Shown: positions 1 to 64,000 of the stretch, one piece after another
Layout: each line of letters opens with the position of its first letter
Numbering within the stretch: position 1 is the first letter of the stretch
DNA from: Nitrospira sp.
GTDB lineage: Bacteria; Nitrospirota; Nitrospiria; Nitrospirales; Nitrospiraceae
NCBI GenBank assembly: GCA_024998595.1
Contig: JACOEK010000001.1
Location: forward strand, 1 to 64,000
DNA length: 64,000 nt
Direction: 5' to 3'
Made by a program: the position numbers and the translations under genes
The notes under the pieces: generated by a model
What the model was told of the DNA's origin: nothing
The model's database searches: none
Seen by the model: the letters and a program-made list of their open reading frames with translations, nothing else

Positions 1-60
1 TTTATTTTAAGTTCCCATAATTATTCTTGGTTCCCTTAATTGTTTGTTTAAAACATCCGG

Positions 61-732
61 TTACGGTCGGGGCTCCAATTCAATGAGCCCTTTTCGAATC
101 GCCAAAATCGCGGCTTGGGTGCGGTCATACACCTGAAGCTTATGAAAGATATTGCGGACGTGGTTCTTCACGGTCTTTTCGCTGAGGTCCAGGCTGTTGG
201 CAATTTCCTTATTGGTTTTTCCATCGGCGACTAAGCGCAGGACGGTGATTTCCCGTTCGGTCAGGTCATGTTCAACCCAAGCCGGCTTTTTACCCTTTTT
301 CTGCGACATGAGAGAGAACTCGGCGAGAATCTTGCTGGCGACCGAAGGATGAATGAGTGATTCCCCTCGATAAATGGCCCGGATCGCCGCCACGATCTGG
401 GAAGATTCGGAGTCCTTGAGCAGATATCCCGTCGCCCCGGCCCGCACGAGATCGAAGATATATTGCTGCTCTTCGTACATGGTCAGTGCGACGATTCCCA
501 TGTGAGGAAATTCTCGCTTGATTTGCCGCGTGGCTTCAATACCGCCCATGCGCGGCATGCTGACATCCATGAGGATCACATCCGGCATGAGGGTCTTGGT
601 TTTTTCCACGGCTTCCGCGCCATCTTGGGCTTCGCCGACGACGTTGATATCTTCCTTGGTCTTCAGGATGGCCGCCAGGCCTTCACGAACTACGCGGTGG
701 TCATCAGCGATCAGGACCTTAATTTTTTCCAT
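61..732 (-). CDS. NarL/LuxR-family response regulator
   Basis: The 223-residue protein has a receiver domain (about residues 4-120) with the acidic pair D10/D11, phospho-acceptor D56 in the ILMDVSMP context, and a KD pair near residue 106. A LuxR/GerE helix-turn-helix follows at about 157-201 (LTEREITVLRLVADGKTNKE). It should be a DNA-binding transcription factor activated by phosphorylation. The start is supported by an AAGGAG 11 bases upstream. It overlaps the 3' end of the sensor kinase gene 719-1840 by 14 bases, so the two are translated from one transcript and form a cognate pair. The target genes are not visible from the locus itself; a DevR-like box lies upstream of nuoA (46147-46162), but any link between them is speculation. 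Confidence 0.93.
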   Translation of the reverse strand: MEKIKVLIADDHRVVREGLAAILKTKEDINVVGEAQDGAEAVEKTKTLMPDVILMDVSMPRMGGIEATRQIKREFPHMGIVALTMYEEQQYIFDLVRAGATGYLLKDSESSQIVAAIRAIYRGESLIHPSVASKILAEFSLMSQKKGKKPAWVEHDLTEREITVLRLVADGKTNKEIANSLDLSEKTVKNHVRNIFHKLQVYDRTQAAILAIRKGLIELEPRP

Positions 733-1840
733 GACGAATCGTCTCCTTGTCGGCTAGCGGGATGCGTAACACAATGCGCGTGCCGCGTCCCTTCTTCGAA
801 TCGATCGTGGCTTCTCCGCCCACCAGTCGTGCTCGTTCTAAGATGCCACGAATGCCGAAGTGATCCCACTTTTCAGGATCGCGGAGCACAGCGTCCATGT
901 CGAACCCGATTCCGTTGTCGGAAATGGTCACTTGCAACAAGTCCAGCCGGATGTCGAGTTGAACCGACACCCGGCCTGCCTTGGCATGCTTCTGCACGTT
1001 GCTCAGTGCTTCCTGGACGATCCGGAATAAAAAGATCTTCGTGCGCGGGAAAAGGATCGTCTCATCTCCGGTCACGGAAAAGGCCGTCTTGATATGGTAC
1101 TGCGTTTCGTACGACTTGAGATAATTCGTCAGCGCCGGAATGAGCTCCATCTTGTCGTAATGGAGCGGGCGGAGATTGAAGATAACCTGCCGGGCTTCTT
1201 GAATGGCCAGCTTGAGTTGAGCTTTGGACTCCCTGATTGTGGCCAGGCTGGCTTGAGGATTCTTGCGCAGCAGTTCTTGCGAGAGTTCCAGTTTGAAATT
1301 GACCCCGGCGAGGCTCTGCACCAGGCCGTCGTGAATTTCGCAGGCGATGCGTGTTCGCTCTTCCGTCACGGCCGCGCCGGTCTCCTTGACGTACAACCGG
1401 TACAAAGACTGGTACTTGTTCAACGCCTTCTCGATGTCGGCTGTGGCGCGGATGCGGGCTTCGATCAGCTGCCACATGAATTTGGCGCTGGCTCCCCCGA
1501 TCACCGAAACACCCATGCGGCGTATGTCTTGTAGATATTCACCGACCTCAGGGTTGCCCGACACATCAATAACCAGATCGACCGGCCCGATTTTGAGCAG
1601 TTGCCGGTAATTGCGGGTGACGCGAATATGCAGACGCCTGGCGAGCCCGAGGCCCGGCGCTTCAGGACTGATATCGGCGACGCCGACGATTCGCACCAGC
1701 GGGTCGTTGGCGAAAATCTCCATCAAGGCTGTGCCCCCGCGGCCCGCCCCGATGATGACGACATGCGTGGCCCCCGGCGATCGCCGTTTGGTGGGGCGGA
1801 GGGTCGTGCGTCGTTCCTGTGATGTTTTGCGTGTTGCCAT
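719..1840 (-). CDS. Sensor histidine kinase (HisKA_3) with Rossmann-like N-terminal domain
   Basis: The 373-residue protein has no predicted membrane segments. Residues about 24-120 look like an NAD(P)- or CoA-binding Rossmann domain: the glycine-rich loop IGAGRGG follows a beta strand and a GVADISPEAPG acidic-strand motif comes later. The C-terminal half is a NarX/DevS-type kinase: H-box in ERTRIACEIHDGLVQ (HisKA_3 histidine), N-box EALSNVQKHA, and DNGIGF and GIRGI nucleotide-binding motifs. It is therefore a cytoplasmic kinase that may read a nucleotide cofactor or metabolite instead of an external signal. The gene overlaps the response regulator downstream by 14 bases. The kinase assignment is firm; the ligand of the N-terminal domain is inferred from the loop motif alone. 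Confidence 0.9.
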   Translation of the reverse strand: MATRKTSQERRTTLRPTKRRSPGATHVVIIGAGRGGTALMEIFANDPLVRIVGVADISPEAPGLGLARRLHIRVTRNYRQLLKIGPVDLVIDVSGNPEVGEYLQDIRRMGVSVIGGASAKFMWQLIEARIRATADIEKALNKYQSLYRLYVKETGAAVTEERTRIACEIHDGLVQSLAGVNFKLELSQELLRKNPQASLATIRESKAQLKLAIQEARQVIFNLRPLHYDKMELIPALTNYLKSYETQYHIKTAFSVTGDETILFPRTKIFLFRIVQEALSNVQKHAKAGRVSVQLDIRLDLLQVTISDNGIGFDMDAVLRDPEKWDHFGIRGILERARLVGGEATIDSKKGRGTRIVLRIPLADKETIRHGKN

Positions 1841-1945
1841 GAAAGTCAGACATGCCGAAGAACGGCGGCTCTCCTCTGTTGGCGCCCATCCCCGGGCTTC
1901 TACACAGCACTCTCTGATCCGGAACAGCGAGGAGAAGGGGAGGGT

Positions 1946-2410
1946 CTAACGCTCCCGGCGCTGCTGGGCCAGGGATTTGATTTCTTCCATGAACTGATCG
2001 ATGTCTTTAAACTCTCGGTATACGGAGGCGAATCGAACGTAGGCCACCTGATCGAGTTGGGAAAGTTCTTTCATGACTTCTTCACCGACGGCGGTGCTGA
2101 CGATTTCCGTCTCCCCCATATCCTGGATGCGTTTTTCGATGCGGTCGGTGACGGTTTCGATGGTTGCGGTGCTGATCGGTCGCTTTTCACAGGCCTTTTT
2201 GAGCCCGGACACGATCTTGCTTCGATCGAACGGTTCGCGGCGCCCATCTTTTTTAACGACGGCGGGCATGGTTTCTTCGACACGTTCGTAGGTAGTGTAC
2301 CGGCGCTTGCACGAGAGGCATTCACGCCGCCGGCGGATGACCTCGCCTTCTTTGGCCATCCGCGAATCGACGACTTTGTCCTCGACATCGTCGCAGAAAG
2401 GACACTTCAC
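1946..2410 (-). CDS. nrdR: Transcriptional repressor NrdR
   Basis: The protein has 154 residues, the usual NrdR length. It opens with a zinc ribbon (C3, C6, C31, C34; MKCPFC and CLSC) and continues with an ATP-cone domain at about residues 49-139 ([16 protein letters not shown]). NrdR senses ATP/dATP and represses ribonucleotide reductase genes by binding NrdR boxes. No ribonucleotide reductase gene is in this window, so its targets lie elsewhere. The gene is 15 bases downstream of glyA on the same strand and is probably co-transcribed with it, linking deoxynucleotide control to one-carbon supply. Confidence 0.97.
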
Positions 2411-2425
2411 GGGCGGCCGTCCTGC

Positions 2426-3703
2426 CTAAGCGGGAGACGAATCGTAGGCATGAAAGATGGGGAAACGGTTGCACAATGTTTTGGCCTGCGCCCGTACCTC
2501 GGCCTGCACCTGGCTGTCCTGAGGATGCTGCAACACGCGATCGATGAGCGCCACGATTTCCCGCATCTCCGCCTCGCGCATCCCGCGCGTGGAGACAATG
2601 GGGCTGCCGATCCGAATGCCGCTGGCCACAGCCGGGGGCTTTTCGTCGTAGGGGATGGCGTTTTTGTTGACGATGATCCCGGCGGCATCCAGGGCGGCGT
2701 CGGCTTCTTTACCCGTAATGCCCTTGCTGGTCAGGTTCACCAACATCAAATGCGTATCAGTCCCTCCTGACACGATTTTGTAGCCGCGGTCGACCAGCCC
2801 TTGCGCCAGCGTGCGGGCATTCGCCAGTACTTGTTGCTGGTAGCGCTTGAACGCGGGAGACATTGCTTCCTTGAACGCCACGGCTTTGGCGGCGATCACA
2901 TGCATGAGCGGGCCCCCTTGCAGGCCCGGGAAAATAATCTTGTCGACGGCCTTCGCATGTTCGGCTTTGCACATGGTCACGCCGCCGCGAGGGCCACGCA
3001 GCGTCTTATGGGTCGTGGTCGTCACAAAGTCCGCGTAGGGAACAGGATTAGGATGCAACCCGGCCGCGATCAATCCGGCGATGTGCGCGATATCGACCAG
3101 CAGATAGGCGCCTACCGACTTGGCGATGTCCTGAAACTTGGCAAAGTCGAGGGTGCGGGCGTACGCGCTGGCACCGACCACCAACATGCGCGGACGGCAT
3201 TCCTCGGCGATCTTGCGGACCGCCGCGTAGTCGATCGTTTCAGTCTGGCGATCGACGCCATACGAAAAGGCGCGGAAAATGATGCCGGAGAAGTTCACCT
3301 TGCTGCCGTGCGTGAGGTGTCCACCCTGGGCGAGATCCAGCCCAAGGATCGTATCGCCTGGCTTGAGCACCGCGAGATACGCCGCCATGTTGGCCTGCGA
3401 TCCCGAGTGCGGCTGCACGTTGACATGTTCGGCTCCGAAAATTTGTTTGGCGCGTTCGATCGCGAGGCTTTCGACCGTATCGACGTGCTGGCACCCGCCA
3501 TAGTAGCGTTTGCCGGGGTATCCTTCGGCGTACTTATTGGTCATCACGCTGCCCTGGGCGGCCAGGACGGCGGGACTGGCAAAATTCTCCGACGCGATCA
3601 GCAGCAACTTGTCGCGCTGCCGCTGCTCTTCGGCGACGATGGCGTCGTACGTTTCCGGGTCGGTCGATTTCAACGCATCCAACGAACCGATCAAATCCTG
3701 CAT
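2426..3703 (-). CDS. glyA: Serine hydroxymethyltransferase
   Basis: The 425-residue cytosolic PLP enzyme interconverts serine plus tetrahydrofolate with glycine plus 5,10-methylene-tetrahydrofolate, feeding thymidylate, purine and methionine synthesis. The PLP-binding lysine is K233 in [14 protein letters not shown], and the substrate-site motif YPGKRYYGG lies near residue 62. Length and motifs match the bacterial family from end to end, with no sign of truncation. It sits between rplI upstream and nrdR downstream on the minus strand, a common bacterial arrangement (glyA-nrdR). Confidence 0.98.
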
Positions 3704-3758
3704 GCTTCCTCCGGGCGTGGCGTCTGACTTCAGCGGCGACCACGCGTGATCGCGCGAG

Positions 3759-4244
3759 CTAGGCCGTGGGAGCGGCTTCTTCGGCGGCTTCCGTCTCTTC
3801 TTGTTTCTTGATCACGTGCACCGCAATCGTGGCGGTCACTTCGCGCGGCAGCTTGATGGCAATCGCGAAGGTTCCCAATTCCTTGATCGGCTGGGCCAGT
3901 TGGATCTTGCGACGATCCACGGTGAATCCCTGCTCGGCCAGACCTTCCGCGATATCCTTGGCGGTCACAGACCCGAACATCTTGTCGTCCTTGCCGACTT
4001 GCGCTGCAATCGTCAGGGACACGGTTGAGATCTTCTTGCCATGCGCTTCGATGTCCTGCTTTTCCTTCTTCGCTTTTTCAGCGGCGGCGCGCTTGGCATG
4101 TTCGAATTCTTTGATATTCCGACTGTTCGCCTCAACGGCCTTCTTGCGAGGCAACAGATAGTTCCTGGCAAACCCGCTGGAGACGTCTAAGAGGTCGCCG
4201 AGGTCGCCCACGCCCTCGAGTGTTTCTTGGAGAATCACCTTCAT
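3759..4244 (-). CDS. rplI: 50S ribosomal protein L9
   Basis: The 161-residue protein begins [17 protein letters not shown] and carries the L9 N-terminal signature [14 protein letters not shown], then the long connecting helix (about residues 40-75) and the C-terminal rRNA-binding domain. The reading frame is open a further 39 codons upstream, but the ATG at 4244 is chosen because an AAGGAGT ribosome-binding site lies just ahead of it and homologues start here. L9 binds 23S rRNA near the L1 stalk and helps maintain reading frame. The C-terminal tail is glutamate- and alanine-rich, a slight extension over the typical ~150 residues. Confidence 0.97.
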
Positions 4245-4531
4245 ACTGCAACTCCTTCTGTTGGAAAGGGAAAAAGCATACTGGCGGGCTGTGCAAAAGT
4301 CAATTGATCCGGAGCCGCCGCGAGGGTTTTCTTCGCGGCCCTGGAACGGGGAGGCGTGCATCCGCTCGCGGTGGATATTCGCTGTGTGACCGTGTTTTGA
4401 TGGTGCCTGGCAACCAGAATTTCTGCAGGCGGCTGGACAGGGTCTTTCCCAACTCTTTAAGATACGCTCCCTATTTGACGGCCCACCGGGTCACGGATGC
4501 GCCCCAACGCAATGCAGGAGCAAGATCCCTT

Positions 4532-6007
4532 ATGACCGCCATGCCCGGCACGTTGCCGGATCTTCTCGATCACCTGGCTGGAACACTCGAACGTGACGCT
4601 GCACAGAGTGCGAACCAGGGGCGGGATCAGACCGTCGAGCTCGTTCGTGGACGGTTGCTCCAGACAATCGGGAACCTGCATCTCTACGAGTTCTTCCTTC
4701 CGCCTGAGGTGCGGGTCGGTGCGGATCTCTCAGCGACCCTGTTACTGGGCGAGGAGACTGAACCGACGGAAGGCATCGTGTTGTTCCAAGAGGGGGAGCG
4801 TCTGGTGCTCCAGGTGTTTGATGCGATCGGCGAAGTGGTCCCACACGCCACGCTGGTGCCGGACTTCGGCGGATTGGCTCTGACGACCAGTCATCGATTG
4901 GCCGAAATGAGTAAGGCGGGGACCTCGTATACGCTGGGTCCGGCGGAACGTCTTCTCCCCATCCTTGAAGCAGGACAATCCGGAGACCGCGCCGCGCTGG
5001 CGGCCGTGACCCCGACCTCGGTGTTGACCCCCCTCTGGCAGGAAGATGCGACTGCGCGCCGGCAAAAGGTTGCGACGCTCGTCGTTGAGTTGATTCGAGC
5101 CAACAAACGTATTCTCCTCGTCACCCCTGATCACCAGAGCGCCGATGTGATTACCCTGGTCGCCGCACGGGCCATGAAGGCAGCCGGGCTGACGTTCAAG
5201 AGTTGGCTGAGCCGGTACGAAGTGGCGACGAGCAAGGAAAGCGGAGGCATTCCCCTCCCGGATTTGGGATTTGAGGCGCAGATGCATCAGTTCTATGCCA
5301 AGTCCCGGTCCGACAAGGCGGCGCTCCGCAAGAAGTACGATCGGTTTCGCGAGCTCACGCCGATCCTCGCCTACAAGGCCCAAAAGCAAAAAGATTTAGA
5401 CGAAGTGCGCCTCCTGGAATGGCGCCTGGTGACGCAATTGACCGACTATCAGGCGAAGATCAAGGACATTGACGCCACGCTGGCGCAGTATGAACAGCTG
5501 CCGATTTGGAAACGTCTGTCCATGCAGGCGATGGGGAAAAATGTCGAATCGTTGCGCGAATACAAAGTGATTTACGAGCGCTATAGCGCCGGACTTCGCA
5601 AGGAGGTCGATATCGCCAAGCAGCGGATCGAGGAGCTGATTCCAGAGGCGACGGTCCCCAAGGAGCTCAAGCCCGAATTCGCCGAGCTGAAAGAAGATGT
5701 GATTCATTTGGGCGGCACGAAAAAAATCCGGGAGCTTCTGGCGGCGGAAGAGAATACGAACCGGCAAGCGTTCGTGCAGAACCGGCGGGTGATTGTCACG
5801 ACCGCTGCGCGAGTGGCGGCGGATCCATTGTTTCGCAAGGTGCGGTTCGATGTGCTGATTGCCGAGGAGGCTCCCCGAATCCCAAGCCCATTTCTCCTGG
5901 CTGCGGCGGGACTTGTGCGCGAACGCCTTGTGCTCAGCGGAGACCTGCGGGAAGTGATCCCGCACGGCGCGTGGAATTTCGAGAAGGGCCTGTCCCCGGC
6001 CGAGTGA
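4532..6007 (+). CDS. Degenerate SF1 (Upf1/SMUBP2-like) helicase-related protein
   Basis: The 491-residue protein was read from the ATG at 4532, which has AGGAG 11 bases upstream; the frame is open further 5' but without good starts. It resembles the first RecA-like half of superfamily-1B helicases. Residues 194-205 (ILLVTPDHQSAD) match motif Ia, 439-447 (FDVLIAEEA) occupy the DEAx Walker B position and 466-477 (LVLSGDLREVIP) match motif III. Residues about 260-370 are strongly charged and helical, like the 1B stalk insertion. There is no GxxGxGKT Walker A: the expected place near 165-180 reads PLWQEDATARRQKV. The second RecA domain is also absent. It is thus unlikely to hydrolyse ATP and may be a nucleic-acid-binding or structural derivative. 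The function is unknown. Confidence 0.7.
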   Translation: MTAMPGTLPDLLDHLAGTLERDAAQSANQGRDQTVELVRGRLLQTIGNLHLYEFFLPPEVRVGADLSATLLLGEETEPTEGIVLFQEGERLVLQVFDAIGEVVPHATLVPDFGGLALTTSHRLAEMSKAGTSYTLGPAERLLPILEAGQSGDRAALAAVTPTSVLTPLWQEDATARRQKVATLVVELIRANKRILLVTPDHQSADVITLVAARAMKAAGLTFKSWLSRYEVATSKESGGIPLPDLGFEAQMHQFYAKSRSDKAALRKKYDRFRELTPILAYKAQKQKDLDEVRLLEWRLVTQLTDYQAKIKDIDATLAQYEQLPIWKRLSMQAMGKNVESLREYKVIYERYSAGLRKEVDIAKQRIEELIPEATVPKELKPEFAELKEDVIHLGGTKKIRELLAAEENTNRQAFVQNRRVIVTTAARVAADPLFRKVRFDVLIAEEAPRIPSPFLLAAAGLVRERLVLSGDLREVIPHGAWNFEKGLSPAE

Positions 6008-6051
6008 CTATCCCGGGGCCGGTCCTCGTGCAGATTTTCCGCCGGCTCACC

Positions 6052-6080
6052 TTGACGGGTTAGGACCGATCAGCGATAAT
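6052..6080 (+). promoter_or_regulatory. Sigma-70-type promoter of tRNA-Leu(CAG)
   Basis: TTGACG (6052-6057) and GATAAT (6075-6080) are separated by exactly 17 bases and end 17 bases before the mature tRNA 5' end. Both hexamers match the consensus at five of six positions. Confidence 0.72.
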
Positions 6081-6097
6081 CCCCCTCTACTTCTCAG

Positions 6098-6184
6098 GCC
6101 GAAGTGGCGGAACTGGCAGACGCACTGGTTTCAGGTACCAGCGCCCGTAAGGGTATCCGGGTTCAACTCCCGGCTTCGGCACCA
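6098..6184 (+). tRNA. tRNA-Leu, anticodon CAG
   Basis: The 87-base class II tRNA has the 7-bp acceptor stem GCCGAAG/CTTCGGC, discriminator A and an encoded CCA end (6182-6184). The anticodon stem CTGGT/ACCAG encloses the loop TTCAGGT, giving CAG (6132-6134), which reads CUG leucine codons. A long variable arm and the GGTTCAA T-loop are present. Confidence 0.97.
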
Positions 6185-6685
6185 TCCTTTTGATCTCTGT
6201 TCTTTTCGCGCCCTTACCTCTGTCATTCTTGTTTCATGCTAACGTTTTGCTACCGATGGCGGATCCAGCAGTGTGGACAGGCCGCCGTGCTTTCGCAAGT
6301 TGAATTCTTCTCTCGTCCGGATCTCCCCGAACTCAATAAGAGGTTGACGCGCAAGGGGGCAACGCATTTTGCCCAGATTTATTGCCTATTCATCAGGTCT
6401 GGACCTGAAGGCAATTAAGGACCCGCCTCAGCATCCCTGGGAGGTGTTACACCCTTATCGTGATCTCATGCCGTATCCGTAAGCGCATGAGGCCACAGGG
6501 CTGCTGTTTTTTGAGCCGCCGGGGGTTTCCCTAGATGTGAGAACGAAGGCAATCCGCTAAGCATGGGAAACGGCCGCCGTTCGCACGATCATAGCGTCTT
6601 GTTGGTGGTGGCGACCCGCATCCGTGCCTTCCTGTAAGTCGGCCATATGGCAGTACTCTCAACTCATCTGACCAAGGAGCCAACC
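6185..6685. other. Intergenic region, possibly containing gene debris
   Basis: No convincing gene was found in these 500 bases. From about 6380 to 6560 the plus strand reads as protein-like sequence (GLDLKAIKDPPQHPWEVLHP...) interrupted by two in-frame stops. This could be the remains of a coding sequence, but no family is recognised. An AAGGAG at 6674-6679 belongs to the next gene. Confidence 0.35.
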
Positions 6686-7273
6686 ATGCAATTCATGTGG
6701 ACGATTCTCGGTATTTCAGGACTGCTGTTGTCGACGTCCATGGCGATGGCTGACGAACAAAAATCAGACATGAACATGATGATGGAGAAGTTTGAGAAAG
6801 CGGGGGCACCTGGGGAGCAGCATAAGCACATGGCGAAGTTGGAAGGTAAATGGGACACGAAGACCAAGTCGTGGATCGAGCCGGATAAGCCCCCCATGGA
6901 GACCACCGGGAGTTGTGAGTATCACATGTTCATGGATGGACGTTTCCTGAAGCAGCAATGTAAGGGCGAAATGATGGGTAAGCAATTTGAGGGTATGGGT
7001 ATTACGGGCTACGACAACACGTCCAAGAAATACACGAGCACCTGGGTGGATAACATGGCCACGACGCTCCATGTCATGGAGGGGACCGCAGGGGATGCAA
7101 ACACTATCACGCAGCAAGGCGAGTATACGTGTCCCATGCGAGGTCATATGAAGCTGCGCTCGGTTCTGAAGATCATTGATGACAACACGCATATTTTTGA
7201 AATGTACGGCACGGGTGAGAAAGGTAGCCAGGAAGCCAAGATGATGGAAATCACCTATTCACGGAAGTCATAA
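6686..7273 (+). CDS. Exported DUF1579 family protein
   Basis: The 195-residue protein begins at the ATG at 6686, preceded by AAGGAG at 6674-6679. A signal peptide ends around ALA-type residues ATSMAMADEQ (about residues 1-23), so the protein is periplasmic. The remainder matches DUF1579: LEGKWDTKTKSW, then TGSCEYHMFMDGRFLKQQ, GMGITGYDNTSKKYTSTW and a final MMEITYSRK strand. The family is predicted to form a lipocalin-like beta barrel; no enzymatic role is established. The segment before the domain is rich in methionine (DMNMMMEKFEK), which may reflect metal binding, although this is inference. It is the first gene of a run of small plus-strand genes. Confidence 0.85.
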   Translation: MQFMWTILGISGLLLSTSMAMADEQKSDMNMMMEKFEKAGAPGEQHKHMAKLEGKWDTKTKSWIEPDKPPMETTGSCEYHMFMDGRFLKQQCKGEMMGKQFEGMGITGYDNTSKKYTSTWVDNMATTLHVMEGTAGDANTITQQGEYTCPMRGHMKLRSVLKIIDDNTHIFEMYGTGEKGSQEAKMMEITYSRKS

Positions 7274-7326
7274 ACACTGATCTTTGATAGGGGGCATGAT
7301 CTCAAGATACGGGCAGAGAGGGCATC

Positions 7327-7560
7327 ATGAAAAAGAAAGTGCGTGAACGCTTAGCACGCATTGAAGACGCGCTCCAGGTGTTGATTGCAGAAGTGGCAAA
7401 ATTACAGCCGTCATCGCATCGGCATCCGGATGGGACTTCCAACCGAGGGAAACAGTCTGCTTCCAAAGCACTCGTGAATGCATCTTCAAAAACCTCGCGC
7501 ACACGATCTCGTGGGAGGCTACAGGGCACCGTTGCTCGAGAGCGGAACGATGAGCAGTAA
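7327..7560 (+). CDS. Small basic helical protein, paralogue of the next gene
   Basis: The 77-residue protein has an N-terminal amphipathic helix (RERLARIEDALQVLIAEVAK) and a basic, serine-rich, probably disordered tail. The helix pattern LxRIExxLxxLxxEVxxL recurs in the following gene, suggesting a local duplication. Its stop codon lies inside the first codons of the next gene (11-base overlap), so translation is probably coupled. No family is recognised; the leucine-zipper-like helix may mediate self- or cross-association. Confidence 0.6.
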   Translation: MKKKVRERLARIEDALQVLIAEVAKLQPSSHRHPDGTSNRGKQSASKALVNASSKTSRTRSRGRLQGTVARERNDEQ

Positions 7561-7753
7561 GACCGACTATCACCTGTCTCGAATCGAAGCATTGCTCCGA
7601 GCTCTCTCGAAAGAGGTGTGGACTCTGCGGGTGGCTCGAACGCGACTGGCGAACGGAGAGGAGACGGACGCGCACCTCAACGATGAGGACGCCATTACGA
7701 ATCGGCGAGCCTTATTAAAGGCCGTGAAGAAAGCCAGTCACATGCGGTCATGA
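7550..7753 (+). CDS. Small helical protein, paralogue of the preceding gene
   Basis: The 67-residue protein starts at the ATG at 7550, within the end of the preceding gene. Residues about 6-28 (YHLSRIEALLRALSKEVWTL) repeat the helix pattern seen in 7327-7560. The C-terminus is charged (TNRRALLKAVKKASH). The coupled arrangement suggests that the two products form a heteromer. The function is unknown. Confidence 0.55.
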   Translation: MSSKTDYHLSRIEALLRALSKEVWTLRVARTRLANGEETDAHLNDEDAITNRRALLKAVKKASHMRS

Positions 7754-7785
7754 CCACAGCGGCATCATTTGCCAAGGAGGCACGC

Positions 7786-8004
7786 ATGTATTTTATGTGG
7801 GCAGCGATCTTCTTTCTGATTGCGATCGTGGCCGGGGCATTCGGCTTCACAAACATCGCGGCCGATGCCTCGGAAATCGGGAGAATCCTCTTTTATCTCT
7901 CTCTGACCGTCTTCCTGCTGATCCTTCTGTCGGGATTGTTTATCTTCAACAAGGTGAAGAGGGTCCTTCCCAAGTTCGACCCCAACAATTCGAAAACCAC
8001 ATAA
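7786..8004 (+). CDS. DUF1328 family small membrane protein
   Basis: The 72-residue protein starts at the ATG at 7786, with AAGGAGG six bases ahead. Two hydrophobic segments (about residues 1-20 and 32-54) flank the DUF1328 signature GAFGFTNIAADASEIGRILF. Members (YtjA-like) are small inner-membrane proteins found in stress-related gene sets; their function is not established. It is close behind the helical pair at 7327-7753. Confidence 0.85.
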   Translation: MYFMWAAIFFLIAIVAGAFGFTNIAADASEIGRILFYLSLTVFLLILLSGLFIFNKVKRVLPKFDPNNSKTT

Positions 8005-8054
8005 CATGGACACGGCTAATAGGTAGCAGGCTAGCGTCGGTGAGGAGGAACAAC

Positions 8055-8393
8055 ATGTCCACGCCCTTCAATCATTGTCCTGAACCTCTTGTCCCAATCA
8101 TACTGGACACGTTATCGGCAGAATCCATCCCGGTTCCCGACAACCCGATGCCCTCTCAAGGTATCCACCAGAAAACGCTCGACGTGAACGGAAGCGATTT
8201 TGACGAATTAATGGTGCTGTACTATCACGCGTTCGGCAGCTCATTCTCCTGCGTGGATCGGGAGCATGGAGTGACACACAATGTGTCGTTTGTGGATAAG
8301 CCGTGCGTGATTACTCAGCAGCTAACCGAGTCCGCCCGGCGCTACAGGGTTGTGATTCAGCTCATGAAGCTGCCGAATCTCGGAACGAAGTGA
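8055..8393 (+). CDS. Hypothetical protein
   Basis: The 112-residue protein is preceded by GAGGAGGA. It has no signal peptide or membrane segment and no recognised domain. The central part (VNGSDFDELMVLYYHAFGS) and the C-terminus (ITQQLTESARRYRVVIQLMK) look like a small alpha/beta fold. The following S1/P1 nuclease remnant begins at the GTG directly after its stop codon. Confidence 0.5.
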   Translation: MSTPFNHCPEPLVPIILDTLSAESIPVPDNPMPSQGIHQKTLDVNGSDFDELMVLYYHAFGSSFSCVDREHGVTHNVSFVDKPCVITQQLTESARRYRVVIQLMKLPNLGTK

Positions 8394-8739
8394 GTGCCAT
8401 ATGGGCGCCGTCTCTGTCTAAGCCTGATGGTTCCGCTGATGACCGTCGTGTGTCACTGCAGTGCGTACGCTTGGGATACCACGGGACATGTGGTGGTGAC
8501 GCTCATTGCGGAGCCACGGCTCAGGACGGATGCGGCCGCGTCGGTTACTCAGTGGCACACTTCAGAGGAACAAGGACGACATGACAGAGGGAACTGTAGT
8601 GGACTGGGCCGTGCAGTCTCACGATCCCGCCTGCAGGTTCGGTTCGGGCCAGCGCCTTGACGAGAAGTATCGCAAGCAGGCTCAGCCGATTATTGAGACG
8701 CATTTGCGAGAGCAGGGTGAGGTTGGGACATTGGCTTAG
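8394..8739 (+). pseudogene. Decayed S1/P1-type nuclease gene
   Basis: The frame starting GTG 8394 encodes a signal peptide (CLSLMVPLMTVVCHCSAYA) followed immediately by WDTTGHVVVTLIAEPRL, the mature N-terminus of S1/P1 nucleases, in which the first Trp and the His bind the zinc cluster. Homology stops after about 20 residues. In another frame, 8582-8739 encodes VVDWAVQSHDPA and LDEKYRKQAQPIIETHLRE, which resemble the C-terminal WAxESxxxA motif and final helix of the same family. The middle of a normal ~270-residue enzyme, with most zinc ligands, is missing, and the two ends are out of frame. It is a remnant produced by an internal deletion plus frameshifts, and not a functional gene. Confidence 0.65.
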
Positions 8740-8861
8740 GACTGCTCTAATCCGTGATTCAGTCGATGCAGTGCCTGGGTATTACGGATCTCTTCTCGTT
8801 CAGTAAGCCTCCGAGCGCTGTTAAATTTCTCGTTCCGGGGGTTTCGACCGTGCTTGTCTCG

Positions 8862-9128
8862 TCACGCGGCGTGCTCGATTGTGTTTTCGATCTGCTCAAT
8901 CGATTCCTCAGCGTGAGGTGGATTCAATCGATTGCGTAGAATAACAGGATCAACGAGATCCCCGCATTGGATACATCGGCTAGCCCAAAATCGGTAGCCG
9001 CCTTCGCTTCCGGCCAGATCGATACACTGCTCATGGACCAACATCCCACCGCATCGGCGGCATGAGTTTGACTGCGGTATGTCGGTTTGCTTGCTCTCGA
9101 TAGGAAGGATGGTCATGGTGGGATGCAT
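8862..9128 (-). CDS. Small zinc-ribbon protein (paralogue of 15226-15522 and 19356-19709)
   Basis: The 88-residue protein has CRRCGG near residue 23 and CIQCGD near residue 52, the two knuckles of a zinc ribbon, followed by the sequence LVDPVILRNRL. The same layout (CxxCGG, a DL motif, CxxCG(D/E)xxDPVIxxNR) occurs in the other two proteins, so all three form one family. The start could also be the ATG four codons later (9116). The partner and role are unknown; candidates are RNA, DNA or protein binding. Confidence 0.72.
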   Translation of the reverse strand: MHPTMTILPIESKQTDIPQSNSCRRCGGMLVHEQCIDLAGSEGGYRFWASRCIQCGDLVDPVILRNRLNPPHAEESIEQIENTIEHAA

Positions 9129-9554
9129 GGTCAGCTCATCTCTGTTGCTGTGTTAGTCACAACCTTCTGTGGGGCGTATACATATCAGGCTGACCTCGAG
9201 GGGCTGCACTAGAGCAGCCCCTAGGTGATCCCTGAAAGGTCCCTAGCTAGAAAAGTGGTCCTTCGCTTGGGGCGACCTTAGGTGCGGACGCAGGCGGCTA
9301 TGACACGAGTGGCGCTGTTGAATATATTCGCGAGTAACGTTCGTCGTATTCAGGAAGAGGGTTGTCTCAATCGGCGCTCGCTACCATGGCCCGGCTGTCT
9401 ACACGACACTTATGACGTTTCTAAAAAGGCAATTGTGATTTATTGGCGAATTTCTCTTTGTGCCTGGGGAACCTCCAACACCTAAAAAGTACTGCCACCA
9501 GGCTATGCCCACGATCCAGCGCGAGGGAATACGACGACCTGACATTGCCTCTTC
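9129..9554. other. Intergenic region with one strong hairpin
   Basis: No gene is supported here. Only short open frames without family features or good ribosome-binding sites are present. The hairpin at 9199-9222 is listed separately. Confidence 0.5.
9199..9222. repeat. Inverted repeat (9-bp stem, 6-base loop)
   Basis: AGGGGCTGC pairs perfectly with GCAGCCCCT across the loop ACTAGA. No T-run follows on either strand, so it is not a classical intrinsic terminator. It may be a protein-binding palindrome or an RNA structure upstream of the minus-strand zinc-ribbon gene. Confidence 0.6.
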
Positions 9555-9833
9555 TCAATTCAGTGTCCGTGGAATGATGCTGATCCCGTTTGCGTTCACG
9601 TAGACCTTCTTGCCCACATGTTCCTTGATGGCCGGAAGAATTTTGTCTCGCATGAGGTCTTGTAGCGCGGCCAGGTTTGTCTCGTCGAAATAGGTCCTTG
9701 AGAATTCGAGTTCCGATTGGCATATGCCATCGGTAAACAGAAACAGTTTCGGGACGACTCTCAGCGTGATCTGTTGAAAGCCCGCTAATTTCAAGATCGC
9801 GATAAGAGCCTCGTTCTTCGTGACGTCGGGCAT
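9555..9833 (-). CDS. Hypothetical protein
   Basis: The 92-residue protein is preceded on the minus strand by a GGGGGA ribosome-binding site about seven bases from the ATG. The sequence is a plausible small soluble alpha/beta protein: KNEALIAILKLAGFQQITLRVV, then a helix (LAALQDLMRDKILPAIKEHV) and a final strand YVNANGISIIP. No domain is recognised. Other frames across this region lack comparable protein character. Confidence 0.55.
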   Translation of the reverse strand: MPDVTKNEALIAILKLAGFQQITLRVVPKLFLFTDGICQSELEFSRTYFDETNLAALQDLMRDKILPAIKEHVGKKVYVNANGISIIPRTLN

Positions 9834-9985
9834 CAGGCGAATCCCCCTTTATCTGTGTGAACCTCATGGACATTGACTCTCTCTTCTCAGGAATGAGTTG
9901 AGTGAGCGAGAGCCCGTGTCCATCAGGAGAAGTGCCTTTTTGATGCGAGTTTTTGAATTAGTGGTATCCCTAGTTTGTACCGGCC

Positions 9986-10447
9986 ATGTGGGTGGATATG
10001 ATTCGCACAGCGGTTTTTCCGCATATGCAGGCTCACACGAACCCGGAGATGCTCAAACCCTTGCGTCCTATCAAACTTCTCATAATCGACGACAGCATGG
10101 ACTTTCATCTGCTCATCAAAACACTCCTGGAGGATTACGGCGTATCTTGCGTCGCGGCGACGGATGTTGTGCAAGCCACCTCGACGGCGGTGCGCGAACA
10201 ACCGAATCTCATCTTGCTCGACATTGGTTTGCCGGGAGGGGGGGGAATGCTCCTTCTCGATAGGCTGAAATCAAATCTTCGCACCACGAAGATTCCCGTT
10301 ATCGTGGTCACGGCGCAGACCACCCCAGGACTTGAATCTAAGGCACGATCCCAAGGCGCTGTCGCCTTTCTTCGCAAACCCATTGAGAAAGAACTCTTGA
10401 TTGACACCCTTCGGCAGGTGCTCGCAACACCACCGACGCAGCAGTGA
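9986..10447 (+). CDS. Single-domain response regulator
   Basis: The receiver domain covers nearly the whole protein: LLIIDDSMDF (acidic pair), LILLDIGLPGGGG (phospho-acceptor Asp), VIVVTAQT (Thr switch) and FLRKPIEK (conserved Lys). No output domain follows, so it acts as a phosphate shuttle or by protein contact. The start is uncertain: ATGs at 9986, 10001, 10025 and 10049 are all in frame and none has a good ribosome-binding site; 10049 would still give a complete receiver domain. No kinase is adjacent. Confidence 0.82.
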   Translation: MWVDMIRTAVFPHMQAHTNPEMLKPLRPIKLLIIDDSMDFHLLIKTLLEDYGVSCVAATDVVQATSTAVREQPNLILLDIGLPGGGGMLLLDRLKSNLRTTKIPVIVVTAQTTPGLESKARSQGAVAFLRKPIEKELLIDTLRQVLATPPTQQ

Positions 10448-10641
10448 TGAGCCGTCACCCAAGACGAGGGGCAAAAATGAGGAATGTGGCCAGGCAAAGA
10501 GTGGATCCCTTTTATAGTGACCTTGTGAAGATTGGATTTCTCTCCTACGATCCATGCGGATCGGTGTCGACCATGTGCGGTGGGTAGCGCGGACTGTCGC
10601 GCCGCTGGGGAAGGTTAGGAAGAGGATGCGTCCGGACCGAG

Positions 10642-11328
10642 ATGGACTGTGCTATTCAAACTGTCGTCCTCGATAAAAGGCTCCCTTATCCGCGACGAAT
10701 GCTGGAGGTGGGACAACTCTGTGAGAATTTACAGGAGCGGCTCATGATTCGGTTGGCGAGAAAGCCGGACAGCATTTTTTCCGACCTCCTAGACAGTGCG
10801 ATTACCCAGATCGTCAATGACTACCTGACCTCGGCACACGCACGGGATCAAGAGGATTGGCTGTGCGCCTCGATGCCTCGAGGGGCCAGATTTTTTACGG
10901 CCTCGCAAGCGAGAGAGCAATTGCTCGCGATCCAAAAAATTTATCACGATGATCGCTTGTATGATGTCACCAAATATCACTGGTTACTGTTGTATGAGTG
11001 CCTGGAGACCTTTGCGCAGGGATTCAATGAGCAGCCGGTAGGATGGTTAGCCCAAAAATACGGAATCGAATACATCGACTTCCACCGCCTGGTGGAGCTG
11101 TTTTTCTGGGACACCTCTTTCCTCATGGACCATCTGGCGAGAATGAGTCGCGAGGAAACACGGACGATGTTGATTTGGCCTGAATCGGTCGGACTCGCGG
11201 CCGGCTTCAAGACTCATCCGGACGAGCTGTCGTTCATTGTATGTGACGAGGCCGTTACGAAAGGCTTCGAAGAAAAAGTTGAACTCCCTGCAAGGTCGGC
11301 CTTGTCAAAGTCCTACCCGATTTCCTAG
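10642..11328 (+). CDS. Hypothetical protein
   Basis: The 228-residue, mostly helical soluble protein was not assigned to a family. The middle is rich in aromatic residues (DVTKYHWLLLYECLETFAQ, IEYIDFHRLVELFFWDTSF) and contains no obvious catalytic motif. There is no signal peptide. It follows the single-domain receiver with a 194-base gap and may be functionally related to it, but no evidence beyond proximity supports that. Confidence 0.6.
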   Translation: MDCAIQTVVLDKRLPYPRRMLEVGQLCENLQERLMIRLARKPDSIFSDLLDSAITQIVNDYLTSAHARDQEDWLCASMPRGARFFTASQAREQLLAIQKIYHDDRLYDVTKYHWLLLYECLETFAQGFNEQPVGWLAQKYGIEYIDFHRLVELFFWDTSFLMDHLARMSREETRTMLIWPESVGLAAGFKTHPDELSFIVCDEAVTKGFEEKVELPARSALSKSYPIS

Positions 11329-11497
11329 GGGATGCTTCTCCAAAGAGCATTGTGTTCTGGGTGCATGATCGAGAAGGAATCGAGGGTGGTGCCACAACGC
11401 GTAGCGCCTGCCCCCGTATTTTGACATCGTGTGTGGGGACGCGTAGCATTTCCCATCTCAGCCTCACTGTAGATTTCACCGAAGCAGGAGGACTTGT

Positions 11498-11896
11498 ATG
11501 TGGCTCATTGCAGTGCTGATCATCCTCACTGCTCCTATCGACTCTTTGGCCCAGTATGTGGGTGACCTCAGCCCACATCCGTATAGCAACAACGGAATCG
11601 GCAACCCGTTTAACTCTGGCGGCGCATACAGCCTTAGTCCTCCTTCCGCGCCAGGCCGAGGCCCTGTCGCACCCACAAGTCCCTATACCTGGTCAAATGT
11701 GTCCCCCAAGCCGAGTGGTCCGGCGATCCTCAATCGGTCCGAGTTGTTTGATTCTTCCGCGAATCCGCCAATCCCGCCCGTCACCACTCGCGCAGGGGCC
11801 CCTATGGCATCACGCTTCCCGGGAATCATCCCTTGGCAGTCGGAGAAAGATGAAGGGGTCGTCGGCAGCCTAGGCGAAGGCACGCCTGGGCCTTGA
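11498..11896 (+). CDS. Small exported proline/serine-rich protein
   Basis: The 132-residue protein begins with a short signal peptide (MWLIAVLIILTAPIDSLA) and continues QYVGDLSPHPYSNN, similar in style to exported proteins with NPY/NPF-rich low-complexity repeats. The remainder is rich in Pro, Ser and Gly and is probably disordered. AGGAGG lies just upstream of the ATG. The function is unknown; location in the envelope is inferred from the signal peptide. Confidence 0.62.
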   Translation: MWLIAVLIILTAPIDSLAQYVGDLSPHPYSNNGIGNPFNSGGAYSLSPPSAPGRGPVAPTSPYTWSNVSPKPSGPAILNRSELFDSSANPPIPPVTTRAGAPMASRFPGIIPWQSEKDEGVVGSLGEGTPGP

Positions 11897-11921
11897 TTCT
11901 CAAGTCTCCAAGCGAGTAGAT

Positions 11922-12122
11922 ATGTCTAGCCACCCTATGGACATTCCATCTTTCATTGCCCTAGTTGTTGGCGTGGTGCTGTTTTTCTATTGCGTACGCT
12001 TTTTGATAAAGCTCAGCCTCTCTTTGGCGTTTCTCCTCCTGGTTCTCACCGTCGGTAGTGTGCTGTCGTTTATTCTTCTTCCCGGTTTCCGATCAATCGT
12101 CGGCTCTTTCAGAGGCGTGTAG
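11922..12122 (+). CDS. Small two-helix membrane protein
   Basis: The 66-residue protein is dominated by hydrophobic segments at about residues 9-27 and 31-53. Translation may start at the second ATG (11937). It is 25 bases downstream of the exported protein gene, so the two are probably co-transcribed. No family is recognised. Confidence 0.5.
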   Translation: MSSHPMDIPSFIALVVGVVLFFYCVRFLIKLSLSLAFLLLVLTVGSVLSFILLPGFRSIVGSFRGV

Positions 12123-12218
12123 CCCTTTGGTCCGCGCTCATGTTTCGCACGCGCAGGCGGGTGCCTCTCTTCGTCCCAGGTCACGGAGTGCCTCAGAGTA
12201 CGCAAGGGTAGGTCTGTA

Positions 12219-12509
12219 TTACCGGCTGGCGAGGCCTAAGGTGTTGTGATGGAGGTAGACAACGGGAGCAGATTTGACCCAGGCGGCAACATTCTTCTGT
12301 TTCAGCGCCTGTTCTAATTCGAAGGTGGAAGGGTGGTCCTTGTCCAGTAACACCGTGGGGACCTGAATGGTGCAGATGATCTCCATGCCGTAAAAGACGG
12401 TTAACGTGCGGTCCACATATGTGCGCGAGCCATCCCGCACGTCGTGGCCAGGAAGTGCGTCTACCAAGTATCTTCGAATCACCTCAATCTTCTCGTCTTC
12501 ACTGCTCAT
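12219..12509 (-). CDS. Hypothetical protein
   Basis: The 96-residue soluble protein was read from the ATG at 12509, with AGCAGG upstream. It starts with an acidic helix (SSEDEKIEVIRRYLVDAL), has a beta-rich middle (SRTYVDRTLTVFYGMEIICTIQV) and ends VVYLHHNTLGLASR. No domain is recognised. It lies alone between convergent neighbours. Confidence 0.5.
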   Translation of the reverse strand: MSSEDEKIEVIRRYLVDALPGHDVRDGSRTYVDRTLTVFYGMEIICTIQVPTVLLDKDHPSTFELEQALKQKNVAAWVKSAPVVYLHHNTLGLASR

Positions 12510-12888
12510 GATCAAGCCTGCTGGTTGTTGTGGACACCCTTGAATCGCTCTCTCCGTTCAATCGGTCGCGTCACGCCTGCACGATGTGCAGAAGGAAAAC
12601 ATGGATCGTCGGGCACTTCCGGCGCTGATCATCTGTGCGGGATCGCCATCCTCTGCCAGAGTGACATCCGAGCAGATTCGCCTCTATATCACCTACAGAA
12701 CTACGCGACATCTTTGAGCTGGGAACATCCCTGGTTCGGCCAATGACTCAGAGACTGGTGGCATGCGCTTCTGCCCGAAATGGGCTGTCAGACTATCACT
12801 TCGGTGTGGCGCAGAGGATCGGTTGGTCTTGAGCGGAAGCGGGTGCGGTATCGATTCAATTTGAAGAACGATCTGTTAGGACAGGCGG
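12510..12888. other. Intergenic region
   Basis: No gene, RNA or repeat is visible in these 379 bases; the open frames lack coding character. Confidence 0.5.
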
Positions 12889-13350
12889 TCAGTAGCCGAT
12901 CGGGGTGATTAACCAACTGGTGATATAGACATTGCGAACCTGTCCCTTCGGCAGAACTCGGTTCACGGTGCGCTTGAGGTCGTCCCGCAATGTGACTGAG
13001 TGGCCGGGAGCCCGCAAATCTTGCATGGGGTAGCTGTGAAGCATCTCCATGATGTACCGGTCGATGGTTTCGTGTCGATCCCTCACTACGGTGCCGGTTG
13101 ACGGACGATCGATCTCTACTGCGAGGTTCGCTTGCACATAGTAGAACCGCTCGCCGTCGTCCACAGGCGCGATGATGGGCGGCAGGTTGATCACGAGACC
13201 CGCCGATTTCTGCTGCGGTTCGACCGGCGATTCTTTGATGGAAAACGTGCGCGGCAAAAGATCCGAGTAAGAGATGCCTCCCAAGTAACCCACCAAGAGC
13301 AGCATGCTGGAGATGATGAGGAACAGCGCGATGCCGAGGCGTAATGTCAT
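12889..13350 (-). CDS. FliL-like membrane-anchored protein
   Basis: The 153-residue protein has one N-terminal membrane anchor (about residues 4-26), a linker and a C-terminal domain resembling FliL: RFYYVQANLAVEI, then DRYIMEMLHSYPMQDL, LRDDLKRTVNRVL and VRNVYITSWLITPIG. FliL proteins sit around the flagellar stator in the periplasm. No flagellar gene is nearby, so this may be an orphan used in another membrane process. AGAGGA precedes the ATG. Confidence 0.6.
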   Translation of the reverse strand: MTLRLGIALFLIISSMLLLVGYLGGISYSDLLPRTFSIKESPVEPQQKSAGLVINLPPIIAPVDDGERFYYVQANLAVEIDRPSTGTVVRDRHETIDRYIMEMLHSYPMQDLRAPGHSVTLRDDLKRTVNRVLPKGQVRNVYITSWLITPIGY

Positions 13351-13739
13351 GGTCCTCTGAAGGAACGGTGGATGAAGCGGATTTCACGAAGGCGCTAGGG
13401 CGTGAATGGTCGTTCACCCCTGCCGACGTTCTGGACAATGGTACCACCTATTTCCTATATGTCTGTACGTAGTCGAGCGAGCGCTCTTTCTGGGCAAATG
13501 CCTAGGCCGCATGCATCATTCAAGGGCATAATGACCTCTCTGTAAGAAAATTCCCGCCGCCTGAAATCAATAGGATTGCCGGTTATGTCAGCGTTGTCTT
13601 ACGTCAAGCCACGAACTGGCAGAAGCGTGCGGGTGAGCAAAACGCGTGTTGTGTTGTGTACGTGCGAAGGAATACGAGGGCTGGCGGGTGAATGAGATGC
13701 TGTACAGCGTATGGTTTTTTCTCGGTGCCCTTGCAACGG
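13351..13739. other. Intergenic region
   Basis: Nothing beyond shadow reading frames is visible in these 389 bases. The region lies downstream of the DUF393/carH-like transcription unit and upstream of the FliL-like gene. Confidence 0.45.
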
Positions 13740-14156
13740 TTATGCGGGTGGATGCGTCGTGTTGGTGACAGATTCGTTCCTGCACCGTTCCGCGCAACGA
13801 AACTCGCGGCCCGTGAGCCATAGTCGGTTTCTTGCAAACCAGGCATAAGCCTTGACCGCAAGCTGATCGATGAAGGGTAGTCGGCTCATTCGAGCGAGGG
13901 CTCCCAGGCCCACAGCCTGCCAGATGGCACGAAATACTTCGACGCCCGTAATGACGACTCCATCGTCCCATCGTGCATGAATGACGGCGCTGAGCTCTGG
14001 TACAGGAATTCCGATGTTGGCGACATCAGAGTCGGGAGAAGAGAAGTCGCACAAGCGCAACCGATGTTTGCGGTCGAGTCGCTTCATGAATGCCATCTCG
14101 CGGGAGCACAGAGGGCAGGCTCCGTCGTAGAACACCGTGAGCGGGTAAGGAATCAT
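13740..14156 (-). CDS. DUF393 (DCC-family) thiol-disulfide oxidoreductase-like protein
   Basis: The 138-residue protein begins with the hallmark VFYDGACPLCSREM, a CxxC redox motif in a thioredoxin-like fold, and has the typical later motif FRAIWQAV and a C-terminal YAWFARNRLWLTGR helix. The DCC family is frequently found in light-induced regulons with photolyase and TIGR01777 genes. Its start is 14 bases after the carH-like stop codon on the same strand, so it is co-transcribed with the regulator. The substrate is unknown. Confidence 0.87.
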   Translation of the reverse strand: MIPYPLTVFYDGACPLCSREMAFMKRLDRKHRLRLCDFSSPDSDVANIGIPVPELSAVIHARWDDGVVITGVEVFRAIWQAVGLGALARMSRLPFIDQLAVKAYAWFARNRLWLTGREFRCAERCRNESVTNTTHPPA

Positions 14157-14170
14157 GGCGAGCCCCTTCG

Positions 14171-15088
14171 TTATCCGGGAATCGGAAATCGTCGGGTGAA
14201 TCGCTCCAACGTCTCATCTAATTCGCTGAAGGTTTCCAGGAGATCAATGCCTGCTTCTGCGAAGTGCTGACGCATGGCCAGCGCTCCACGGCCACCGGCC
14301 AGGATTTTGGAGACTGGCGCCACGTCTTGAGTCAACGCTTGCATCAGGTCGGTCGCGAGAGGGTCCGGAAGAGCGATGGTAATGGAAAGAATAGTCAGGT
14401 CTGGCGCCACTTCACGACAGAGCTTGCTCAGAGAGAGTACCGGCACATTGGCTCCGAGGTAGTACACCCGGCAACCCCGAACCCGGCAACGGTAGGCCAC
14501 GGCCAGCGCGGCCAGGTCATGCTCTTCTCCTGGGGGGCATGCGACGACGATCGTGGCTCCGAATTCAGCGACCGGCAGCTGGTTCATGGCCGCATACAGC
14601 TTTTGTTTGATTTGACTGGTGACGTAGTGCTCGACGGCGACAGTGATTCGGCCGCTATGCCAGAGGTGACCCACCCGCTCCTGAAGCGGAAGGAGAATTC
14701 CGTGGAGAGCCTCGTCAAACGGCACCACGGCGACGGCGCCGTTGAGTCGTTTTTCGAACATCACGCGATCGAGTGGTTCCAGCGCCGACAGTAACTCCCG
14801 TAACAACCGATCGAAGGTATTGTCCACGACGGCAGTACGCGGCGCGGCTGCTCGTAGGCGATTGATCAACTCTTCCCGCCCCAACCGTGCGAGATCGCCG
14901 ATCGACGCTCCGGCGTCCAGTTGCTGCTTCAAATACCGCAACAACGCGACATCTTCGTCGGAATAATTGCGATATCGGTTCGCACCTCGGGTCGGTTTGA
15001 GGAGGTCGAATCGTCGCTCCCATACCCGAATCACATCCCGACTCAGGCCGGTAAGCTTCGCAACCCTATGAATTCTGTGGGTATTCAT
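14171..15088 (-). CDS. carH: MerR-family regulator with cobalamin-binding domain (CarH/LitR-type photoreceptor)
   Basis: The 305-residue protein has an N-terminal MerR winged-helix domain (about 1-72; VAKLTGLSRDVIRVWERRFD), a B12-binding helical cap (about 90-170) and a Rossmann B12-binding domain (about 175-290). Residues that position adenosylcobalamin in CarH are all present: W143 and H144 in LWHSG, E153 and H154 in AVEHYV, and H190 in PPGEEHD, at CarH-like spacing. CarH tetramers bind DNA in the dark and fall apart when light breaks the cobalt-carbon bond. The start at 15088 follows the family N-terminus; the predicted promoter leaves almost no leader. The divergent operator array suggests autoregulation and control of the plus-strand genes. 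The light-sensing role is inferred from these residues and the gene context. Confidence 0.88.
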   Translation of the reverse strand: MNTHRIHRVAKLTGLSRDVIRVWERRFDLLKPTRGANRYRNYSDEDVALLRYLKQQLDAGASIGDLARLGREELINRLRAAAPRTAVVDNTFDRLLRELLSALEPLDRVMFEKRLNGAVAVVPFDEALHGILLPLQERVGHLWHSGRITVAVEHYVTSQIKQKLYAAMNQLPVAEFGATIVVACPPGEEHDLAALAVAYRCRVRGCRVYYLGANVPVLSLSKLCREVAPDLTILSITIALPDPLATDLMQALTQDVAPVSKILAGGRGALAMRQHFAEAGIDLLETFSELDETLERFTRRFPIPG

Positions 15089-15099
15089 TGGTACGACTA

Positions 15100-15129
15100 A
15101 GTATATGTTCAATGTCCAATGTTTGTCAA
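15100..15129 (-). promoter_or_regulatory. Promoter of the carH-like gene
   Basis: On the minus strand, TTGACA (15129-15124) and TATACT (15105-15100) are 18 bases apart. The spacer is occupied by two overlapping copies of the operator-like element, so a bound repressor would block RNA polymerase. The expected transcript would start only a few bases before the ATG at 15088, giving a leaderless or nearly leaderless mRNA. Confidence 0.68.
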
Positions 15130-15206
15130 ATATTTTTGGTTATAACTATTGACACACTGGACATAAAGGTTTAAACATTAGACATAGTCGCTGCAAACAT
15201 TGGACA
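15106..15206. promoter_or_regulatory. Putative CarH operator array
   Basis: Five related 12-mers occur in about 100 bases. AAACATTGGACA is at 15195-15206, AAACATTAGACA at 15173-15184 and ACACACTGGACA at 15152-15163, all on the plus strand; TGTCCAATGTTT (its reverse complement) is at 15113-15124, overlapping TGTTCAATGTCC at 15106-15117. The three plus-strand copies are spaced 21 and 22 bases, about two helical turns, placing them on one face of the DNA. They overlap both divergent promoters. Binding by the adjacent CarH-like protein is inferred from position and spacing. Confidence 0.68.
15149..15177 (+). promoter_or_regulatory. Promoter for the plus-strand light-regulon genes
   Basis: TTGACA (15149-15154) is a perfect -35 element; a weak -10 (TAAACA, 15172-15177) follows after 17 bases. 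Operator-like copies lie within the spacer and across the -10. The first gene starts at 15226. Confidence 0.52.
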
Positions 15207-15225
15207 CGAACAGACAGGAGTGACA

Positions 15226-15522
15226 ATGGCAACCACGAACGCATTGCAAGGACAGGGAGCGCAAACCCACATTCGAACCGAGTTATCGACCTGTCAGCAG
15301 GATTCGAATTGCACTAGGTGCGGGGGCCTGATGGTGCGTGATTTCAGCACGGACCTTCTGAGTAGTAAAGGCGGACTCGATTGTCCCACCCGGCGGTGCG
15401 TGCAATGCGGTGACGTGGTCGATCCGGTCATTAGCTGGAATCGTCATCTCCAGCAATTGGCTGGCGCAGGGCTAGAGATGAACGTGCCAAACCCGGCGTT
15501 GCACAGACAGCCTTCTGTGTAG
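15226..15522 (+). CDS. Small zinc-ribbon protein (paralogue of 8862-9128 and 19356-19709)
   Basis: The 98-residue protein was read from the ATG at 15226, which has AGGAG at ideal distance; an in-frame GTG six bases earlier overlaps that site. CTRCGG and CVQCGD form the two knuckles of a zinc ribbon, and the shared tail DVVDPVISWNR follows. It is the first gene behind the putative operator array and so the one most directly placed under the CarH-like regulator. No known domain beyond the zinc ribbon is recognised. Confidence 0.75.
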   Translation: MATTNALQGQGAQTHIRTELSTCQQDSNCTRCGGLMVRDFSTDLLSSKGGLDCPTRRCVQCGDVVDPVISWNRHLQQLAGAGLEMNVPNPALHRQPSV

Positions 15523-15573
15523 CAGTCGTCACTTGCTCAATGATTCGACCGTTCACAACCAAGGAGGTTTCAC

Positions 15574-16536
15574 ATGCGGAGTCACATCACCTTTCAGATG
15601 GGAATAGGAGTGCTGCTGGTGGCGGGGGCGACATCCCTGGCCATTGCAGGAGAGGCCAACGCTGACAACAAGGACATGGTGCTCATACCGAAAGGTGAGT
15701 TCACCATGGGCAGTCACGAACATTCAGATGAAGTCAGGCACCAGGTGGTGCTCGATGCCTACTTGATCGACAAGTACGAAGCATCCAATGCCCGCTACAA
15801 AGAGTTCATGCGAGCCACCGGCCATCCGGCGCCCGCCTATTGGGACGATCCTCGACTCAGCAAGGCCGAACAGCCGGTAGTCGGAGTCAGCTGGACGGAT
15901 GCCAACGCCTTCTGCAAGTGGGAAGGCAAGCGGCTGCCCACCGAAGCGGAATGGGAGAAGGCTGCGAAGGGGCCGGAAGGCGATAACCATTATCCTTGGG
16001 GGCATCACCTCGATCCGAAGAAAGCCAACTACGGACAGAACGTCGGGCGCACCATGCCGGTCGATTCCTATCCCGAGGGCGTCAGTGGCTATGGGGTTTA
16101 CAACATGGCTGGGAATGTCTTCGAGTGGGTCGACGATTGGTACGATCCGAAATATTACCGCACCAGCAATGCGTTGAATCCGCGCGGTGCCGAAAAGGGC
16201 TACAACTTCGCCAATCAAGGGCCGGTGAAGGTCTTGCGCGGCGGGTCCTGGCTGGCCCCTGAAACCTCGCTGCACACCAGCCACCGATTCTGGAATCAGC
16301 CGGAAAACAATTCCTACGGCGTCGGGCTGGGTTTCCGTTGCGCGAAATCGGTTAGCGCGGTGTCGGAAGAAGCGGCGCAGGCAGGACGCGATGCCTTCAT
16401 TCAGGCACTCGTCGGCATGGGAGCGGAGAAGAATGCGGATGCCATGGCATCCATCGAGAAGGCTTTGGCTGCCGATCCCAACAACAAAGAGTATCTGGCA
16501 ACACGCGAGCTGATTCAAAAGACGATGAAGAAATAA
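15574..16536 (+). CDS. Exported FGE-sulfatase-domain (SUMF1-like) protein, copy 1
   Basis: The 320-residue protein has a signal peptide (about 1-25), then an FGE/SUMF1 domain: MVLIPKGEFTMGSHEHSDE, IDKYEASNARYKEFM, WEGKRLPTEAEWEKAAKGP, NMAGNVFEWVDDWYDP, RGGSW and LGFRCAK. Formylglycine-generating enzymes need a pair of cysteines shortly after RGGSW; here that stretch reads LAPETSLHTSHRFW with no Cys, so formylglycine formation is not expected. A C-terminal TPR-like tail (about 270-320; ADAMASIEKALAADPNNKEY) is fused on. AAGGAGG precedes the start. Members of this superfamily also include EgtB-like enzymes and non-catalytic proteins; the role here is open. Confidence 0.85.
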   Translation: MRSHITFQMGIGVLLVAGATSLAIAGEANADNKDMVLIPKGEFTMGSHEHSDEVRHQVVLDAYLIDKYEASNARYKEFMRATGHPAPAYWDDPRLSKAEQPVVGVSWTDANAFCKWEGKRLPTEAEWEKAAKGPEGDNHYPWGHHLDPKKANYGQNVGRTMPVDSYPEGVSGYGVYNMAGNVFEWVDDWYDPKYYRTSNALNPRGAEKGYNFANQGPVKVLRGGSWLAPETSLHTSHRFWNQPENNSYGVGLGFRCAKSVSAVSEEAAQAGRDAFIQALVGMGAEKNADAMASIEKALAADPNNKEYLATRELIQKTMKK

Positions 16537-16602
16537 TTCCTGGCCGCGGAGGAGGTGGGAAGACCACCTCCCTGTCGGACGCTCAGCCGGAGGAGGTGCT
16601 GT

Positions 16603-17667
16603 ATGACGTGGATGGGGACTGTGCTCAGGACAGGCTTGGTCATGGGGAGCATCATGGTCGTTCCGGCAGCGCATGCCCATGAGTCTGAATTGTCGAAAGA
16701 TATGGTGTACGTGGGACAAGGACCATCGGTGATGGGACTGGACAGGGCCGAGGCGGCCACACCGAGCCGTCGTCTTTCGCTGTACGACAAGCGCATGAGC
16801 ATGCCTTGGTCCGCGGAGGCGTTCCACGATGAAGGGCCGGCCCATACCGTGTTCCTGGATTCATTCCTCATCGACAAGTACGAGGTGTCCAACAAAGACT
16901 ACGGCGAATTTATCAAGGCGACAGGCCATCCCGCTCCGGCTTATTGGGACGATCCGCGCCTGAACAAGCTGCAGCAGCCGGTCGTGGGGGTCAATTGGAT
17001 CGATGCCAAAACGTACTGCGACTATCGCGGGAAGCGATTACCGACGGAGGCAGAGTGGGAAAAAGCGGCCCGTGGCCCACACGGGAATCTCTATCCCTGG
17101 GGCAACGACTTCGATTCGAATAAGGCGAACTACGATCGCCACCATCACGCGACCTTGCCGGTGGACGCTCATCCGGAGGGCGCCAGCTACTATGGCGTTT
17201 ACAACATGGCGGGCAATGTCTTTGAGTGGGTCGCGGACTGGTATGACCCGAAGTACTACGGGAGACTGGAGACCATGGTGAACCCCACCGGTCCGGAGAA
17301 GCCCTTATGGCTCGGCGGTACCGGCACCTACGTGGATCGGTTGACCGTCGGCGAGAAGCGTGTGATTCGCGGCGGCTCATGGATTGCGCCGGAAGGCACC
17401 ATCCGCTCGACGCATCGCTTCTGGAACCATCCTCTCAACAACAGTTATGGCGTGGGGCTGGGTTTCCGGTGCGCCAAGGCGGCACCGGCTGATTGGGAGC
17501 AACGTATCCGGGACACCTATATCACGGCCCTGGTCGAAATGGGGCGAGAGCGATTCGCGGAGGCACAGCAGGCGGTCGCCCGTGGGCTGGCCATGGATCC
17601 GGTGAATGTCGAACTGTTGGAACTGAAACCCCTCATCGAGCAATCGATGAAACGACCCTCACGATGA
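16603..17667 (+). CDS. Exported FGE-sulfatase-domain (SUMF1-like) protein, copy 2
   Basis: The 354-residue protein begins at the ATG at 16603 after GGAGGAGG. It has a signal peptide ending near AHAHES, an FGE domain very close to copy 1 (shared ATGHPAPAYWDDPRL, RLPTEAEWEKAARGP, GVYNMAGNVFEWV, NNSYGVGLGFRCAK) and the same TPR-like C-terminal tail. It carries a longer region before the domain (residues about 35-75) and an insertion near residues 225-245. RGGSWIAPEGTIRSTHRFW again lacks the catalytic cysteines. Copies 1 and 2 clearly arose by tandem duplication. Confidence 0.85.
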   Translation: MTWMGTVLRTGLVMGSIMVVPAAHAHESELSKDMVYVGQGPSVMGLDRAEAATPSRRLSLYDKRMSMPWSAEAFHDEGPAHTVFLDSFLIDKYEVSNKDYGEFIKATGHPAPAYWDDPRLNKLQQPVVGVNWIDAKTYCDYRGKRLPTEAEWEKAARGPHGNLYPWGNDFDSNKANYDRHHHATLPVDAHPEGASYYGVYNMAGNVFEWVADWYDPKYYGRLETMVNPTGPEKPLWLGGTGTYVDRLTVGEKRVIRGGSWIAPEGTIRSTHRFWNHPLNNSYGVGLGFRCAKAAPADWEQRIRDTYITALVEMGRERFAEAQQAVARGLAMDPVNVELLELKPLIEQSMKRPSR

Positions 17668-17713
17668 CGAAGGCCGGTCGCATCCCCACGGTTTCTATGA
17701 CGGAGGTAGAGGC

Positions 17714-18082
17714 ATGAGGTACATGACAGTAGTCACAGTGGCAGGTGGGTTAGCGGCGCTGCTGTCCGCGACGGATCTCCAGGCCGGTCCGATCGATGCC
17801 AGCCGTCACACCCATCCCGAGAAGGTGCAACTGGTGCATGAGGCGGAACATAGCGTGGACCATGCCTGGGAGGTCTACCATCGCGCGGCCTTGGGGGGAA
17901 CTGTGGCGTCACCTGATCTGCAAGCACAAATCGAGCACCACTTGCATGAAGCGAGAACCCTCGTCACCCAGGCGCAGGAAGCGGCCGACCGTGGGGACGC
18001 GGGTGTGGTGGAGCGGCTTGTCGGGCAAATCAAGAGCCACACGGACCAGGCCATCGCGGGGAGTAAGGAGCAGAAGAAATGA
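17714..18082 (+). CDS. Small periplasmic His-rich helical protein
   Basis: The 122-residue protein has a signal peptide (about 1-24, cleaved near LQAGP) and a mature part that is helical and rich in His and Glu (RHTHPEKVQLVHEAEHSVDH, IEHHLHEARTLVTQAQEAAD). The composition and heptad spacing recall the small metal-binding protein SmbP of Nitrosomonas; the relationship is tentative. It overlaps the start of the third FGE-like gene by an ATGA, so the two are translationally coupled. Confidence 0.68.
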   Translation: MRYMTVVTVAGGLAALLSATDLQAGPIDASRHTHPEKVQLVHEAEHSVDHAWEVYHRAALGGTVASPDLQAQIEHHLHEARTLVTQAQEAADRGDAGVVERLVGQIKSHTDQAIAGSKEQKK

Positions 18083-18945
18083 CACAAGGTTTGACCAGGA
18101 GACGTACCAGATGGGGATATGCGGGGCTATTGGTGGCGGCCGGCTGTACGCTCGCGCTATCCCCTGTTTTTGCGGCGCCGGCTGTGAAAGAGGTGGACCC
18201 GGTTCCCATGGTGAACATTCCAGCGGGACCGTTTTTGATGGGCACTCAGAGTCCAAAAGGGCGAGCTGATGAATGGCCGCAGCGTACCGTGCAGGTCGAT
18301 GCTTTCGCCATCGATGAGGTGGAAGTCACCAATGAACGGTACATGTCGTTTGTCGCGACTACAGGCCACCGCAGCCCGCCAAATCCCTATGGCACCGGCG
18401 TCCTGGTTTCCGTCAAGGGAATCGAACAGCTGCCGGTTGTGCAGGTCACGTGGTACGACGCCAAGGCGTATTGCGCCTGGGCTAAGAAACGGCTCCCAAC
18501 GGAAGCTGAGTGGGAAAAGGCGGCGCGTGGTACCGATGGCCGAACCTTTCCCTGGGGCGACGACGTGCCGACCCCCAAGCGAGCGAATTATGACCGCGAG
18601 TGGGTCGACGACAAGACCCTGCATGCAGTGGGGTCCTTGCCCGGCGGTGATTCGCCCTACGGCATCAAGGACATGTCGGGCAACGCCCGGGAATGGGTGC
18701 AGGATTGGTACGATCCGGATTATTACGCGAACGCCCCGACAAAAAATCCGCAGGGACCGGACAAGGGCATTGTCCGCGTGATTCGAGGAGGGTCCTGGCA
18801 CAGCCCGCACTCCGATATCACAGCGACGGCACGGGGGCGCGGAGGATTCGCGCTCCAGACACACGGAACCGGATTCCGCTGCGTCAGGAGTGTCGACGAT
18901 CAAGGTCATCAGGATGCATCCACTGCTGAACCGAAAGGCAGATGA
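18079..18945 (+). CDS. Exported FGE-sulfatase-domain (SUMF1-like) protein, copy 3
   Basis: The 288-residue protein has a signal peptide ending near VFAAPA and one FGE domain: MVNIPAGPFLMGTQ, AIDEVEVTNERYMSF, KKRLPTEAEWEKAARG, DMSGNAREWVQDWYDP, IRGGSW and GTGFRCVRS. It lacks the TPR-like tail of copies 1 and 2 and is more divergent from them. After RGGSW the sequence HSPHSDITATARGRGG has no cysteine, so it too is unlikely to make formylglycine. Its start overlaps the stop of the His-rich protein gene by four bases. No sulfatase gene is present in the window. Confidence 0.85.
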   Translation: MTQGLTRRRTRWGYAGLLVAAGCTLALSPVFAAPAVKEVDPVPMVNIPAGPFLMGTQSPKGRADEWPQRTVQVDAFAIDEVEVTNERYMSFVATTGHRSPPNPYGTGVLVSVKGIEQLPVVQVTWYDAKAYCAWAKKRLPTEAEWEKAARGTDGRTFPWGDDVPTPKRANYDREWVDDKTLHAVGSLPGGDSPYGIKDMSGNAREWVQDWYDPDYYANAPTKNPQGPDKGIVRVIRGGSWHSPHSDITATARGRGGFALQTHGTGFRCVRSVDDQGHQDASTAEPKGR

Positions 18946-19131
18946 CCGAGGGTTCGAGTGGTGAGTGGCTAGAGTACTGCTGTGATGGTGATGGAGGTAC
19001 CGCGACTCCGCACGCGGCCTCCCGTTGAGGCGGACGGGTTCTTCCTTTGGAGGCACCCGTCCCCTCAGCGAACCACCAAGTGAGTCCAAGTGGTAGGCGC
19101 CTGTATCAGGTGCAAGATGAAGGAGGCAGGT

Positions 19132-19263
19132 ATGGCTCAGATAGTGATCTATGGCATTTCGACCCTCGTGGTGAGTATCGGTGTGATGCTGTATGCGCGG
19201 CTTCGGCAGCCCGCCTATGCTGCGATCCGACGGGAGAGCCGGGAGCGTCTTCGTGTCCGATAG
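19132..19263 (+). CDS. 43-residue single-pass membrane peptide
   Basis: This short gene starts at an ATG with AAGGAGG at good distance. It encodes one hydrophobic helix (QIVIYGISTLVVSIGVMLYA) and a basic tail (IRRESRERLRVR), typical of a small inner-membrane protein with its C-terminus in the cytoplasm. The strong ribosome-binding site and the position within the same-strand run support it as real. It has no recognised family. Confidence 0.5.
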   Translation: MAQIVIYGISTLVVSIGVMLYARLRQPAYAAIRRESRERLRVR

Positions 19264-19355
19264 TGTCGGAGGGCATAGCAGCTTGAGTCGCGATAGAGTC
19301 GAGGCAACCAGGCGAAGGATGCGTCCGCTCATTTTTTTCGAAGTCGGGGGTTCCA

Positions 19356-19709
19356 ATGGAAACACATGGGACACCAGAATCGTTCTCACCTCCGCAACCG
19401 GGCAATCATGTGTGTCCTCGTTGCGGAGGGCTCTTATTGACCCAACATTATATTGATTTACTCGATGATACAGGCCAGATCGATATTACCGCGTGGCATT
19501 GCGCCATGTGCGGCGAAGTGCTCGATCCCGTGATCCTCAAAAATCGGCACAGTCCGCCGCCGAATTTGCTGTATGGTACGAAGGAGCGGAAATTCAGTCA
19601 GCGGGTGACAGCCATTTCAAATGGCCGCGCATCGAAGAAGTCGGCAGATCGCGAAGCGGCAGCGGACAAAGAGAAGGATTCAACGGCTGGAGCCGATCAC
19701 GCCCCGTAA
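19356..19709 (+). CDS. Small zinc-ribbon protein (paralogue of 8862-9128 and 15226-15522)
   Basis: The 117-residue protein has CPRCGG (about residue 19) and CAMCGE (about residue 46) followed by VLDPVILKNR, the same signature as the two other small zinc-ribbon proteins. The tail beyond residue 60 is lysine-rich and probably disordered. It lies between the FGE-like genes and the TIGR01777 gene in the putative light regulon. Confidence 0.75.
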   Translation: METHGTPESFSPPQPGNHVCPRCGGLLLTQHYIDLLDDTGQIDITAWHCAMCGEVLDPVILKNRHSPPPNLLYGTKERKFSQRVTAISNGRASKKSADREAAADKEKDSTAGADHAP

Positions 19710-19739
19710 TGCCGACCGCTGGCAGTGAAGGATGGTCAG

Positions 19740-20657
19740 ATGCATATTGTTGTGAGCGGGGGAACAGGATTTATCGGCCAGGCGCTGGTGGAAGAGTTGG
19801 CGCGCGCGGGGCACGATGTCGTGGTATTGAGCCGCAAGCCACGCCTCCCCGGCCAGTCGTCGATACGCTATGTGGAGTGGGATGCGCGCTCGGCCGGATC
19901 ATGGCACGCAGAGGTCGCGGTGGCGGATGCCGTGGTCAATCTGGCCGGTGAGCCCATCGCGGAAGGACGATGGACGAGTGCTCGCAAGCGGATCCTCGTG
20001 GAGAGCCGTATTCTCGCCACGAGACTGCTGGTGGATGCCTTAGCAGCTCGGCCTCGACCGCTTCCCGTTCTGGTCAGTGCATCCGGCATCGGGTATTACG
20101 GCCCCAGTGATGATCGGCTATTGGACGAACGATCCCTGCTCGGCGAGGGGTTTCTTGCTCAATTGTCTGCGGCCTGGGAAGCGGAAGCTTTGCGAGCCGG
20201 TCAGTTCGGCACGAGAGTGGTACTCCTGCGAACCGGGATGGTCTTGGAACGGAATGGCGGGGCATTGCCGAAAATGATGCTACCGTTTTACGTGTTTGCG
20301 GGGGGGCCGGTGTTGCCGGGCACGCAGTGGGTGTCCTGGATTCATCGAGCGGATCTCATCGGCATGATTCAGTGGGCCCTCCACACGCCGGATCTTACCG
20401 GGCCCGTGAATGCCGTCGCGCCGGAGCCGGTGACGATGAATGCGTTCTGCGACGTCCTGGGGAAGGTACTTCATCGTCCATCGTGGCTTCCGGTTCCCGG
20501 TCTGGCGTTACGGCTGATGTTGGGGGAGTTGGGGACGTTGATGACGACCGGTCAACGTGTGGAACCGGCCAAGGCCCGAGCCGGCGGTTATAGTTTTCGA
20601 TACCCGAGCGTGGAGTCGGCCTTGCGAGCAATCGTGACGAAGGGGAAACGGGTATGA
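19740..20657 (+). CDS. TIGR01777 family SDR/epimerase-like oxidoreductase
   Basis: The 305-residue protein starts at the ATG at 19740 (AAGGA upstream; an in-frame GTG at 19725 is less likely). The N-terminal GGTGFIGQALVEEL is a Rossmann NAD(P)-binding loop; VNLAGEPIAEGRW, SASGIGYYG, GTQWVSWIHRADL and the C-terminal DUF1731-type segment (AKARAGGYSFRYP) are family hallmarks. The physiological substrate is unknown, but the family recurs in light- and photo-oxidative-stress regulons with photolyase. It overlaps the next gene by four bases. Confidence 0.9.
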   Translation: MHIVVSGGTGFIGQALVEELARAGHDVVVLSRKPRLPGQSSIRYVEWDARSAGSWHAEVAVADAVVNLAGEPIAEGRWTSARKRILVESRILATRLLVDALAARPRPLPVLVSASGIGYYGPSDDRLLDERSLLGEGFLAQLSAAWEAEALRAGQFGTRVVLLRTGMVLERNGGALPKMMLPFYVFAGGPVLPGTQWVSWIHRADLIGMIQWALHTPDLTGPVNAVAPEPVTMNAFCDVLGKVLHRPSWLPVPGLALRLMLGELGTLMTTGQRVEPAKARAGGYSFRYPSVESALRAIVTKGKRV

Positions 20658-21127
20658 GCCCGCTCTTTGAATCGGTCATGCAGTATCTACATGTGTTGGC
20701 TGTGGCGATACTCGTCGGCAAGGTGGTGCTGTTGTCGTTTGTCGTCGCTCCGATTCTGGCGAAGCAATTGGCGCCGGAGCAGTTCGGGAAGGTCGTGCGG
20801 CAATTGTTTCCCGCCTACTATCTCTTGGGGATGGGCGCAGCGGTTGGTGGTCTGGTGTCGGTGACCGCACTGGTGCTCGTTCGCGGACTGAGCCCTGCCC
20901 TGTCGGCGGCCGGCGGCATCTGGTTGGTTATTCTGTTCGCAGAGTCCTATTGCCGATCGCCGCTGACCCCGCAGAGCAATGCGATGAGGGACCAGTTGAA
21001 GGAGCAGGAAGGTCGGGGCTGCGTCGACCCGGTCTTGAAGGCGGCCTGGGAGCGCGTGCATCAACGGTCGCTGTATTTGAATTCGCTGGTTCTCTTCGGT
21101 GGGCTCTGGTTGGTGGGTTTGGCTTAA
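20654..21127 (+). CDS. DUF4149-type membrane protein
   Basis: The 157-residue protein has four predicted membrane segments (about 10-35, 55-75, 80-97 and 138-155) and the layout of DUF4149: an N-terminal FVVAPILAKQLAPEQFG loop and a C-terminal WERVHQRSLYLNS segment. It overlaps the TIGR01777 gene by ATGA. The function is unknown; location in the inner membrane is inferred from the hydrophobic profile. Confidence 0.75.
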   Translation: MSPLFESVMQYLHVLAVAILVGKVVLLSFVVAPILAKQLAPEQFGKVVRQLFPAYYLLGMGAAVGGLVSVTALVLVRGLSPALSAAGGIWLVILFAESYCRSPLTPQSNAMRDQLKEQEGRGCVDPVLKAAWERVHQRSLYLNSLVLFGGLWLVGLA

Positions 21128-21158
21128 TAACGGTAATGGTGATGAAGGGAGAAGCACT

Positions 21159-21641
21159 ATGCAAAGACAGACGTTGATGGCGACATGCGTCACCCTGGGG
21201 TTCCTGAGCCTCTGTGTGGGTGAGTGGCGTAATGAAACAGGCAGGGCATGGGCTGCGGAGGGACATGAGAAGGCGGGGGCTCCGGGAGGATCCTATGGGC
21301 TGGAGGTCGCCATTCCGGACGGCGTCATCGGAGTATCGTTACATGTCGGAGCAGAGCGAGTGGGCGAGACGGCGGTACTGTATATCGCACACGTGTTGCC
21401 GGATGGTCCGGCGGAGAAGGCCGGACTCAAACAAGGTACTGAAATCACGACGGTCGACGGCGTGGCAGTGACCGGCAAGACGTATGAGCAGGTGGCCTTG
21501 ATGGTCAGGGGCGAGCCGGGCACGGTGGTCACGTTGGGGGTAAAAGAAGAGAGCGCTGTGCGAAACGTGGCGGTGACGCGGGTGGCAGGTCAGACGCTCT
21601 ATAAAGGCCAAATGGGCTCACATGGCGGCCCCGCCAAATAG
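21159..21641 (+). CDS. Exported PDZ-domain protein
   Basis: The 160-residue protein begins at the ATG at 21159 (GAAGGGA upstream). A signal peptide or anchor covers about residues 1-32, and a PDZ domain about 50-145: IGVSLHV, VLPDGPAEKAGLKQGTEIT, VDGVAVTGKTYEQVALMV and GEPGTVVTLGV. No protease domain is attached, so it is probably a periplasmic adaptor that binds C-termini of other proteins. Confidence 0.82.
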   Translation: MQRQTLMATCVTLGFLSLCVGEWRNETGRAWAAEGHEKAGAPGGSYGLEVAIPDGVIGVSLHVGAERVGETAVLYIAHVLPDGPAEKAGLKQGTEITTVDGVAVTGKTYEQVALMVRGEPGTVVTLGVKEESAVRNVAVTRVAGQTLYKGQMGSHGGPAK

Positions 21642-21648
21642 GTGATGT

Positions 21649-22173
21649 GTGAAACGCACGATGGCCGTAATCGGGTGGTTCGTCATGCTCGTGGGAGCTT
21701 CCGTCATTGAAGTCCATGCGCATCCCACGCCCGGATCGTCGTTATCAGTGGTCGAGAAAACAGGCCTGTACCTGCTGGCAGGTGACTACCGCCGCGCCCT
21801 GGAGAGTTGCGAGCAGGCGATACAGGAGCGCCCGTCGGTCGAGGCGTACGTTCGTTTGACGTATGTGTATCATGCCATCGATGCGTACCTTGAACAGTTG
21901 TCCAAGGACGAGAGTTGGATGGCGGTGGAGCAACTGTATCTGAATCTGGCTTACCGGCATACCGAGGATCTGGTTGATCCTCCAGGCGGTCTCGCGCGCA
22001 TGGCGAAAGAAATGATTCAAACCAGTGTGCGCCAACAGTCGGATGTCAGCGCCGCGATGGCCGTGCGGTTGAATAAGGCGGCCTCCGATCGCCTCTGGCA
22101 GGAACAGACTCAGTGGCGGAATGCGCATCCCACGACCTGGTGGCAGGCGTTTCCCGATGTCTGGGTGCAGTGA
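21649..22173 (+). CDS. Exported TPR-like protein
   Basis: The 174-residue protein starts at the GTG at 21649, seven bases after the PDZ gene, with AGGTGA ahead. It has a signal peptide (about 1-24) and a TPR-like helical pair (YLLAGDYRRALESCEQAIQE). The rest is helical with aromatic residues at the C-terminus (TTWWQAFPDVWVQ). No enzyme motif is seen. Tight spacing suggests it works with the PDZ protein. Confidence 0.6.
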   Translation: MKRTMAVIGWFVMLVGASVIEVHAHPTPGSSLSVVEKTGLYLLAGDYRRALESCEQAIQERPSVEAYVRLTYVYHAIDAYLEQLSKDESWMAVEQLYLNLAYRHTEDLVDPPGGLARMAKEMIQTSVRQQSDVSAAMAVRLNKAASDRLWQEQTQWRNAHPTTWWQAFPDVWVQ

Positions 22174-22220
22174 CGGGATGAGTGCCAGGGCGCGGCGTGT
22201 CCAGGGAAGGAGGGCGGAAC

Positions 22221-22652
22221 ATGATCCAGCGATCGACTCAGCGCGGCATCGATATTAAATTGTTCGGGGCGCTCTTTGTGTTGGTGGGATTACTCGATGT
22301 GCTCATCATTGAATGGTTCCCCGCCTATGCCCTCAAATTATTCGGCGTGACGATTACCGGCCCGATGGCCTACGTTGTGAAGTTGCATTCCCCGGCCGCG
22401 CATTTTTTGATCGGCTACGGGTTCTTGTTTTTGCGTCCATGGGCCTGGGGATTGGCCATGGCCTATGGAGGGTTCGGTCTCACCAGTGAACTCTTGAATC
22501 AATGGCAATTCGGGTTCCATCAACTGCGCACAGGGTTTATGGCCACGACCGCCTTGTTCCTCTGCTATGTGGCCTGGAGACGGGTTCTGTTTGCTGATCC
22601 AGTTCCGCCCACGACGCGACTTGCTTCTCCGTCTCCCGAGGTTCACTCATGA
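22221..22652 (+). CDS. Four-helix membrane protein
   Basis: The 143-residue protein was read from the ATG at 22221 (GGAGGG upstream). Hydrophobic segments lie at about 14-32, 43-70, 76-92 and 100-118; the FLRPWAWGLAMAYGGFG loop is conspicuous. No family is recognised. Its stop overlaps the photolyase start by ATGA, so it is translationally coupled to it. Confidence 0.6.
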   Translation: MIQRSTQRGIDIKLFGALFVLVGLLDVLIIEWFPAYALKLFGVTITGPMAYVVKLHSPAAHFLIGYGFLFLRPWAWGLAMAYGGFGLTSELLNQWQFGFHQLRTGFMATTALFLCYVAWRRVLFADPVPPTTRLASPSPEVHS

Positions 22653-24088
22653 AGGGCCTGGTCTGGTTTCGACGGGATTTGCGGCTGCATGACAACCCTG
22701 CCCTGTCGGCGGCCTGCAAGGAATGCAAAGAGATCGTCCCGCTCTTTGTGTTCGATGAACCGTTGCTGCGCGAGCATCTCTTCGGGTCTGCCTGCGTGGG
22801 ATTCATGTTGGGCTGTCTGGAGAAATTGCGCCGCTCGTTGGCGGAGCAAGGTGTGACCCTCGTCTGGCGAATGGGTGAGCCGATTGACACGGTGCTGCGC
22901 ACGGCGCAGGAATGCGCCGTCGATGCCGTCTACTGGAATCGTGACTATGAACCGTCTGCAGTGGTACGTGATCGGACGGTTCAACAGCGGCTGGCTCAGC
23001 AGGGGCGCCTGGTGAGGACCTTCAAAGACCATGTGGTGTTCGAAGCCGAAGAAGTTCGAGGTTTAACCGGCGACCCTTTTCAACGGTACAGTGCGTATCG
23101 CGATCGTTGGTGGACCCAATGGATGTCTGCCGCGCCGCCGCTGCTTCCGGTCCCTGCATTCCCCTCGCCGTCTCCGGCAACGAAGGTGTCGGCTTGGCCC
23201 ACTGCCAAGGAGTTGGGGTACGAATCGGTGCCGATGTGGATCGAGCCGGGTGAACGGGCGGCACGGGCCCGGTTGCAATGGTTCTTGAAAGGGCCGGTCC
23301 ATAGGTATGTCAGCGGCAGAAATCTTCCCGCTCAAGACGGCACCTCCAAACTTTCTCCCCATTTACGTTTTGGAACGATCTCGGCGCGCACGATGGTGCA
23401 TGCGGCATTACACACCCTCTCGAAGGGTGGTCAGGTGTCCCGCCCCGATGTGTTCACCTGGATGGACGAAGTGGTCTGGCGAGAATTTTTTCAGCAAGTG
23501 TTGATGGCGTTTCCACATGTGGCCGACGGCCCCTTCAAGAGCAAGCCTGGGCTTCCGGCCCCGCGTCCGGCTGGGCCGGAGCGCGATCGGTTATTTGCCG
23601 CCTGGTGTGAGGGCCGTACCGGGTATCCGATTGTGGATGCCGGCATGCGCCAATTGAATCAGACGGGTTGGATGCATAATCGTGTGCGCATGGTGGTGGC
23701 CTCATTTCTGGTGAAGGACCTTCGAGTCGACTGGCAGAGCGGCGAGCGGTATTTCATGCAGCATCTCGTGGATGGAGATCTGGCAGCCAACAACGGAAAC
23801 TGGCAATGGTGCGCCTCCACGGGAACGGATGCGATGCAGGGGTATCGAATCTTCAACCCGACCCTGCAAAGTGAAAAATTCGACCCTGAAGGGGACTATC
23901 TGCGATGCTACGTGCCGGAGTTGAGCTCCGTGGCGAAAAAGTGGATTCATGAACCGCAGCTCATGCCGAAGGAGGAACAGATCCGTGTCGGATGCCGCAT
24001 CGGCTTGGACTATCCGGAACCGATTGTGAATCATCGACTAGCTCGTCAGGAGTATTTAGATCTCGGCAAACAAAAGGTGTCGACGTGA
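22649..24088 (+). CDS. phrB: Deoxyribodipyrimidine photolyase
   Basis: The 479-residue flavoprotein has an N-terminal antenna-binding alpha/beta domain (KGLVWFRRDLRLHDNPAL) and a C-terminal FAD-binding domain with the class I signatures WREFFQQV, GRTGYPIVDAGMRQL, TGWMHNRVRMVVASFLVKD and NGNWQWCASTGTDA. It repairs cyclobutane pyrimidine dimers using blue light. A cryptochrome role cannot be fully excluded, but the conserved NRVRM and WQWxAxTG regions favour CPD repair. It overlaps both neighbours (ATGA upstream, GTGA downstream), placing it in the middle of one operon downstream of the CarH-like operator. Confidence 0.95.
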   Translation: MKGLVWFRRDLRLHDNPALSAACKECKEIVPLFVFDEPLLREHLFGSACVGFMLGCLEKLRRSLAEQGVTLVWRMGEPIDTVLRTAQECAVDAVYWNRDYEPSAVVRDRTVQQRLAQQGRLVRTFKDHVVFEAEEVRGLTGDPFQRYSAYRDRWWTQWMSAAPPLLPVPAFPSPSPATKVSAWPTAKELGYESVPMWIEPGERAARARLQWFLKGPVHRYVSGRNLPAQDGTSKLSPHLRFGTISARTMVHAALHTLSKGGQVSRPDVFTWMDEVVWREFFQQVLMAFPHVADGPFKSKPGLPAPRPAGPERDRLFAAWCEGRTGYPIVDAGMRQLNQTGWMHNRVRMVVASFLVKDLRVDWQSGERYFMQHLVDGDLAANNGNWQWCASTGTDAMQGYRIFNPTLQSEKFDPEGDYLRCYVPELSSVAKKWIHEPQLMPKEEQIRVGCRIGLDYPEPIVNHRLARQEYLDLGKQKVST

Positions 24089-25038
24089 CGACCTCGCCGC
24101 TCCGTCTCGGCATCAGCCGTTGTTTGCTTGGCGAGGACGTTCGTTTCGATGGCGGCCACAAACGAGACGCGTTCTTGACTGATGTGTTGGGGCGCTATGT
24201 GGAGTGGGTGCCGGTGTGTCCGGAGGTCGAGGCCGGATTGGGCACGCCGCGGGAAGCGATGCGGCTAGTCGGCAATCCGCAACAGCCACGGTTGATAGGT
24301 CTCAAGAGCGGGCAGGATCATACACGAGCCTTGGAGGTCATGACGGCCAGGCGAATGGATGAACTGGCTGGCGTGGACCTGTCCGGTTTTGTGTTCAAGA
24401 AAGATTCGCCCAGCTGTGGAGTCGAACGGGTTCGTACATACAACGAACACGGGATGCCGGGTCGCAAGGGCGTGGGTCTCTTCGCGCGGGCATTTCTCTG
24501 CCGCTTTCCGCTGATTCCAGTGGAAGAAGAAGGACGGCTTTGCGATCCGCTGCTGCGGGAGAATTTCATTGAGCGGGTGTTCTGCTATCGCCGTTGGCGG
24601 GACCTCATGAACAGCGGCGCTACGCGGCAGGGGGTGGTGCGGTTTCACACCGTTCATAAGTACCTGCTGCTCGCACATAGCGCACCGCATTATCGCCAGC
24701 TCGGCCGCTTGGTGGCGCAGGTGAGTGACTATCGTCCCAAAGATCTGGCCCTTCAGTACGGCGAACTCTTCATGCAGGCGCTGGCGGTGCGGGCGACGGT
24801 TCGCAAGCATGTGAATGTGTTGCACCACATCCTTGGGCATTTCAAGGAGCGGCTTGATGCACAAGAAAAGGCGGAGTTGCTGGGAGTGATCGGAGATTAT
24901 CATCAGGGGCTTACACCGTTGATCGTCCCGCTCACGTTGATCAAGCACTATGTACAGCTCTTCGATGTCGAGTATATTCGCGAGCAGGTATATCTGAATC
25001 CGCATCCGAAGGAGCTGATGCTCCGGAATCACGTGTAG
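24085..25038 (+). CDS. DUF523-DUF1722 fusion protein (YbgA-like)
   Basis: The 317-residue protein starts at the GTG at 24085, overlapping the photolyase stop. The N-terminal DUF523 domain (about 5-150) has LGISRCLLGEDVRFDGGHKRD, VPVCPEVEAGLGTPR and KKDSPSCGVERV, with conserved cysteines in each motif. The C-terminal DUF1722 domain (about 185-310) has FHTVHKYLLLAHS and VLHHILGHFKERLD. This fusion is a regular neighbour of photolyase genes. Recent literature links DUF523-type proteins to tRNA and thiouracil chemistry, but its role here is undetermined. Confidence 0.9.
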   Translation: MTTSPLRLGISRCLLGEDVRFDGGHKRDAFLTDVLGRYVEWVPVCPEVEAGLGTPREAMRLVGNPQQPRLIGLKSGQDHTRALEVMTARRMDELAGVDLSGFVFKKDSPSCGVERVRTYNEHGMPGRKGVGLFARAFLCRFPLIPVEEEGRLCDPLLRENFIERVFCYRRWRDLMNSGATRQGVVRFHTVHKYLLLAHSAPHYRQLGRLVAQVSDYRPKDLALQYGELFMQALAVRATVRKHVNVLHHILGHFKERLDAQEKAELLGVIGDYHQGLTPLIVPLTLIKHYVQLFDVEYIREQVYLNPHPKELMLRNHV

Positions 25039-25048
25039 AAAGGACGTT

Positions 25049-25417
25049 ATGCCGCACGTTGTCGTGGAGGGGGCCGGTGACCTTCATGCGCTCTATCAGA
25101 ATTTTGCTCCGATTCTGCAGCGGGCTGAACAGGAGATCCTCAAGGTTCAGGAATTCTATTTGGCCAAGAGCGGCAGGGAGGCGCTGCTCGACGCGGTCGT
25201 GATCGAGCAAGGGGTGGCACGGAGCTTTTTTATTCAGTTGAAACAGCACGAGGGCACGATTACCGTCCGCCTGCTGCCCGCAACGGATCCTGAAAAAACT
25301 CCGGCGGTAAAAAAAGCGATGGCGCTCGTGGCGCGATTCATTCGAACCGTGTGTCCGGCGAGTCGGTACGGAAAGACCAATCTGCAGGAATTCTTAGAAG
25401 TCGGCAGTGGGAAGTAG
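25049..25417 (+). CDS. Hypothetical protein of the light-regulon operon
   Basis: The 122-residue soluble protein starts ten bases after the DUF523/DUF1722 gene with an AAAGGA ahead of the ATG. It contains two helices (LYQNFAPILQRAEQEILKVQ, AMALVARFIRTVCPASRYG) and a central beta region (FFIQLKQHEGTITVRLLP). No domain is recognised. The genetic context suggests a role in photo-oxidative stress. Confidence 0.65.
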   Translation: MPHVVVEGAGDLHALYQNFAPILQRAEQEILKVQEFYLAKSGREALLDAVVIEQGVARSFFIQLKQHEGTITVRLLPATDPEKTPAVKKAMALVARFIRTVCPASRYGKTNLQEFLEVGSGK

Positions 25418-25456
25418 GCGTCGATCGGTGGGACATTCAATGGGAGGAATGAGGAG

Positions 25457-25966
25457 ATGGCCACAGTGCGGAAAGGTGTGATTTTGGTGGGACACGGCGG
25501 GATTCCACGGGGTTGTCCTCAAGACATGGTCACGAAACTGAAACGGCTTGAGGGGCAACGGCGCGCGGCGAAGCAACCGGCCTCGGCTGAAGAGATGGAG
25601 TTGGACGCCAAGATTCGCCAATGGCCGAGAAATGCGGAGACGGATCCCTATCAGGCAGGGCTTGAAGCGGTGGCCGCGCAGTTGCGCGCGAGTCTTGGAG
25701 ACGTGTTGTTTGCGGTGGCCTATAACGAGTTTTGCGCACCGACATTAGAAGAATCGGTCGAGCAACTCGCCAAGCAAGGCGCGACTCAGATTACCGTCGC
25801 CACCACGATGTTTACGCCGGGCGGGTCGCACTCCGAAGTGGAGATTCCGGAAATTCTGGAACATCTCCGGCCCCTGTATCCCGGGGTCGAGCTTCGGTAT
25901 GCCTGGCCGTTTGACCTGGGGCTGGTCGCGGGGACGCTGGCTGAACAGGTCCGGCGGTTCTCCTGA
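25457..25966 (+). CDS. CbiX/SirB-family chelatase-like protein
   Basis: The 169-residue protein has the CbiX layout: N-terminal ILVGHGGIPRG with H13 and a second metal-site region TTMFTPGGSHSEVEIP with H125. Sirohydrochlorin chelatases insert cobalt or iron into tetrapyrroles on the way to B12, siroheme or heme. A charged insertion (about residues 28-60) replaces part of the usual N-terminal fold. Its location at the end of a run governed by a B12-binding regulator suggests a tetrapyrrole link, but the metal and substrate are unknown. Confidence 0.8.
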   Translation: MATVRKGVILVGHGGIPRGCPQDMVTKLKRLEGQRRAAKQPASAEEMELDAKIRQWPRNAETDPYQAGLEAVAAQLRASLGDVLFAVAYNEFCAPTLEESVEQLAKQGATQITVATTMFTPGGSHSEVEIPEILEHLRPLYPGVELRYAWPFDLGLVAGTLAEQVRRFS

Positions 25967-26154
25967 TCGGTCGCGAATGGATCGTGCGGTCTTGTGAACG
26001 TGGCTGATTGATCATACGCGGCAGATACGTCTCTCTCCTCGGTGAATCACCGTTTCATCTGCTTCCGGACCGGTGTAGAATCATCCGCCGTTGGGAGGCC
26101 CGTAAAGCCGTGGTGGCTTGATGAAACGGCCTTCAAAGGAGCACAGGACCTATC

Positions 26155-26730
26155 ATGCTGCAAGACGAACTTATCGCCGCGTTTCACAAGACGCAGTCGT
26201 TCAAATGGGATCCGAAAGGCGGCTTTAAGCTTGCCTCGGGGTTGCTTAGTCCGTTTTATGTCGATTGCCGGACACTGATGGCGTTTCCCCACGCTCGCCA
26301 TCTGGTGGCCAAGAAGGCCTGCGAGGTGATCAAGGATTTGCAGGTTGATTGTCTCGGAGGACTGGAGATCGGGGCGATCTCCATCGCCACCTCCATCTCG
26401 GATTATGCCTATTCGGCATCTCCCAGCCGGGAGTGGCGCACCTTTTTCGTGCGGAAACAGGCCAAGGACCACGGACTCGGTCGATTGGTTGAAGGTGTTG
26501 TGCGGACGGGAGATCGCGCCCTCATCGTCGATGATGTCTTAACCTCCGGCGGATCTGTGGTGAAAGCGATTGTCGCGGCTCGTGAAGCCGGGTTGAAAGT
26601 CACAGACGCGCTCGTGATCGTCGATCGTAAAGAACAGGATGGCCGCGCTCGTGTGGAACAGACGGGAGTGAGCGTCATGAGTCTCCTCACGATTGATGAT
26701 CTGATGAAAGGAGGTCCCATTCCTCTCTGA
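26155..26730 (+). CDS. pyrE: Orotate phosphoribosyltransferase
   Basis: The 191-residue protein converts orotate and PRPP to orotidine 5'-phosphate in pyrimidine synthesis. It shows FKLASGLLSPFYVDCR at the orotate site, GGLEIGAISIATSI, FFVRKQAKDHG in the mobile catalytic loop and the PRPP motif ALIVDDVLTSGGSV. AAAGGAG lies upstream of the ATG. A possible promoter (TTTCAT at 26053, TAGAAT at 26076, 17-base spacer) precedes it, so it is probably not part of the light-regulon operon. Confidence 0.96.
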   Translation: MLQDELIAAFHKTQSFKWDPKGGFKLASGLLSPFYVDCRTLMAFPHARHLVAKKACEVIKDLQVDCLGGLEIGAISIATSISDYAYSASPSREWRTFFVRKQAKDHGLGRLVEGVVRTGDRALIVDDVLTSGGSVVKAIVAAREAGLKVTDALVIVDRKEQDGRARVEQTGVSVMSLLTIDDLMKGGPIPL

Positions 26731-27042
26731 CTATTTGCACTGGAACTGAATGCCCCAACGTCGTTCTTCCACAATGTCGTTCGATCCAGCGACAGGACTG
26801 GCCTGGCGAAGCCGGCCCTTCGTTTCCCCTTCTCGAACGATCAAATACCCTCCCTGGCATTTCTGTTCCATCAGATGCACCGCTTCTTTTCGGAATGACG
26901 AAAGCAGGTTGCCTTGTTCGACTCGATAGGGATACACGACAACACCTCCGTCGGCGCTGTCCTTCACGAGAAGGGCCCCCTCTCCGCAGCTTACAAGGAA
27001 CAGGGGTACAGCAAGGACCGTCCAGCTTGACCAACTTTTCAT
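26731..27042 (-). CDS. Small lipoprotein
   Basis: The 103-residue protein was read from the second ATG (27042), giving a typical signal sequence (KSWSSWTVLAVPLFLVSC) ending in the lipobox LVSC. The mature part is small, ending RRWGIQFQCK. It converges with pyrE, whose stop codon directly abuts this stop. No family is recognised; attachment to the membrane is inferred from the lipobox. Confidence 0.68.
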   Translation of the reverse strand: MKSWSSWTVLAVPLFLVSCGEGALLVKDSADGGVVVYPYRVEQGNLLSSFRKEAVHLMEQKCQGGYLIVREGETKGRLRQASPVAGSNDIVEERRWGIQFQCK

Positions 27043-27105
27043 ACGGCTTTTATCATACAGCATGTGTCACAGACCTATTCCGGCTTGCGAAAAGGAGAGA
27101 TGGCC

Positions 27106-27531
27106 ATGAGATACGGGACTTCTATCATGTGCGCGGTCTTTCTGTGCGGTCTTCTACTCGATGGCGCTCCCTCGGCCGTCGCCTATCATTCCTATGTGCT
27201 GAGCGTGCAGCAATTGCGGGCCGGCCTCGTGAAGGCGCCTTCGACGAGTGCCAAGGGTTTTGTCCTGGTCGATGTGCGTTCCCCTGAAGAGCATGCATCC
27301 GGCATGATTCCCGGCACGGACCTTAACATCGACTTCCGTGACATGAAATCTCGCCATCGAGAACTCGGGGCAAAGTTGGATGATCATATCGTCGTCTACT
27401 GCCAGTCTGGTCATCGCAGCAATATTGCCGCGGAGACGCTGGCGGATTTGGGCTATACGCATGTCTACAATGTGGTGGGAAGCATGAACGCCTGGACCGA
27501 GGCCGGGTTTCCCGTCTCCCCTGGCCGCTAG
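27106..27531 (+). CDS. Periplasmic rhodanese-like sulfurtransferase
   Basis: The 141-residue protein starts at the ATG at 27106, eight bases after AAAGGAG; an ATG six bases earlier is too close. A signal peptide ends around SAVAYH. The single rhodanese domain has VLVDVRSPEEHASGMIPG and the active-site loop VYCQSGHRSNIAA with the catalytic cysteine. It would transfer sulfane sulfur, for example from thiosulfate or persulfides, to an acceptor. It is followed by a convergent gene with only one base between the stop codons. Confidence 0.92.
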   Translation: MRYGTSIMCAVFLCGLLLDGAPSAVAYHSYVLSVQQLRAGLVKAPSTSAKGFVLVDVRSPEEHASGMIPGTDLNIDFRDMKSRHRELGAKLDDHIVVYCQSGHRSNIAAETLADLGYTHVYNVVGSMNAWTEAGFPVSPGR

Positions 27532-27532
27532 G

Positions 27533-28459
27533 TCAGCGTCCGCGAGTTGAGTGTGACGGGTCAGCAGCCGGTGCGCCGCGCGCAGGCGTGCGTGGACTGA
27601 TGCCGATCACGGTCGGCAGCGGGATATGCACACCCATGGTGCCCGCAAGAAGCGATCGCCATCCAGCCTGTGACGTGGTTTCCTGGGCGGCGTGGAGCAG
27701 GTCTGGACTAGCAATAACGTCGGACGATGCGCCTCCATCCATGGCCATGGCCTGCTGAAGCGCGGGCAGTTGCCGATGTAGGCAGTCGGCAAGGTGATGG
27801 AGCGACACCACATCCGCCGTCTTGATCACGAGAATGGCCCCCTGCCCGTCCTCCGCCACTACGGTTTGAAAAGCGCGTTTTCCGCTATCCCGAACCCGAA
27901 GTTTGCCGGTTCGGTCGAATAACATGAGCGACTGTGCGGCTTCCCGGTACAGCGGAGCATCTTCAGTGAACCCCTCGAAGGCGAGGTCCAGCACGCGCGC
28001 CTTCCGGAGCTTTCCGTCGGTGGGCTCGGCGGCGAACAGCCCCTGCCACGAGTGATGCTTCTTGCTGCCGAGCGAACGCCCTTCCTTCAAGAGGACGCCT
28101 AAGTAGGAATAGTCCTCCCGAAACAATCCCGCATTGAACAACACATATGCATCGGTCCGCTGCTGCCAGTCGTGGATCGAAATCGGCGCCCGCAACCCTT
28201 CATCGCGAAACTGATGGATGGAAAAACGATAACGCTCCGGGTCGACCTGCAGCATCAGCAGTGATGGGACCTGAGGGCAGGCCTCAATGGGGTTCCACAG
28301 CGCCACATGCATGCCTGCGGTCAATCGTTCCCACGGGACCGGCTCCGCCGAAGCCGGTCCCGTCTGAAGCACCCCCAGGTGACCGAATGACAGAAGGCAG
28401 ACGCAGATGAGAATCGACCGGCCAAGGGATCGCGACGAGTATCGGCTCTGTGAGATCAT
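27533..28459 (-). CDS. Exported phosphodiester glycosidase (NAGPA)-like protein
   Basis: The 308-residue protein was read from the ATG at 28459; an ATG 12 codons upstream (28495) is possible. A signal peptide (about 1-38) precedes a domain resembling the phosphodiester glycosidase/DUF2233 family: RFSIHQF, DAYVLFNAGLF, SLMLFDRTGKLRV and QAMAMDGGASSDV, the last corresponding to the family's NLDGGGS active-site motif. The substrate is unknown; exported members act on exopolysaccharide or cell-wall-linked sugars. Confidence 0.75.
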   Translation of the reverse strand: MISQSRYSSRSLGRSILICVCLLSFGHLGVLQTGPASAEPVPWERLTAGMHVALWNPIEACPQVPSLLMLQVDPERYRFSIHQFRDEGLRAPISIHDWQQRTDAYVLFNAGLFREDYSYLGVLLKEGRSLGSKKHHSWQGLFAAEPTDGKLRKARVLDLAFEGFTEDAPLYREAAQSLMLFDRTGKLRVRDSGKRAFQTVVAEDGQGAILVIKTADVVSLHHLADCLHRQLPALQQAMAMDGGASSDVIASPDLLHAAQETTSQAGWRSLLAGTMGVHIPLPTVIGISPRTPARGAPAADPSHSTRGR

Positions 28460-28587
28460 CGAAGCACGTGATCTTTCATCGTATTGGCAGGCCATGGCGG
28501 CATGAATTGCCTCGCGCGCCTTCAGTATAAAAAGGATGGGCACAGGGGTCAAATCCGTCGGGAACATTGGGCAGGTGAAATATTTCT

Positions 28588-30228
28588 TTAGGAGGCGCGT
28601 GCAGTGCGCGAGGCTTGGTCAGACGGAGAGTGCGGATGTTGGGTCTGCTGCATTGATTGCGACGATGAGTCGAGCAGGGCGCGCACGGTGCGCAGCAGAA
28701 TGTCCGGAGTGAACGGCTTTTGTAAAAACGTGGTCCGATGGGGGTCCATGCCGCTATTCACAGAGATATCGTCCAAGTACCCCGACATGAACAGAACCCG
28801 TAAGTTCGGCTTGATGACGGAGAGGTGTTGCGCGAGTTCGCGGCCGTTCATGCCCGGCATCACCACATCAGTCAGCAGGAGATCGACGTGATAACTTTGC
28901 TGCGTAGCGGTCAGGCAGGCCTCCACGCCATTTTTCGCTTCAATCACTTGATACCCGGTTTTGACCAATTCATGACGAATCAGGTCGCGCACGCCGCCGT
29001 CGTCCTCGACAAGAAGAATCGTTTCGGATCCCTCGCGTGGCCGGCCTTCTGGTTTTTCGGCGCAGGTGGCCGGCGTCTGTGGATTGGCGCGCGGGAAATA
29101 CAGGTCGAAGGTGGTGCCGTGTCCGACCTGACTCCAGACATCGATTCCGCCCCCGCATGTCGTGACAATTCCGAATACGGTCGAGAGCCCGAGCCCCGTG
29201 CCCTTGTGTTCTTCTTTTGTCGTAAAAAACGGCTCAAATAAGTGGGCGAGGACCTCGGCATCCATGCCGAATCCGGTATCGGTGACCGTCAGTTTGACGT
29301 ATTGTCCCAACGGCAATGGATGGAGATGATGCATGGGGGTGCGCGCGAGTTCAGTTTGCGACGTTTCGATGGCCAGCAGACCCCCGTTGGGCATCGCGTC
29401 CCGGGCGTTCACGACCAAATTCATGAGGACTTGTTCGAGTTGTCCCGGGTCGGCTTTGACATGGCCGTGATGGGGATCGGGGCGGATCACCAGTTGGATA
29501 TCTTCGCCGATGAGGCGACGGAGCATGCCCTCTACATTGCCAAGGATCGAATTCAACGGCAGCACCTGTGGCTCGACCGGTTGCTTGCGGCTGAAGGCCA
29601 TGAGTTGGCGAATTAAACTCGCAGCCCGCTCTCCGGCTTTTTGCATCTCTTCAATCTTCGAGCGAATCGGGTTGCCGGCCGGCAGCTCTCCCAGGAGAAC
29701 CTGGCTATGTCCCATGATGACCGTCAGGAGATTGTTGAAGTCGTGGGCGAGTCCTCCGGCGAGGCGGCCGACGGCTTCCATTTTCTGCGCCTGACGAAAT
29801 TGCTTCTCGCTCATGCGTAACGCTTCTTCTGCCCGCCTGCGTTCAAGGCGCTCATCAAGGTCGCGCAGGGTTCGTTTGATGGACGGCACCAACCGGCCCA
29901 GGCGTTGCTTGAAGATGTAGTCGGTGGCTCCTCGCTGCATCATGTCGATGGCGAATTCCTCGCCCTGCGTCGCGGAGACAAAAAGGAAAGGGACGTCTGG
30001 ATGCAGCGTCCGAGCGAGGCCGAGTGCGGCTGCTCCGTCGAAGTCGGGGACTGTGGTGTCGGCGAGAATGAGGCTGAAGCCTTCCTGGCGGAGTGCCGCC
30101 AGAAACTCCTCACGCGTCTGGACGCGCTTGGGTTGGCAGAGAATGCCGGCTTCCCGGAGCGTGGAGTCAATCAGTTCCGCGTCCGCCGGGTTGCTCTCAA
30201 GATGGATGAATCGCAGAGGCTGAGGCAT
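28588..30228 (-). CDS. Hybrid histidine kinase (REC-HisKA-HATPase-REC)
   Basis: The 546-residue cytoplasmic protein starts with a receiver domain (about 5-125; LILADTTVPDFDG), then a HisKA H-box (GGLAHDFNNLLTVIMGHSQ), a complete HATPase (LMNLVVNARDAMPNGG, DTGFGM, GTGLGLS) and a C-terminal receiver (ILLVEDDGGVRDL, LLLTDVVMPGMNG). It is the third gene of an operon with the CHASE3 kinase and a single receiver; its N-terminal receiver could accept phosphate from that kinase, forming a relay. No DNA-binding output is present. Confidence 0.93.
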   Translation of the reverse strand: MPQPLRFIHLESNPADAELIDSTLREAGILCQPKRVQTREEFLAALRQEGFSLILADTTVPDFDGAAALGLARTLHPDVPFLFVSATQGEEFAIDMMQRGATDYIFKQRLGRLVPSIKRTLRDLDERLERRRAEEALRMSEKQFRQAQKMEAVGRLAGGLAHDFNNLLTVIMGHSQVLLGELPAGNPIRSKIEEMQKAGERAASLIRQLMAFSRKQPVEPQVLPLNSILGNVEGMLRRLIGEDIQLVIRPDPHHGHVKADPGQLEQVLMNLVVNARDAMPNGGLLAIETSQTELARTPMHHLHPLPLGQYVKLTVTDTGFGMDAEVLAHLFEPFFTTKEEHKGTGLGLSTVFGIVTTCGGGIDVWSQVGHGTTFDLYFPRANPQTPATCAEKPEGRPREGSETILLVEDDGGVRDLIRHELVKTGYQVIEAKNGVEACLTATQQSYHVDLLLTDVVMPGMNGRELAQHLSVIKPNLRVLFMSGYLDDISVNSGMDPHRTTFLQKPFTPDILLRTVRALLDSSSQSMQQTQHPHSPSDQASRTARAS

Positions 30229-30248
30229 CGTCTCATCGAGATCGGAGG

Positions 30249-30716
30249 TTAGGTGGACCGGCCGGCCACCCGGCTTGCTCCTTCGGGCGGAGGTTCATTG
30301 ATCATTCCCCAGAACACGCCAAGTTCTTTGACCGCCTTCAGGAACTGATGAAACTCGACCGGTTTGACGACATAGGCATTGGCGCCGAGAGCATAACTTT
30401 CAGCCAGGTCCCGTTCTTCGCGGGAGGATGTGAGCATGACGACGGGGATAGGCCTCAGCGCGGCGTCGTTCTTGATCGTGCGCAAGACCTCAAGGCCGTC
30501 GACCTTGGGCATTTTCAGATCGAGCAGGACCACTGCCGGATTGCCTTGGAGACGCGCTTTGAAATGGCCTCGGCAGTAAAGGTAGTCCAACACTTCCGCG
30601 CCGTCATGGCAGAGGATGACCTTGTCGGCCAAATGATGCTCTTCCATGGCTGCGAGCGCCAATTCGGCGTCACGCGGATTGTCTTCAGCAAGCAAAATGG
30701 GTTTAGATACGGTCAT
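30249..30716 (-). CDS. Rcp1-like single-domain response regulator
   Basis: The 155-residue receiver has ILLAEDNPRDAELA, VVLLDLKMPKVDG (phospho-acceptor Asp), VVMLTSSREERD and AYVVKPVEF. The LAEDNPRDAEL start is characteristic of Rcp1-type receivers that pair with phytochrome-like or bacteriophytochrome-like kinases. Its start overlaps the stop of the CHASE3 kinase by four bases, so it is the probable direct partner of that kinase. Confidence 0.93.
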   Translation of the reverse strand: MTVSKPILLAEDNPRDAELALAAMEEHHLADKVILCHDGAEVLDYLYCRGHFKARLQGNPAVVLLDLKMPKVDGLEVLRTIKNDAALRPIPVVMLTSSREERDLAESYALGANAYVVKPVEFHQFLKAVKELGVFWGMINEPPPEGASRVAGRST

Positions 30717-32206
30717 GCTGCAGGCCTCACTCTCGGGAGGCTGACATAAAAGGTGGCGCCTTCTCCGAGGGCACCTTCCGCCCAGGTTTTCCCCCCGTGC
30801 CGATGAATAATTCGTCTGACATTGGCCAGACCAATGCCGGTCCCTTCGAACTCATCCGCTCGATGAAGCCGTTGAAACACCCCAAAGAGCTTGTTGGCGT
30901 AACGCATATCGAATCCTACCCCATTATCGCGTACGAATAACACCACTTCATCCGGTCCGTTGTCCAGACTGCCGATTTCAATCATAGCTTGCGGCCGAGT
31001 CCCGGTAAATTTAATTGCATTCGCAATCAGATTCATAAAGACCTGCCGCAACATGGCGGCGTCTCCCGTGACCTCAGGGAGTTGAGCGATTGTCCACGAG
31101 ATGACGCGATCTTGCAAGTCATGTCGAAGATCGTGCCGCAGGGAGGCGATTAATTGGTTCAGATTGACCGTCCCGTGCAACATTTCCTGCCGTCCCATGC
31201 GCGAGAACACCAAGAGATCGTCGATGAGTTGTCCCATTCGGGTGGCGGATTCCGAAATGGTCTGTAAGTAGCGTTTTGCCTTGTCATCGAGAGAGATCGA
31301 TGCGGCCTTGGCGAGGAGCGACGCATAGCCGTCGATATGCCGGAGCGGTGCGCGCAAGTCGTGCGAGACGGAGTAGCTGAACGCCTCCAGTTCCTTATTC
31401 GCGGATTCAAGGAGTTCTCCCCGGCGGTGGAGCTCGTCGGCAATCCGGCGCCGCTCGGTAATATCATGGCGGATCAGGTAGTACACGGCCGCGAGGAGCA
31501 CGAAGAGCAAGAGGGCCCCTATCGTCAACAGAATGATGCTGGAGCGAGTGGTCGTCGTCGATTCAATGACCCGTTGTGCGAGTGCCTTGGTTTCTTCCTG
31601 ATCCATCTGGGCTTGCAGATGTCGGGCTGAGTCGAGTGCGGTTTTGGCGACCCCCGTGAGTGCCATCCCTCGCACCGAGTCAAAGCCTGTCTTGGCACGT
31701 AGTTCGATGGCAGCGCGTTCTTCCTGCAATTGTTGAGTGATCAAATGCTCGAGATCGCTCACATGGGCGCGCTGTGTGCTGTCCGGATCGGTGAGCTCCC
31801 GGAGATAGCGAATATATTCCGGGGCGCGTTCCCGGAGGCTGTTATAGGCGGCCAGGTAGCTCTCGTCTCCGGTGACGAGGAACCGCCGGTGGCCATTCTC
31901 CGCGTCGTCTATGGCTTCTCCGGTTGCGCCGAGAAATTGAATGAACTCGTGACTCCGTTGGTCCAAGTGGCCATTCCGAATGAGGACCGTCATGTTGCGG
32001 TAGGAAATGGCAGAGATGACCAGGATGCCGGCAAATACGAGCCCGAATCCAGCCAGGACCCGCTGTTCGATCGATCGCTTCTGAAAAGTCTGAAACAGCG
32101 GCGTGAGGAATGAGGCTCGGCCAGCACTCTGCTCAGCCTGCGGGGAGGCAGGCAATGGGGCGTCGAGTCCGACGTCAACGGATTGGTGGCGGTTCGGTTC
32201 GTCCAT
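30713..32206 (-). CDS. Membrane histidine kinase with CHASE3 sensor domain
   Basis: The 497-residue protein was read from the ATG at 32206. Two transmembrane helices (about residues 55-75 and 222-244) flank a periplasmic CHASE3 domain (about 80-215; GEAIDDAENGHRRFLVTGDESYL). The cytoplasmic part has a HisKA H-box (FSYSVSHDLRAPLRHIDGY), N-box LMNLIANAIKFTG, DNGVGFD and GTGIGLANV. This arrangement resembles phytochrome-type kinases with the photosensory module replaced by CHASE3. The stimulus is unknown. Confidence 0.93.
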   Translation of the reverse strand: MDEPNRHQSVDVGLDAPLPASPQAEQSAGRASFLTPLFQTFQKRSIEQRVLAGFGLVFAGILVISAISYRNMTVLIRNGHLDQRSHEFIQFLGATGEAIDDAENGHRRFLVTGDESYLAAYNSLRERAPEYIRYLRELTDPDSTQRAHVSDLEHLITQQLQEERAAIELRAKTGFDSVRGMALTGVAKTALDSARHLQAQMDQEETKALAQRVIESTTTTRSSIILLTIGALLLFVLLAAVYYLIRHDITERRRIADELHRRGELLESANKELEAFSYSVSHDLRAPLRHIDGYASLLAKAASISLDDKAKRYLQTISESATRMGQLIDDLLVFSRMGRQEMLHGTVNLNQLIASLRHDLRHDLQDRVISWTIAQLPEVTGDAAMLRQVFMNLIANAIKFTGTRPQAMIEIGSLDNGPDEVVLFVRDNGVGFDMRYANKLFGVFQRLHRADEFEGTGIGLANVRRIIHRHGGKTWAEGALGEGATFYVSLPRVRPAA

Positions 32207-32363
32207 GCCCAATGTGAAAGCTCCGGAGAGATGCGGACTGGAGCCGGGAATGCGCGTCAATGACTGTGGTGCAGCCGGGAGACTGCACAGCCTATTGTAT
32301 CAGAAGGTATTGATTCGCGAAGAGAATTGATGGAAACCGAGAACCGGAACTCCGAACTGAGCT

Positions 32364-33860
32364 TCAGCCTCCGAACGGAGTGACCGGCGGAGGAATGGAC
32401 GCGGCAGGTCCGACGAGATTTGAAAACATCAGCGTGGCAGCCACAGCCCAGTCGAGGAACGGTTGCGGATAAATGCCGATCACGAGCGTTCCGGCTAGTC
32501 CGACATAGATCACCGCTCGCAAGGGGCCAGAGGTCTTGATGGGGGAGGAGTCGAGCGGTTCGTTGATGTACATCTTCTTCACGACGATCAGATAGTAATA
32601 CATCGAGACGACGATATTGACGAGGCCAACGGTAATCAGAATGTAGAGACCTTCTTTGATGGCGGCGACAAAGATATACAGCTTTCCGATAAAACCGGCG
32701 AGCGGAGGTACCCCTGCTAGAGAAAGCAGAAAAATTAACATGGCGAATGCGAGAAACGGTGACCGCCGGTTGAGTCCGCGATAATCATCGATCTCATCAC
32801 TCCCCAGCGAATTGCTGATCGCCATGATGACCGCGAAGGCGCCGAGGTTCGCAAAGAGGTAAGTCAAGAGGTAGAACAGAATGGAGTCGGTGCCCATTTT
32901 GGTTCCTGCGGCCAGACCGATCAGGACGTTGCCGACCTGGGCGATACCGGAATAGGCCAGCAGGCGCTTAATGTTTCGTTGTGCAATGGCTACGATATTG
33001 CCGTAGGTCATGGATAGGATCGAGGCGGCAACAATGAGCAATGCCCAAGCCGGTTTGAAAGTCGCCAAGGCGACGAGGAACAGCCGGAGCAGGATAGCGA
33101 AGGCGGCGACTTTCGGCGCGATGGACAAGAAGGCGGTCACAGGGGTCGGTGCGCCATGATACGTATCCGGGATCCACGAGTGGAAGGGGACGGCGCCGAT
33201 CTTGAAACCCAATGCCGCGAAGATCAGCAGGAAGCCGATGACCAGTCCCGTGGTCGGGTTCGCGCCGGTCATGTCCGAAAAGACAAGTTTGCCGGTTTCG
33301 CCGTACACGAGGCTGATACCGTACGCCAGCAATCCCGCCGCAAAGACGCCAAGGATGAAGAACTTGAGGCCTGCCTCGTTCGATGCCATGTCGTCACGGA
33401 GATAGGAGACGAGGACGTAAAATCCGAAGGTCGCGAATTCGAGTGTGACGAAGAGTGACAAAAGATCGTTGGCGGAGGCCATGAACATCATGCCTAGCGC
33501 CGACATTGCGACGAGGAAGTAATATTCGCCTCGGAACAGAGAGAACCGATGCACATAGTCGATCGAGAGGAGAATGACCAGGATGGTCGCCACAAGGATC
33601 ATGACTTTGAAGAAGATCGCCATTCGATCCACGACGAACATCTTCCCGAACAAGGTACCGGTGATGCCGGTTACGTCGAACCAGGCGAGGCAGGCCAGCG
33701 TGACGAGCACTCCAAAGATGGTCAGGTAGGCCAACTGTTCCTGCACGATGCGCTTGAACGAAAAATCAACGGCTAGGACGACGCACAGCCAGAGCGTGAG
33801 AAACAGCTCGGGAAGCAGGAGGAGCAGATCGCTGGCCGAAAGCGTGAGGGAAAAAGTCAT
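32364..33860 (-). CDS. nuoN: NADH-quinone oxidoreductase subunit N
   Basis: The 498-residue antiporter-like membrane subunit has about 14 membrane helices. The Proton_antipo_M region (about 130-420) includes VPFHSWIPDTYHGAPTPV and LLAYSGIAQVGNVLIGL, with charged residues that carry protons in this family. It closes the nuo operon; its start overlaps the nuoM stop by four bases. Confidence 0.96.
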   Translation of the reverse strand: MTFSLTLSASDLLLLLPELFLTLWLCVVLAVDFSFKRIVQEQLAYLTIFGVLVTLACLAWFDVTGITGTLFGKMFVVDRMAIFFKVMILVATILVILLSIDYVHRFSLFRGEYYFLVAMSALGMMFMASANDLLSLFVTLEFATFGFYVLVSYLRDDMASNEAGLKFFILGVFAAGLLAYGISLVYGETGKLVFSDMTGANPTTGLVIGFLLIFAALGFKIGAVPFHSWIPDTYHGAPTPVTAFLSIAPKVAAFAILLRLFLVALATFKPAWALLIVAASILSMTYGNIVAIAQRNIKRLLAYSGIAQVGNVLIGLAAGTKMGTDSILFYLLTYLFANLGAFAVIMAISNSLGSDEIDDYRGLNRRSPFLAFAMLIFLLSLAGVPPLAGFIGKLYIFVAAIKEGLYILITVGLVNIVVSMYYYLIVVKKMYINEPLDSSPIKTSGPLRAVIYVGLAGTLVIGIYPQPFLDWAVAATLMFSNLVGPAASIPPPVTPFGG

Positions 33861-35512
33861 CGCGAGGTCACTTTCGCAATCGCCTCACGTGAAGTAGACA
33901 CGGGCACGGTGGGCGAGCTGGCTTGTGGAATGTTCATCGGAAGCTCGGCGACCGGGACCACTTTGGTAATGCGGGCGATGAGCGGGTCGACCCCTGAGCG
34001 GACCACAGAGTAGAGATGTCCCGGGAAAATGCCGAAGCTGATGCTGACCGTAATCATAATGAGCAGGGGCATGCGGTCGACAACCGCCACGGCATCGTGG
34101 GAGTGGCTGTACTTTTCCGCCATCGAGCCATAGAAGAGACCGCGCATCATCTTGAAGAGATAGGCCATGGTCAACACGATGCCGAGCACCGCTACGACGA
34201 CCTGGAAAGGGTATTTGTTCCAGCTGCCGACGATGATCATGACTTCGGCGATGAAGTTGACGGTTCCCGGCATTCCGATCGAGGCCATACACCCGATGAC
34301 AAAGGCTGCGGATATAAAAGGCATCCGGTTGGAGAGGCCTCCCAGGGAAGGGATGTCCCGGGTGTGAGTTTGATCGTAGACCCAGCCCGCCATTGCGAAC
34401 AGCATACCAGTGGCCATCGCGTGCGCGAACATATAGATCACGGCTCCGCTGAGGCTGATGTAGTCCAGTGCCGCCATGCCCAGGAACACATAACCCATAT
34501 GACTGGAGCTGGAATAGCCGATGACGTATTTGGTGTCCTTCGCATAGTAGGCGACGAGACCGCCATAAATGATGCTGAAGATACACAACACTGCAGCGAT
34601 GGGCATCAGTTCCCGGGTGGTTTCGGGAAGGATTTCAAACGCGACACGGATAATTGAAAAGTGGCCGAGTTTCATCAGCACGCCGGCATGCAGCATGCTG
34701 GTGGCGGCCGGTGCGGCGGCGTGCCCGACCGGAGACCAGGAATGCAACGGCCAAATCGGAGCGATCGACGCAAAGCCGAAAAAGATCAGCAGCCAAATGA
34801 GTGTGGCTAAGGGCCCTGAGAAATGGGCTTTCTCACGCAAAATGAGGATGTCGAAAGTGTTCAGCCCAGAGAATTTGTAAATGAGCAGAATTCCCATCAA
34901 GGCGGCCACGGCAAAGGCGGAAAGGAACAGCACCAGTTTCATAGCCGCATATTCTTTGCTGTTCGCGGCGAAGTTGAAAATGAACCCGACCGAGTCCCGT
35001 TGTTTCAGACCTTCAGGATCGGTCATTTCGAGATATTTCTTGGTGTGGCTGCCCCACATGCCCAGGAGCAGATACATGGGGATCACGGACATTTCATAGA
35101 AGAAGTACAAGAAGAATAAGTCGAGCGACATGAAGACGCCGATCGTGGCCGCGGCGAGAATCAAGATCCAGATGTAGAACTCCTTCATCCGGTCCTTGAT
35201 GTGCCATGAGACGAAGATGCCGGCGAATAAGAGAATGCCCGATGCGAGGACCAAGGGAGTGCCGATACCGTCTACGCCGAGATGAAGTGAAATGCCCAGC
35301 TGACGCGACCACTCAATGCGTTGGATGAATTGGAACCCGCCTTTCACTGAGTCATAGGCGTAAAAGAGATAGACGGATGCGGCCAATGAAACAAAGGCAG
35401 ACCCGGCCGCGATACCGCGCACCAGTGAGACTTGTCGGTTGGAGACAAAAATGAGCGCGAGGGCCCCTAGGAAGGGGGCGAATAAAATGATGAGCAGGGT
35501 GTATTCAGCCAT
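33857..35512 (-). CDS. nuoM: NADH-quinone oxidoreductase subunit M (copy 2)
   Basis: The 551-residue antiporter-like subunit shows the NuoM signatures FFYEMSVIPMYLLLGMWG, WPLHSWSPVGHAAAPAATSM and VIGYSSSSHMGYVFLG. An unusual insertion near residues 160-180 (KYLEMTDPEGLKQRDSV) separates helices compared with the other copy. It follows the first NuoM with a 4-base gap. Two different NuoM subunits in one cluster define the 2M complex I and would add a proton-pumping channel. Confidence 0.95.
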   Translation of the reverse strand: MAEYTLLIILFAPFLGALALIFVSNRQVSLVRGIAAGSAFVSLAASVYLFYAYDSVKGGFQFIQRIEWSRQLGISLHLGVDGIGTPLVLASGILLFAGIFVSWHIKDRMKEFYIWILILAAATIGVFMSLDLFFLYFFYEMSVIPMYLLLGMWGSHTKKYLEMTDPEGLKQRDSVGFIFNFAANSKEYAAMKLVLFLSAFAVAALMGILLIYKFSGLNTFDILILREKAHFSGPLATLIWLLIFFGFASIAPIWPLHSWSPVGHAAAPAATSMLHAGVLMKLGHFSIIRVAFEILPETTRELMPIAAVLCIFSIIYGGLVAYYAKDTKYVIGYSSSSHMGYVFLGMAALDYISLSGAVIYMFAHAMATGMLFAMAGWVYDQTHTRDIPSLGGLSNRMPFISAAFVIGCMASIGMPGTVNFIAEVMIIVGSWNKYPFQVVVAVLGIVLTMAYLFKMMRGLFYGSMAEKYSHSHDAVAVVDRMPLLIMITVSISFGIFPGHLYSVVRSGVDPLIARITKVVPVAELPMNIPQASSPTVPVSTSREAIAKVTSR

Positions 35513-35516
35513 GATC

Positions 35517-37076
35517 TTACTTCGCGGGCACGTGGATAACGGTGTCTACTGAGGCCACTTTTGCACGATCAAGTCGGTCGACGAGGGCTTGAATTGATCC
35601 ATTCATCATCCGCAGGAACGGCGAAGGATACAGGCCGATCCACAAAATCATAATCGACAGCGAGAGCGCAATGGTGATTTCTCGCATGTGGAGGTCCTTG
35701 ACGGCCGCCGACACATTTTTACTCAGAGGCCCCAACATGGCGCGTTCGTAATACCAGAGGAAATAGGCGGCTCCGAAAATCACGCCAAGCACCGCCACGG
35801 CTCCGAACCACCATTTGGCTTTGAAGGCGCCCAGAAGAATTAAAAATTCGCCGACAAAACCGTTCGTCCCTGGCAGTCCGATAGAGGCCATGCCGATCAA
35901 GAGGAGGAACGTGGCCAGGAGCGGAGCTTGTTTGGCGAAACCACCGAAGGCGGACAACTGCGAACTTTGCTGACGAGTCGACAAAAATCCAGCCATGAAA
36001 AAGAGACCGGCCGTACTGAACCCCAGGTTAATCATGGTCAGCAGGCTGCCCTGGAGGCCTTGAAAGTTCAAGGCAAACAATCCCACCACCACAAACCCGA
36101 GGTGGCTGATGCTGCTGAACGCGAGTAATCGTTTGAAATCCGATTGCACCAGCGCCACGACCGCGCCATAAAGAATGGCGGATAGCGCCAAGACCATTAC
36201 GATGGACACAACCCCTTCACTTTTTGATGCATCGGGTAACAATGGGAAGGTGAAACGAAGGAACCCGTAGGTGCCCAGTTTCATGCCGGCTAACATGACG
36301 GCCATTCCAATCGGACCTTCCACGAGCGCATCAGGCAGCCAGGTGTGGAAGGGAAAGACGGGTGCCTTGAAGGCAAATCCCATAAACATGAGCCAGAAAA
36401 TTAAAATCTGTTGCGAGAGGGGAATGGGAACGGACAGCAACTCCAATAAGTCGAACGAATAGACGTGGTCTAAGTGATGGGTCACGGCCCACTGGTGATA
36501 GTTGATGTCCAGCAAGGCAATGCCGACGAGCATGAAGACGCTGCCCAGCAATGTATAGAGCACGTACTTGAGTGCGGCGTAATGCCGGTCCGGTCCTCCC
36601 CCCCAGAGCTTGATGAGAAAATAGCTTGGGATGAGCATAAGTTCCCAAAAAACAAAAAACAGGATCAGGTCAATGGAGACAAAAATTCCGATGGTGGTGG
36701 TCTCGAGCGCCAGCAGGGCCATGAAGTAGAGACGCAACTGGTTGCGTACCGTATCCCAGGAGTAGATGACGACTAGTACGGTCAGGAATGCGGTCAGGCC
36801 TACGAAAAGGACGCTGATACCGTCGACGGCGAGGTGATATCCGATTCCGAGGGCCGGCATCCACCGCGCATGTTCGGCGAATTGCATGGCCGCCGAGTCC
36901 GGCACAAAACGCATTAACACCAGACACGCTAGTGCCAGTTCCACCAGGGTGATGCCCAGTGTCGTAGTTTTAAGAAGATCTTCGTCGTCGATGAGCCAGA
37001 GCACGGCTGCGCCCGCCAGCGGGAGGAAGATCAGGTACGAGAGGATCGGGAAACCAAAACTAAACTCTTCAAGCAT
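35517..37076 (-). CDS. nuoM: NADH-quinone oxidoreductase subunit M (copy 1)
   Basis: The 519-residue membrane subunit has the canonical NuoM helices: FFVFWELMLIPSYFLIKLWG, FPFHTWLPDALVEGPIGMAV and LLAFSSISHLGFVVVGLFA. It is closer to ordinary NuoM than the second copy. It is encoded between nuoL and the second nuoM, so the membrane arm probably carries L, M, M and N. Confidence 0.95.
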   Translation of the reverse strand: MLEEFSFGFPILSYLIFLPLAGAAVLWLIDDEDLLKTTTLGITLVELALACLVLMRFVPDSAAMQFAEHARWMPALGIGYHLAVDGISVLFVGLTAFLTVLVVIYSWDTVRNQLRLYFMALLALETTTIGIFVSIDLILFFVFWELMLIPSYFLIKLWGGGPDRHYAALKYVLYTLLGSVFMLVGIALLDINYHQWAVTHHLDHVYSFDLLELLSVPIPLSQQILIFWLMFMGFAFKAPVFPFHTWLPDALVEGPIGMAVMLAGMKLGTYGFLRFTFPLLPDASKSEGVVSIVMVLALSAILYGAVVALVQSDFKRLLAFSSISHLGFVVVGLFALNFQGLQGSLLTMINLGFSTAGLFFMAGFLSTRQQSSQLSAFGGFAKQAPLLATFLLLIGMASIGLPGTNGFVGEFLILLGAFKAKWWFGAVAVLGVIFGAAYFLWYYERAMLGPLSKNVSAAVKDLHMREITIALSLSIMILWIGLYPSPFLRMMNGSIQALVDRLDRAKVASVDTVIHVPAK

Positions 37077-37100
37077 CGTGTGTCCAAGCCATCGACTGCA

Positions 37101-39104
37101 TCAACGTGATGAATAGCCGGTGGAGCCGGCTCCCGTCCAAATCAGGAGAATAACGTGCGCGAGAATAAAAAGCCCAGCCACGATGATGGCTGCATACTGG
37201 TGAACCATGCCGGTCTGGAGACGTCGCCAGGAACGGGCCAAGAGATGATTTGCATAGCCGATAATATTCAGGCCCGCATAGACGACGTGCTTTTCGGTCC
37301 AGGTAATGGCTGCCGAACTGGCATCCGTGCCCCGGTCAATTGAGCGGACAAGCCCGTCGATGATGGTCCGGTCGAACCAATCGCAGAGCCGTCCCAATTG
37401 CTTCGTCGGTTCCACAAACAGTCGGTCATAGAGCTCGTCGACATAGTATTTATTGAGCAGCGTGGTGTATATGCCGGGCATACGGTCCGCGAGGGCTGCT
37501 GCTGCGGATGAGGGGCCGCTGTAAAAGTAATGTGCGAGGCCCCACCCAAGGAGTGCAATGACGGTGGCCGTTCCCATGAGACCGAGCATCAAGCCCGGCG
37601 GGGTCGCGTGTTCTTCCCCTGCCACGCCGGCGACGGAATGGAGGAAATGGTGAAACCAGCCGTTTTCCGGTGGAACGCCCGGGAACCCGCCGATGACGGA
37701 CAATGTGGCCAGCACCGCGAGTGGGCCAATCATGACCATTGGCGATTCGTGCACGTGCTCCGCCGTATGATGGTCGAGCCGTGACGTTCCATAGAATGTG
37801 AGGTACGTCAGGCGGAACATGTAAAAGGACGTGAGGAATGCGCCGACTGCTGCCATGCCGTACAGGACGTAATGATGGTGGACGAAGGCGTGGCCCATGA
37901 TCTCATCTTTGCTCCAGAATCCTGCCAGAGGCGGGATTCCCGCTATCGCAATCGTCCCAATGAGAAACAAGGTGTGGGTCCAAGGGATCTTCGACTTCAA
38001 GGCTCCCATCTTTCGGATATCCTGCTCGCCGGAGAGGGCATGGATGACGGACCCGGCTGACAAAAAGAGGAGAGCTTTGAAGAAGGCGTGGGTCATGAGA
38101 TGGAATACGGCGGCTGTGTAGGCGCCGAGACCGCAGCCAAGGAACATATACCCGAGTTGGCTCACAGTGGAATAAGCCAGGACACGCTTGATGTCCGTTT
38201 GCACCAGTCCGATCGTGGCTGCAAAGAGTGCCGTCAAGCCGCCGATCCAGGCGACCGTTGTCATAGCCATTGGCGCGAGGTCGAAAATGGCATGATTGCG
38301 AACGATCATGTACACGCCGGCCGTGACCATCGTGGCCGCATGGATGAGTGCGCTGACGGGGGTCGGGCCCTCCATCGCATCGGGCAGCCAGGTGTAGAGC
38401 GGGAGCTGGGCCGATTTCCCGACCGCTCCGACCAGCAGGCAGAGCGCGATCGCGGTGGCCATTTCAGGCGACAGTTGCGCCGCATTCTGCATGACCTGCG
38501 TGTAGTCGAGTGTCCGGAAGTTCACGAAGACGAGGAAGATGGCCAGCAAAAAGCCTGCATCCCCGATACGATTGACCACGAACGCCTTTGTTGCAGCCTT
38601 GGCCGCTGACACCTTGTCGTAGTAGTAACCGATCAAGAGATAAGAACACAGTCCGACGCCTTCCCACCCGATGAAGAGAACCACATAGTTGTTCCCCATG
38701 ACCAGGAGAAGCATCGAGACCATGAAGAGGTTCATGTACACGAAAAAGCGCGTGAAACCTGCCTCTCCGTGCATGTATCCCACGGAGTACACATGGATAA
38801 GAAATCCGACTCCGGTGATGACCAGGAGCATGATGCAGGTCAGAGGGTCGATCAGGTAGGCGAGATTGATGGTGAGATCGCCGCCGAAGATCCATTTGTA
38901 GGCAATGACTTCACGAGCGGCTCCGGTTCGCAAGGTTTCCGTAAATACCGCCAGCACGCAGAGGAACGACATCAGGACCGATCCCCACGCAAACCGGTGT
39001 GCCAGGTCATGGGAATATCGGTGCCCGAAGAGGCCGTTCACAATGACGGCCATCAGCGGAAACAGGGGAATCAATTTTACGATGAGGTCAATGGAATCGG
39101 ACAC
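37101..39104 (-). CDS. nuoL: NADH-quinone oxidoreductase subunit L
   Basis: The 667-residue distal antiporter-like subunit has FIGWEGVGLCSYLLIGYYYD, LPLYTWLPDAMEGPTPVSALIH and VLAYSTVSQLGYMFLGCG. It is some 50 residues longer than typical NuoL; the extra length lies in the C-terminal part that forms the lateral amphipathic helix. A longer lateral helix is the expected companion of an additional NuoM subunit. Confidence 0.96.
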   Translation of the reverse strand: MSDSIDLIVKLIPLFPLMAVIVNGLFGHRYSHDLAHRFAWGSVLMSFLCVLAVFTETLRTGAAREVIAYKWIFGGDLTINLAYLIDPLTCIMLLVITGVGFLIHVYSVGYMHGEAGFTRFFVYMNLFMVSMLLLVMGNNYVVLFIGWEGVGLCSYLLIGYYYDKVSAAKAATKAFVVNRIGDAGFLLAIFLVFVNFRTLDYTQVMQNAAQLSPEMATAIALCLLVGAVGKSAQLPLYTWLPDAMEGPTPVSALIHAATMVTAGVYMIVRNHAIFDLAPMAMTTVAWIGGLTALFAATIGLVQTDIKRVLAYSTVSQLGYMFLGCGLGAYTAAVFHLMTHAFFKALLFLSAGSVIHALSGEQDIRKMGALKSKIPWTHTLFLIGTIAIAGIPPLAGFWSKDEIMGHAFVHHHYVLYGMAAVGAFLTSFYMFRLTYLTFYGTSRLDHHTAEHVHESPMVMIGPLAVLATLSVIGGFPGVPPENGWFHHFLHSVAGVAGEEHATPPGLMLGLMGTATVIALLGWGLAHYFYSGPSSAAAALADRMPGIYTTLLNKYYVDELYDRLFVEPTKQLGRLCDWFDRTIIDGLVRSIDRGTDASSAAITWTEKHVVYAGLNIIGYANHLLARSWRRLQTGMVHQYAAIIVAGLFILAHVILLIWTGAGSTGYSSR

Positions 39105-39105
39105 G

Positions 39106-39408
39106 TTACCACTTCAATAAGTTCATTTCGTCTACGTTCGTGGAGATCTTGCCGCGGAATACCACAATAATGATGGCCAGCCCGATGGCTGCCTCTCCCG
39201 CTGCGATGGCGATGATAAACAACGCCACGATCTGCCCGTGCATGGATTCCAAATAGTGAGAAAACGCGACCAGGTTGATCGTGGCCGCATTCAGCATGAT
39301 TTCGACTGACATGAGCACGATAATAAAATTGCGGCGGATGAGGACTCCGAGCAAACCTGTTGTAAACAGGATTGCGCTGACCGCGACGTAGGCGGATAAA
39401 GGAATCAT
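39106..39408 (-). CDS. nuoK: NADH-quinone oxidoreductase subunit K
   Basis: The 100-residue protein has three membrane helices and the family pattern [22 protein letters not shown], which includes the conserved glutamate in helix 2; [18 protein letters not shown] holds the second one. It is four bases from nuoJ (overlap) and one base from nuoL. Confidence 0.97.
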
Positions 39409-39929
39409 GTGTCCCGCCTCGTTTCGAGGGATCTGGGCGCTTTGGCCAGGACGATCGCGCCGACGATGGCCCCTGTCAGGAATACACCGATAATTTCGAA
39501 TTGGAGCAAGTACTCGCTGAACATCTTGATGCCAATCGCATGCGCATCTCCGTTCAGAAGGACGGCGGCCGTAGAGGCATCACCTCGAGATCCGCCGAAC
39601 GGAGAACGTATCAAGAGGAACAGCAGGTAGACTAAGCCGATCACGGCCGGAGCCAAGAGATATGGAGTCCTGGCATGGAAGTAACGGTCGTCGGTTTTGA
39701 GGTTGAGCAACATGAGCACGAATAAATAGAGGACCAGAATAGCGCCCGCGTAGACGATGACTTGAACGGCCCAGAGGAATTCGGCATTCAGCATGACGAA
39801 CAGCCCTGAGACGTGGAGCAGCAGAGCCAAAAGCGCCAAACCGCATTGCACGGGATTCTTCAGCGCCACGGTGAGAATGCCGGCGACAATACTGACCACT
39901 GCGAAATACGCGAAAAACACGAAGGCCAT
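39405..39929 (-). CDS. nuoJ: NADH-quinone oxidoreductase subunit J
   Basis: The 174-residue, five-helix membrane subunit has the conserved helix-3 region [22 protein letters not shown], in which the pi-bulge helix couples quinone reduction to pumping. It overlaps nuoK by four bases and follows nuoI by 11 bases. Confidence 0.95.
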
Positions 39930-39940
39930 AACGGTACGAT

Positions 39941-40528
39941 TCAGCTCAAATGTTTGGGTTGTGACTGTGTGGGCTTCAGCACGGACTGCGGAAAGTAGTA
40001 ACGATACTCTCGGCTGTCGTCCGAATTTTTTTCTTGGTTATGGGCGTACAAATATTTTTTGGCGTCCTCAAGGTGGCGTTCGCCGACCTCGTAAAGCCGT
40101 TTTTTATCGAAGAGGAGGGTCCGCTTGTCGTGGGTGGAGTATTCATACATTTTCGTCATCGCCAACGCGTTGACCGGACAGGCCTCAACACAGTACCCGC
40201 AGAAGACGCATTTGGTGATGTCGATATAAAACTCGCTGGCAAAACGCTGCAGCGGTCGTTCAGGATCTTCCTGGCTAATAACCTTGATGCACCGTGATGG
40301 GCAGGCCGCTTCACAAAGATCACATCCCACACAGCGATCATGTCCATCGCTATAGCGAAGCAGCCCGAGCGCGCCCCGATGACCGTCTGGAATGGTGCGT
40401 TGTTCGCGCGGATATTGGAATGTAATGGGTCGGTGAAACATGTGCTTGAAGGTGACCTTCATGGCGTCCCAGATTTCGTAGAACAACGCCGCCTGCAGAA
40501 TTTTTTTGGTCAACGCCCCGACACTCAT
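39941..40528 (-). CDS. nuoI: NADH-quinone oxidoreductase subunit I
   Basis: The 195-residue peripheral-arm protein has two 4Fe-4S ferredoxin motifs: CVGCDLCEAACPSRC and CVFCGYCVEACPVNA, carrying clusters N6a/N6b. The start at 40528 (MSVGALTKK) is chosen because AAAGGTGG lies just ahead; an ATG seven codons upstream has no ribosome-binding site. The C-terminal extension (about 150-195) is longer than the minimal family. nuoG precedes it directly, with no nuoH between. Confidence 0.95.
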   Translation of the reverse strand: MSVGALTKKILQAALFYEIWDAMKVTFKHMFHRPITFQYPREQRTIPDGHRGALGLLRYSDGHDRCVGCDLCEAACPSRCIKVISQEDPERPLQRFASEFYIDITKCVFCGYCVEACPVNALAMTKMYEYSTHDKRTLLFDKKRLYEVGERHLEDAKKYLYAHNQEKNSDDSREYRYYFPQSVLKPTQSQPKHLS

Positions 40529-40572
40529 TCCCACCACCTTTGACGACATCAAAAAGACGGACGAGCTTACTC

Positions 40573-43272
40573 TTATGCACCAACCTTTTCAATCGTTACG
40601 CGTGTCGATTTGAAATACGGCACGCCGGTCACGGCATCGGCCTCGGTGGTCATCAGATCCTTAACCGGAGGCTCGTTGAAATGTTCCGGGAAGAAGCAAG
40701 AGCCAGTCTGGATATCCGGGTCTGCTTTCACACCTGCCTGCACAGATCCTTGCTGCGAAGTCAGGCGGACAGTGGATTGTTCAGTCAGTCCAAGTTTCTC
40801 CACATCAGCCGGATTCATCCGTATACGACCGTTGTTCGGCTCAATGTTGATGAGCCCTGAAGCCTGCGTGGACATTTTCCCGGAATGGTAGAGTACCTGG
40901 CCCATCACCAAGGTGAAGGGCCGTGAGGACTCGCCTATGGACGGCTGCTGGCGATATCGATTTAAGACCTCGCTGGAATAGCCGTTCGACAGGTATGCGT
41001 CGGCTGACGGGGAGATACGACGTGGCTGACCCAGGTTATAGTAGCCGGGGAGCAGTTTCATGATTTCGTTCTGCACGTCCTGCGGTGACTGGTACGGCCA
41101 CTCATAGCCGAGACCATTGGCCAATGCAGTCATGATGTGCCAGTCCGGCAGGCTTTCTCCGACTTGGTCTAGCGCCTGGCGTACACGCAATACCTTTCCT
41201 TCGAGATTGGTGAACGTGCCGTCCTTTTCCGCATAGGTAGCCGCGGGGAGCACGACATGGGCCATGCGACCCGTTTCTGTAAGAAAGGGGTCCTGAACGA
41301 TCAAGAGTTGGAGCTTTTCGAGGGCACCCTTCACATCCATGGAGGCCGGTAAGGTCGCCAGCGGGTTTTCACCGATGACATAGAGCGCCTTGATTTGACC
41401 CTTCTGAATGCGGGCCAGAATCTCCAGAAGATTTGCGCCCGTGCCAATAGCCGGAAGGGTCACCTCCCAAGCTTTTCCGAATCGTTCGCGTGCGCCGGGA
41501 TCGTCGAAGCGAGCCTGCCCAGGAAGGAACTCAGGGGCAACACCCATGTCGATGGCGCCCTGTTCATTCACCTCTTCGGTGACGGTCGTGACACCGGAAC
41601 CTGGTTGTCCCAATTTACCGGTCACCCAGGCGAGGTCAATGAGCTTGAGCACATTCTGGTATCCGTTAGGCCGGCGAACGATGCCTTCCGCGCACAACGC
41701 TACCGCCCTCGGGGCTTCCGCAAAAATGGTAGCCACCTCGCGGATCTGTTCGACGGAGACCCCGGTCTGCGCGGATACCTGTTCCAGTGATACCTGCGCT
41801 ACAGCTTGTTTCAGGGCTGCAAATGCCTGTGGATGTTGCGTCGCGCTCGTTTCATCGACGAGATCCTGTTCGATGACGGCTTTGACGAGACCATCGATCA
41901 GCAAGGCTTCCGTCCCGGGCTTCACGAGGAGTGGATGCGAGGCTAACTGGGCGATATTGGTGTTCGAGGAATCTACGACGATCACTTGTGCGTGATAGAC
42001 TCGAATGGCCTCTTTAATTCGGACGGCGGTCAGCGGATTGGTTTCTGTGATATTGGAACCGATGACGAGGACGGCTTTGGCTTTCGTGAGATCTTCCCAG
42101 TCGTTGAGCGGTCGGCCGATGCCGACGGCATGCCGAACGGCGTGCACGTAATTTAGGTGGCCGTATCGGGCGCTACTGTCGAGTTGATTGGTCCTGAGAC
42201 CGGCCCGCATGAGCTTTTGAAACAAGTACAGCTCTTCGTTCGTGCAGCGGGCGGTGATGAGTCCGGCAATCGATTCCGGTCCGTGCTTGCGATGGATGTC
42301 TGACAACCGGTCGATGACAGTCTGCATGGCATCGAGCCAGGGCGTTTCTGTCAGGGTGTCACCGGTGCGGACCAGGGGTTGGCGGAGTCGTTGCTGACTG
42401 TCGATATACTGAAATCCAAATCGGCCCCGGACGCAAAGCCCACCGTGACCTTTGGCGGTTTCTGACCGGTCGCCCCATTTATTCTTCCAAGAAAGCGGTG
42501 ACGTGACTCGAACGACTTCCGTGTCCTTCGTTTCGAGGTGCATCTGGCAGCCATCGCCACAATAGTTGCACGTAGTCGTGGTTTTCTTCATCTGCCACGG
42601 CTTATACAGATATTTTGAATACTTGTTCGTGATGGCGCCGACGGGACACACAGCCAAGCAATCCCCGCAGAATTCGCAAGCCAGCGGCTGATCACCCTTG
42701 GCCACTACTTGGTTGAAGCCGCCTTTTTTCATGAATTGCAGCGCATCGATCATCAACACGTCTTTGCAGACGTTGATGCACTCCGCGCAGGCGATGCAGC
42801 GATTCATGTTGAAGTCCAGCACCAGGCTTCGCGTGTCTTCCGGAATGAACTTTTGCTTGGCATTGGCCAGGTTGGTGACGCCATGCTGAAACGCCATGTC
42901 CTGGAGTTCGCAGTGCCCATCCGCGTCACAGACCGGACAGTCCAGCGGGTGAACCGAAAGATGTTTTTCAACGGCTTTCTTTCGGGCGGCGAAGAGGTCA
43001 TCACCGTCGGTCCTGATCACCATGCCGGCTGCGGCCTTGGCGGTGCAGGAGCGCACCGGAGCCTTTTTCCCTTCCTGCATGACGAGGCACATTCCGCAGG
43101 ATCCAAAGGGGTCGAAGGTGTAGTGGTAGCACATGGCCGGAATAATCTTGCCCGTGCTGGCGATCACATCGTAAAGCGAGACGCCGTCCTTGGCCGCTAC
43201 CGTTCGTCCGTCAATGGACAGTTCAATGGTGGCGGCTTCAACGTCAGGATTGGTCGCTGGTTTCAAACCCAT
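40573..43272 (-). CDS. nuoG: NADH-quinone oxidoreductase subunit G
   Basis: The 899-residue protein begins with a 2Fe-2S ferredoxin domain (CYHYTFDPFGSCGMCLV), then the His/Cys cluster motif HPLDCPVCDADGHCELQ, two 4Fe-4S motifs (CIACAECINVCK, CEFCGDCLAVCP) and an additional cluster site (CNYCGDGCQM) ahead of a long molybdopterin-oxidoreductase domain (about 290-890). The extra cluster and complete MopB domain make it formate-dehydrogenase-like. As NuoE and NuoF are absent, electrons probably enter here or through an unlinked input module, possibly ferredoxin. Confidence 0.95.
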   Translation of the reverse strand: MGLKPATNPDVEAATIELSIDGRTVAAKDGVSLYDVIASTGKIIPAMCYHYTFDPFGSCGMCLVMQEGKKAPVRSCTAKAAAGMVIRTDGDDLFAARKKAVEKHLSVHPLDCPVCDADGHCELQDMAFQHGVTNLANAKQKFIPEDTRSLVLDFNMNRCIACAECINVCKDVLMIDALQFMKKGGFNQVVAKGDQPLACEFCGDCLAVCPVGAITNKYSKYLYKPWQMKKTTTTCNYCGDGCQMHLETKDTEVVRVTSPLSWKNKWGDRSETAKGHGGLCVRGRFGFQYIDSQQRLRQPLVRTGDTLTETPWLDAMQTVIDRLSDIHRKHGPESIAGLITARCTNEELYLFQKLMRAGLRTNQLDSSARYGHLNYVHAVRHAVGIGRPLNDWEDLTKAKAVLVIGSNITETNPLTAVRIKEAIRVYHAQVIVVDSSNTNIAQLASHPLLVKPGTEALLIDGLVKAVIEQDLVDETSATQHPQAFAALKQAVAQVSLEQVSAQTGVSVEQIREVATIFAEAPRAVALCAEGIVRRPNGYQNVLKLIDLAWVTGKLGQPGSGVTTVTEEVNEQGAIDMGVAPEFLPGQARFDDPGARERFGKAWEVTLPAIGTGANLLEILARIQKGQIKALYVIGENPLATLPASMDVKGALEKLQLLIVQDPFLTETGRMAHVVLPAATYAEKDGTFTNLEGKVLRVRQALDQVGESLPDWHIMTALANGLGYEWPYQSPQDVQNEIMKLLPGYYNLGQPRRISPSADAYLSNGYSSEVLNRYRQQPSIGESSRPFTLVMGQVLYHSGKMSTQASGLINIEPNNGRIRMNPADVEKLGLTEQSTVRLTSQQGSVQAGVKADPDIQTGSCFFPEHFNEPPVKDLMTTEADAVTGVPYFKSTRVTIEKVGA

Positions 43273-43353
43273 GCTGTGGCCCTAGTACTGAGTTATAAGT
43301 TTTTGGAGCTGAGTGAGCCGTTCACCATGCTGCACTCATCACTCGCAATTTGC

Positions 43354-44601
43354 TTATCTGTCACATTCTCCCATGACGATGTCGTACGTTCCGAAAATCG
43401 TCACGGCGTCGGAGATCATATAGCCTTTCGACATATGATCGAATGCCCCCATGTGAATAAACGAGGGAGCGCGGATTTTCAGTCGGTACGGTTTTCCACC
43501 GCCCGTGCTGACGATATAGAAACCCAACTCGCCTTTATGCGCCTCGGTCCCGCAGTAAATTTCCCCGGGAGGTGCATTGAATCCCTGTGAAAACAATTTG
43601 AATTGCTGAATCATGGATTCCAGGTTCGTGAACACCCGCTCTTTGGGCGGCAGGGTCACGCTGGGTACGTCCGCCATAACCGGCCCATCCTGGATCTGTT
43701 CGAGGCACTGGCGGATGATCTTCACGCTCTCATAGAGCTCCTGCACGCGGATCCAGTACCGATCGTACGTGTCGCCGTTCTTGCCGACGGGGACGCTGAA
43801 TTCACACTTAGGATAGGCGGAATAGGGCTCGTATTTGCGAAGATCAAAATCAACGCCGGAACCTCGCAATGTTGGTCCGCTTAAACCAAAACTCAACGCA
43901 TCTTCTGCTGAAATGACCGCCACACCCTTGGTCCGTGCAAGCCAAATTCGATTCTTTTCCAGGAAAATGACGTATTCGTCGATCTTCGGTGGGAAGTAGT
44001 CGAGGAATTGCTTTAGTTTGGCGAACAAGGACGGCGTGAAGTCCCGCTCCACACCACCAATGCGATACCAGCTGGTCGTCAGGCGGGCACCGCAGAGTTC
44101 ATCAAACCAGTCGAGAAGAATTTCCCGGTCCCGGAAGCAGTAAAAGAAGACGGTCATCGCGCCGATATCGAGGGCTTGTGTCCCCAGCCAGAACTGGTGC
44201 CCGATAATACGTTGAATCTCCGCGACGATCGTGCGCAGGTATTCCGCACGATCTGGGACGGTGATGTTCATCAATTTTTCAACCGCCCGGCAATAGGCAA
44301 AGTTGTTGTACATCGCGCACACATAGTCGAGGCGATCGGTATGCGGGATGAATTGATGATACGTCCCTTCTTCGGCCAGCTTTTCCACGCCACGATGGAG
44401 AAAGCCCATCACCGGAGTCGACTTGACCAACCGTTCCCCTTCCAGCTCCAGAATGACCTTCAACACTCCATGAGTGCTGGGGTGCTGAGGGCCCATATTG
44501 AGCAGGAGCTCCTCAGTCCGGAGCGTTGGAAGCGTTTCGCTCTCCGGGTGCTCGGGATCGATTTTATAGACAGTGGTTCTTTGATCTTCGAACTGTGCCA
44601 T
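43354..44601 (-). CDS. nuoD: NADH-quinone oxidoreductase subunit D
   Basis: The 415-residue 49-kDa-type subunit has LLNMGPQHPSTHGVL at the start, whose histidine lies at the quinone site, and the C-terminal DIVMGECDR. It is a separate gene, not fused to nuoC. The gap to nuoG is 81 bases. Confidence 0.97.
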   Translation of the reverse strand: MAQFEDQRTTVYKIDPEHPESETLPTLRTEELLLNMGPQHPSTHGVLKVILELEGERLVKSTPVMGFLHRGVEKLAEEGTYHQFIPHTDRLDYVCAMYNNFAYCRAVEKLMNITVPDRAEYLRTIVAEIQRIIGHQFWLGTQALDIGAMTVFFYCFRDREILLDWFDELCGARLTTSWYRIGGVERDFTPSLFAKLKQFLDYFPPKIDEYVIFLEKNRIWLARTKGVAVISAEDALSFGLSGPTLRGSGVDFDLRKYEPYSAYPKCEFSVPVGKNGDTYDRYWIRVQELYESVKIIRQCLEQIQDGPVMADVPSVTLPPKERVFTNLESMIQQFKLFSQGFNAPPGEIYCGTEAHKGELGFYIVSTGGGKPYRLKIRAPSFIHMGAFDHMSKGYMISDAVTIFGTYDIVMGECDR

Positions 44602-44629
44602 GATCGTTCAGTGGTTCAAACCCTGTTGC

Positions 44630-45127
44630 TTAACGGGTCGGTTCATCCAAGAATTCAAACGTGTCACGCCAACCTTTGCCGCGGAGCGGAAAGTCTTTGC
44701 GGAGAGGATAGCCCTCCTCGTATTCGTCCGGCATCAGAATGCGACGAAGGTCGGGATGGTTCCGAAACCGGATTCCCATCATGTCATACACTTCGCGCTC
44801 CATGAAGTCGGCGCCCTTCCAGATGTCGGTCAAGGAGTCCACAATGCAATCCGACTCCGGCACCCGCGTTTTCAGGCGAACTCGTTGTCGCATCCGAATG
44901 GAATACACCTCGTAGACGACTTCAAACCGTTCTTCATCGTCGGGCCAGTCGACTGAGCTGACATGGACAATGTAGTCAAAGCGCATGGCCGGGTCATCTC
45001 GCAGAAACCGGGCTACATCATGCAGAGTCTCAGGCTTAACGGTCACAGCGAGGTCCCCCCGCCACTCCACCACTTTGGTGCAGGCGCCGGGAAAGGTGTC
45101 CTCAATACGTTTGGCTAGTTGGCTCAT
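44630..45127 (-). CDS. nuoC: NADH-quinone oxidoreductase subunit C
   Basis: The 165-residue 30-kDa-type subunit has the family signature EREVYDMMGIRFRNHPDLRR and a C-terminal EGYPLRKDFPLRG. It structurally supports NuoD and NuoI in the connecting module. Confidence 0.97.
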   Translation of the reverse strand: MSQLAKRIEDTFPGACTKVVEWRGDLAVTVKPETLHDVARFLRDDPAMRFDYIVHVSSVDWPDDEERFEVVYEVYSIRMRQRVRLKTRVPESDCIVDSLTDIWKGADFMEREVYDMMGIRFRNHPDLRRILMPDEYEEGYPLRKDFPLRGKGWRDTFEFLDEPTR

Positions 45128-45145
45128 GAAGTCGGTTTCCGCCCG

Positions 45146-45673
45146 TCAGACCTTCAGCGCGTCCTTCACTTCTTTGGGTTGGGAGAGGAACACGCGCTTT
45201 TGCATAATGCGCTCCTGCAATTTCAGAATGCCATCGAATAGGGCTTCTGGAGTTGGCGGACATCCTGGCACATAAATGTCGACCGGCACGAATCGATCGA
45301 CGCCTTGAACCACACTATAGCTGTCGTAAATGTTTCCGGATGTGGCGCAGGAACCCATGGCGATCACATACTTCGGTTCAGGCATCTGATCGTAGATTTT
45401 TCGAATCACAGGCGCCATGCGCCGGCACACGGTGCCCGCCACGATCATGAGGTCGGACTGGCGGGGGGAGGCTCGAAAGACTCCGGCACCATATCTATCC
45501 ATGTCGTAACGGGACGAGACGGCGGCGATCATTTCAATGGCGCAGCAGGCAAGTCCGAAGGTCATTGGCCACAAAGACCCTTTTCTGGCCCAATTCACGG
45601 CCTTCTCCACCGTAAGCGTTATGACATCGGGAGTCCCGTCTTTGTCGTGGCCTCCCAGTTGAATTAATCCCAT
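45146..45673 (-). CDS. nuoB: NADH-quinone oxidoreductase subunit B
   Basis: The 175-residue subunit carries the N2 4Fe-4S cluster: adjacent cysteines in [10 protein letters not shown], one in AGTVCRRM, and others in GSCATSG and PGCPPTPE. It passes electrons to quinone. It overlaps the end of nuoA by 10 bases. Confidence 0.97.
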
Positions 45674-46047
45674 TCCAGCGCTCCTTTTCGCCAGGCGTAG
45701 ACATAGGCGACGAGGAAAAGTCCGATGAAGATCAGCATCTCTACAAGGCCAATCAGGCCGATCTTGTTGAAAACAATAGCCCAGGGATACAGGAAGATGA
45801 CTTCCACATCGAAAATGACGAACAGCATGGCGAAAATATAGTAGCGCACCGGAAACGGCATTCTGGCGTCAGAAAAGGGCTCGGATCCGCACTCATAGGT
45901 AGAGAGCTTCTCAGGTTCTGGATACTTCGGTTGAACAAAGTAGCTGATGAGCAAGGTGCCCGCACCGAACGCCAGTGCGACGAACACAAACACCAGGATC
46001 GGAAAATATCGACTCAGGTACTCTAAGAGGAGCTCGGAACCGGCCAT
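45664..46047 (-). CDS. nuoA: NADH-quinone oxidoreductase subunit A
   Basis: The 127-residue, three-helix membrane subunit has the signature [20 protein letters not shown] and [16 protein letters not shown]. The ATG at 46047 is chosen over an upstream TTG because GAGGT lies nine bases ahead. It is the first gene of the cluster. Confidence 0.96.
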
Positions 46048-46100
46048 TGGCTCGAACCTCAACAGGTTTGAGGGCTTATAGGGCTAATTAGGAGGTCGGA

Positions 46101-46130
46101 ATCTTAGCCCCTGCCTATTTTTAATAGCAA
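46101..46130 (-). promoter_or_regulatory. Candidate promoter of the nuo operon
   Basis: On the minus strand, TTGCTA (46130-46125) and TAAGAT (46106-46101) are separated by 18 bases, each matching the sigma-70 consensus at four of six positions. The transcript would start about 45 bases before nuoA. Confidence 0.45.
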
Positions 46131-46146
46131 GCGCACAAAGGACCTA

Positions 46147-46162
46147 GGGCTTTAGTCCCGAA
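46147..46162. promoter_or_regulatory. DevR/DosR-like palindrome upstream of nuoA
   Basis: On the minus strand the site reads TTCGGGACTAAAGCCC. Its first 13 bases match the DevR consensus half TTSGGGACTWWAG exactly, and the remaining side matches after a one-base gap. It lies about 17 bases upstream of the predicted -35 element, an activator-type position. A NarL/DevR-family response regulator is encoded at 61-732; binding by that protein is speculation. Confidence 0.42.
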
Positions 46163-46597
46163 AGTCCTAGAAAGTGAATACTGTCCAGCAGTTAGGAGCG
46201 GCCGCCGATTGTCACTATTCACGGGGTTTGTTTGTGGTCTTCGAGCGGGATGCCGACGAAACATCGGGGGAGGAATGATCATGCGTGGAGGCGGGTCTCA
46301 TCTGACTTGCCGGAGTTCTGAGGCCGGACGGTGGAGATCCGCCACCGATATCCCACTCCGAGGCCATGAGTGTGGATGGTTGAACCTTCGTTCGGCGGGG
46401 CATTTGAGTGTTGATGCGTCGTTTCTCCATTCCCATGAGATTACCCGCCCGATTCTGGTTCCGCGATGGTGTACGGCAGCGACTTCACGATACCATCCAG
46501 AGGCACCTGAATCAAACTCTGGCGCCCGGACGTTTTCTTGACAACCCCCTGCTCTTTGCTAAGGTTGCTACAGACAACCCTCCTAGGTGTGATCAAT
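46163..46597. other. Intergenic region between nuoA and the OmpA-like gene
   Basis: The 435 bases contain short open frames on both strands without family features or convincing ribosome-binding sites. It is likely to hold the promoter of the OmpA-like gene; none is clear enough to mark. Confidence 0.45.
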
Positions 46598-48157
46598 ATG
46601 AGGACATTACCTATGCGCGCCAGCCTGACCATCCTCTCCTGCAGCCTCATGGCCGTGACGGCTATGCCTGTTTACGCTCAGAACGCGCAAAGTGTGCGAC
46701 TGGGTGAGGCTGCGCTGACTTATGCTGCCGGGTCGATTCGACAGGACATGCCGATCGACGGTGTCATCAATGTCATTACCGGCGATAATCAATTGTCCGG
46801 CAACCGGATGATGCTGGGATGGTCCGGGACGGATACACTGTATCTCAAACTGAAAAATCCAGGGGACGCGGCACTCGGTGATCTGTATACCGTGTATCGG
46901 CGCTCTCGCAAGGTGTTTCATCCCATTACCAAGCAATATCTCGGTTATGTGATCAATCGGGTTGGTGTCGTGAAAGTCATTCAACTGGATCCTGTGCTGG
47001 TTGGGGTGCAGGTTGTCCGATCGTATGCACCACTTTCACCCGGTGACCCGGTCATGCGCTTTACGCCCCCTTCCGCTGAAGCAATCAACGAACCTGTCTC
47101 TTCCGCGCCACGGGTCGAAGGCATGATCGTCGAGTTACAGGCAGACAAACACATGTCGCTCGTGTCGCAGGGCAATGTGGTGTATCTCGATAAGGGGCAA
47201 GATGACGGTCTCCGGTCCGGAGATTACATGGAAGTGTTTCGTACGGGCGGCGGCCTCCCCGAGAGAAAAATCGGTGAAGTGAGGGTGCTTGCGACAGAAC
47301 CTCACACCGCCACGGCCGTATTGTCCCAGGCTTCTGCCCGCGCTCTGGTCGGAGATCGTCTCCGTTCCAAGCAGGGCCTGTCCGTCGAGGCCATGCAATC
47401 TGACGGTGGAGAGACCGATCTTCAGACGGCACCCGCGCAGCCTGTGATGGTTTCGAAGGCCGATGCTTCCGTCGCTGATGCGAGTGACGCCCGTTTGACC
47501 GGCAAAGTGAAAGTCGAGGGTGCGCGTGGAACGAAGAGACTCAACCTCGATGATCTGGCGGATCAGTTGGAGTACGAGTCCGGGGAAATCAAGGTGAGAC
47601 CCGCAGGAGTTCCCATTCTCGAAAAACTGACCGCGTATTTGACGACAACCGCCGGCGGTCAGCAGATTCGTGTCGAAGGCCACTCCGATAACATGGAAAT
47701 CGGTCCGTCCTTGAAGGGCGTCTTTCCCACCAATTGGGAATTGTCCAAGGCCCGCGCCGCAGAGATCGTACGCTATTTGGTCGAGAAGGGTGGAATGGAT
47801 TCCGCGAAGCTGTCTGCCGTGGGCTATGGAGCGAGCCGCCCGGTTGCCAGCAACGGAACCGAAGAGGGACGTAAGAAAAACCGCCGCATTGAAGTCGTAC
47901 TTGAGTCGCTCGAAGAGGCAGCCCCCGCGCAACCAGTGAAAGCACCGGCTGGCGACAAGCAGTTGGGGGCGTCACAGTTTAGCTACAACCAACTAGATTC
48001 GGCACAGGTGAACCCCATCGGCGTGCCGGTGTCGGAGACGCCGTCTGAGACGGTTCCGTTGGATACGACGACCGATCATGCGACAGTAGTCCCTAATGAC
48101 GTGGCGCCGGCGTCTCCCGCTGACGGGAATCCACCATCGCCTGCTCCGGGCTCGTAG
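46598..48157 (+). CDS. OmpA-family periplasmic/outer-membrane-associated protein
   Basis: The 519-residue protein was read from the ATG at 46598 (AGGTG upstream); an ATG five codons later is possible. A signal peptide ends near VYAQNA. The N-terminal part (about 30-290) is beta-rich and contains two similar segments with GDLYTVYRRSRKVF and SGDYMEVFRTGGG, suggesting a duplicated small domain. The OmpA/MotB peptidoglycan-binding domain covers about 325-440 (IRVEGHSDN, NWELSKARAAEIVRYL, GYGASRPVASNGTEEGRKKNRR). The C-terminus is disordered and Pro/Ser-rich. It probably anchors an envelope structure to peptidoglycan. Confidence 0.85.
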   Translation: MRTLPMRASLTILSCSLMAVTAMPVYAQNAQSVRLGEAALTYAAGSIRQDMPIDGVINVITGDNQLSGNRMMLGWSGTDTLYLKLKNPGDAALGDLYTVYRRSRKVFHPITKQYLGYVINRVGVVKVIQLDPVLVGVQVVRSYAPLSPGDPVMRFTPPSAEAINEPVSSAPRVEGMIVELQADKHMSLVSQGNVVYLDKGQDDGLRSGDYMEVFRTGGGLPERKIGEVRVLATEPHTATAVLSQASARALVGDRLRSKQGLSVEAMQSDGGETDLQTAPAQPVMVSKADASVADASDARLTGKVKVEGARGTKRLNLDDLADQLEYESGEIKVRPAGVPILEKLTAYLTTTAGGQQIRVEGHSDNMEIGPSLKGVFPTNWELSKARAAEIVRYLVEKGGMDSAKLSAVGYGASRPVASNGTEEGRKKNRRIEVVLESLEEAAPAQPVKAPAGDKQLGASQFSYNQLDSAQVNPIGVPVSETPSETVPLDTTTDHATVVPNDVAPASPADGNPPSPAPGS

Positions 48158-48164
48158 TCGCGAT

Positions 48165-48196
48165 GACGGCTGGTCTTCTGTAATAGGCCGGCCGTC
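48165..48196 (+). terminator. Possible terminator hairpin after the OmpA-like gene
   Basis: GACGGCTGG pairs with CCGGCCGTC (one G-T wobble) across a 14-base loop, starting eight bases after the stop codon. The following sequence is pyrimidine-rich but lacks a clean T-run, so termination could be weak or Rho-assisted. Confidence 0.4.
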
Positions 48197-48316
48197 GTCC
48201 CCTGCGCTCTTCTCTGCTCGTCTCCCTATCTAGGGTCGTTTTCTTTCCTCCTGATTGCTCGCGTCTCTCTCACCGGTCGTCATTGTCGCTCCAGTCTGGT
48301 GTTGTTAGAATGCCGC

Positions 48317-50701
48317 ATGCTCGACCCATGCTCGCAGGCGGCTCCGTCGGTGGTTGCTTCGCCTTTTCCTGCGTATGTTGACGTGGTATTGCCACGTCGG
48401 CTTCACCGTCCGTTCACCTATACGATCCCGTCCGAACTCAAAGGCCGGGTCGTGATCGGACGCTCCGTGGTCGTGCCCTTCGGCTCTCAAGACCTTCAAG
48501 GTCTCGTCATTGCGGTATATCATCGGCTTCCTCCCGGCGCACCAGAAAAAGGCCTCAAAGCTATCCGTTCGCTTGGCGCGGCGTCGCCGGACCACCTGTT
48601 GACCACCGATCAAATCGGGCTCAGTCACTGGGTTGCGGAACGGTACGCCGCACCCTGGGGGCAATGTATCAAGCTCGTGCTGCCCCCCGTTGATCGGGAA
48701 GGGCGCTCTCAGCCTCGATATGTGCCGACATTGCAAGGCCTCGCGAGTCCCTCACCTGTCGATGCGTTGGGAGAAACCGAAAGAGACCTGCTCGCACGCG
48801 TACGCCGACGTCCCAAAGGCATCATGGCGACGACTCTTCTGAAAGGCGACAAGCCCCGCACGACCCTCGCCTTGGAGGCGCTGCTCCAAAAAGGGTTGGT
48901 AGTCCGTTGTGACGAACCGGTAGCCCCAAGAACCCTCAGCTCCGCACAGCAACAGGGCCGGCCGCCTGGAGGCGCACTCCCAATTGAGCCGCTGGGGATG
49001 CTTGATTCTCTGGGATTGCCTCCCCCGGAAGCGATGCCGTGGCCGGCTCTTCTGGAACGGACGCTTGCGAAGGAGACCTTCACCCCCATACTGGTTCACG
49101 GGAACCACACCACGACACGGTGGTGCCTGGCCCAGGCAGCCCAAGCTACCATCCGCCGCGGGAGGCGTGTGTTGATCCTCACGGGTGATGTCGAGAATGC
49201 CTGTCGATTGGCAGGATCTCTGGCGTCGGCAGGCGAACGTCCGATGCTCTTGCACAGCGGCCTATCGACGAAGGCGCGCGCGGCAGTCTGGAAGGCGGCG
49301 CAAGATGGCTCGGCCATGATCCTTATCGGCACCCGCATGGCGGTCTTCGCGCCCCTGGAGAGGTTAGGTCTGGTGTGGGTGGAAGGCGAGGACGATGCGT
49401 CACTCAAAGAAGAGCAGGTGCCCCGGTATCATGCGCGAGAGGTGGCGCACTATCGGGCTTCACGCGAACGCGCTGTGTTGGTGCTGGCTTCGAACCATCC
49501 GTCTCTCGAGAGCCTGTTAGCGGTTCAAGAAGGACGGATGACGGCCTGTGTGTATCGTGATCCGGGGCAAGCGCCGAATGTGCAAGTGATCGACATGAAG
49601 GACTATGCCAGAGAGTCTTCAGGAGGAACGGTATTATCGCCTTCCCTGCGCGAAGGAATTCGTGAGGCCTTACGGCAGAACGCGTTGTCGATTCTGTACC
49701 TGAATCGCAAAGGGTTTGCGAGTGTCCTGCATTGCGGGGATTGCGGCGCGATGCCCCAGTGCGATGCCTGTAGTGTTGCGCTGACGTTTTTCCGACGAGG
49801 CAACCATGTCCGGTGCCACTACTGTGGCCGAACCAAACCCGTGCCCGAACATTGTCCCCGGTGCCAGTCGCTCAAGTTGGAGCCGGTGGGTTCGGGAACG
49901 GAACGTGTCGAAGAGGCTGTCCGACGGATGTTTCCACAGGCGCGCGTGGCACGTGTAGATGGCGAAACGATTCGTCGTCCTGTCGATGCGCGGGCCTTCA
50001 ATCGGCTGTTGGCCGCAGGAGAGCTGGATGTCGTGATTGGCACGCAGATGTTATTCAGGCTCGGTCTTCAAGGACGGGCGGCATTTGTGGCTCTGCCGGA
50101 TGCAGATGCCGGTCTCCATGTTCCCGATTTTCGTTCAGCGGAACGGATGTATCACGCCCTTCGGGATGCCGCCGATCTGGCCCGTCCTGGCTGCGCCGGA
50201 GGCCGGCTCCTCATACAGACGCGCTTCGCGGACCATCATGCGATTATGGCGCTGGTCTCAGGCGACGAGGACGTGTTTGTGAAGCAGGAACAGGCCTTTC
50301 GGCAGATGCTTCAATATCCTCCATGGACCTGTCTGATCAGGCTGGATGTGTCCGGGACGTTGGAGCCGCTGGTGGCTCAAGCTGCCGGTCGCTGGGCGAC
50401 GTTGCTGCGAGCGCAGGTTGCAGGTAAAGAAAAGGTGAACAGGGGGGCTAGCACAGATGCATCTCTAGTTTCAGAATCTGTCGGACAGCGTTTGGTCTCC
50501 AACCAAGTTGTCGTTCTAGGGCCATCTCCGGCACCGCATGCCATGGCGCGAGGTCGGTATTGTTGGCAGATCCTAGTCAAATCCAGTTCTCTTGACGCCG
50601 GCAAGGAGATAGCGGTACGGACACGCGAGGAACTTGAACGGGGGTCCCGCCGTGGCGGCCTCCGGTATGACATTGACGTCGATCCGGTGTCGATGGCGTG
50701 A
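48317..50701 (+). CDS. priA: PriA-family primosome protein with degenerate helicase motifs
   Basis: The 794-residue protein was read from the ATG at 48317; a GTG six codons upstream is possible. The N-terminal DNA-binding domain (about 15-125; YVDVVLPRRLHRPFTYTIP) and the zinc-binding region (C473, C476, C482, C485, C500, C503, C513, C516) are intact. The ATPase motifs are not: Walker A is replaced by HGNHTTTR (261-268), the DEEH box by EGED (356-359), and motif VI (normally QVAGRAGR) by DAADLARP (617-624). It probably recognises replication forks and recruits primosome partners without unwinding DNA, as proposed for actinobacterial PriA homologues. Confidence 0.88.
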   Translation: MLDPCSQAAPSVVASPFPAYVDVVLPRRLHRPFTYTIPSELKGRVVIGRSVVVPFGSQDLQGLVIAVYHRLPPGAPEKGLKAIRSLGAASPDHLLTTDQIGLSHWVAERYAAPWGQCIKLVLPPVDREGRSQPRYVPTLQGLASPSPVDALGETERDLLARVRRRPKGIMATTLLKGDKPRTTLALEALLQKGLVVRCDEPVAPRTLSSAQQQGRPPGGALPIEPLGMLDSLGLPPPEAMPWPALLERTLAKETFTPILVHGNHTTTRWCLAQAAQATIRRGRRVLILTGDVENACRLAGSLASAGERPMLLHSGLSTKARAAVWKAAQDGSAMILIGTRMAVFAPLERLGLVWVEGEDDASLKEEQVPRYHAREVAHYRASRERAVLVLASNHPSLESLLAVQEGRMTACVYRDPGQAPNVQVIDMKDYARESSGGTVLSPSLREGIREALRQNALSILYLNRKGFASVLHCGDCGAMPQCDACSVALTFFRRGNHVRCHYCGRTKPVPEHCPRCQSLKLEPVGSGTERVEEAVRRMFPQARVARVDGETIRRPVDARAFNRLLAAGELDVVIGTQMLFRLGLQGRAAFVALPDADAGLHVPDFRSAERMYHALRDAADLARPGCAGGRLLIQTRFADHHAIMALVSGDEDVFVKQEQAFRQMLQYPPWTCLIRLDVSGTLEPLVAQAAGRWATLLRAQVAGKEKVNRGASTDASLVSESVGQRLVSNQVVVLGPSPAPHAMARGRYCWQILVKSSSLDAGKEIAVRTREELERGSRRGGLRYDIDVDPVSMA

Positions 50702-50707
50702 CACGAG

Positions 50708-51142
50708 TCAGGCCCGGGCGCGTTTTTTCTTGCCTCTCGGCGGGGCCGGTTTGCTTTCCTGAACCGGAATGGGTGGGGCGTTCTGTTCCCGCAGCCGTTT
50801 GAAGAGTCCGAAGGCAAACGTAACCCAGAACACTGAGGCGAAGAGGCCGAAAAGCACCGCATTCAGAATCGTTCCCATCTGTTCCTCGGTCGGCTCAATC
50901 CCTTCCATCCGGATTCGGATCATGGTCACAATCGGCCAGGTCATGCTTTCAATGCCGAGCCCCAAGGTCGTCCAGGCCCATACGGCTCCGATGCTGCGTC
51001 CTTGCCAAAGGAGAAATGCGGTTGCTACAGCGGCGATGAGCAGCGTCCAGACGATTCCTGCCTGTTCCCACATGACGAAGACGCCGCCGGCGGCGACAAG
51101 GCCGCCCAGTAGCGCGTGAAGTTGAGGAGTCCACCAGGTCAT
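50708..51142 (-). CDS. Hypothetical membrane protein
   Basis: The 144-residue protein has four hydrophobic segments (about 8-25, 27-45, 50-72 and 90-112), an amphipathic EGIEPTEEQMGTIL loop and a very basic tail (PPRGKKKRARA) expected in the cytoplasm. No family is recognised. It converges with priA, with six bases between the stop codons. Confidence 0.62.
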   Translation of the reverse strand: MTWWTPQLHALLGGLVAAGGVFVMWEQAGIVWTLLIAAVATAFLLWQGRSIGAVWAWTTLGLGIESMTWPIVTMIRIRMEGIEPTEEQMGTILNAVLFGLFASVFWVTFAFGLFKRLREQNAPPIPVQESKPAPPRGKKKRARA

Positions 51143-51257
51143 GAGTGCGGTCTCGTTCTCAGGTACAAGGGAAGCCGAAACGAGCGTAGTGTGCGGATCG
51201 ATCGGATGGAAGTCAATGGAGCAGGCGCGTCACAGGACGCGAAAGGGCGTGAATCGG

Positions 51258-51629
51258 TCAGCCGGCAATCTCGGCTTGGACAGCGTCCAGCAGCTGTTGC
51301 ATCTCGAAGGGTTTCTGAAGCGTACGGCGCGCGCCGAGCATGCGAGCGACATCCAGAAAATTGAGGATGCCGATCATGTCGCTTCCTCCAGTGATGGCCA
51401 TGATTTTTGCGTTCGGAAATTCCCGCCGGAGGGTCAAAATGCTCTCCAAGCCGTCCTGGTCCGGCATGAGAATATCCATGATCACCAGATCTGCGGGTGA
51501 TTGACGATAGCGCGACAAACCTTCCTTGCCGTCGGCTGCCTCTTGGACACGATAGCCTGCCTGTTCGAGCGTGCTGGAAATAAGCCGGCGAATCGCTTCT
51601 TCGTCATCCACAATCAAAACCGATGGCAT
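51258..51629 (-). CDS. CheY-like single-domain response regulator
   Basis: The 123-residue receiver is complete: VLIVDDEEAIRRLI, LVIMDILMPDQDG (phospho-acceptor Asp), IMAITGGSD and ARRTLQKPFE. No output domain is present. It lies 106 bases downstream of the PAS kinase on the same strand and may be its partner or serve another kinase. Confidence 0.92.
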   Translation of the reverse strand: MPSVLIVDDEEAIRRLISSTLEQAGYRVQEAADGKEGLSRYRQSPADLVIMDILMPDQDGLESILTLRREFPNAKIMAITGGSDMIGILNFLDVARMLGARRTLQKPFEMQQLLDAVQAEIAG

Positions 51630-51735
51630 AACCTTCCTCGCAGGAGTTCAGTTGATTGCTGCTTGAATTCACGCCGTGCGGCGCGCAAGACGGCCGGTTA
51701 GTATCCCCGTGGGTCGCTTAGTACCCATCGCGAAT

Positions 51736-53346
51736 CTATCGCTCTTTGTCGCGCTCAGCAAGAAATTCCTTCTGTCCTGTAATGTCCGATGCTTCGGCAC
51801 GAGGCGACTCGGCTGCGCTCATGGAGCCGGGGGGAAGTATCGCAGGCAGGTAGACTTCGATGGTGGTTCCCTGGCCGACTGTGCTGGTGGAACGAAGCGT
51901 TCCGCCATGCTCGCTCACGATGCGCTGCACCCCTGCGAGTGCCGTCCCGGCGTGGGTTCCTGCCGGAAGATTTGCGAACAGCGGTCCCAATTTACGACGG
52001 TGGTCTTGGGCGCTCACCTCTTCGCCCGTATCTGAAACGGTGAGGCATACATAGTGGCCAGGGGGGAGCGGAAGGTCGTGTTCGTTCGCCGATGGGTTCA
52101 GGTGGATATTGTCGAGGCGTACCTCCAGAATTCCCCCGTCCGGTTTCAGGGCTAATTCGGCATGGGCCAAGAGTTTCACGCAGACTTGGTGGATCTGGGT
52201 CGGGTCAGCAGAAATCGGATGGGTAGCCCCGGGAATCCATTCACGAAGGCTAATGTTATCGGGCAGCTTTCCCTTGGCGATTCGCAAGGTTTCTTTCAGG
52301 AGGATATCCAGAGACACCGGTTGCTTGATGCCCTCTGCCTGGCGGCCGAACATAAGCATCTGGGTGACCAGGTCCCTGGCTCGTTTCGAGGCCAGGACCA
52401 CCTGCTGAACATGCCCGTACACCCGACTATCCGGAACAAGTAGTGGCAGGGCCAGGTCTGAGAATCCCATGATGGCGGTCAGGCAGTTATTGAGCTCGTG
52501 TGCGATGCCGCCGGCAAGGGTTGCCACGGCCGTCATTTTGTGCGCCCGGCTCAGCTGAGCTGCGGCGTCTTTGTGTGCGGTGATATCTGTGGCCAGCACC
52601 TGTATGGCCGAGTGGCCATCGAAGATCACCTGGCTGGCGACCAATTCCACATCGAGCTTGGTTCCATCGGGCCGCAGGTATTGTCGCTCCACGGGTGTGG
52701 AAGATTCGGTTCCCTGAGCCGGATTCGCCAAGGGGAGATCCTGCAGGAATTCTTTCGGAAAACATTCCGACAGCGGGTGTCCTTCAAGCGAAGACTGTGA
52801 CGACGGAGCGAAGAGTCTCGTGCCCGCGTCATTCAGGAACAGAATCGTCTCGTCCGCGTACACTACGATCGCTTGCTGCGAGAGCGCGGCCAGGTTCCGG
52901 TAGCGGTCTTCGCAGGCATGCAAGGCTTCGAATGCCATGTGTCGAGGGGTGATATCTCGGATCATTCCCACGTAACCGCTGGAAGGCGCTCCCTCTGCGC
53001 GCAAGGGAAACGCTTCGGCCATCACCCAGCGAAGCGATCCATCGGGTCTTTGAAAGCGAAATTCACGCGAAAAGCTCCGAGCCTGTTCGGTGGCTGTGGA
53101 CCAATCGGTGACAATCGCGTCATGGTCTTCAGGAGCAAGAGCCGTGAGCCAACATGCTCCCGGTGCCGGTGTGTTTGGGATTCCAGCCATGCGGCGCAGG
53201 CGTTCATTGAGATAGACGGTGTGTCCTTCGGGGTCCGAAAGAAAGATGCCGATCGATGCCTGGCCGGACAGGGTACGGACAACGGCCTCAATCGACGGGA
53301 AATCTCCTGAGGAAGGGAAGGCCGCTGCCAAGTCTTGGGCGCTCAC
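51736..53346 (-). CDS. PAS-domain histidine kinase with degenerate ATP-binding domain
   Basis: The 536-residue protein was read from the GTG at 53346, which has AAGGAG six bases ahead, better than the ATG at 53454. Two PAS domains (about 18-135 and 140-258; GYVGMIRDIT, IQVLATDIT) precede an intact H-box (GGIAHELNNCLTAIMGFSD, H283). The HATPase fold is recognisable at about 375-505 but key positions are lost: the N-box Asn (VKLLAHAELAL instead of NLxxNAxDAM), the second glycine of G1 (DTGEEVS) and the G2 loop (THAGTALAGV). Autophosphorylation is therefore doubtful; it may be phosphorylated by another kinase or act as a phosphatase or scaffold. Confidence 0.85.
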   Translation of the reverse strand: MSAQDLAAAFPSSGDFPSIEAVVRTLSGQASIGIFLSDPEGHTVYLNERLRRMAGIPNTPAPGACWLTALAPEDHDAIVTDWSTATEQARSFSREFRFQRPDGSLRWVMAEAFPLRAEGAPSSGYVGMIRDITPRHMAFEALHACEDRYRNLAALSQQAIVVYADETILFLNDAGTRLFAPSSQSSLEGHPLSECFPKEFLQDLPLANPAQGTESSTPVERQYLRPDGTKLDVELVASQVIFDGHSAIQVLATDITAHKDAAAQLSRAHKMTAVATLAGGIAHELNNCLTAIMGFSDLALPLLVPDSRVYGHVQQVVLASKRARDLVTQMLMFGRQAEGIKQPVSLDILLKETLRIAKGKLPDNISLREWIPGATHPISADPTQIHQVCVKLLAHAELALKPDGGILEVRLDNIHLNPSANEHDLPLPPGHYVCLTVSDTGEEVSAQDHRRKLGPLFANLPAGTHAGTALAGVQRIVSEHGGTLRSTSTVGQGTTIEVYLPAILPPGSMSAAESPRAEASDITGQKEFLAERDKER

Positions 53347-53758
53347 AGGTTGCTCCTTGATCTGCGGTGAGGGGGCTGATCGGTCAACAATTTCGCCCCT
53401 TCGTGGAGTCCATCCAGCTGGTGGTGATGGTTCCGCTGGAAATCGCGGGGGCACGAATACGTACCCGCGTTGTAATACATAGATGCAAGATCCGCATCAT
53501 AGCATCAAGCCCTGGCATGCGGTGAGCGATGATTGATATTTTGCAACGTAATTGGGCCCTAGTGTAATAGGGCCGTTTACCTTCATTAAGGAAGGCATCG
53601 GGATGCCGCTGTTCTGCTGTTCTATAGGTATTCGCAGGGAGAGTCGAATGTGAATTCGATGGATGGGCGTCGGGAGAAGGGGCGGGCTGAAAGAGGGTTG
53701 AGCATTTGTCTCCGCTGCATGCTGCAGTGTTGAGATGCCCGTCTACGAATGTTGAGTT
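53347..53758. other. Intergenic region between PAS kinase and tRNA-Leu(GAG)
   Basis: No gene is supported here. An inverted repeat at 53555-53574 (GGCCCTA, 6-base loop, TAGGGCC) is the only notable structure; it lies downstream of the tRNA on its strand and upstream of the kinase, so it could be a tRNA transcript terminator without T-run or an operator. Confidence 0.5.
53555..53574. repeat. Inverted repeat (7-bp stem)
   Basis: GGCCCTA and TAGGGCC flank the loop GTGTAA. Position suggests termination of the minus-strand tRNA transcript or a regulatory site for the kinase gene; the sequence does not decide between them. Confidence 0.5.
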
Positions 53759-53842
53759 TGGTGCCGAAGGCGGGACTTGAACCCGCACGGCTTGCGCCAC
53801 ACGCCCCTCAAACGTGCGTGTCTGCCATTCCACCACTTCGGC
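53759..53842 (-). tRNA. tRNA-Leu, anticodon GAG
   Basis: The 84-base class II tRNA has the same acceptor stem as tRNA-Leu(CAG) (GCCGAAG/CTTCGGC), discriminator A and an encoded CCA. The anticodon stem CACGT/GCGTG (one wobble pair) encloses TTGAGGG, giving GAG (plus-strand 53807-53809), which reads CUC and CUU codons. Long variable arm and GGTTCAA T-loop are present. Confidence 0.96.
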
Positions 53843-54066
53843 AACCGAGAGTCTCTCCGTCGAAACGTGAAGCGCGGTACACACCAGCGAGACGGCGGCG
53901 AAACGCGCATTCTCACTATGCAGGTGCCAGACTTCAGAGGAAGCGCATTATAGAAGTGGTCCAAAATGCTTGTCAATCAACTAGTTGTCCGGTAGAATCT
54001 GACCCGTGTTGCGCGGACACGTGGCACACCCTTCCTATCACTGCGATCAACAGGCCAACGTTCGAG

Positions 54067-54762
54067 ATGACGCCTCTTTCAGCCCCACATATTTCGTACA
54101 CAGTTCGGCAGACGGACATTGCCGCGCTGTTTGACGTCGATAACACCTTGCTGCCCGGTCAGGCCAGCGAAGTGCGATTTTTTCGTTTTCTTTGGAAGCG
54201 GGGACTCGTGGGTTGGCGTGAGGTTCGGGACAGCATCGAATGGGTGCTGCGATGCGCGCCTCCGGTGTCGTTGCACCCGTTGCGAGAACGCAAGCTGTAT
54301 CTGGCAGGAAAAGGTGCGGCTGAGGTCGAGTCGTTGGCTGAAGAATTCTGCCGTACTGAGTTATGCCCTCGTCTGTCCGCCCAAGCGCTCTCACGCATGG
54401 ATGAGCACCGCCGGGCCGGGCATCATATCGTGTTGGTGACCGGATCCCTCGATTTCCTGATCGCTCCGCTGGCCGCGTTGCTGGAAGTGCCGACCTTGCT
54501 GGCCGCCAAGCTGGAACAACATGAGCGTCAGTTTACCGGTCATGTCTGTGCGCCCCTCCCCTATGGCCCTGGCAAGCGAGAATTGATTGCCCGGCTGACG
54601 AGGGAATCCGGCATTGATCTGACGCAGTCGTTTGCCTACGGCGATAGTCCCGGCGATGTCGAATTGCTCGAAATGGTGGGCCATCCATTGGTCGTGAATC
54701 CTATTCGAGGCATGGACCGTATTGCTCAACGTAATGGATGGCCGACGACCACATGGACATGA
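54067..54762 (+). CDS. HAD-superfamily (subfamily IB) phosphatase
   Basis: The 231-residue protein was read from the ATG at 54067. The HAD nucleophile motif is LFDVDNTLLPG (DxDxT), motif II is VLVTGSLDFL and motif III is GYGDSPGDVELLE-like (AYGDSPGDVELL). The cap arrangement matches the SerB-like HAD-IB group (TIGR01490). The substrate is unknown. Its stop overlaps the queE start by ATGA. Confidence 0.88.
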   Translation: MTPLSAPHISYTVRQTDIAALFDVDNTLLPGQASEVRFFRFLWKRGLVGWREVRDSIEWVLRCAPPVSLHPLRERKLYLAGKGAAEVESLAEEFCRTELCPRLSAQALSRMDEHRRAGHHIVLVTGSLDFLIAPLAALLEVPTLLAAKLEQHERQFTGHVCAPLPYGPGKRELIARLTRESGIDLTQSFAYGDSPGDVELLEMVGHPLVVNPIRGMDRIAQRNGWPTTTWT

Positions 54763-55451
54763 AGATCTCCGCTGGCCACGCGTCACAGGCTGACCCGCCA
54801 CATCCATCCACGATGCTCAGGGTGACCGAAATTTTTCACAGTATCCAGGGCGAATCCACGCATGCCGGCCGTCCTTGTGTGTTCATTCGGTTGACCGGGT
54901 GTCCTCTGCGCTGCACTTGGTGTGACACCGCCTACGCGTTCTACGGCGGTCGGGAAATGATGCAGGATGACGTTGTCGAGCAGGTGCGGGGTTTCGGTTG
55001 CGATCTGGTGGAAGTGACCGGGGGGGAGCCACTCAGCCAGCCGGCAGCTGTACCATTGTTGACCAGGCTCTGCGATGAGGGGTTCGAAGTTCTACTGGAA
55101 ACCAGCGGCGCCATTGATACATCCGGTGTGGATCGGAGGGTCCATGTGGTGCTCGACGTGAAATGTCCTGGCAGCGGCATGGTCGAGCGCATGTATTGGC
55201 CGAATCTCGACCGGCTTGCGTCTCAGGATGAAGTGAAGTTCGTCATCAAGGATCGTACCGATTACGAGTGGGCGCGCGAGGTGATTCGTACCCGGAATCT
55301 GGCGGCGCGCTGTCCCGTGTTGGTGAGTCCTGTCTTTGGCGAGGCAGATGCCAGACAGTTGGCGGAATGGGTCCTGGCCGACCGATTGCCAGTCAGGTTC
55401 CAGTTGCAAATGCATAAGCAGATTTGGGCGCCCGATATGCGCGGGGTGTAA
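54759..55451 (+). CDS. queE: 7-carboxy-7-deazaguanine synthase
   Basis: The 230-residue radical-SAM enzyme makes 7-carboxy-7-deazaguanine in the queuosine/preQ0 pathway. It has the CxxxCxxC iron-sulfur motif CPLRCTWCDT, the preceding FHSIQGESTHAGRPC, and VTGGEPLSQP at the SAM-binding face. The start overlapping the HAD stop (54759) is chosen; an ATG 18 codons later (54813) would also keep the whole domain. No other que gene is in the window. Confidence 0.93.
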   Translation: MKISAGHASQADPPHPSTMLRVTEIFHSIQGESTHAGRPCVFIRLTGCPLRCTWCDTAYAFYGGREMMQDDVVEQVRGFGCDLVEVTGGEPLSQPAAVPLLTRLCDEGFEVLLETSGAIDTSGVDRRVHVVLDVKCPGSGMVERMYWPNLDRLASQDEVKFVIKDRTDYEWAREVIRTRNLAARCPVLVSPVFGEADARQLAEWVLADRLPVRFQLQMHKQIWAPDMRGV

Positions 55452-55518
55452 CAGCGGCCGGTTGGGCCGAACGTCGGCAATTGCGTGATCAGCGAACGGC
55501 AAGAACCAGGGAGGATTG

Positions 55519-57039
55519 ATGAAGAAGATCCAAGTTCAAGCACAGGTTGGGCGGGCGGAGAACGAGGTTGCCGAGGTGCTGGTCGTGCTCTGTTGCGAGG
55601 GGGCGTCAGACCTTTCGCCGGAAGCTGCAGCTATCAATACTCAGCTGGGTGGACAGCTCGCCGCCTTGACCCAGCGCGGAGAATTTGAAGGCAAGCTCGG
55701 CGAAGGACTGCTGGTGCATACGCAGGGCAAGGCCAAGGCGAAGCGAGTCTTGCTGGCCGGTTTGGGCAAGGAGAAAGACTTGCGCCTGGATGCATTCCGC
55801 CAGGCATTGGGCACCGCGGTCAAACGTGTCCGTCAGGCCAAGGTCTCGTCATTCGCTGTGGTTATGCCGGGGGCGATTCTGGAGGAGATCCCCGTTCAGG
55901 ATGTCGCGCAGGCGTTGGCGGAAGGAGCCATTCTCGGCAGCTATCAATTCACCGCCTATCGGAGTCCGAACGGAAGCAAGCCGGTCGATGTCGAGCGACT
56001 GACGGTCTATACCGCCCAAGCGTCGTTGCTGACACAGATCACTGAGGGGATTCGACGCGGGGTGGCCACAGCCGAAGCCACCGTCCTGGTACGCGACCTC
56101 TGTAATCATCCGGCCAACGTGATGACGCCCACACGCATCGTGCAGGAAGCGAAGGCGGTTGCGAAAGAGTCCGGCGTCAAGCTGAAGGTGCTTGAACAGA
56201 AAGACATGGAACAACTCGGCATGGGTGCCCTGCTCGGCGTGGCCAAGGGTAGTCACGAACCGCCGAAGTTCATCATTCTGGAATACAAGGGCGCGAAGGC
56301 GAAGAAGAGCGATCCTCCCGTAGTGCTGGTCGGCAAGACGATTACCTTCGACACCGGCGGAATTTCGCTCAAGCCGGCCGAGAACATGGAGCATATGAAG
56401 GCTGACATGACGGGCGGCGCCGAAGTCCTGGCCACGATGCGGGCCGCGGCACGGCTCAAATTGCCGCTGCACCTGGTCAGCATTTTGCCGGTGGCTGAAA
56501 ATATGCCCGGCGGGCGCGCCATGCGGCCCGGCGATATTGTGACGACACTTTCCGGCAAGACCGTCGAAGTGCAGAACACCGACGCCGAGGGCCGGTTGAT
56601 TCTCTCGGACGCCTTGGCCTATGCCACCCGCTATAAGCCGGCGGTGTTGATCGACATTGCAACCTTGACCGGCGCCTGCGTTGTGGCACTCGGCCAATTT
56701 GCCATTGGGATGTTCGGTAACAACGATCAATTGAAAGAGCATGTCCGGAACGCTGGCATACGGGCCGGTGAGCGGGTCTGGGAGATGCCGCTGTGGGAGG
56801 AATACTTCGAACAATTACGCAGTGATGTGGCGGATATGCGCAACATCGGCGGTCGTGGTGGAGGCATGATTACCGCAGCCCTGTTCCTGAGCAAATTTGT
56901 GGGCGACTGCCCATGGATCCACCTGGACATCGCCAGCACGGACTGGAGCGAGCGCGAGCGAGCGTATCTGCCGAAGGGACCGACCGGGATCGGTACGCGG
57001 CTGCTCATTCAATTCCTGCTCGACCGGACCTTGCCCTAG
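55519..57039 (+). CDS. pepA: Leucyl aminopeptidase (M17)
   Basis: The 506-residue protein begins at the ATG at 55519 (GGGAGG upstream). The N-terminal domain (about 1-165) is followed by the di-metal catalytic domain: VGKTITFDTGGISLKP (Lys and Asp ligands), KADMTGGAEVL and the M17 signature NTDAEGRLIL. It removes N-terminal residues from peptides as a cytosolic hexamer; some PepA proteins also bind DNA. Confidence 0.97.
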   Translation: MKKIQVQAQVGRAENEVAEVLVVLCCEGASDLSPEAAAINTQLGGQLAALTQRGEFEGKLGEGLLVHTQGKAKAKRVLLAGLGKEKDLRLDAFRQALGTAVKRVRQAKVSSFAVVMPGAILEEIPVQDVAQALAEGAILGSYQFTAYRSPNGSKPVDVERLTVYTAQASLLTQITEGIRRGVATAEATVLVRDLCNHPANVMTPTRIVQEAKAVAKESGVKLKVLEQKDMEQLGMGALLGVAKGSHEPPKFIILEYKGAKAKKSDPPVVLVGKTITFDTGGISLKPAENMEHMKADMTGGAEVLATMRAAARLKLPLHLVSILPVAENMPGGRAMRPGDIVTTLSGKTVEVQNTDAEGRLILSDALAYATRYKPAVLIDIATLTGACVVALGQFAIGMFGNNDQLKEHVRNAGIRAGERVWEMPLWEEYFEQLRSDVADMRNIGGRGGGMITAALFLSKFVGDCPWIHLDIASTDWSERERAYLPKGPTGIGTRLLIQFLLDRTLP

Positions 57040-57113
57040 CGGCAACTGACTGCGTTGAGCGGTGTCTGCGGAAGATCTATCTGCTTCTCACCAGATCGTG
57101 ATTGTAGGGGGCT

Positions 57114-58262
57114 ATGACACTACGCGAGCAAATCGGCCAGCTCTTCATGATGGGGTTTACCGGGACCACGGTCAGCACCGACCTGGCCTCTTTTATCAAG
57201 GCCTACCAACCGGGCGGTGTCATTTTCTTCCGGCGCAACCTCGAATCCGTGCAGCAGATCGTTGATCTCACGAACGGGCTCCAAAAACTGTCGCCCGCCT
57301 CGCCGCTGCTGATCGCCATTGATCAGGAAGGAGGCCGGGTGTCCAGGCTCCCAGCAGGATTTACGATTTTCCCGCCTTGCGGGCAACTGGGACAGTGTAA
57401 TTCCAGTGAGCTGGCGTATTCGGCCGCGGCTACGATCGCCAAAGAGTTGCGGGCCGTGGGAATCAATATGAACATGGCTCCGGTGCTCGATGTGAACAGT
57501 AATCCGGACAATCCCGTGATCGGCGACCGGGCGTTCGGCGCCGAGCCTGATCTCGTCGGCGAAATGGGGCTGGCCACCATTGGCGGGTTGCAGGACAATA
57601 TGGTCGTGGCCTGCGGGAAACACTTTCCTGGTCATGGCGATACGGCGACGGACTCGCACAAGGAGCTTCCGGTCGTGGACGCGGGAATCCAGCGGCTGCG
57701 TGAGACAGAGTTTCCTCCGTTCCAGCAGGCGATTCGCCATGGGGTGGCCAGTTTGATGACGGCCCATGTGTTATATCGGGCCTTGGACCCCGATGCTCCA
57801 GCCACCTTGTCTCCGGTAGTGATCCAGCGGTTACTGCGCGAAGAGTTTCGCTATGACGGAGTCGTCTTCACCGACGACTTGGAGATGCATGCCATTATCG
57901 ATCATGACGGAATCGGCGAAGCGGCTGTCCGCTCGTTTGTGGCCGGATGTGATGTGCTGTTAATCTGCAAAGACCAGGACCGGGTCATGGCAGCCATGCA
58001 GGCGATGGAGCGCGCCGTGCAAGACGGCCGCATTACGCAAGAGAGACTGGAGCAATCGCTTGGCCGGGTAACGCGGCTCAAGGCACGTTATCTCCATCCC
58101 TACAAGCCGGTCACGATCTCTGATGCGCGGCTGGTGGTCGGGTGCCGCTCGCACAAGGTGCTGCTCGACTCATGGCACAAGGCCTATGCGCGTCACTCCT
58201 TGCCAAAGGTAGCGGAGAACAGCCAGCCGGCGGCATTGGATTCACCGGTCACGCATGTTTGA
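57114..58262 (+). CDS. nagZ: Beta-N-acetylhexosaminidase (GH3)
   Basis: The 382-residue glycoside hydrolase family 3 enzyme has GVIFFRRNLES, AIDQEGGRVSRL, the loop motif CGKHFPGHGDTATDSHKELP that carries the catalytic Asp-His dyad, and the nucleophile region VVFTDDLEM. It releases N-acetylglucosamine from muropeptides during peptidoglycan recycling. No signal peptide is seen, as expected for cytosolic NagZ. It follows pepA on the same strand by 74 bases. Confidence 0.94.
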   Translation: MTLREQIGQLFMMGFTGTTVSTDLASFIKAYQPGGVIFFRRNLESVQQIVDLTNGLQKLSPASPLLIAIDQEGGRVSRLPAGFTIFPPCGQLGQCNSSELAYSAAATIAKELRAVGINMNMAPVLDVNSNPDNPVIGDRAFGAEPDLVGEMGLATIGGLQDNMVVACGKHFPGHGDTATDSHKELPVVDAGIQRLRETEFPPFQQAIRHGVASLMTAHVLYRALDPDAPATLSPVVIQRLLREEFRYDGVVFTDDLEMHAIIDHDGIGEAAVRSFVAGCDVLLICKDQDRVMAAMQAMERAVQDGRITQERLEQSLGRVTRLKARYLHPYKPVTISDARLVVGCRSHKVLLDSWHKAYARHSLPKVAENSQPAALDSPVTHV

Positions 58263-58445
58263 GGCATCAGCTCATTCCGCCTGCCGGGCCCTAATCGGGA
58301 ACCCTTGGGCGAAAATTCTCCCCTCGTTGGGACGCTTCTGTTCTGATGTGCTCCGGGACATTCGGTGCTGGCTTTTCCCTCTGGGTTTTGGTTCACTAGT
58401 GCAGGATCCGACTCATCTTTCATGAACTCATCATACTGAGGCGCG

Positions 58446-58835
58446 ATGGCCATAAAGAAGGGTGACATTCTCGACGAACGTAAGCGATTCCCGGATTCCT
58501 GTGGGTTAGTGGTCAAGTGTAGCGGTGGCGGTGAGGGCTTCCAGAAGATCTTCTGCTGCGGACATGAGCTGACCGAAGAGGATGTCGTGCCGGAGATCCT
58601 TTCATCGAGGGGCCGTAAACGAGGCACGCTACTTCCTGGGGCCATGTTGGAGGAGAAACGGCAGTTTCCGGATTCCTGCGGCCTTCGCCTCATGGTGATG
58701 GATGGCGGGGCTGGGCTTCAAGGGATCGACTGTTGTGGCCATCTCATTACGGCAGGCGCCGTGCATGGATTGAGATTCGGCCAACCATTGGAGGAAGGGT
58801 CTCCTATGCCTACCGGTCCGGCAGGGCAGGCGTAA
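58446..58835 (+). CDS. Internally duplicated Cys/His-motif protein
   Basis: The 129-residue protein consists of two copies of one ~40-residue unit (about 5-44 and 61-100). Each has an L-E-(E/R)-K/R-(R/Q)-FPDSCGL start and ends in CCGH followed by a T (IFCCGHELT, IDCCGHLIT), with a GG-x-G-x-Q segment between. The repeated cysteines and histidine suggest metal binding with one site per unit. The stop overlaps the psiE-like start (TAATG). No functional assignment is made. Confidence 0.68.
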   Translation: MAIKKGDILDERKRFPDSCGLVVKCSGGGEGFQKIFCCGHELTEEDVVPEILSSRGRKRGTLLPGAMLEEKRQFPDSCGLRLMVMDGGAGLQGIDCCGHLITAGAVHGLRFGQPLEEGSPMPTGPAGQA

Positions 58836-59356
58836 TGCCCACACCAAGTGTGCCGGGGTCTGATGAGAAGTTTCATCGGCCCAGTATGCGCTGGTGGCTC
58901 GGTTTTATGGACCAACTGGACCGGCTCGGGTATGTCGCGGCCGGGTTCAGCCTGCTGGCTCTCTGTGTGATAATTTTCGTCCATGCCTGGTACATCTTCC
59001 TGGCTCGACCCGTCCAACTCGCGCTTCTTCCTGCCGCGCTCAAGTTATTGAACGATCTGCTTCTGGTCATCATTCTCCTGGAACTGTTTCGCACCGTGGT
59101 CCGGTTTCTTCAGACGGAAGTGCTGGAATTGGAGCCGTATCTGTCCGTGGGCATTATTGCCTGCACCAGGAGACTGTTGACGGCCAGCGCCGAACTCTCC
59201 TACCAGCTTGAACTGGTAGCCAAGGAAACCAGGCACGAACTCTTTCAGCAGTACCTCATGGATGTCGGTTTGAATGTGATCGTCATCATCATCCTGATCG
59301 CAGGGCTGTACCTGCTTCGCTCGCGTCCGTCGACCGAGCGTCCTGCCGTCTCCTGA
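58835..59356 (+). CDS. PsiE-family membrane protein
   Basis: The 173-residue protein, read from the ATG at 58835, has four hydrophobic segments (about 28-50, 60-80, 85-110 and 145-163). It matches phosphate-starvation-inducible E proteins (LLNDLLLVIILLELFRTVVR, LEPYLSVGIIACTRRLLT). The molecular function is unknown. Translation is probably coupled to the upstream CCGH-repeat gene. Confidence 0.85.
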   Translation: MPTPSVPGSDEKFHRPSMRWWLGFMDQLDRLGYVAAGFSLLALCVIIFVHAWYIFLARPVQLALLPAALKLLNDLLLVIILLELFRTVVRFLQTEVLELEPYLSVGIIACTRRLLTASAELSYQLELVAKETRHELFQQYLMDVGLNVIVIIILIAGLYLLRSRPSTERPAVS

Positions 59357-59442
59357 TCCAGGTGGACCAAATAGCAGGGGGGGCTAGGTCCTTCTTGCCC
59401 TCTTCGTGCCTCTTATGGCATCATGCACCTCTTTTTGGAGGC

Positions 59443-59895
59443 ATGGTGGCCACATTGCTTGAATATGTGGGATCGGTGCATATCTATCTCGGACCCTATC
59501 GGGGAAATCCTATTGCCTTGTATTTGAGGCGTACGGACACGGGATGCCAGATCGGTCCTCGCGCCTATCCATGGAATGACGTGGTTGGAGCCGGTGAAAC
59601 CCCCAATAAGGCCGCTGCGGATTTCGAAGAAAAATGGAAGGGCAAGGGGTTGGCGGCAGATATGTATTCAGGCCCCTCCTGGGAAGGTGGAATTAAGCCT
59701 GAAAGGCCCGCCCCTCCCAAGCCTGCGGCTCCCCCCAAGCCGGCGGCAGCTCCGGCGACTCCAGGTACTTCCGCCGCCTCTCCAGCTTCACCTGCTCCCG
59801 CGGCTGGTGCTGCGAAACCGGCTACGCCGGGTGCGGCTCCTGTCGCCGTCGCTCCCAAAGTCGCCCCGGTCGCTCCAACCGAAGCCTCGTCTTAA
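59443..59895 (+). CDS. Hypothetical protein with Ala/Pro-rich tail
   Basis: The 150-residue protein was read from the ATG at 59443 (GGAG close upstream); the frame is open further 5'. Residues about 1-85 form a small globular part (GSVHIYLGPYRGNPIALYLRR, PRAYPWNDVVGAGETPNKAA). The remainder is a low-complexity Ala/Pro/Lys tail (PKPAAPPKPAAAP) like a flexible linker. No family is recognised. Confidence 0.55.
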   Translation: MVATLLEYVGSVHIYLGPYRGNPIALYLRRTDTGCQIGPRAYPWNDVVGAGETPNKAAADFEEKWKGKGLAADMYSGPSWEGGIKPERPAPPKPAAPPKPAAAPATPGTSAASPASPAPAAGAAKPATPGAAPVAVAPKVAPVAPTEASS

Positions 59896-59925
59896 CTCTT
59901 CCATCGTCGAATCGTTGAAGCCGCA

Positions 59926-61416
59926 TCACGCCTGTCGATGGCTCGTGCTGTGCTCAACGCTCGGATTGGTAGCGAGTTTGCTCCGGCGTATGCCATACGT
60001 CGCGTAGACAACGATGCCGATGATCGTCCAGACAAAAAATCGGATCCACGTCATCCAGGGCAGAAAATACATCAAGCCCAAGCAGGCCAGGACACCCAAT
60101 ATGGGGATGACCGGCATGAAGGGGATGCGAAATGGCCGAGGATGGTTCGGGTTAGTATAGCGAAGCACGATAATGCCGATACAGACGAGGACGAAAGCGA
60201 AAAGCGTGCCGATGTTCGTCATGTCGGCTGCTTCGCCGATGGGAATCAAGGCCGCCATGATGGCCACGGCTACGCCGGTCAAATAGGTCGCATGGTGAGG
60301 CGTGCGAAATTTCGGATGCACGCGTGAGAGCCAGGGACCGAGCAGTCCATCCCGAGACATGGCGAAAAACACGCGAATCTGTCCCAGCATCATGACCACC
60401 AACACGCTGGTGATCCCTGCGACGGCTCCGACCGCTACGATGGCGGCCCCCCATTTGAATCCGGCCACTCGCAATCCTTCGGCCACCGGTGCATGGATAT
60501 CGATTCGTGACAAAGGCACCAGGCCCGTCAGGACTGCCGCCACGGCGATATACAGCAGGGTGCAGACGCCCAGCGAAGCGAAGATCCCGATGGGGAGATC
60601 GCGTTGGGGATTTTGGGCTTCTTCTGCTGTAGTTGAGACGGCGTCAAACCCGATATAGGCAAAGAACACGATCGCCGCAGCCGCACCCACGCCGGCAAAT
60701 CCAAACGGCATGAACGGCGACCAATTGGCCGTATCGACGGAAGAGGTGCCGACCGCGATGAAAAACACGATCACAGCCAGCTTGATGAGGACGATGCCGC
60801 AGGTGGCGCGGGCGCTTTCCTTCACGCCGACGATCAAAATGCCGGTGACCAGCAAGACGATGATCGCAGCCGGGATATTCGCAATCCCTCCGTCAGCGCC
60901 CGGTGGATGGGTAGCCCAATAGGGAAGTTCCAAGCCACAGAGTTTCAGGATGTTGTTGAAGTACCCGGACCATCCGATGGCGACCGCGACGCAGGCCACG
61001 CCATATTCCAGAATGAGATTCCATCCCGTCAGCCAGGCTAGGAATTCACCGAGGGTTGCATAGGAGTAGGTATAGGCGCTCCCCGCCACCGGAATCATGG
61101 CCGCAAATTCAGCGTAGCAAAGGGCTGCCAGGGCGCAGGTGATGCCGGACAGAATGAATGAGAGGACGATCCCCGGCCCGGCTCCGGGTCGATGCGCATC
61201 GCCGACAATCGCTGTGCCGATCAGCACGAAGATGCCGGTACCGATGATCGCACCGATGCCAAGTCCGGTCAGGTCCCAGGCGGTCAGGCTCCGTTTGAGG
61301 CGATGTTCAGGGGCGTCGGAATCAGCGAGGATTCGTTCGATCGATTTGGTGCGAAACAGCGGATTGCCCACGCCGTGTCCTCTCTCCGGTGACGTCACGC
61401 CCATGTCCGCGGTCAT
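59926..61416 (-). CDS. APC-family amino-acid permease
   Basis: The 496-residue transporter has about 12-14 membrane helices and the APC family signatures GLGIGAIIGTGIFVLIG (helix 1 unwound segment), YAEFAAMIPVAGSAYTYSY and FFAYIGFDAVSTTAEEAQNPQRD. It resembles the CAT/YfnA group of cationic or general amino-acid transporters. It lies 18 bases downstream of a C26 glutamine amidotransferase gene on the same strand, which hints at gamma-glutamyl amine or amino-acid uptake; the substrate is not determined. Confidence 0.93.
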   Translation of the reverse strand: MTADMGVTSPERGHGVGNPLFRTKSIERILADSDAPEHRLKRSLTAWDLTGLGIGAIIGTGIFVLIGTAIVGDAHRPGAGPGIVLSFILSGITCALAALCYAEFAAMIPVAGSAYTYSYATLGEFLAWLTGWNLILEYGVACVAVAIGWSGYFNNILKLCGLELPYWATHPPGADGGIANIPAAIIVLLVTGILIVGVKESARATCGIVLIKLAVIVFFIAVGTSSVDTANWSPFMPFGFAGVGAAAAIVFFAYIGFDAVSTTAEEAQNPQRDLPIGIFASLGVCTLLYIAVAAVLTGLVPLSRIDIHAPVAEGLRVAGFKWGAAIVAVGAVAGITSVLVVMMLGQIRVFFAMSRDGLLGPWLSRVHPKFRTPHHATYLTGVAVAIMAALIPIGEAADMTNIGTLFAFVLVCIGIIVLRYTNPNHPRPFRIPFMPVIPILGVLACLGLMYFLPWMTWIRFFVWTIIGIVVYATYGIRRSKLATNPSVEHSTSHRQA

Positions 61417-61434
61417 GGGCGAATAAGTCCCGTG

Positions 61435-62211
61435 TCATGTGGTGGTCCCGCGTTGCGGAGGCGATCGTTGAAGCGCCGGGCGGCGTGAGGCGGCCCGTAA
61501 GAATGCCTCGAAGAGCCGCCGATGCAGTTGGTGGCGCTCAAACAAAAACTCGGGGTGCCATTGCAGGCCGAGAAAAAACGGGTGGTCGGGATGTTCGATC
61601 GCCTCGACGATGCCATCGGGCGCGGTTGCGCTGGCGATCAATGCCCGACCAACGCCTTTCACCGATTGATGATGGGAGCTGTTCACTTTCATGCGCGGGC
61701 GTTTGACGATGCGAGCGAGCAGCGTGCCGGGTGTGATGTCGATGCTGTGAGCGACGTGGACGGCCGGTGTCGTCTGTCGATGCTGCAGCACATTGGTAAC
61801 CTGGGCAGGAATATCTTGGTAGAGGGTTCCACCGAACGCGACATTCATCGTTTGCATGCCGCCGCAGATGGCTAGAGTCGGAAGGTGGTTGCGGGTGACC
61901 AGGCGGACAAGATCCAATTCGAAGCTCGATCGTCGGGGAGCGACGATCGGGAAGGTGTACCGTTTCCGTTCTCCGTAGAGTGTGGGATCCAGGTCCGGAC
62001 CGCTGCCTGTCAGGAGCAGTCCGTCGATTGTCCCGAGGAGGCGGCGACGTGCCGCACGATCGGCCACAAGGGGCAGAATGAGCGGCACCCCACCGAGTTC
62101 TTCGATGGCGCGGACATACCGAGCCCGGAGAAAATAGGTGGGCTCCTTGCCGCCCCATTCCTGACGATCACCGGCATTGAAGTCGGGCGTGACTCCGATG
62201 ACGGGTTTCAT
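61435..62211 (-). CDS. Peptidase C26-type gamma-glutamyl hydrolase/amidotransferase
   Basis: The 258-residue protein was read from the ATG at 62211 (MKPVIGVTPDF). It is a class I glutamine amidotransferase-fold protein of the PuuD group: nucleophile cysteine in LAICGGMQTMN and the His-Glu pair in LQWHPEF; VNSSHHQSVK is also typical. PuuD-like enzymes hydrolyse gamma-glutamyl-GABA in putrescine degradation. The adjacent amino-acid permease supports a catabolic role, but no other puu gene is present, so the substrate is unproven. Confidence 0.86.
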   Translation of the reverse strand: MKPVIGVTPDFNAGDRQEWGGKEPTYFLRARYVRAIEELGGVPLILPLVADRAARRRLLGTIDGLLLTGSGPDLDPTLYGERKRYTFPIVAPRRSSFELDLVRLVTRNHLPTLAICGGMQTMNVAFGGTLYQDIPAQVTNVLQHRQTTPAVHVAHSIDITPGTLLARIVKRPRMKVNSSHHQSVKGVGRALIASATAPDGIVEAIEHPDHPFFLGLQWHPEFLFERHQLHRRLFEAFLRAASRRPALQRSPPQRGTTT

Positions 62212-62212
62212 A

Positions 62213-62689
62213 CTATCGGATCGGTTCCAATGGCAGTGGCAGGGGCTCTTGAGGGGTATAGTCCCCGGCCTCCCGCGTGGGTTCGCTCGAAGAGACACCG
62301 AGGAAGCGGATCGGTTTATCCCCCTTCAAATGATCCGGTGTGATGATGTACGTGCCGTACATGCTGGGAACCCAAATATTTTTTGCAGTCTGCTCACTCC
62401 CACCTGAGAACCCGTAGGCTAATCCGCCGACTACTCCTCCACCGATAGCAAACGCCAGTTTGAGCGGGAAGTAGATGATCGTGGCCAGTGCGGATCCTGC
62501 TTGAATGCCGACCCCTGAAGGGCTGGCATCGTTCGAGGAGACGGGGACGTTGGAAGCACTGCCCGATTCTTGTGCTGCGACCGGCACAATGAGGATGGCC
62601 AGGGAACACAGCCCCACCAGGCCAAGAACCAAGGCGTTCGACCAGAGGCTGCGGCGTCTTTTACAGGACAGATTGACAGAGACGTTCAC
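62213..62689 (-). CDS. Exported hypothetical protein
   Basis: The 158-residue protein has a basic start and one hydrophobic segment ending at VPVAAQE, a signal peptide; a second hydrophobic stretch (about 68-92; TIIYFPLKLAFAIGGGVVGGL) may be membrane-associated. A PSMYGTYIITPDHL segment and a Pro-rich tail follow. It ends one base before the C26 gene starts, so they form one operon. No family is recognised. Confidence 0.6.
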   Translation of the reverse strand: MNVSVNLSCKRRRSLWSNALVLGLVGLCSLAILIVPVAAQESGSASNVPVSSNDASPSGVGIQAGSALATIIYFPLKLAFAIGGGVVGGLAYGFSGGSEQTAKNIWVPSMYGTYIITPDHLKGDKPIRFLGVSSSEPTREAGDYTPQEPLPLPLEPIR

Positions 62690-62844
62690 GTTAAGTGCCT
62701 CCTTCGTGCTGAAATGCTGACGGTGTGAAATTAGAAGATGAGTGCTAATAGACTGTCTACAATTGCGAGTACTCCGTTGTCGTTATAACAAATTCATCCC
62801 CATTTTCAAACCCCTTCTGCCTTTGTGACAGTCTCTCTGACTGG

Positions 62845-63303
62845 TCAGATCCCGGAGGTCTCTCTCAGGTCCAACTCAAGCCGAATGGGATCCGTCACTT
62901 GTTCCGGTTGCTCGTGGATGATGCGCTGTAGTTCGGTTACGAACGTTGCGACAGCGACGACCTGGTTTTGCTGTTCGATGCCTGCGTGGAGAGCGAGGTT
63001 CAGTGCGCAGGTACATACGGATTGAATGAAGAGTTCATCAGCCCGATGCATCGCTTCATTCCGCTCTTCCTGGCTGCTGTTTTGTAACTGATGTCCAATC
63101 CAGGATGAAAATCCGATCTCCCGACGAACCTGCTCGAGATATTCAAGGGCTACGTCGATGCCGACCTGTACGCCGCCTTTCCAACTGCGCTTCTTTACAT
63201 TGAAGACACAGCGCAGATGGTCGGGCCGATGCTCCACGGGTTCGGGTCCGAAGAAAAATGTAACGCGGTACTGACTTGGATCTGCTGAGGAGGGAATATT
63301 CAT
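62845..63303 (-). CDS. Hypothetical protein
   Basis: The 152-residue protein was read from the ATG at 63303. It has an N-terminal beta region (QYRVTFFFGPEPVEHRPDHLRCVFNVKK is conserved-looking but unassigned) and a long helical middle (VALEYLEQVRREIGFSSWI, RADELFIQSVCTCALNLAL). No membrane segment or known motif is visible. It is transcribed divergently from the M24 peptidase gene. Confidence 0.55.
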   Translation of the reverse strand: MNIPSSADPSQYRVTFFFGPEPVEHRPDHLRCVFNVKKRSWKGGVQVGIDVALEYLEQVRREIGFSSWIGHQLQNSSQEERNEAMHRADELFIQSVCTCALNLALHAGIEQQNQVVAVATFVTELQRIIHEQPEQVTDPIRLELDLRETSGI

Positions 63304-63396
63304 AGATGGCCGAAGGCATTGTATCATTCAGAAAGGCTGAGAGCACCGCCTGATTGCCGGGTGGTTTCGATGTCGAAATGACGTTATGATGCGACG

Positions 63397-64000
63397 ATGG
63401 ATACTTCCTCTCGCTTTATTGCCCAAGTCAGCCGAATTCAGCAAGCCATTCGAGAGCAGCCGGGCATTGACGGATGGCTCTTCTATGACTTTCGCCATCT
63501 TGATCCCATTGCCTACCGGGTGTTGTTGCTGAACCCTTCGATCCATGTCACGCGCCGCTGGTACTACTGGGTTCCGGCGGTCGGAACGCCGGTTAAATTA
63601 CAGCATCGCATTGAGCCGCATGTGTTGGACGGATTGCCGGGCGAGGTGCGGCTGTACGTCTCCTGGCGAGAACAGCAGGCGGCGCTCAGAGCACTTCTTG
63701 AATCGGCCAAACGGATCGCCATGCAATACTCGCCGATGAATGCGATTCCCTATCTCTCGCGAGTGGATGCTGGGACGTTGGAGCTTCTGCGCAGCTTGGG
63801 TCTAGAGGTTGTCACCTCTGCCGATTTGGTCCAACAATTTGAAGCCGTGTGGGATGATGCGCAGTTGGCCTCCCACCAGGTGGCCGCCATAGGGTTGCGA
63901 GCTATTGTGGATGAGGCGTTCAGGTTTATCGGGACGTCTCTGGCCACGGGTCAATCGCTCACTGAATACGGGCTGCAACAATATATCCTCTCCCGGATGC
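63397..64000 (+). CDS. M24-family peptidase (Xaa-Pro aminopeptidase-like), partial
   Basis: The reading frame starts at the ATG at 63397 and stays open to the window edge (about 201 codons). The visible part is the creatinase-like N-terminal domain: IDGWLFYDFRHLDPIAYRVL, RWYYWVPAVGTPVKLQHRIE and MQYSPMNAIPYLSRVDAG. The catalytic pita-bread domain with the metal ligands would lie beyond the window, so activity cannot be judged here. Confidence 0.8.
   Translation, partial: MDTSSRFIAQVSRIQQAIREQPGIDGWLFYDFRHLDPIAYRVLLLNPSIHVTRRWYYWVPAVGTPVKLQHRIEPHVLDGLPGEVRLYVSWREQQAALRALLESAKRIAMQYSPMNAIPYLSRVDAGTLELLRSLGLEVVTSADLVQQFEAVWDDAQLASHQVAAIGLRAIVDEAFRFIGTSLATGQSLTEYGLQQYILSRM

Follow-up and report, generated by a model that had tools for sequence, protein, structure and literature searches.

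In Deinococcus radiodurans, PriA has neither ATPase nor helicase activity and binds both forks and DnaB (Lopper et al. 2015, PMC4504706). The Walker lysine is replaced by arginine in PriA of the Deinococcus-Thermus lineage, and the K230R substitution in E. coli PriA abolishes its ATPase (PMC4504706). ATPase-deficient mutants of E. coli PriA still assemble the primosome on model substrates; the helicase activity of the E. coli protein is dispensable in laboratory conditions, yet most bacteria have retained its motifs (PMC4504706). As described in PMC13377028, E. coli PriA exposes single-stranded DNA of the lagging strand either by unwinding or by the action on SSB, after which the cysteine-rich region moves and PriA encircles the strand. 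For Caulobacter, joint action of DciA and PriA has been suggested (PMC9825169).

Here we consider the priA gene of a Nitrospira sp. The analysed stretch, hereafter the window, comprises 64,000 nucleotides (GCA_024998595.1, contig JACOEK010000001.1), and the host assembly has 15 contigs with an estimated completeness of 99.4%. Like PriA of D. radiodurans (Lopper et al. 2015, PMC4504706), the Nitrospira protein has degraded Walker A and Walker B motifs, belongs to a lineage with a Lys-to-Arg substitution, and keeps its DNA-binding parts; and like D. radiodurans, whose genome has no clear priB or dnaT (PMC4504706), the Nitrospira genome has no PriB above the cut-off. Unlike the D. radiodurans protein, it comes from another phylum, its P-loop is also shortened and, in the model, collapsed, motifs Ia and VI are absent as well, and in the window genome even the arginine is gone. 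Further, PriA of D. radiodurans has been characterised biochemically, whereas PriA of Nitrospira is known from its sequence and a model. With the canonical PriA of E. coli and Klebsiella (PDB 6dcr, 6dgd, 4nl4, 8fak) it shares the fold, the domain order, the eight zinc cysteines, motifs Ib and V and the C-terminal domain, but it lacks Walker A, DEEH, GSATP and AGRAGR, and, unlike in the E. coli and Klebsiella system, PriC has no match in the genome and PriB none that exceeds the cut-off.

The PriA pseudohelicase as such is already known, and the Nitrospira case is an order-wide, deeper instance of it. What is new is how far the loss extends, a second loss that the phylum may have undergone, the succession of decay steps inferred here, and the patch refitted at the former DEEH site. 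In a literature search covering titles and the openings of abstracts, no earlier report of a motif-less PriA in Nitrospira, Nitrospirae or Thermodesulfovibrio was found.

The priA locus and its motifs

The features of the locus are listed in Table 1. The ATG is more likely to be the start of priA than the in-frame GTG, and no obvious ribosome-binding site is seen by eye at either (GTG 48299, ATG 48317). The protein scores 371 bits with the NCBIfam model TIGR00595 (priA), the curated cut-off being 230, and the Pfam domains PriA_3primeBD, Zn_ribbon_PriA and PriA_C all exceed their cut-offs and follow in this order. A sequence search of the PDB at E≤0.001 yields five matches, all five of them PriA. 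When the whole genome is searched with TIGR00595 down to an E-value of 10, only the window priA lies above the cut-off, the lesser matches including RecG and Mfd, and the PriA_3primeBD model has a single match in the genome. The original prediction had named a second, canonical priA in the same genome as the observation that would speak against it; the search with these two family models shows a single PriA. It is very likely that the window protein is the orthologous and sole PriA of this Nitrospira, and that it is now a pseudohelicase.

Table 1. Coordinates of priA and of its domains and motifs in the window.
Feature	Positions	Strand	Comment
priA	48317..50701	+	794 aa from ATG 48317; sole PriA detected in the genome
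Alternative priA start, GTG	48299		In frame, 18 bases upstream of ATG 48317
3'-DNA-binding domain (PF17764)	48380..48685	+	Kept; Pfam
Former Walker A / P-loop, HGNHTTTR	49097..49120	+	Strand and helix linked by a predicted turn of two residues, Gly-Asn; alignment and AlphaFold2
Motif Ib, IGTRMAVF	49325..49348	+	Kept; alignment
Former DEEH box EGEDD with SLKEEQ..RYHA segment	49370..49435	+	Substituted, yet strongly constrained in the genus
EGEDD itself	49382..49396	+	
Former motif III, ASNHPSLES	49487..49513	+	Canonical GSATP.LE; alignment
Cysteine-rich region	49733..49864	+	Eight zinc-binding cysteines, all present; alignment
Motif V, GTQML	50039..50053	+	Kept; alignment
Former motif VI, DAADLARP	50165..50188	+	In the AGRAGR position; alignment
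PriA C-terminal domain (PF18074)	50426..50686	+	Kept; Pfam

In the alignment with E. coli PriA, the motifs of the window protein fall on GVTGSGKTE, DEEHD, AGRAGR and the eight cysteines of the cysteine-rich region. The GVTGSGKTE string is replaced by GNHTTTRW, which is one residue shorter; VPEI of motif Ia is replaced by TGDV, DEEHD by EGEDD, GSATP by ASNHP (so that motif III is half lost), and AGRAGR by ADLARP. The column of the Walker lysine contains threonine in the window genome and, as aligned, arginine in most of its relatives. The retained elements are GTR (Ib), NRKG, GTQML (V), DFRSAER, and the C-terminal VLGP and DVDP; the YHARE stretch following motif II also persists. The alterations of Walker A, DEEH and motif VI that had been read from the sequence of the window alone are thus seen at the same positions in this alignment, and Pfam and the alignment bear out that the DNA-binding domain and all eight cysteines persist (residues 479, 482, 488, 491, 506, 509, 519 and 522, numbered from the GTG). 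The broader statement that every ATPase motif has been lost needs to be narrowed: Walker A, Ia, DEEH and VI are gone, whereas GTR of motif Ib, GTQ of motif V, NRKG and YHARE remain.

In SF2 helicases the motifs retained here contact DNA or build the fold, and those lost bind and hydrolyse ATP. From the features of an active SF2 helicase, the window protein lacks the Walker A GxxxxGKT with the phosphate-binding loop, the DEEH box and motif VI; at the same time it shows the combination typical of the D. radiodurans pseudohelicase, Walker A and B being gone and the DNA-binding domains kept. Conservation was also contrasted motif by motif between 91 canonical rows and 54 rows of the window's clade. 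The set of eight zinc cysteines is complete in 44 of 44 rows of the window's clade, in 28 of 28 rows of a second motif-less clade described below, and in 20 of 20 canonical rows.

The AlphaFold2 model of the window PriA, built from an input of 40 sequences, is a confident PriA fold (pLDDT 87.6, pTM 0.86). The strand ahead of the P-loop is followed by just Gly-Asn and then by a helix. As a control, a canonical PriA from the Nitrospinota (L202) was modelled with the same protocol from 36 sequences (pLDDT 88.9), and it features the strand, a five-residue VTGSG loop, and a helix beginning at the lysine. The Foldseek search with the window model places PriA structures at ranks 1 to 9; in VIA-align, PriA structures occupy ranks 1 to 5 with Z of 29.2 to 34.9, the next protein being Mfd with 20.6. 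Judged by the sequence and by the predicted fold, the ATP site of the window PriA is gone.

Selection within the genus

The pooled dN/dS ratio was calculated for 13 sequences of the genus; since dS approaches saturation (pS about 0.59), the ratios are rough and their contrast alone is usable. For the whole gene dN/dS is 0.19, and priA is under purifying selection. On this rough scale, the lower values are seen in the cysteine-rich region (0.06), in residues 531–620 (0.08) and in the 3'-DNA-binding domain (0.15), and the higher ones in the former Walker A (0.37, from a stretch of 11 codons), in the former motif VI (0.25) and in the winged-helix and linker region (0.41). The lowest ratio among the compared regions, 0.043, belongs to residues 358–379, that is, to the former DEEH box and the next segment, and these residues include positions conserved in canonical PriA too. 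Residues 361–367 alone yield 0.059, and glycine replaces the first glutamate after the aspartate of DEEH in all 13 sequences. Because these residues are constrained and the glycine is invariant, the former DEEH site was replaced and then fixed, not abandoned. Such conservation was not expected for a lost catalytic box and implies that the patch has some function; it may be a new contact surface.

Distribution and history of the motif loss

In the phylum sample, TIGR00595 matches at E≤0.001 occur in 394 of 395 genomes, a count that includes matches to RecG and Mfd, and the motif columns were examined in PriA of 146 Nitrospirota genomes. In the window's order (families f1 to f4) none of 78 genomes has Walker A. 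The lysine column is occupied, as aligned, by arginine in 60 of the 78, a reading that hinges on the aligner's placing of a one-residue gap, and one sequence has a lysine there although the remainder of the loop is missing. In the window genome, RecG and Mfd have an intact Walker A, GxxxxGKT. Since they keep it while no genome of the order keeps the PriA one, the loss is neither chance nor a sequencing error. The Asp-Glu pair of DEEH is kept in seven of 78 genomes, including all four genomes of family f4 (L075, L220, L224, L226, L229), where DEEHD is intact, Walker A is lost and arginine stands in the lysine column. For example, L075 has APLKCRTGVY, with the loop shorter by one residue and Lys replaced by Arg, together with DEEHD. 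The arginine at the Walker lysine and the DEEHD kept in f4 suggest that Walker A failed first. It is probable that the P-loop was shortened and the lysine replaced by arginine at the beginning and that DEEH was lost afterwards; the f4 PriA looks like an early or intermediate stage of the loss of the motor.

Elsewhere in the class, families f9 (three of three) and f13 (one of one, with Asp-Glu kept) are likewise motif-less. The f13 sequence, L083, diverges strongly from other PriA, has additional residues where the P-loop would be and reads DEEAD; its position in the tree is unsure. Canonical motifs are found in 11 of 11 PriA from six other families of the window's class and in 25 of 25 from eight other families of the phylum, the canonical rows from the phylum being mostly the best-scoring TIGR00595 loci and not a random sample. 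As to whether the loss is ancestral, a check proposed by the original prediction, it is no younger than the ancestor of the order, and it does not reach back to that of the class, where the six families are canonical. We hold with considerable confidence that PriA had become a pseudohelicase by the ancestor of the order at the latest.

The order-wide search at E≤1e-30 detects PriA in 187 of 196 genomes. An order-specific profile applied to the nine missed genomes reveals N-terminal pieces by contig ends in two. In the other seven (G105, G256, G344, G394, G358, G399, G409) neither the family model nor the order-specific profile finds PriA, and one of these, G105 with its genome of 2.0 Mb, has a completeness rating of 99%. 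Some members of the order may do without PriA, or gaps in these assemblies may account for its absence.

A second motif-less group is formed by thirteen families (f17, f23, f25, f27–f33, f35, f37 and f40; L089 to L116). In all 28 sequences there is no GK at the column and no Asp-Glu; the lysine column contains Glu in 23 of 28, and Glu or Gln in 26 of 28. In one f23 sequence, GxxxxGK[ST] occurs by chance at another place in the protein.

In named genomes, the motif patterns were scanned in 80 loci, the best 80 of at least 585 confirmed matches. Ten of these are from the Nitrospirota, and none is canonical, L131 being cut before motif I; PriA of Nitrospira moscoviensis NSP M-1 lacks the canonical motifs. 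All 70 loci outside the Nitrospirota carry GKT and DEE; they represent ten named phyla, apart from three loci that have no phylum label. One of the canonical loci, L175, has an odd motif VI. With 11 of 11, 25 of 25 and 70 of 70 canonical sequences, the latter two being largely best-scoring samples, the loss arose inside the Nitrospirota, separately from the published Deinococcus-Thermus loss. There is no sign among these best-scoring outside loci that the motif-less PriA was imported from another phylum. The original prediction had named ATPase-deficient PriA of actinobacteria as the known precedent, while the biochemically demonstrated one is PriA of D. radiodurans (PMC4504706). The NCBIfam PRK14873 models, which we take to represent an actinobacterial PriA whose annotation states that helicase motifs are not detectable, give the window PriA 37 to 175 bits, compared with 197 to 421 bits for the PRK05580 models, and hence there is no pointer to transfer of that motif-less form.

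The gene trees are of the quick kind, and the motif columns were removed in the 93-row and 56-row trees. The 93-row tree includes 20 of the 36 listed canonical rows, and eight named loci were omitted from it (copies from the window itself, near-duplicates and one cut row). In this tree the window's order groups with f9 and f13 (SH-aLRT 90), and the second motif-less clade forms a group of its own. The two groups are joined with SH-aLRT of 81 in the 93-row tree and 78 in the 56-row tree. This weak joining in two motif-stripped trees is what would be expected if the motifs had been lost once, in the common ancestor of both clades, and canonical PriA had been regained elsewhere by transfer. However, the 31-row tree does not resolve the relation between the two groups, and constraining the window's class together in it, the canonical families included, costs 0.6 log units (AU p 0.48) and is not rejected. 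Moreover, long branches favour false joining, and the residues in the lysine column differ, mostly Arg in one clade and mostly Glu in the other. We regard the single loss as rather improbable. Given the long branches in both groups, two losses in the phylum are likelier than one, and the second clade perhaps arose independently.

Partner proteins and the role of PriA

A check of partners and loaders was proposed along with the prediction; in the window genome it covered PriC, PriB, the IstB/DnaC family and DciA. The family model of PriC has zero matches. No PriB match in the genome exceeds the cut-off of 72, the single one, at 37.5 bits, being an SSB-like protein. The IstB/DnaC family search reveals no loader: the two partial matches above the cut-off are DnaA and a PhoH-like protein, and one further match below it is an 823-residue frame. 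DciA is present here and, in total, in 75 of 77 genomes searched, and it occurs with canonical and motif-less PriA alike. The presence of DciA thus does not tie it to the loss of the ATPase, and DciA alone is rejected as the explanation. Other helicases of the genome are RecG, Mfd and a UvrD/PcrA/Rep-like protein of 738 residues, whose best score (PcrA, 459 bits) is under the NCBI equivalog cut-offs.

The gene for the SSB-like protein (L205:1450-1884, plus strand) directly follows an rpsF-like gene, the names being read from translations. Its C-terminus is EDEQL, and it differs from the usual acidic-Pro-Phe tail of SSB.

Overall, the best reading of these data, and a highly probable one, is that PriA of this Nitrospira would be an ATPase-dead platform for fork recognition. 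In this Nitrospira and its relatives in the order, PriA probably does not itself unwind DNA but marks a stalled fork at which the replication machinery can be reloaded. The original prediction implied that PriA recognises forks and does no unwinding; we infer the same from the sequence and consider it sound. PriA would recognise abandoned forks by their structure and handle the single-stranded DNA of the lagging strand via displacement of SSB, not by unwinding; its cysteine-rich region would close round this strand, and DnaB would be recruited with DciA substituting for DnaT and DnaC. If the lagging strand is duplex, it would be cleared by another helicase, RecG or a UvrD/PcrA-like enzyme. Comparative analysis suggests that the Nitrospira protein is biochemically inactive, that it binds DnaB and DciA, and that it acts in restart in vivo.

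A different role has been considered as well: PriA might no longer participate in restart and serve as a scaffold or regulator that binds forks or single-stranded DNA, restart proceeding by another route. This would agree with the former DEEH segment, replaced yet strongly constrained, as expected for a new contact surface, and with the seven of 196 order genomes where no PriA is seen. On the other hand, the conserved parts are the 3'-DNA-binding domain, the cysteine-rich region, motif V and the C-terminal domain, the search of the genome for PriC gave nothing and that for PriB nothing above the cut-off, and the inactive PriA of D. radiodurans still binds forks and DnaB (PMC4504706), so that we find this role unlikely. 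It is more doubtful still, and indeed very improbable, that ATP is used through a rebuilt, non-canonical site, with arginine in place of lysine in the relatives and EGEDD in place of DEEH: the arginine is frequent in the column (60 of 78) and EGEDD is well conserved in the genus, but the phosphate loop is predicted to be missing, motif VI is lost, the window genome has threonine and not arginine, and the Lys-to-Arg substitution by itself abolishes the ATPase of E. coli PriA (PMC4504706). Finally, a decaying gene or a sequencing artefact, which the extreme erosion of the motifs might bring to mind, has a negligible chance, since there are no internal stops among the order matches listed, dN/dS of about 0.19 speaks against decay, and the loss of the motifs is seen in separate assemblies, single-contig genomes and that of N. 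moscoviensis among them.

Returning to the fork-recognition platform, a bolder version of it may be put forward tentatively, its chance being well short of even. The Nitrospirota may have made PriA an ATP-independent fork clamp acting with DciA and DnaB, and may have done so twice or more. In the window's order this would have started with a Lys-to-Arg replacement like that of Deinococcus-Thermus, the DEEH patch would have been refitted as a contact surface for DciA, DnaB or DNA, and no ATP would be used before DnaB.

The loss of motifs across the order, which includes the Nitrospira nitrite oxidisers, and in the second clade amounts to a set of natural experiments in which fork recognition is uncoupled from unwinding, and bacteria of the DciA type are on offer for reconstituting an ATP-independent step of restart.
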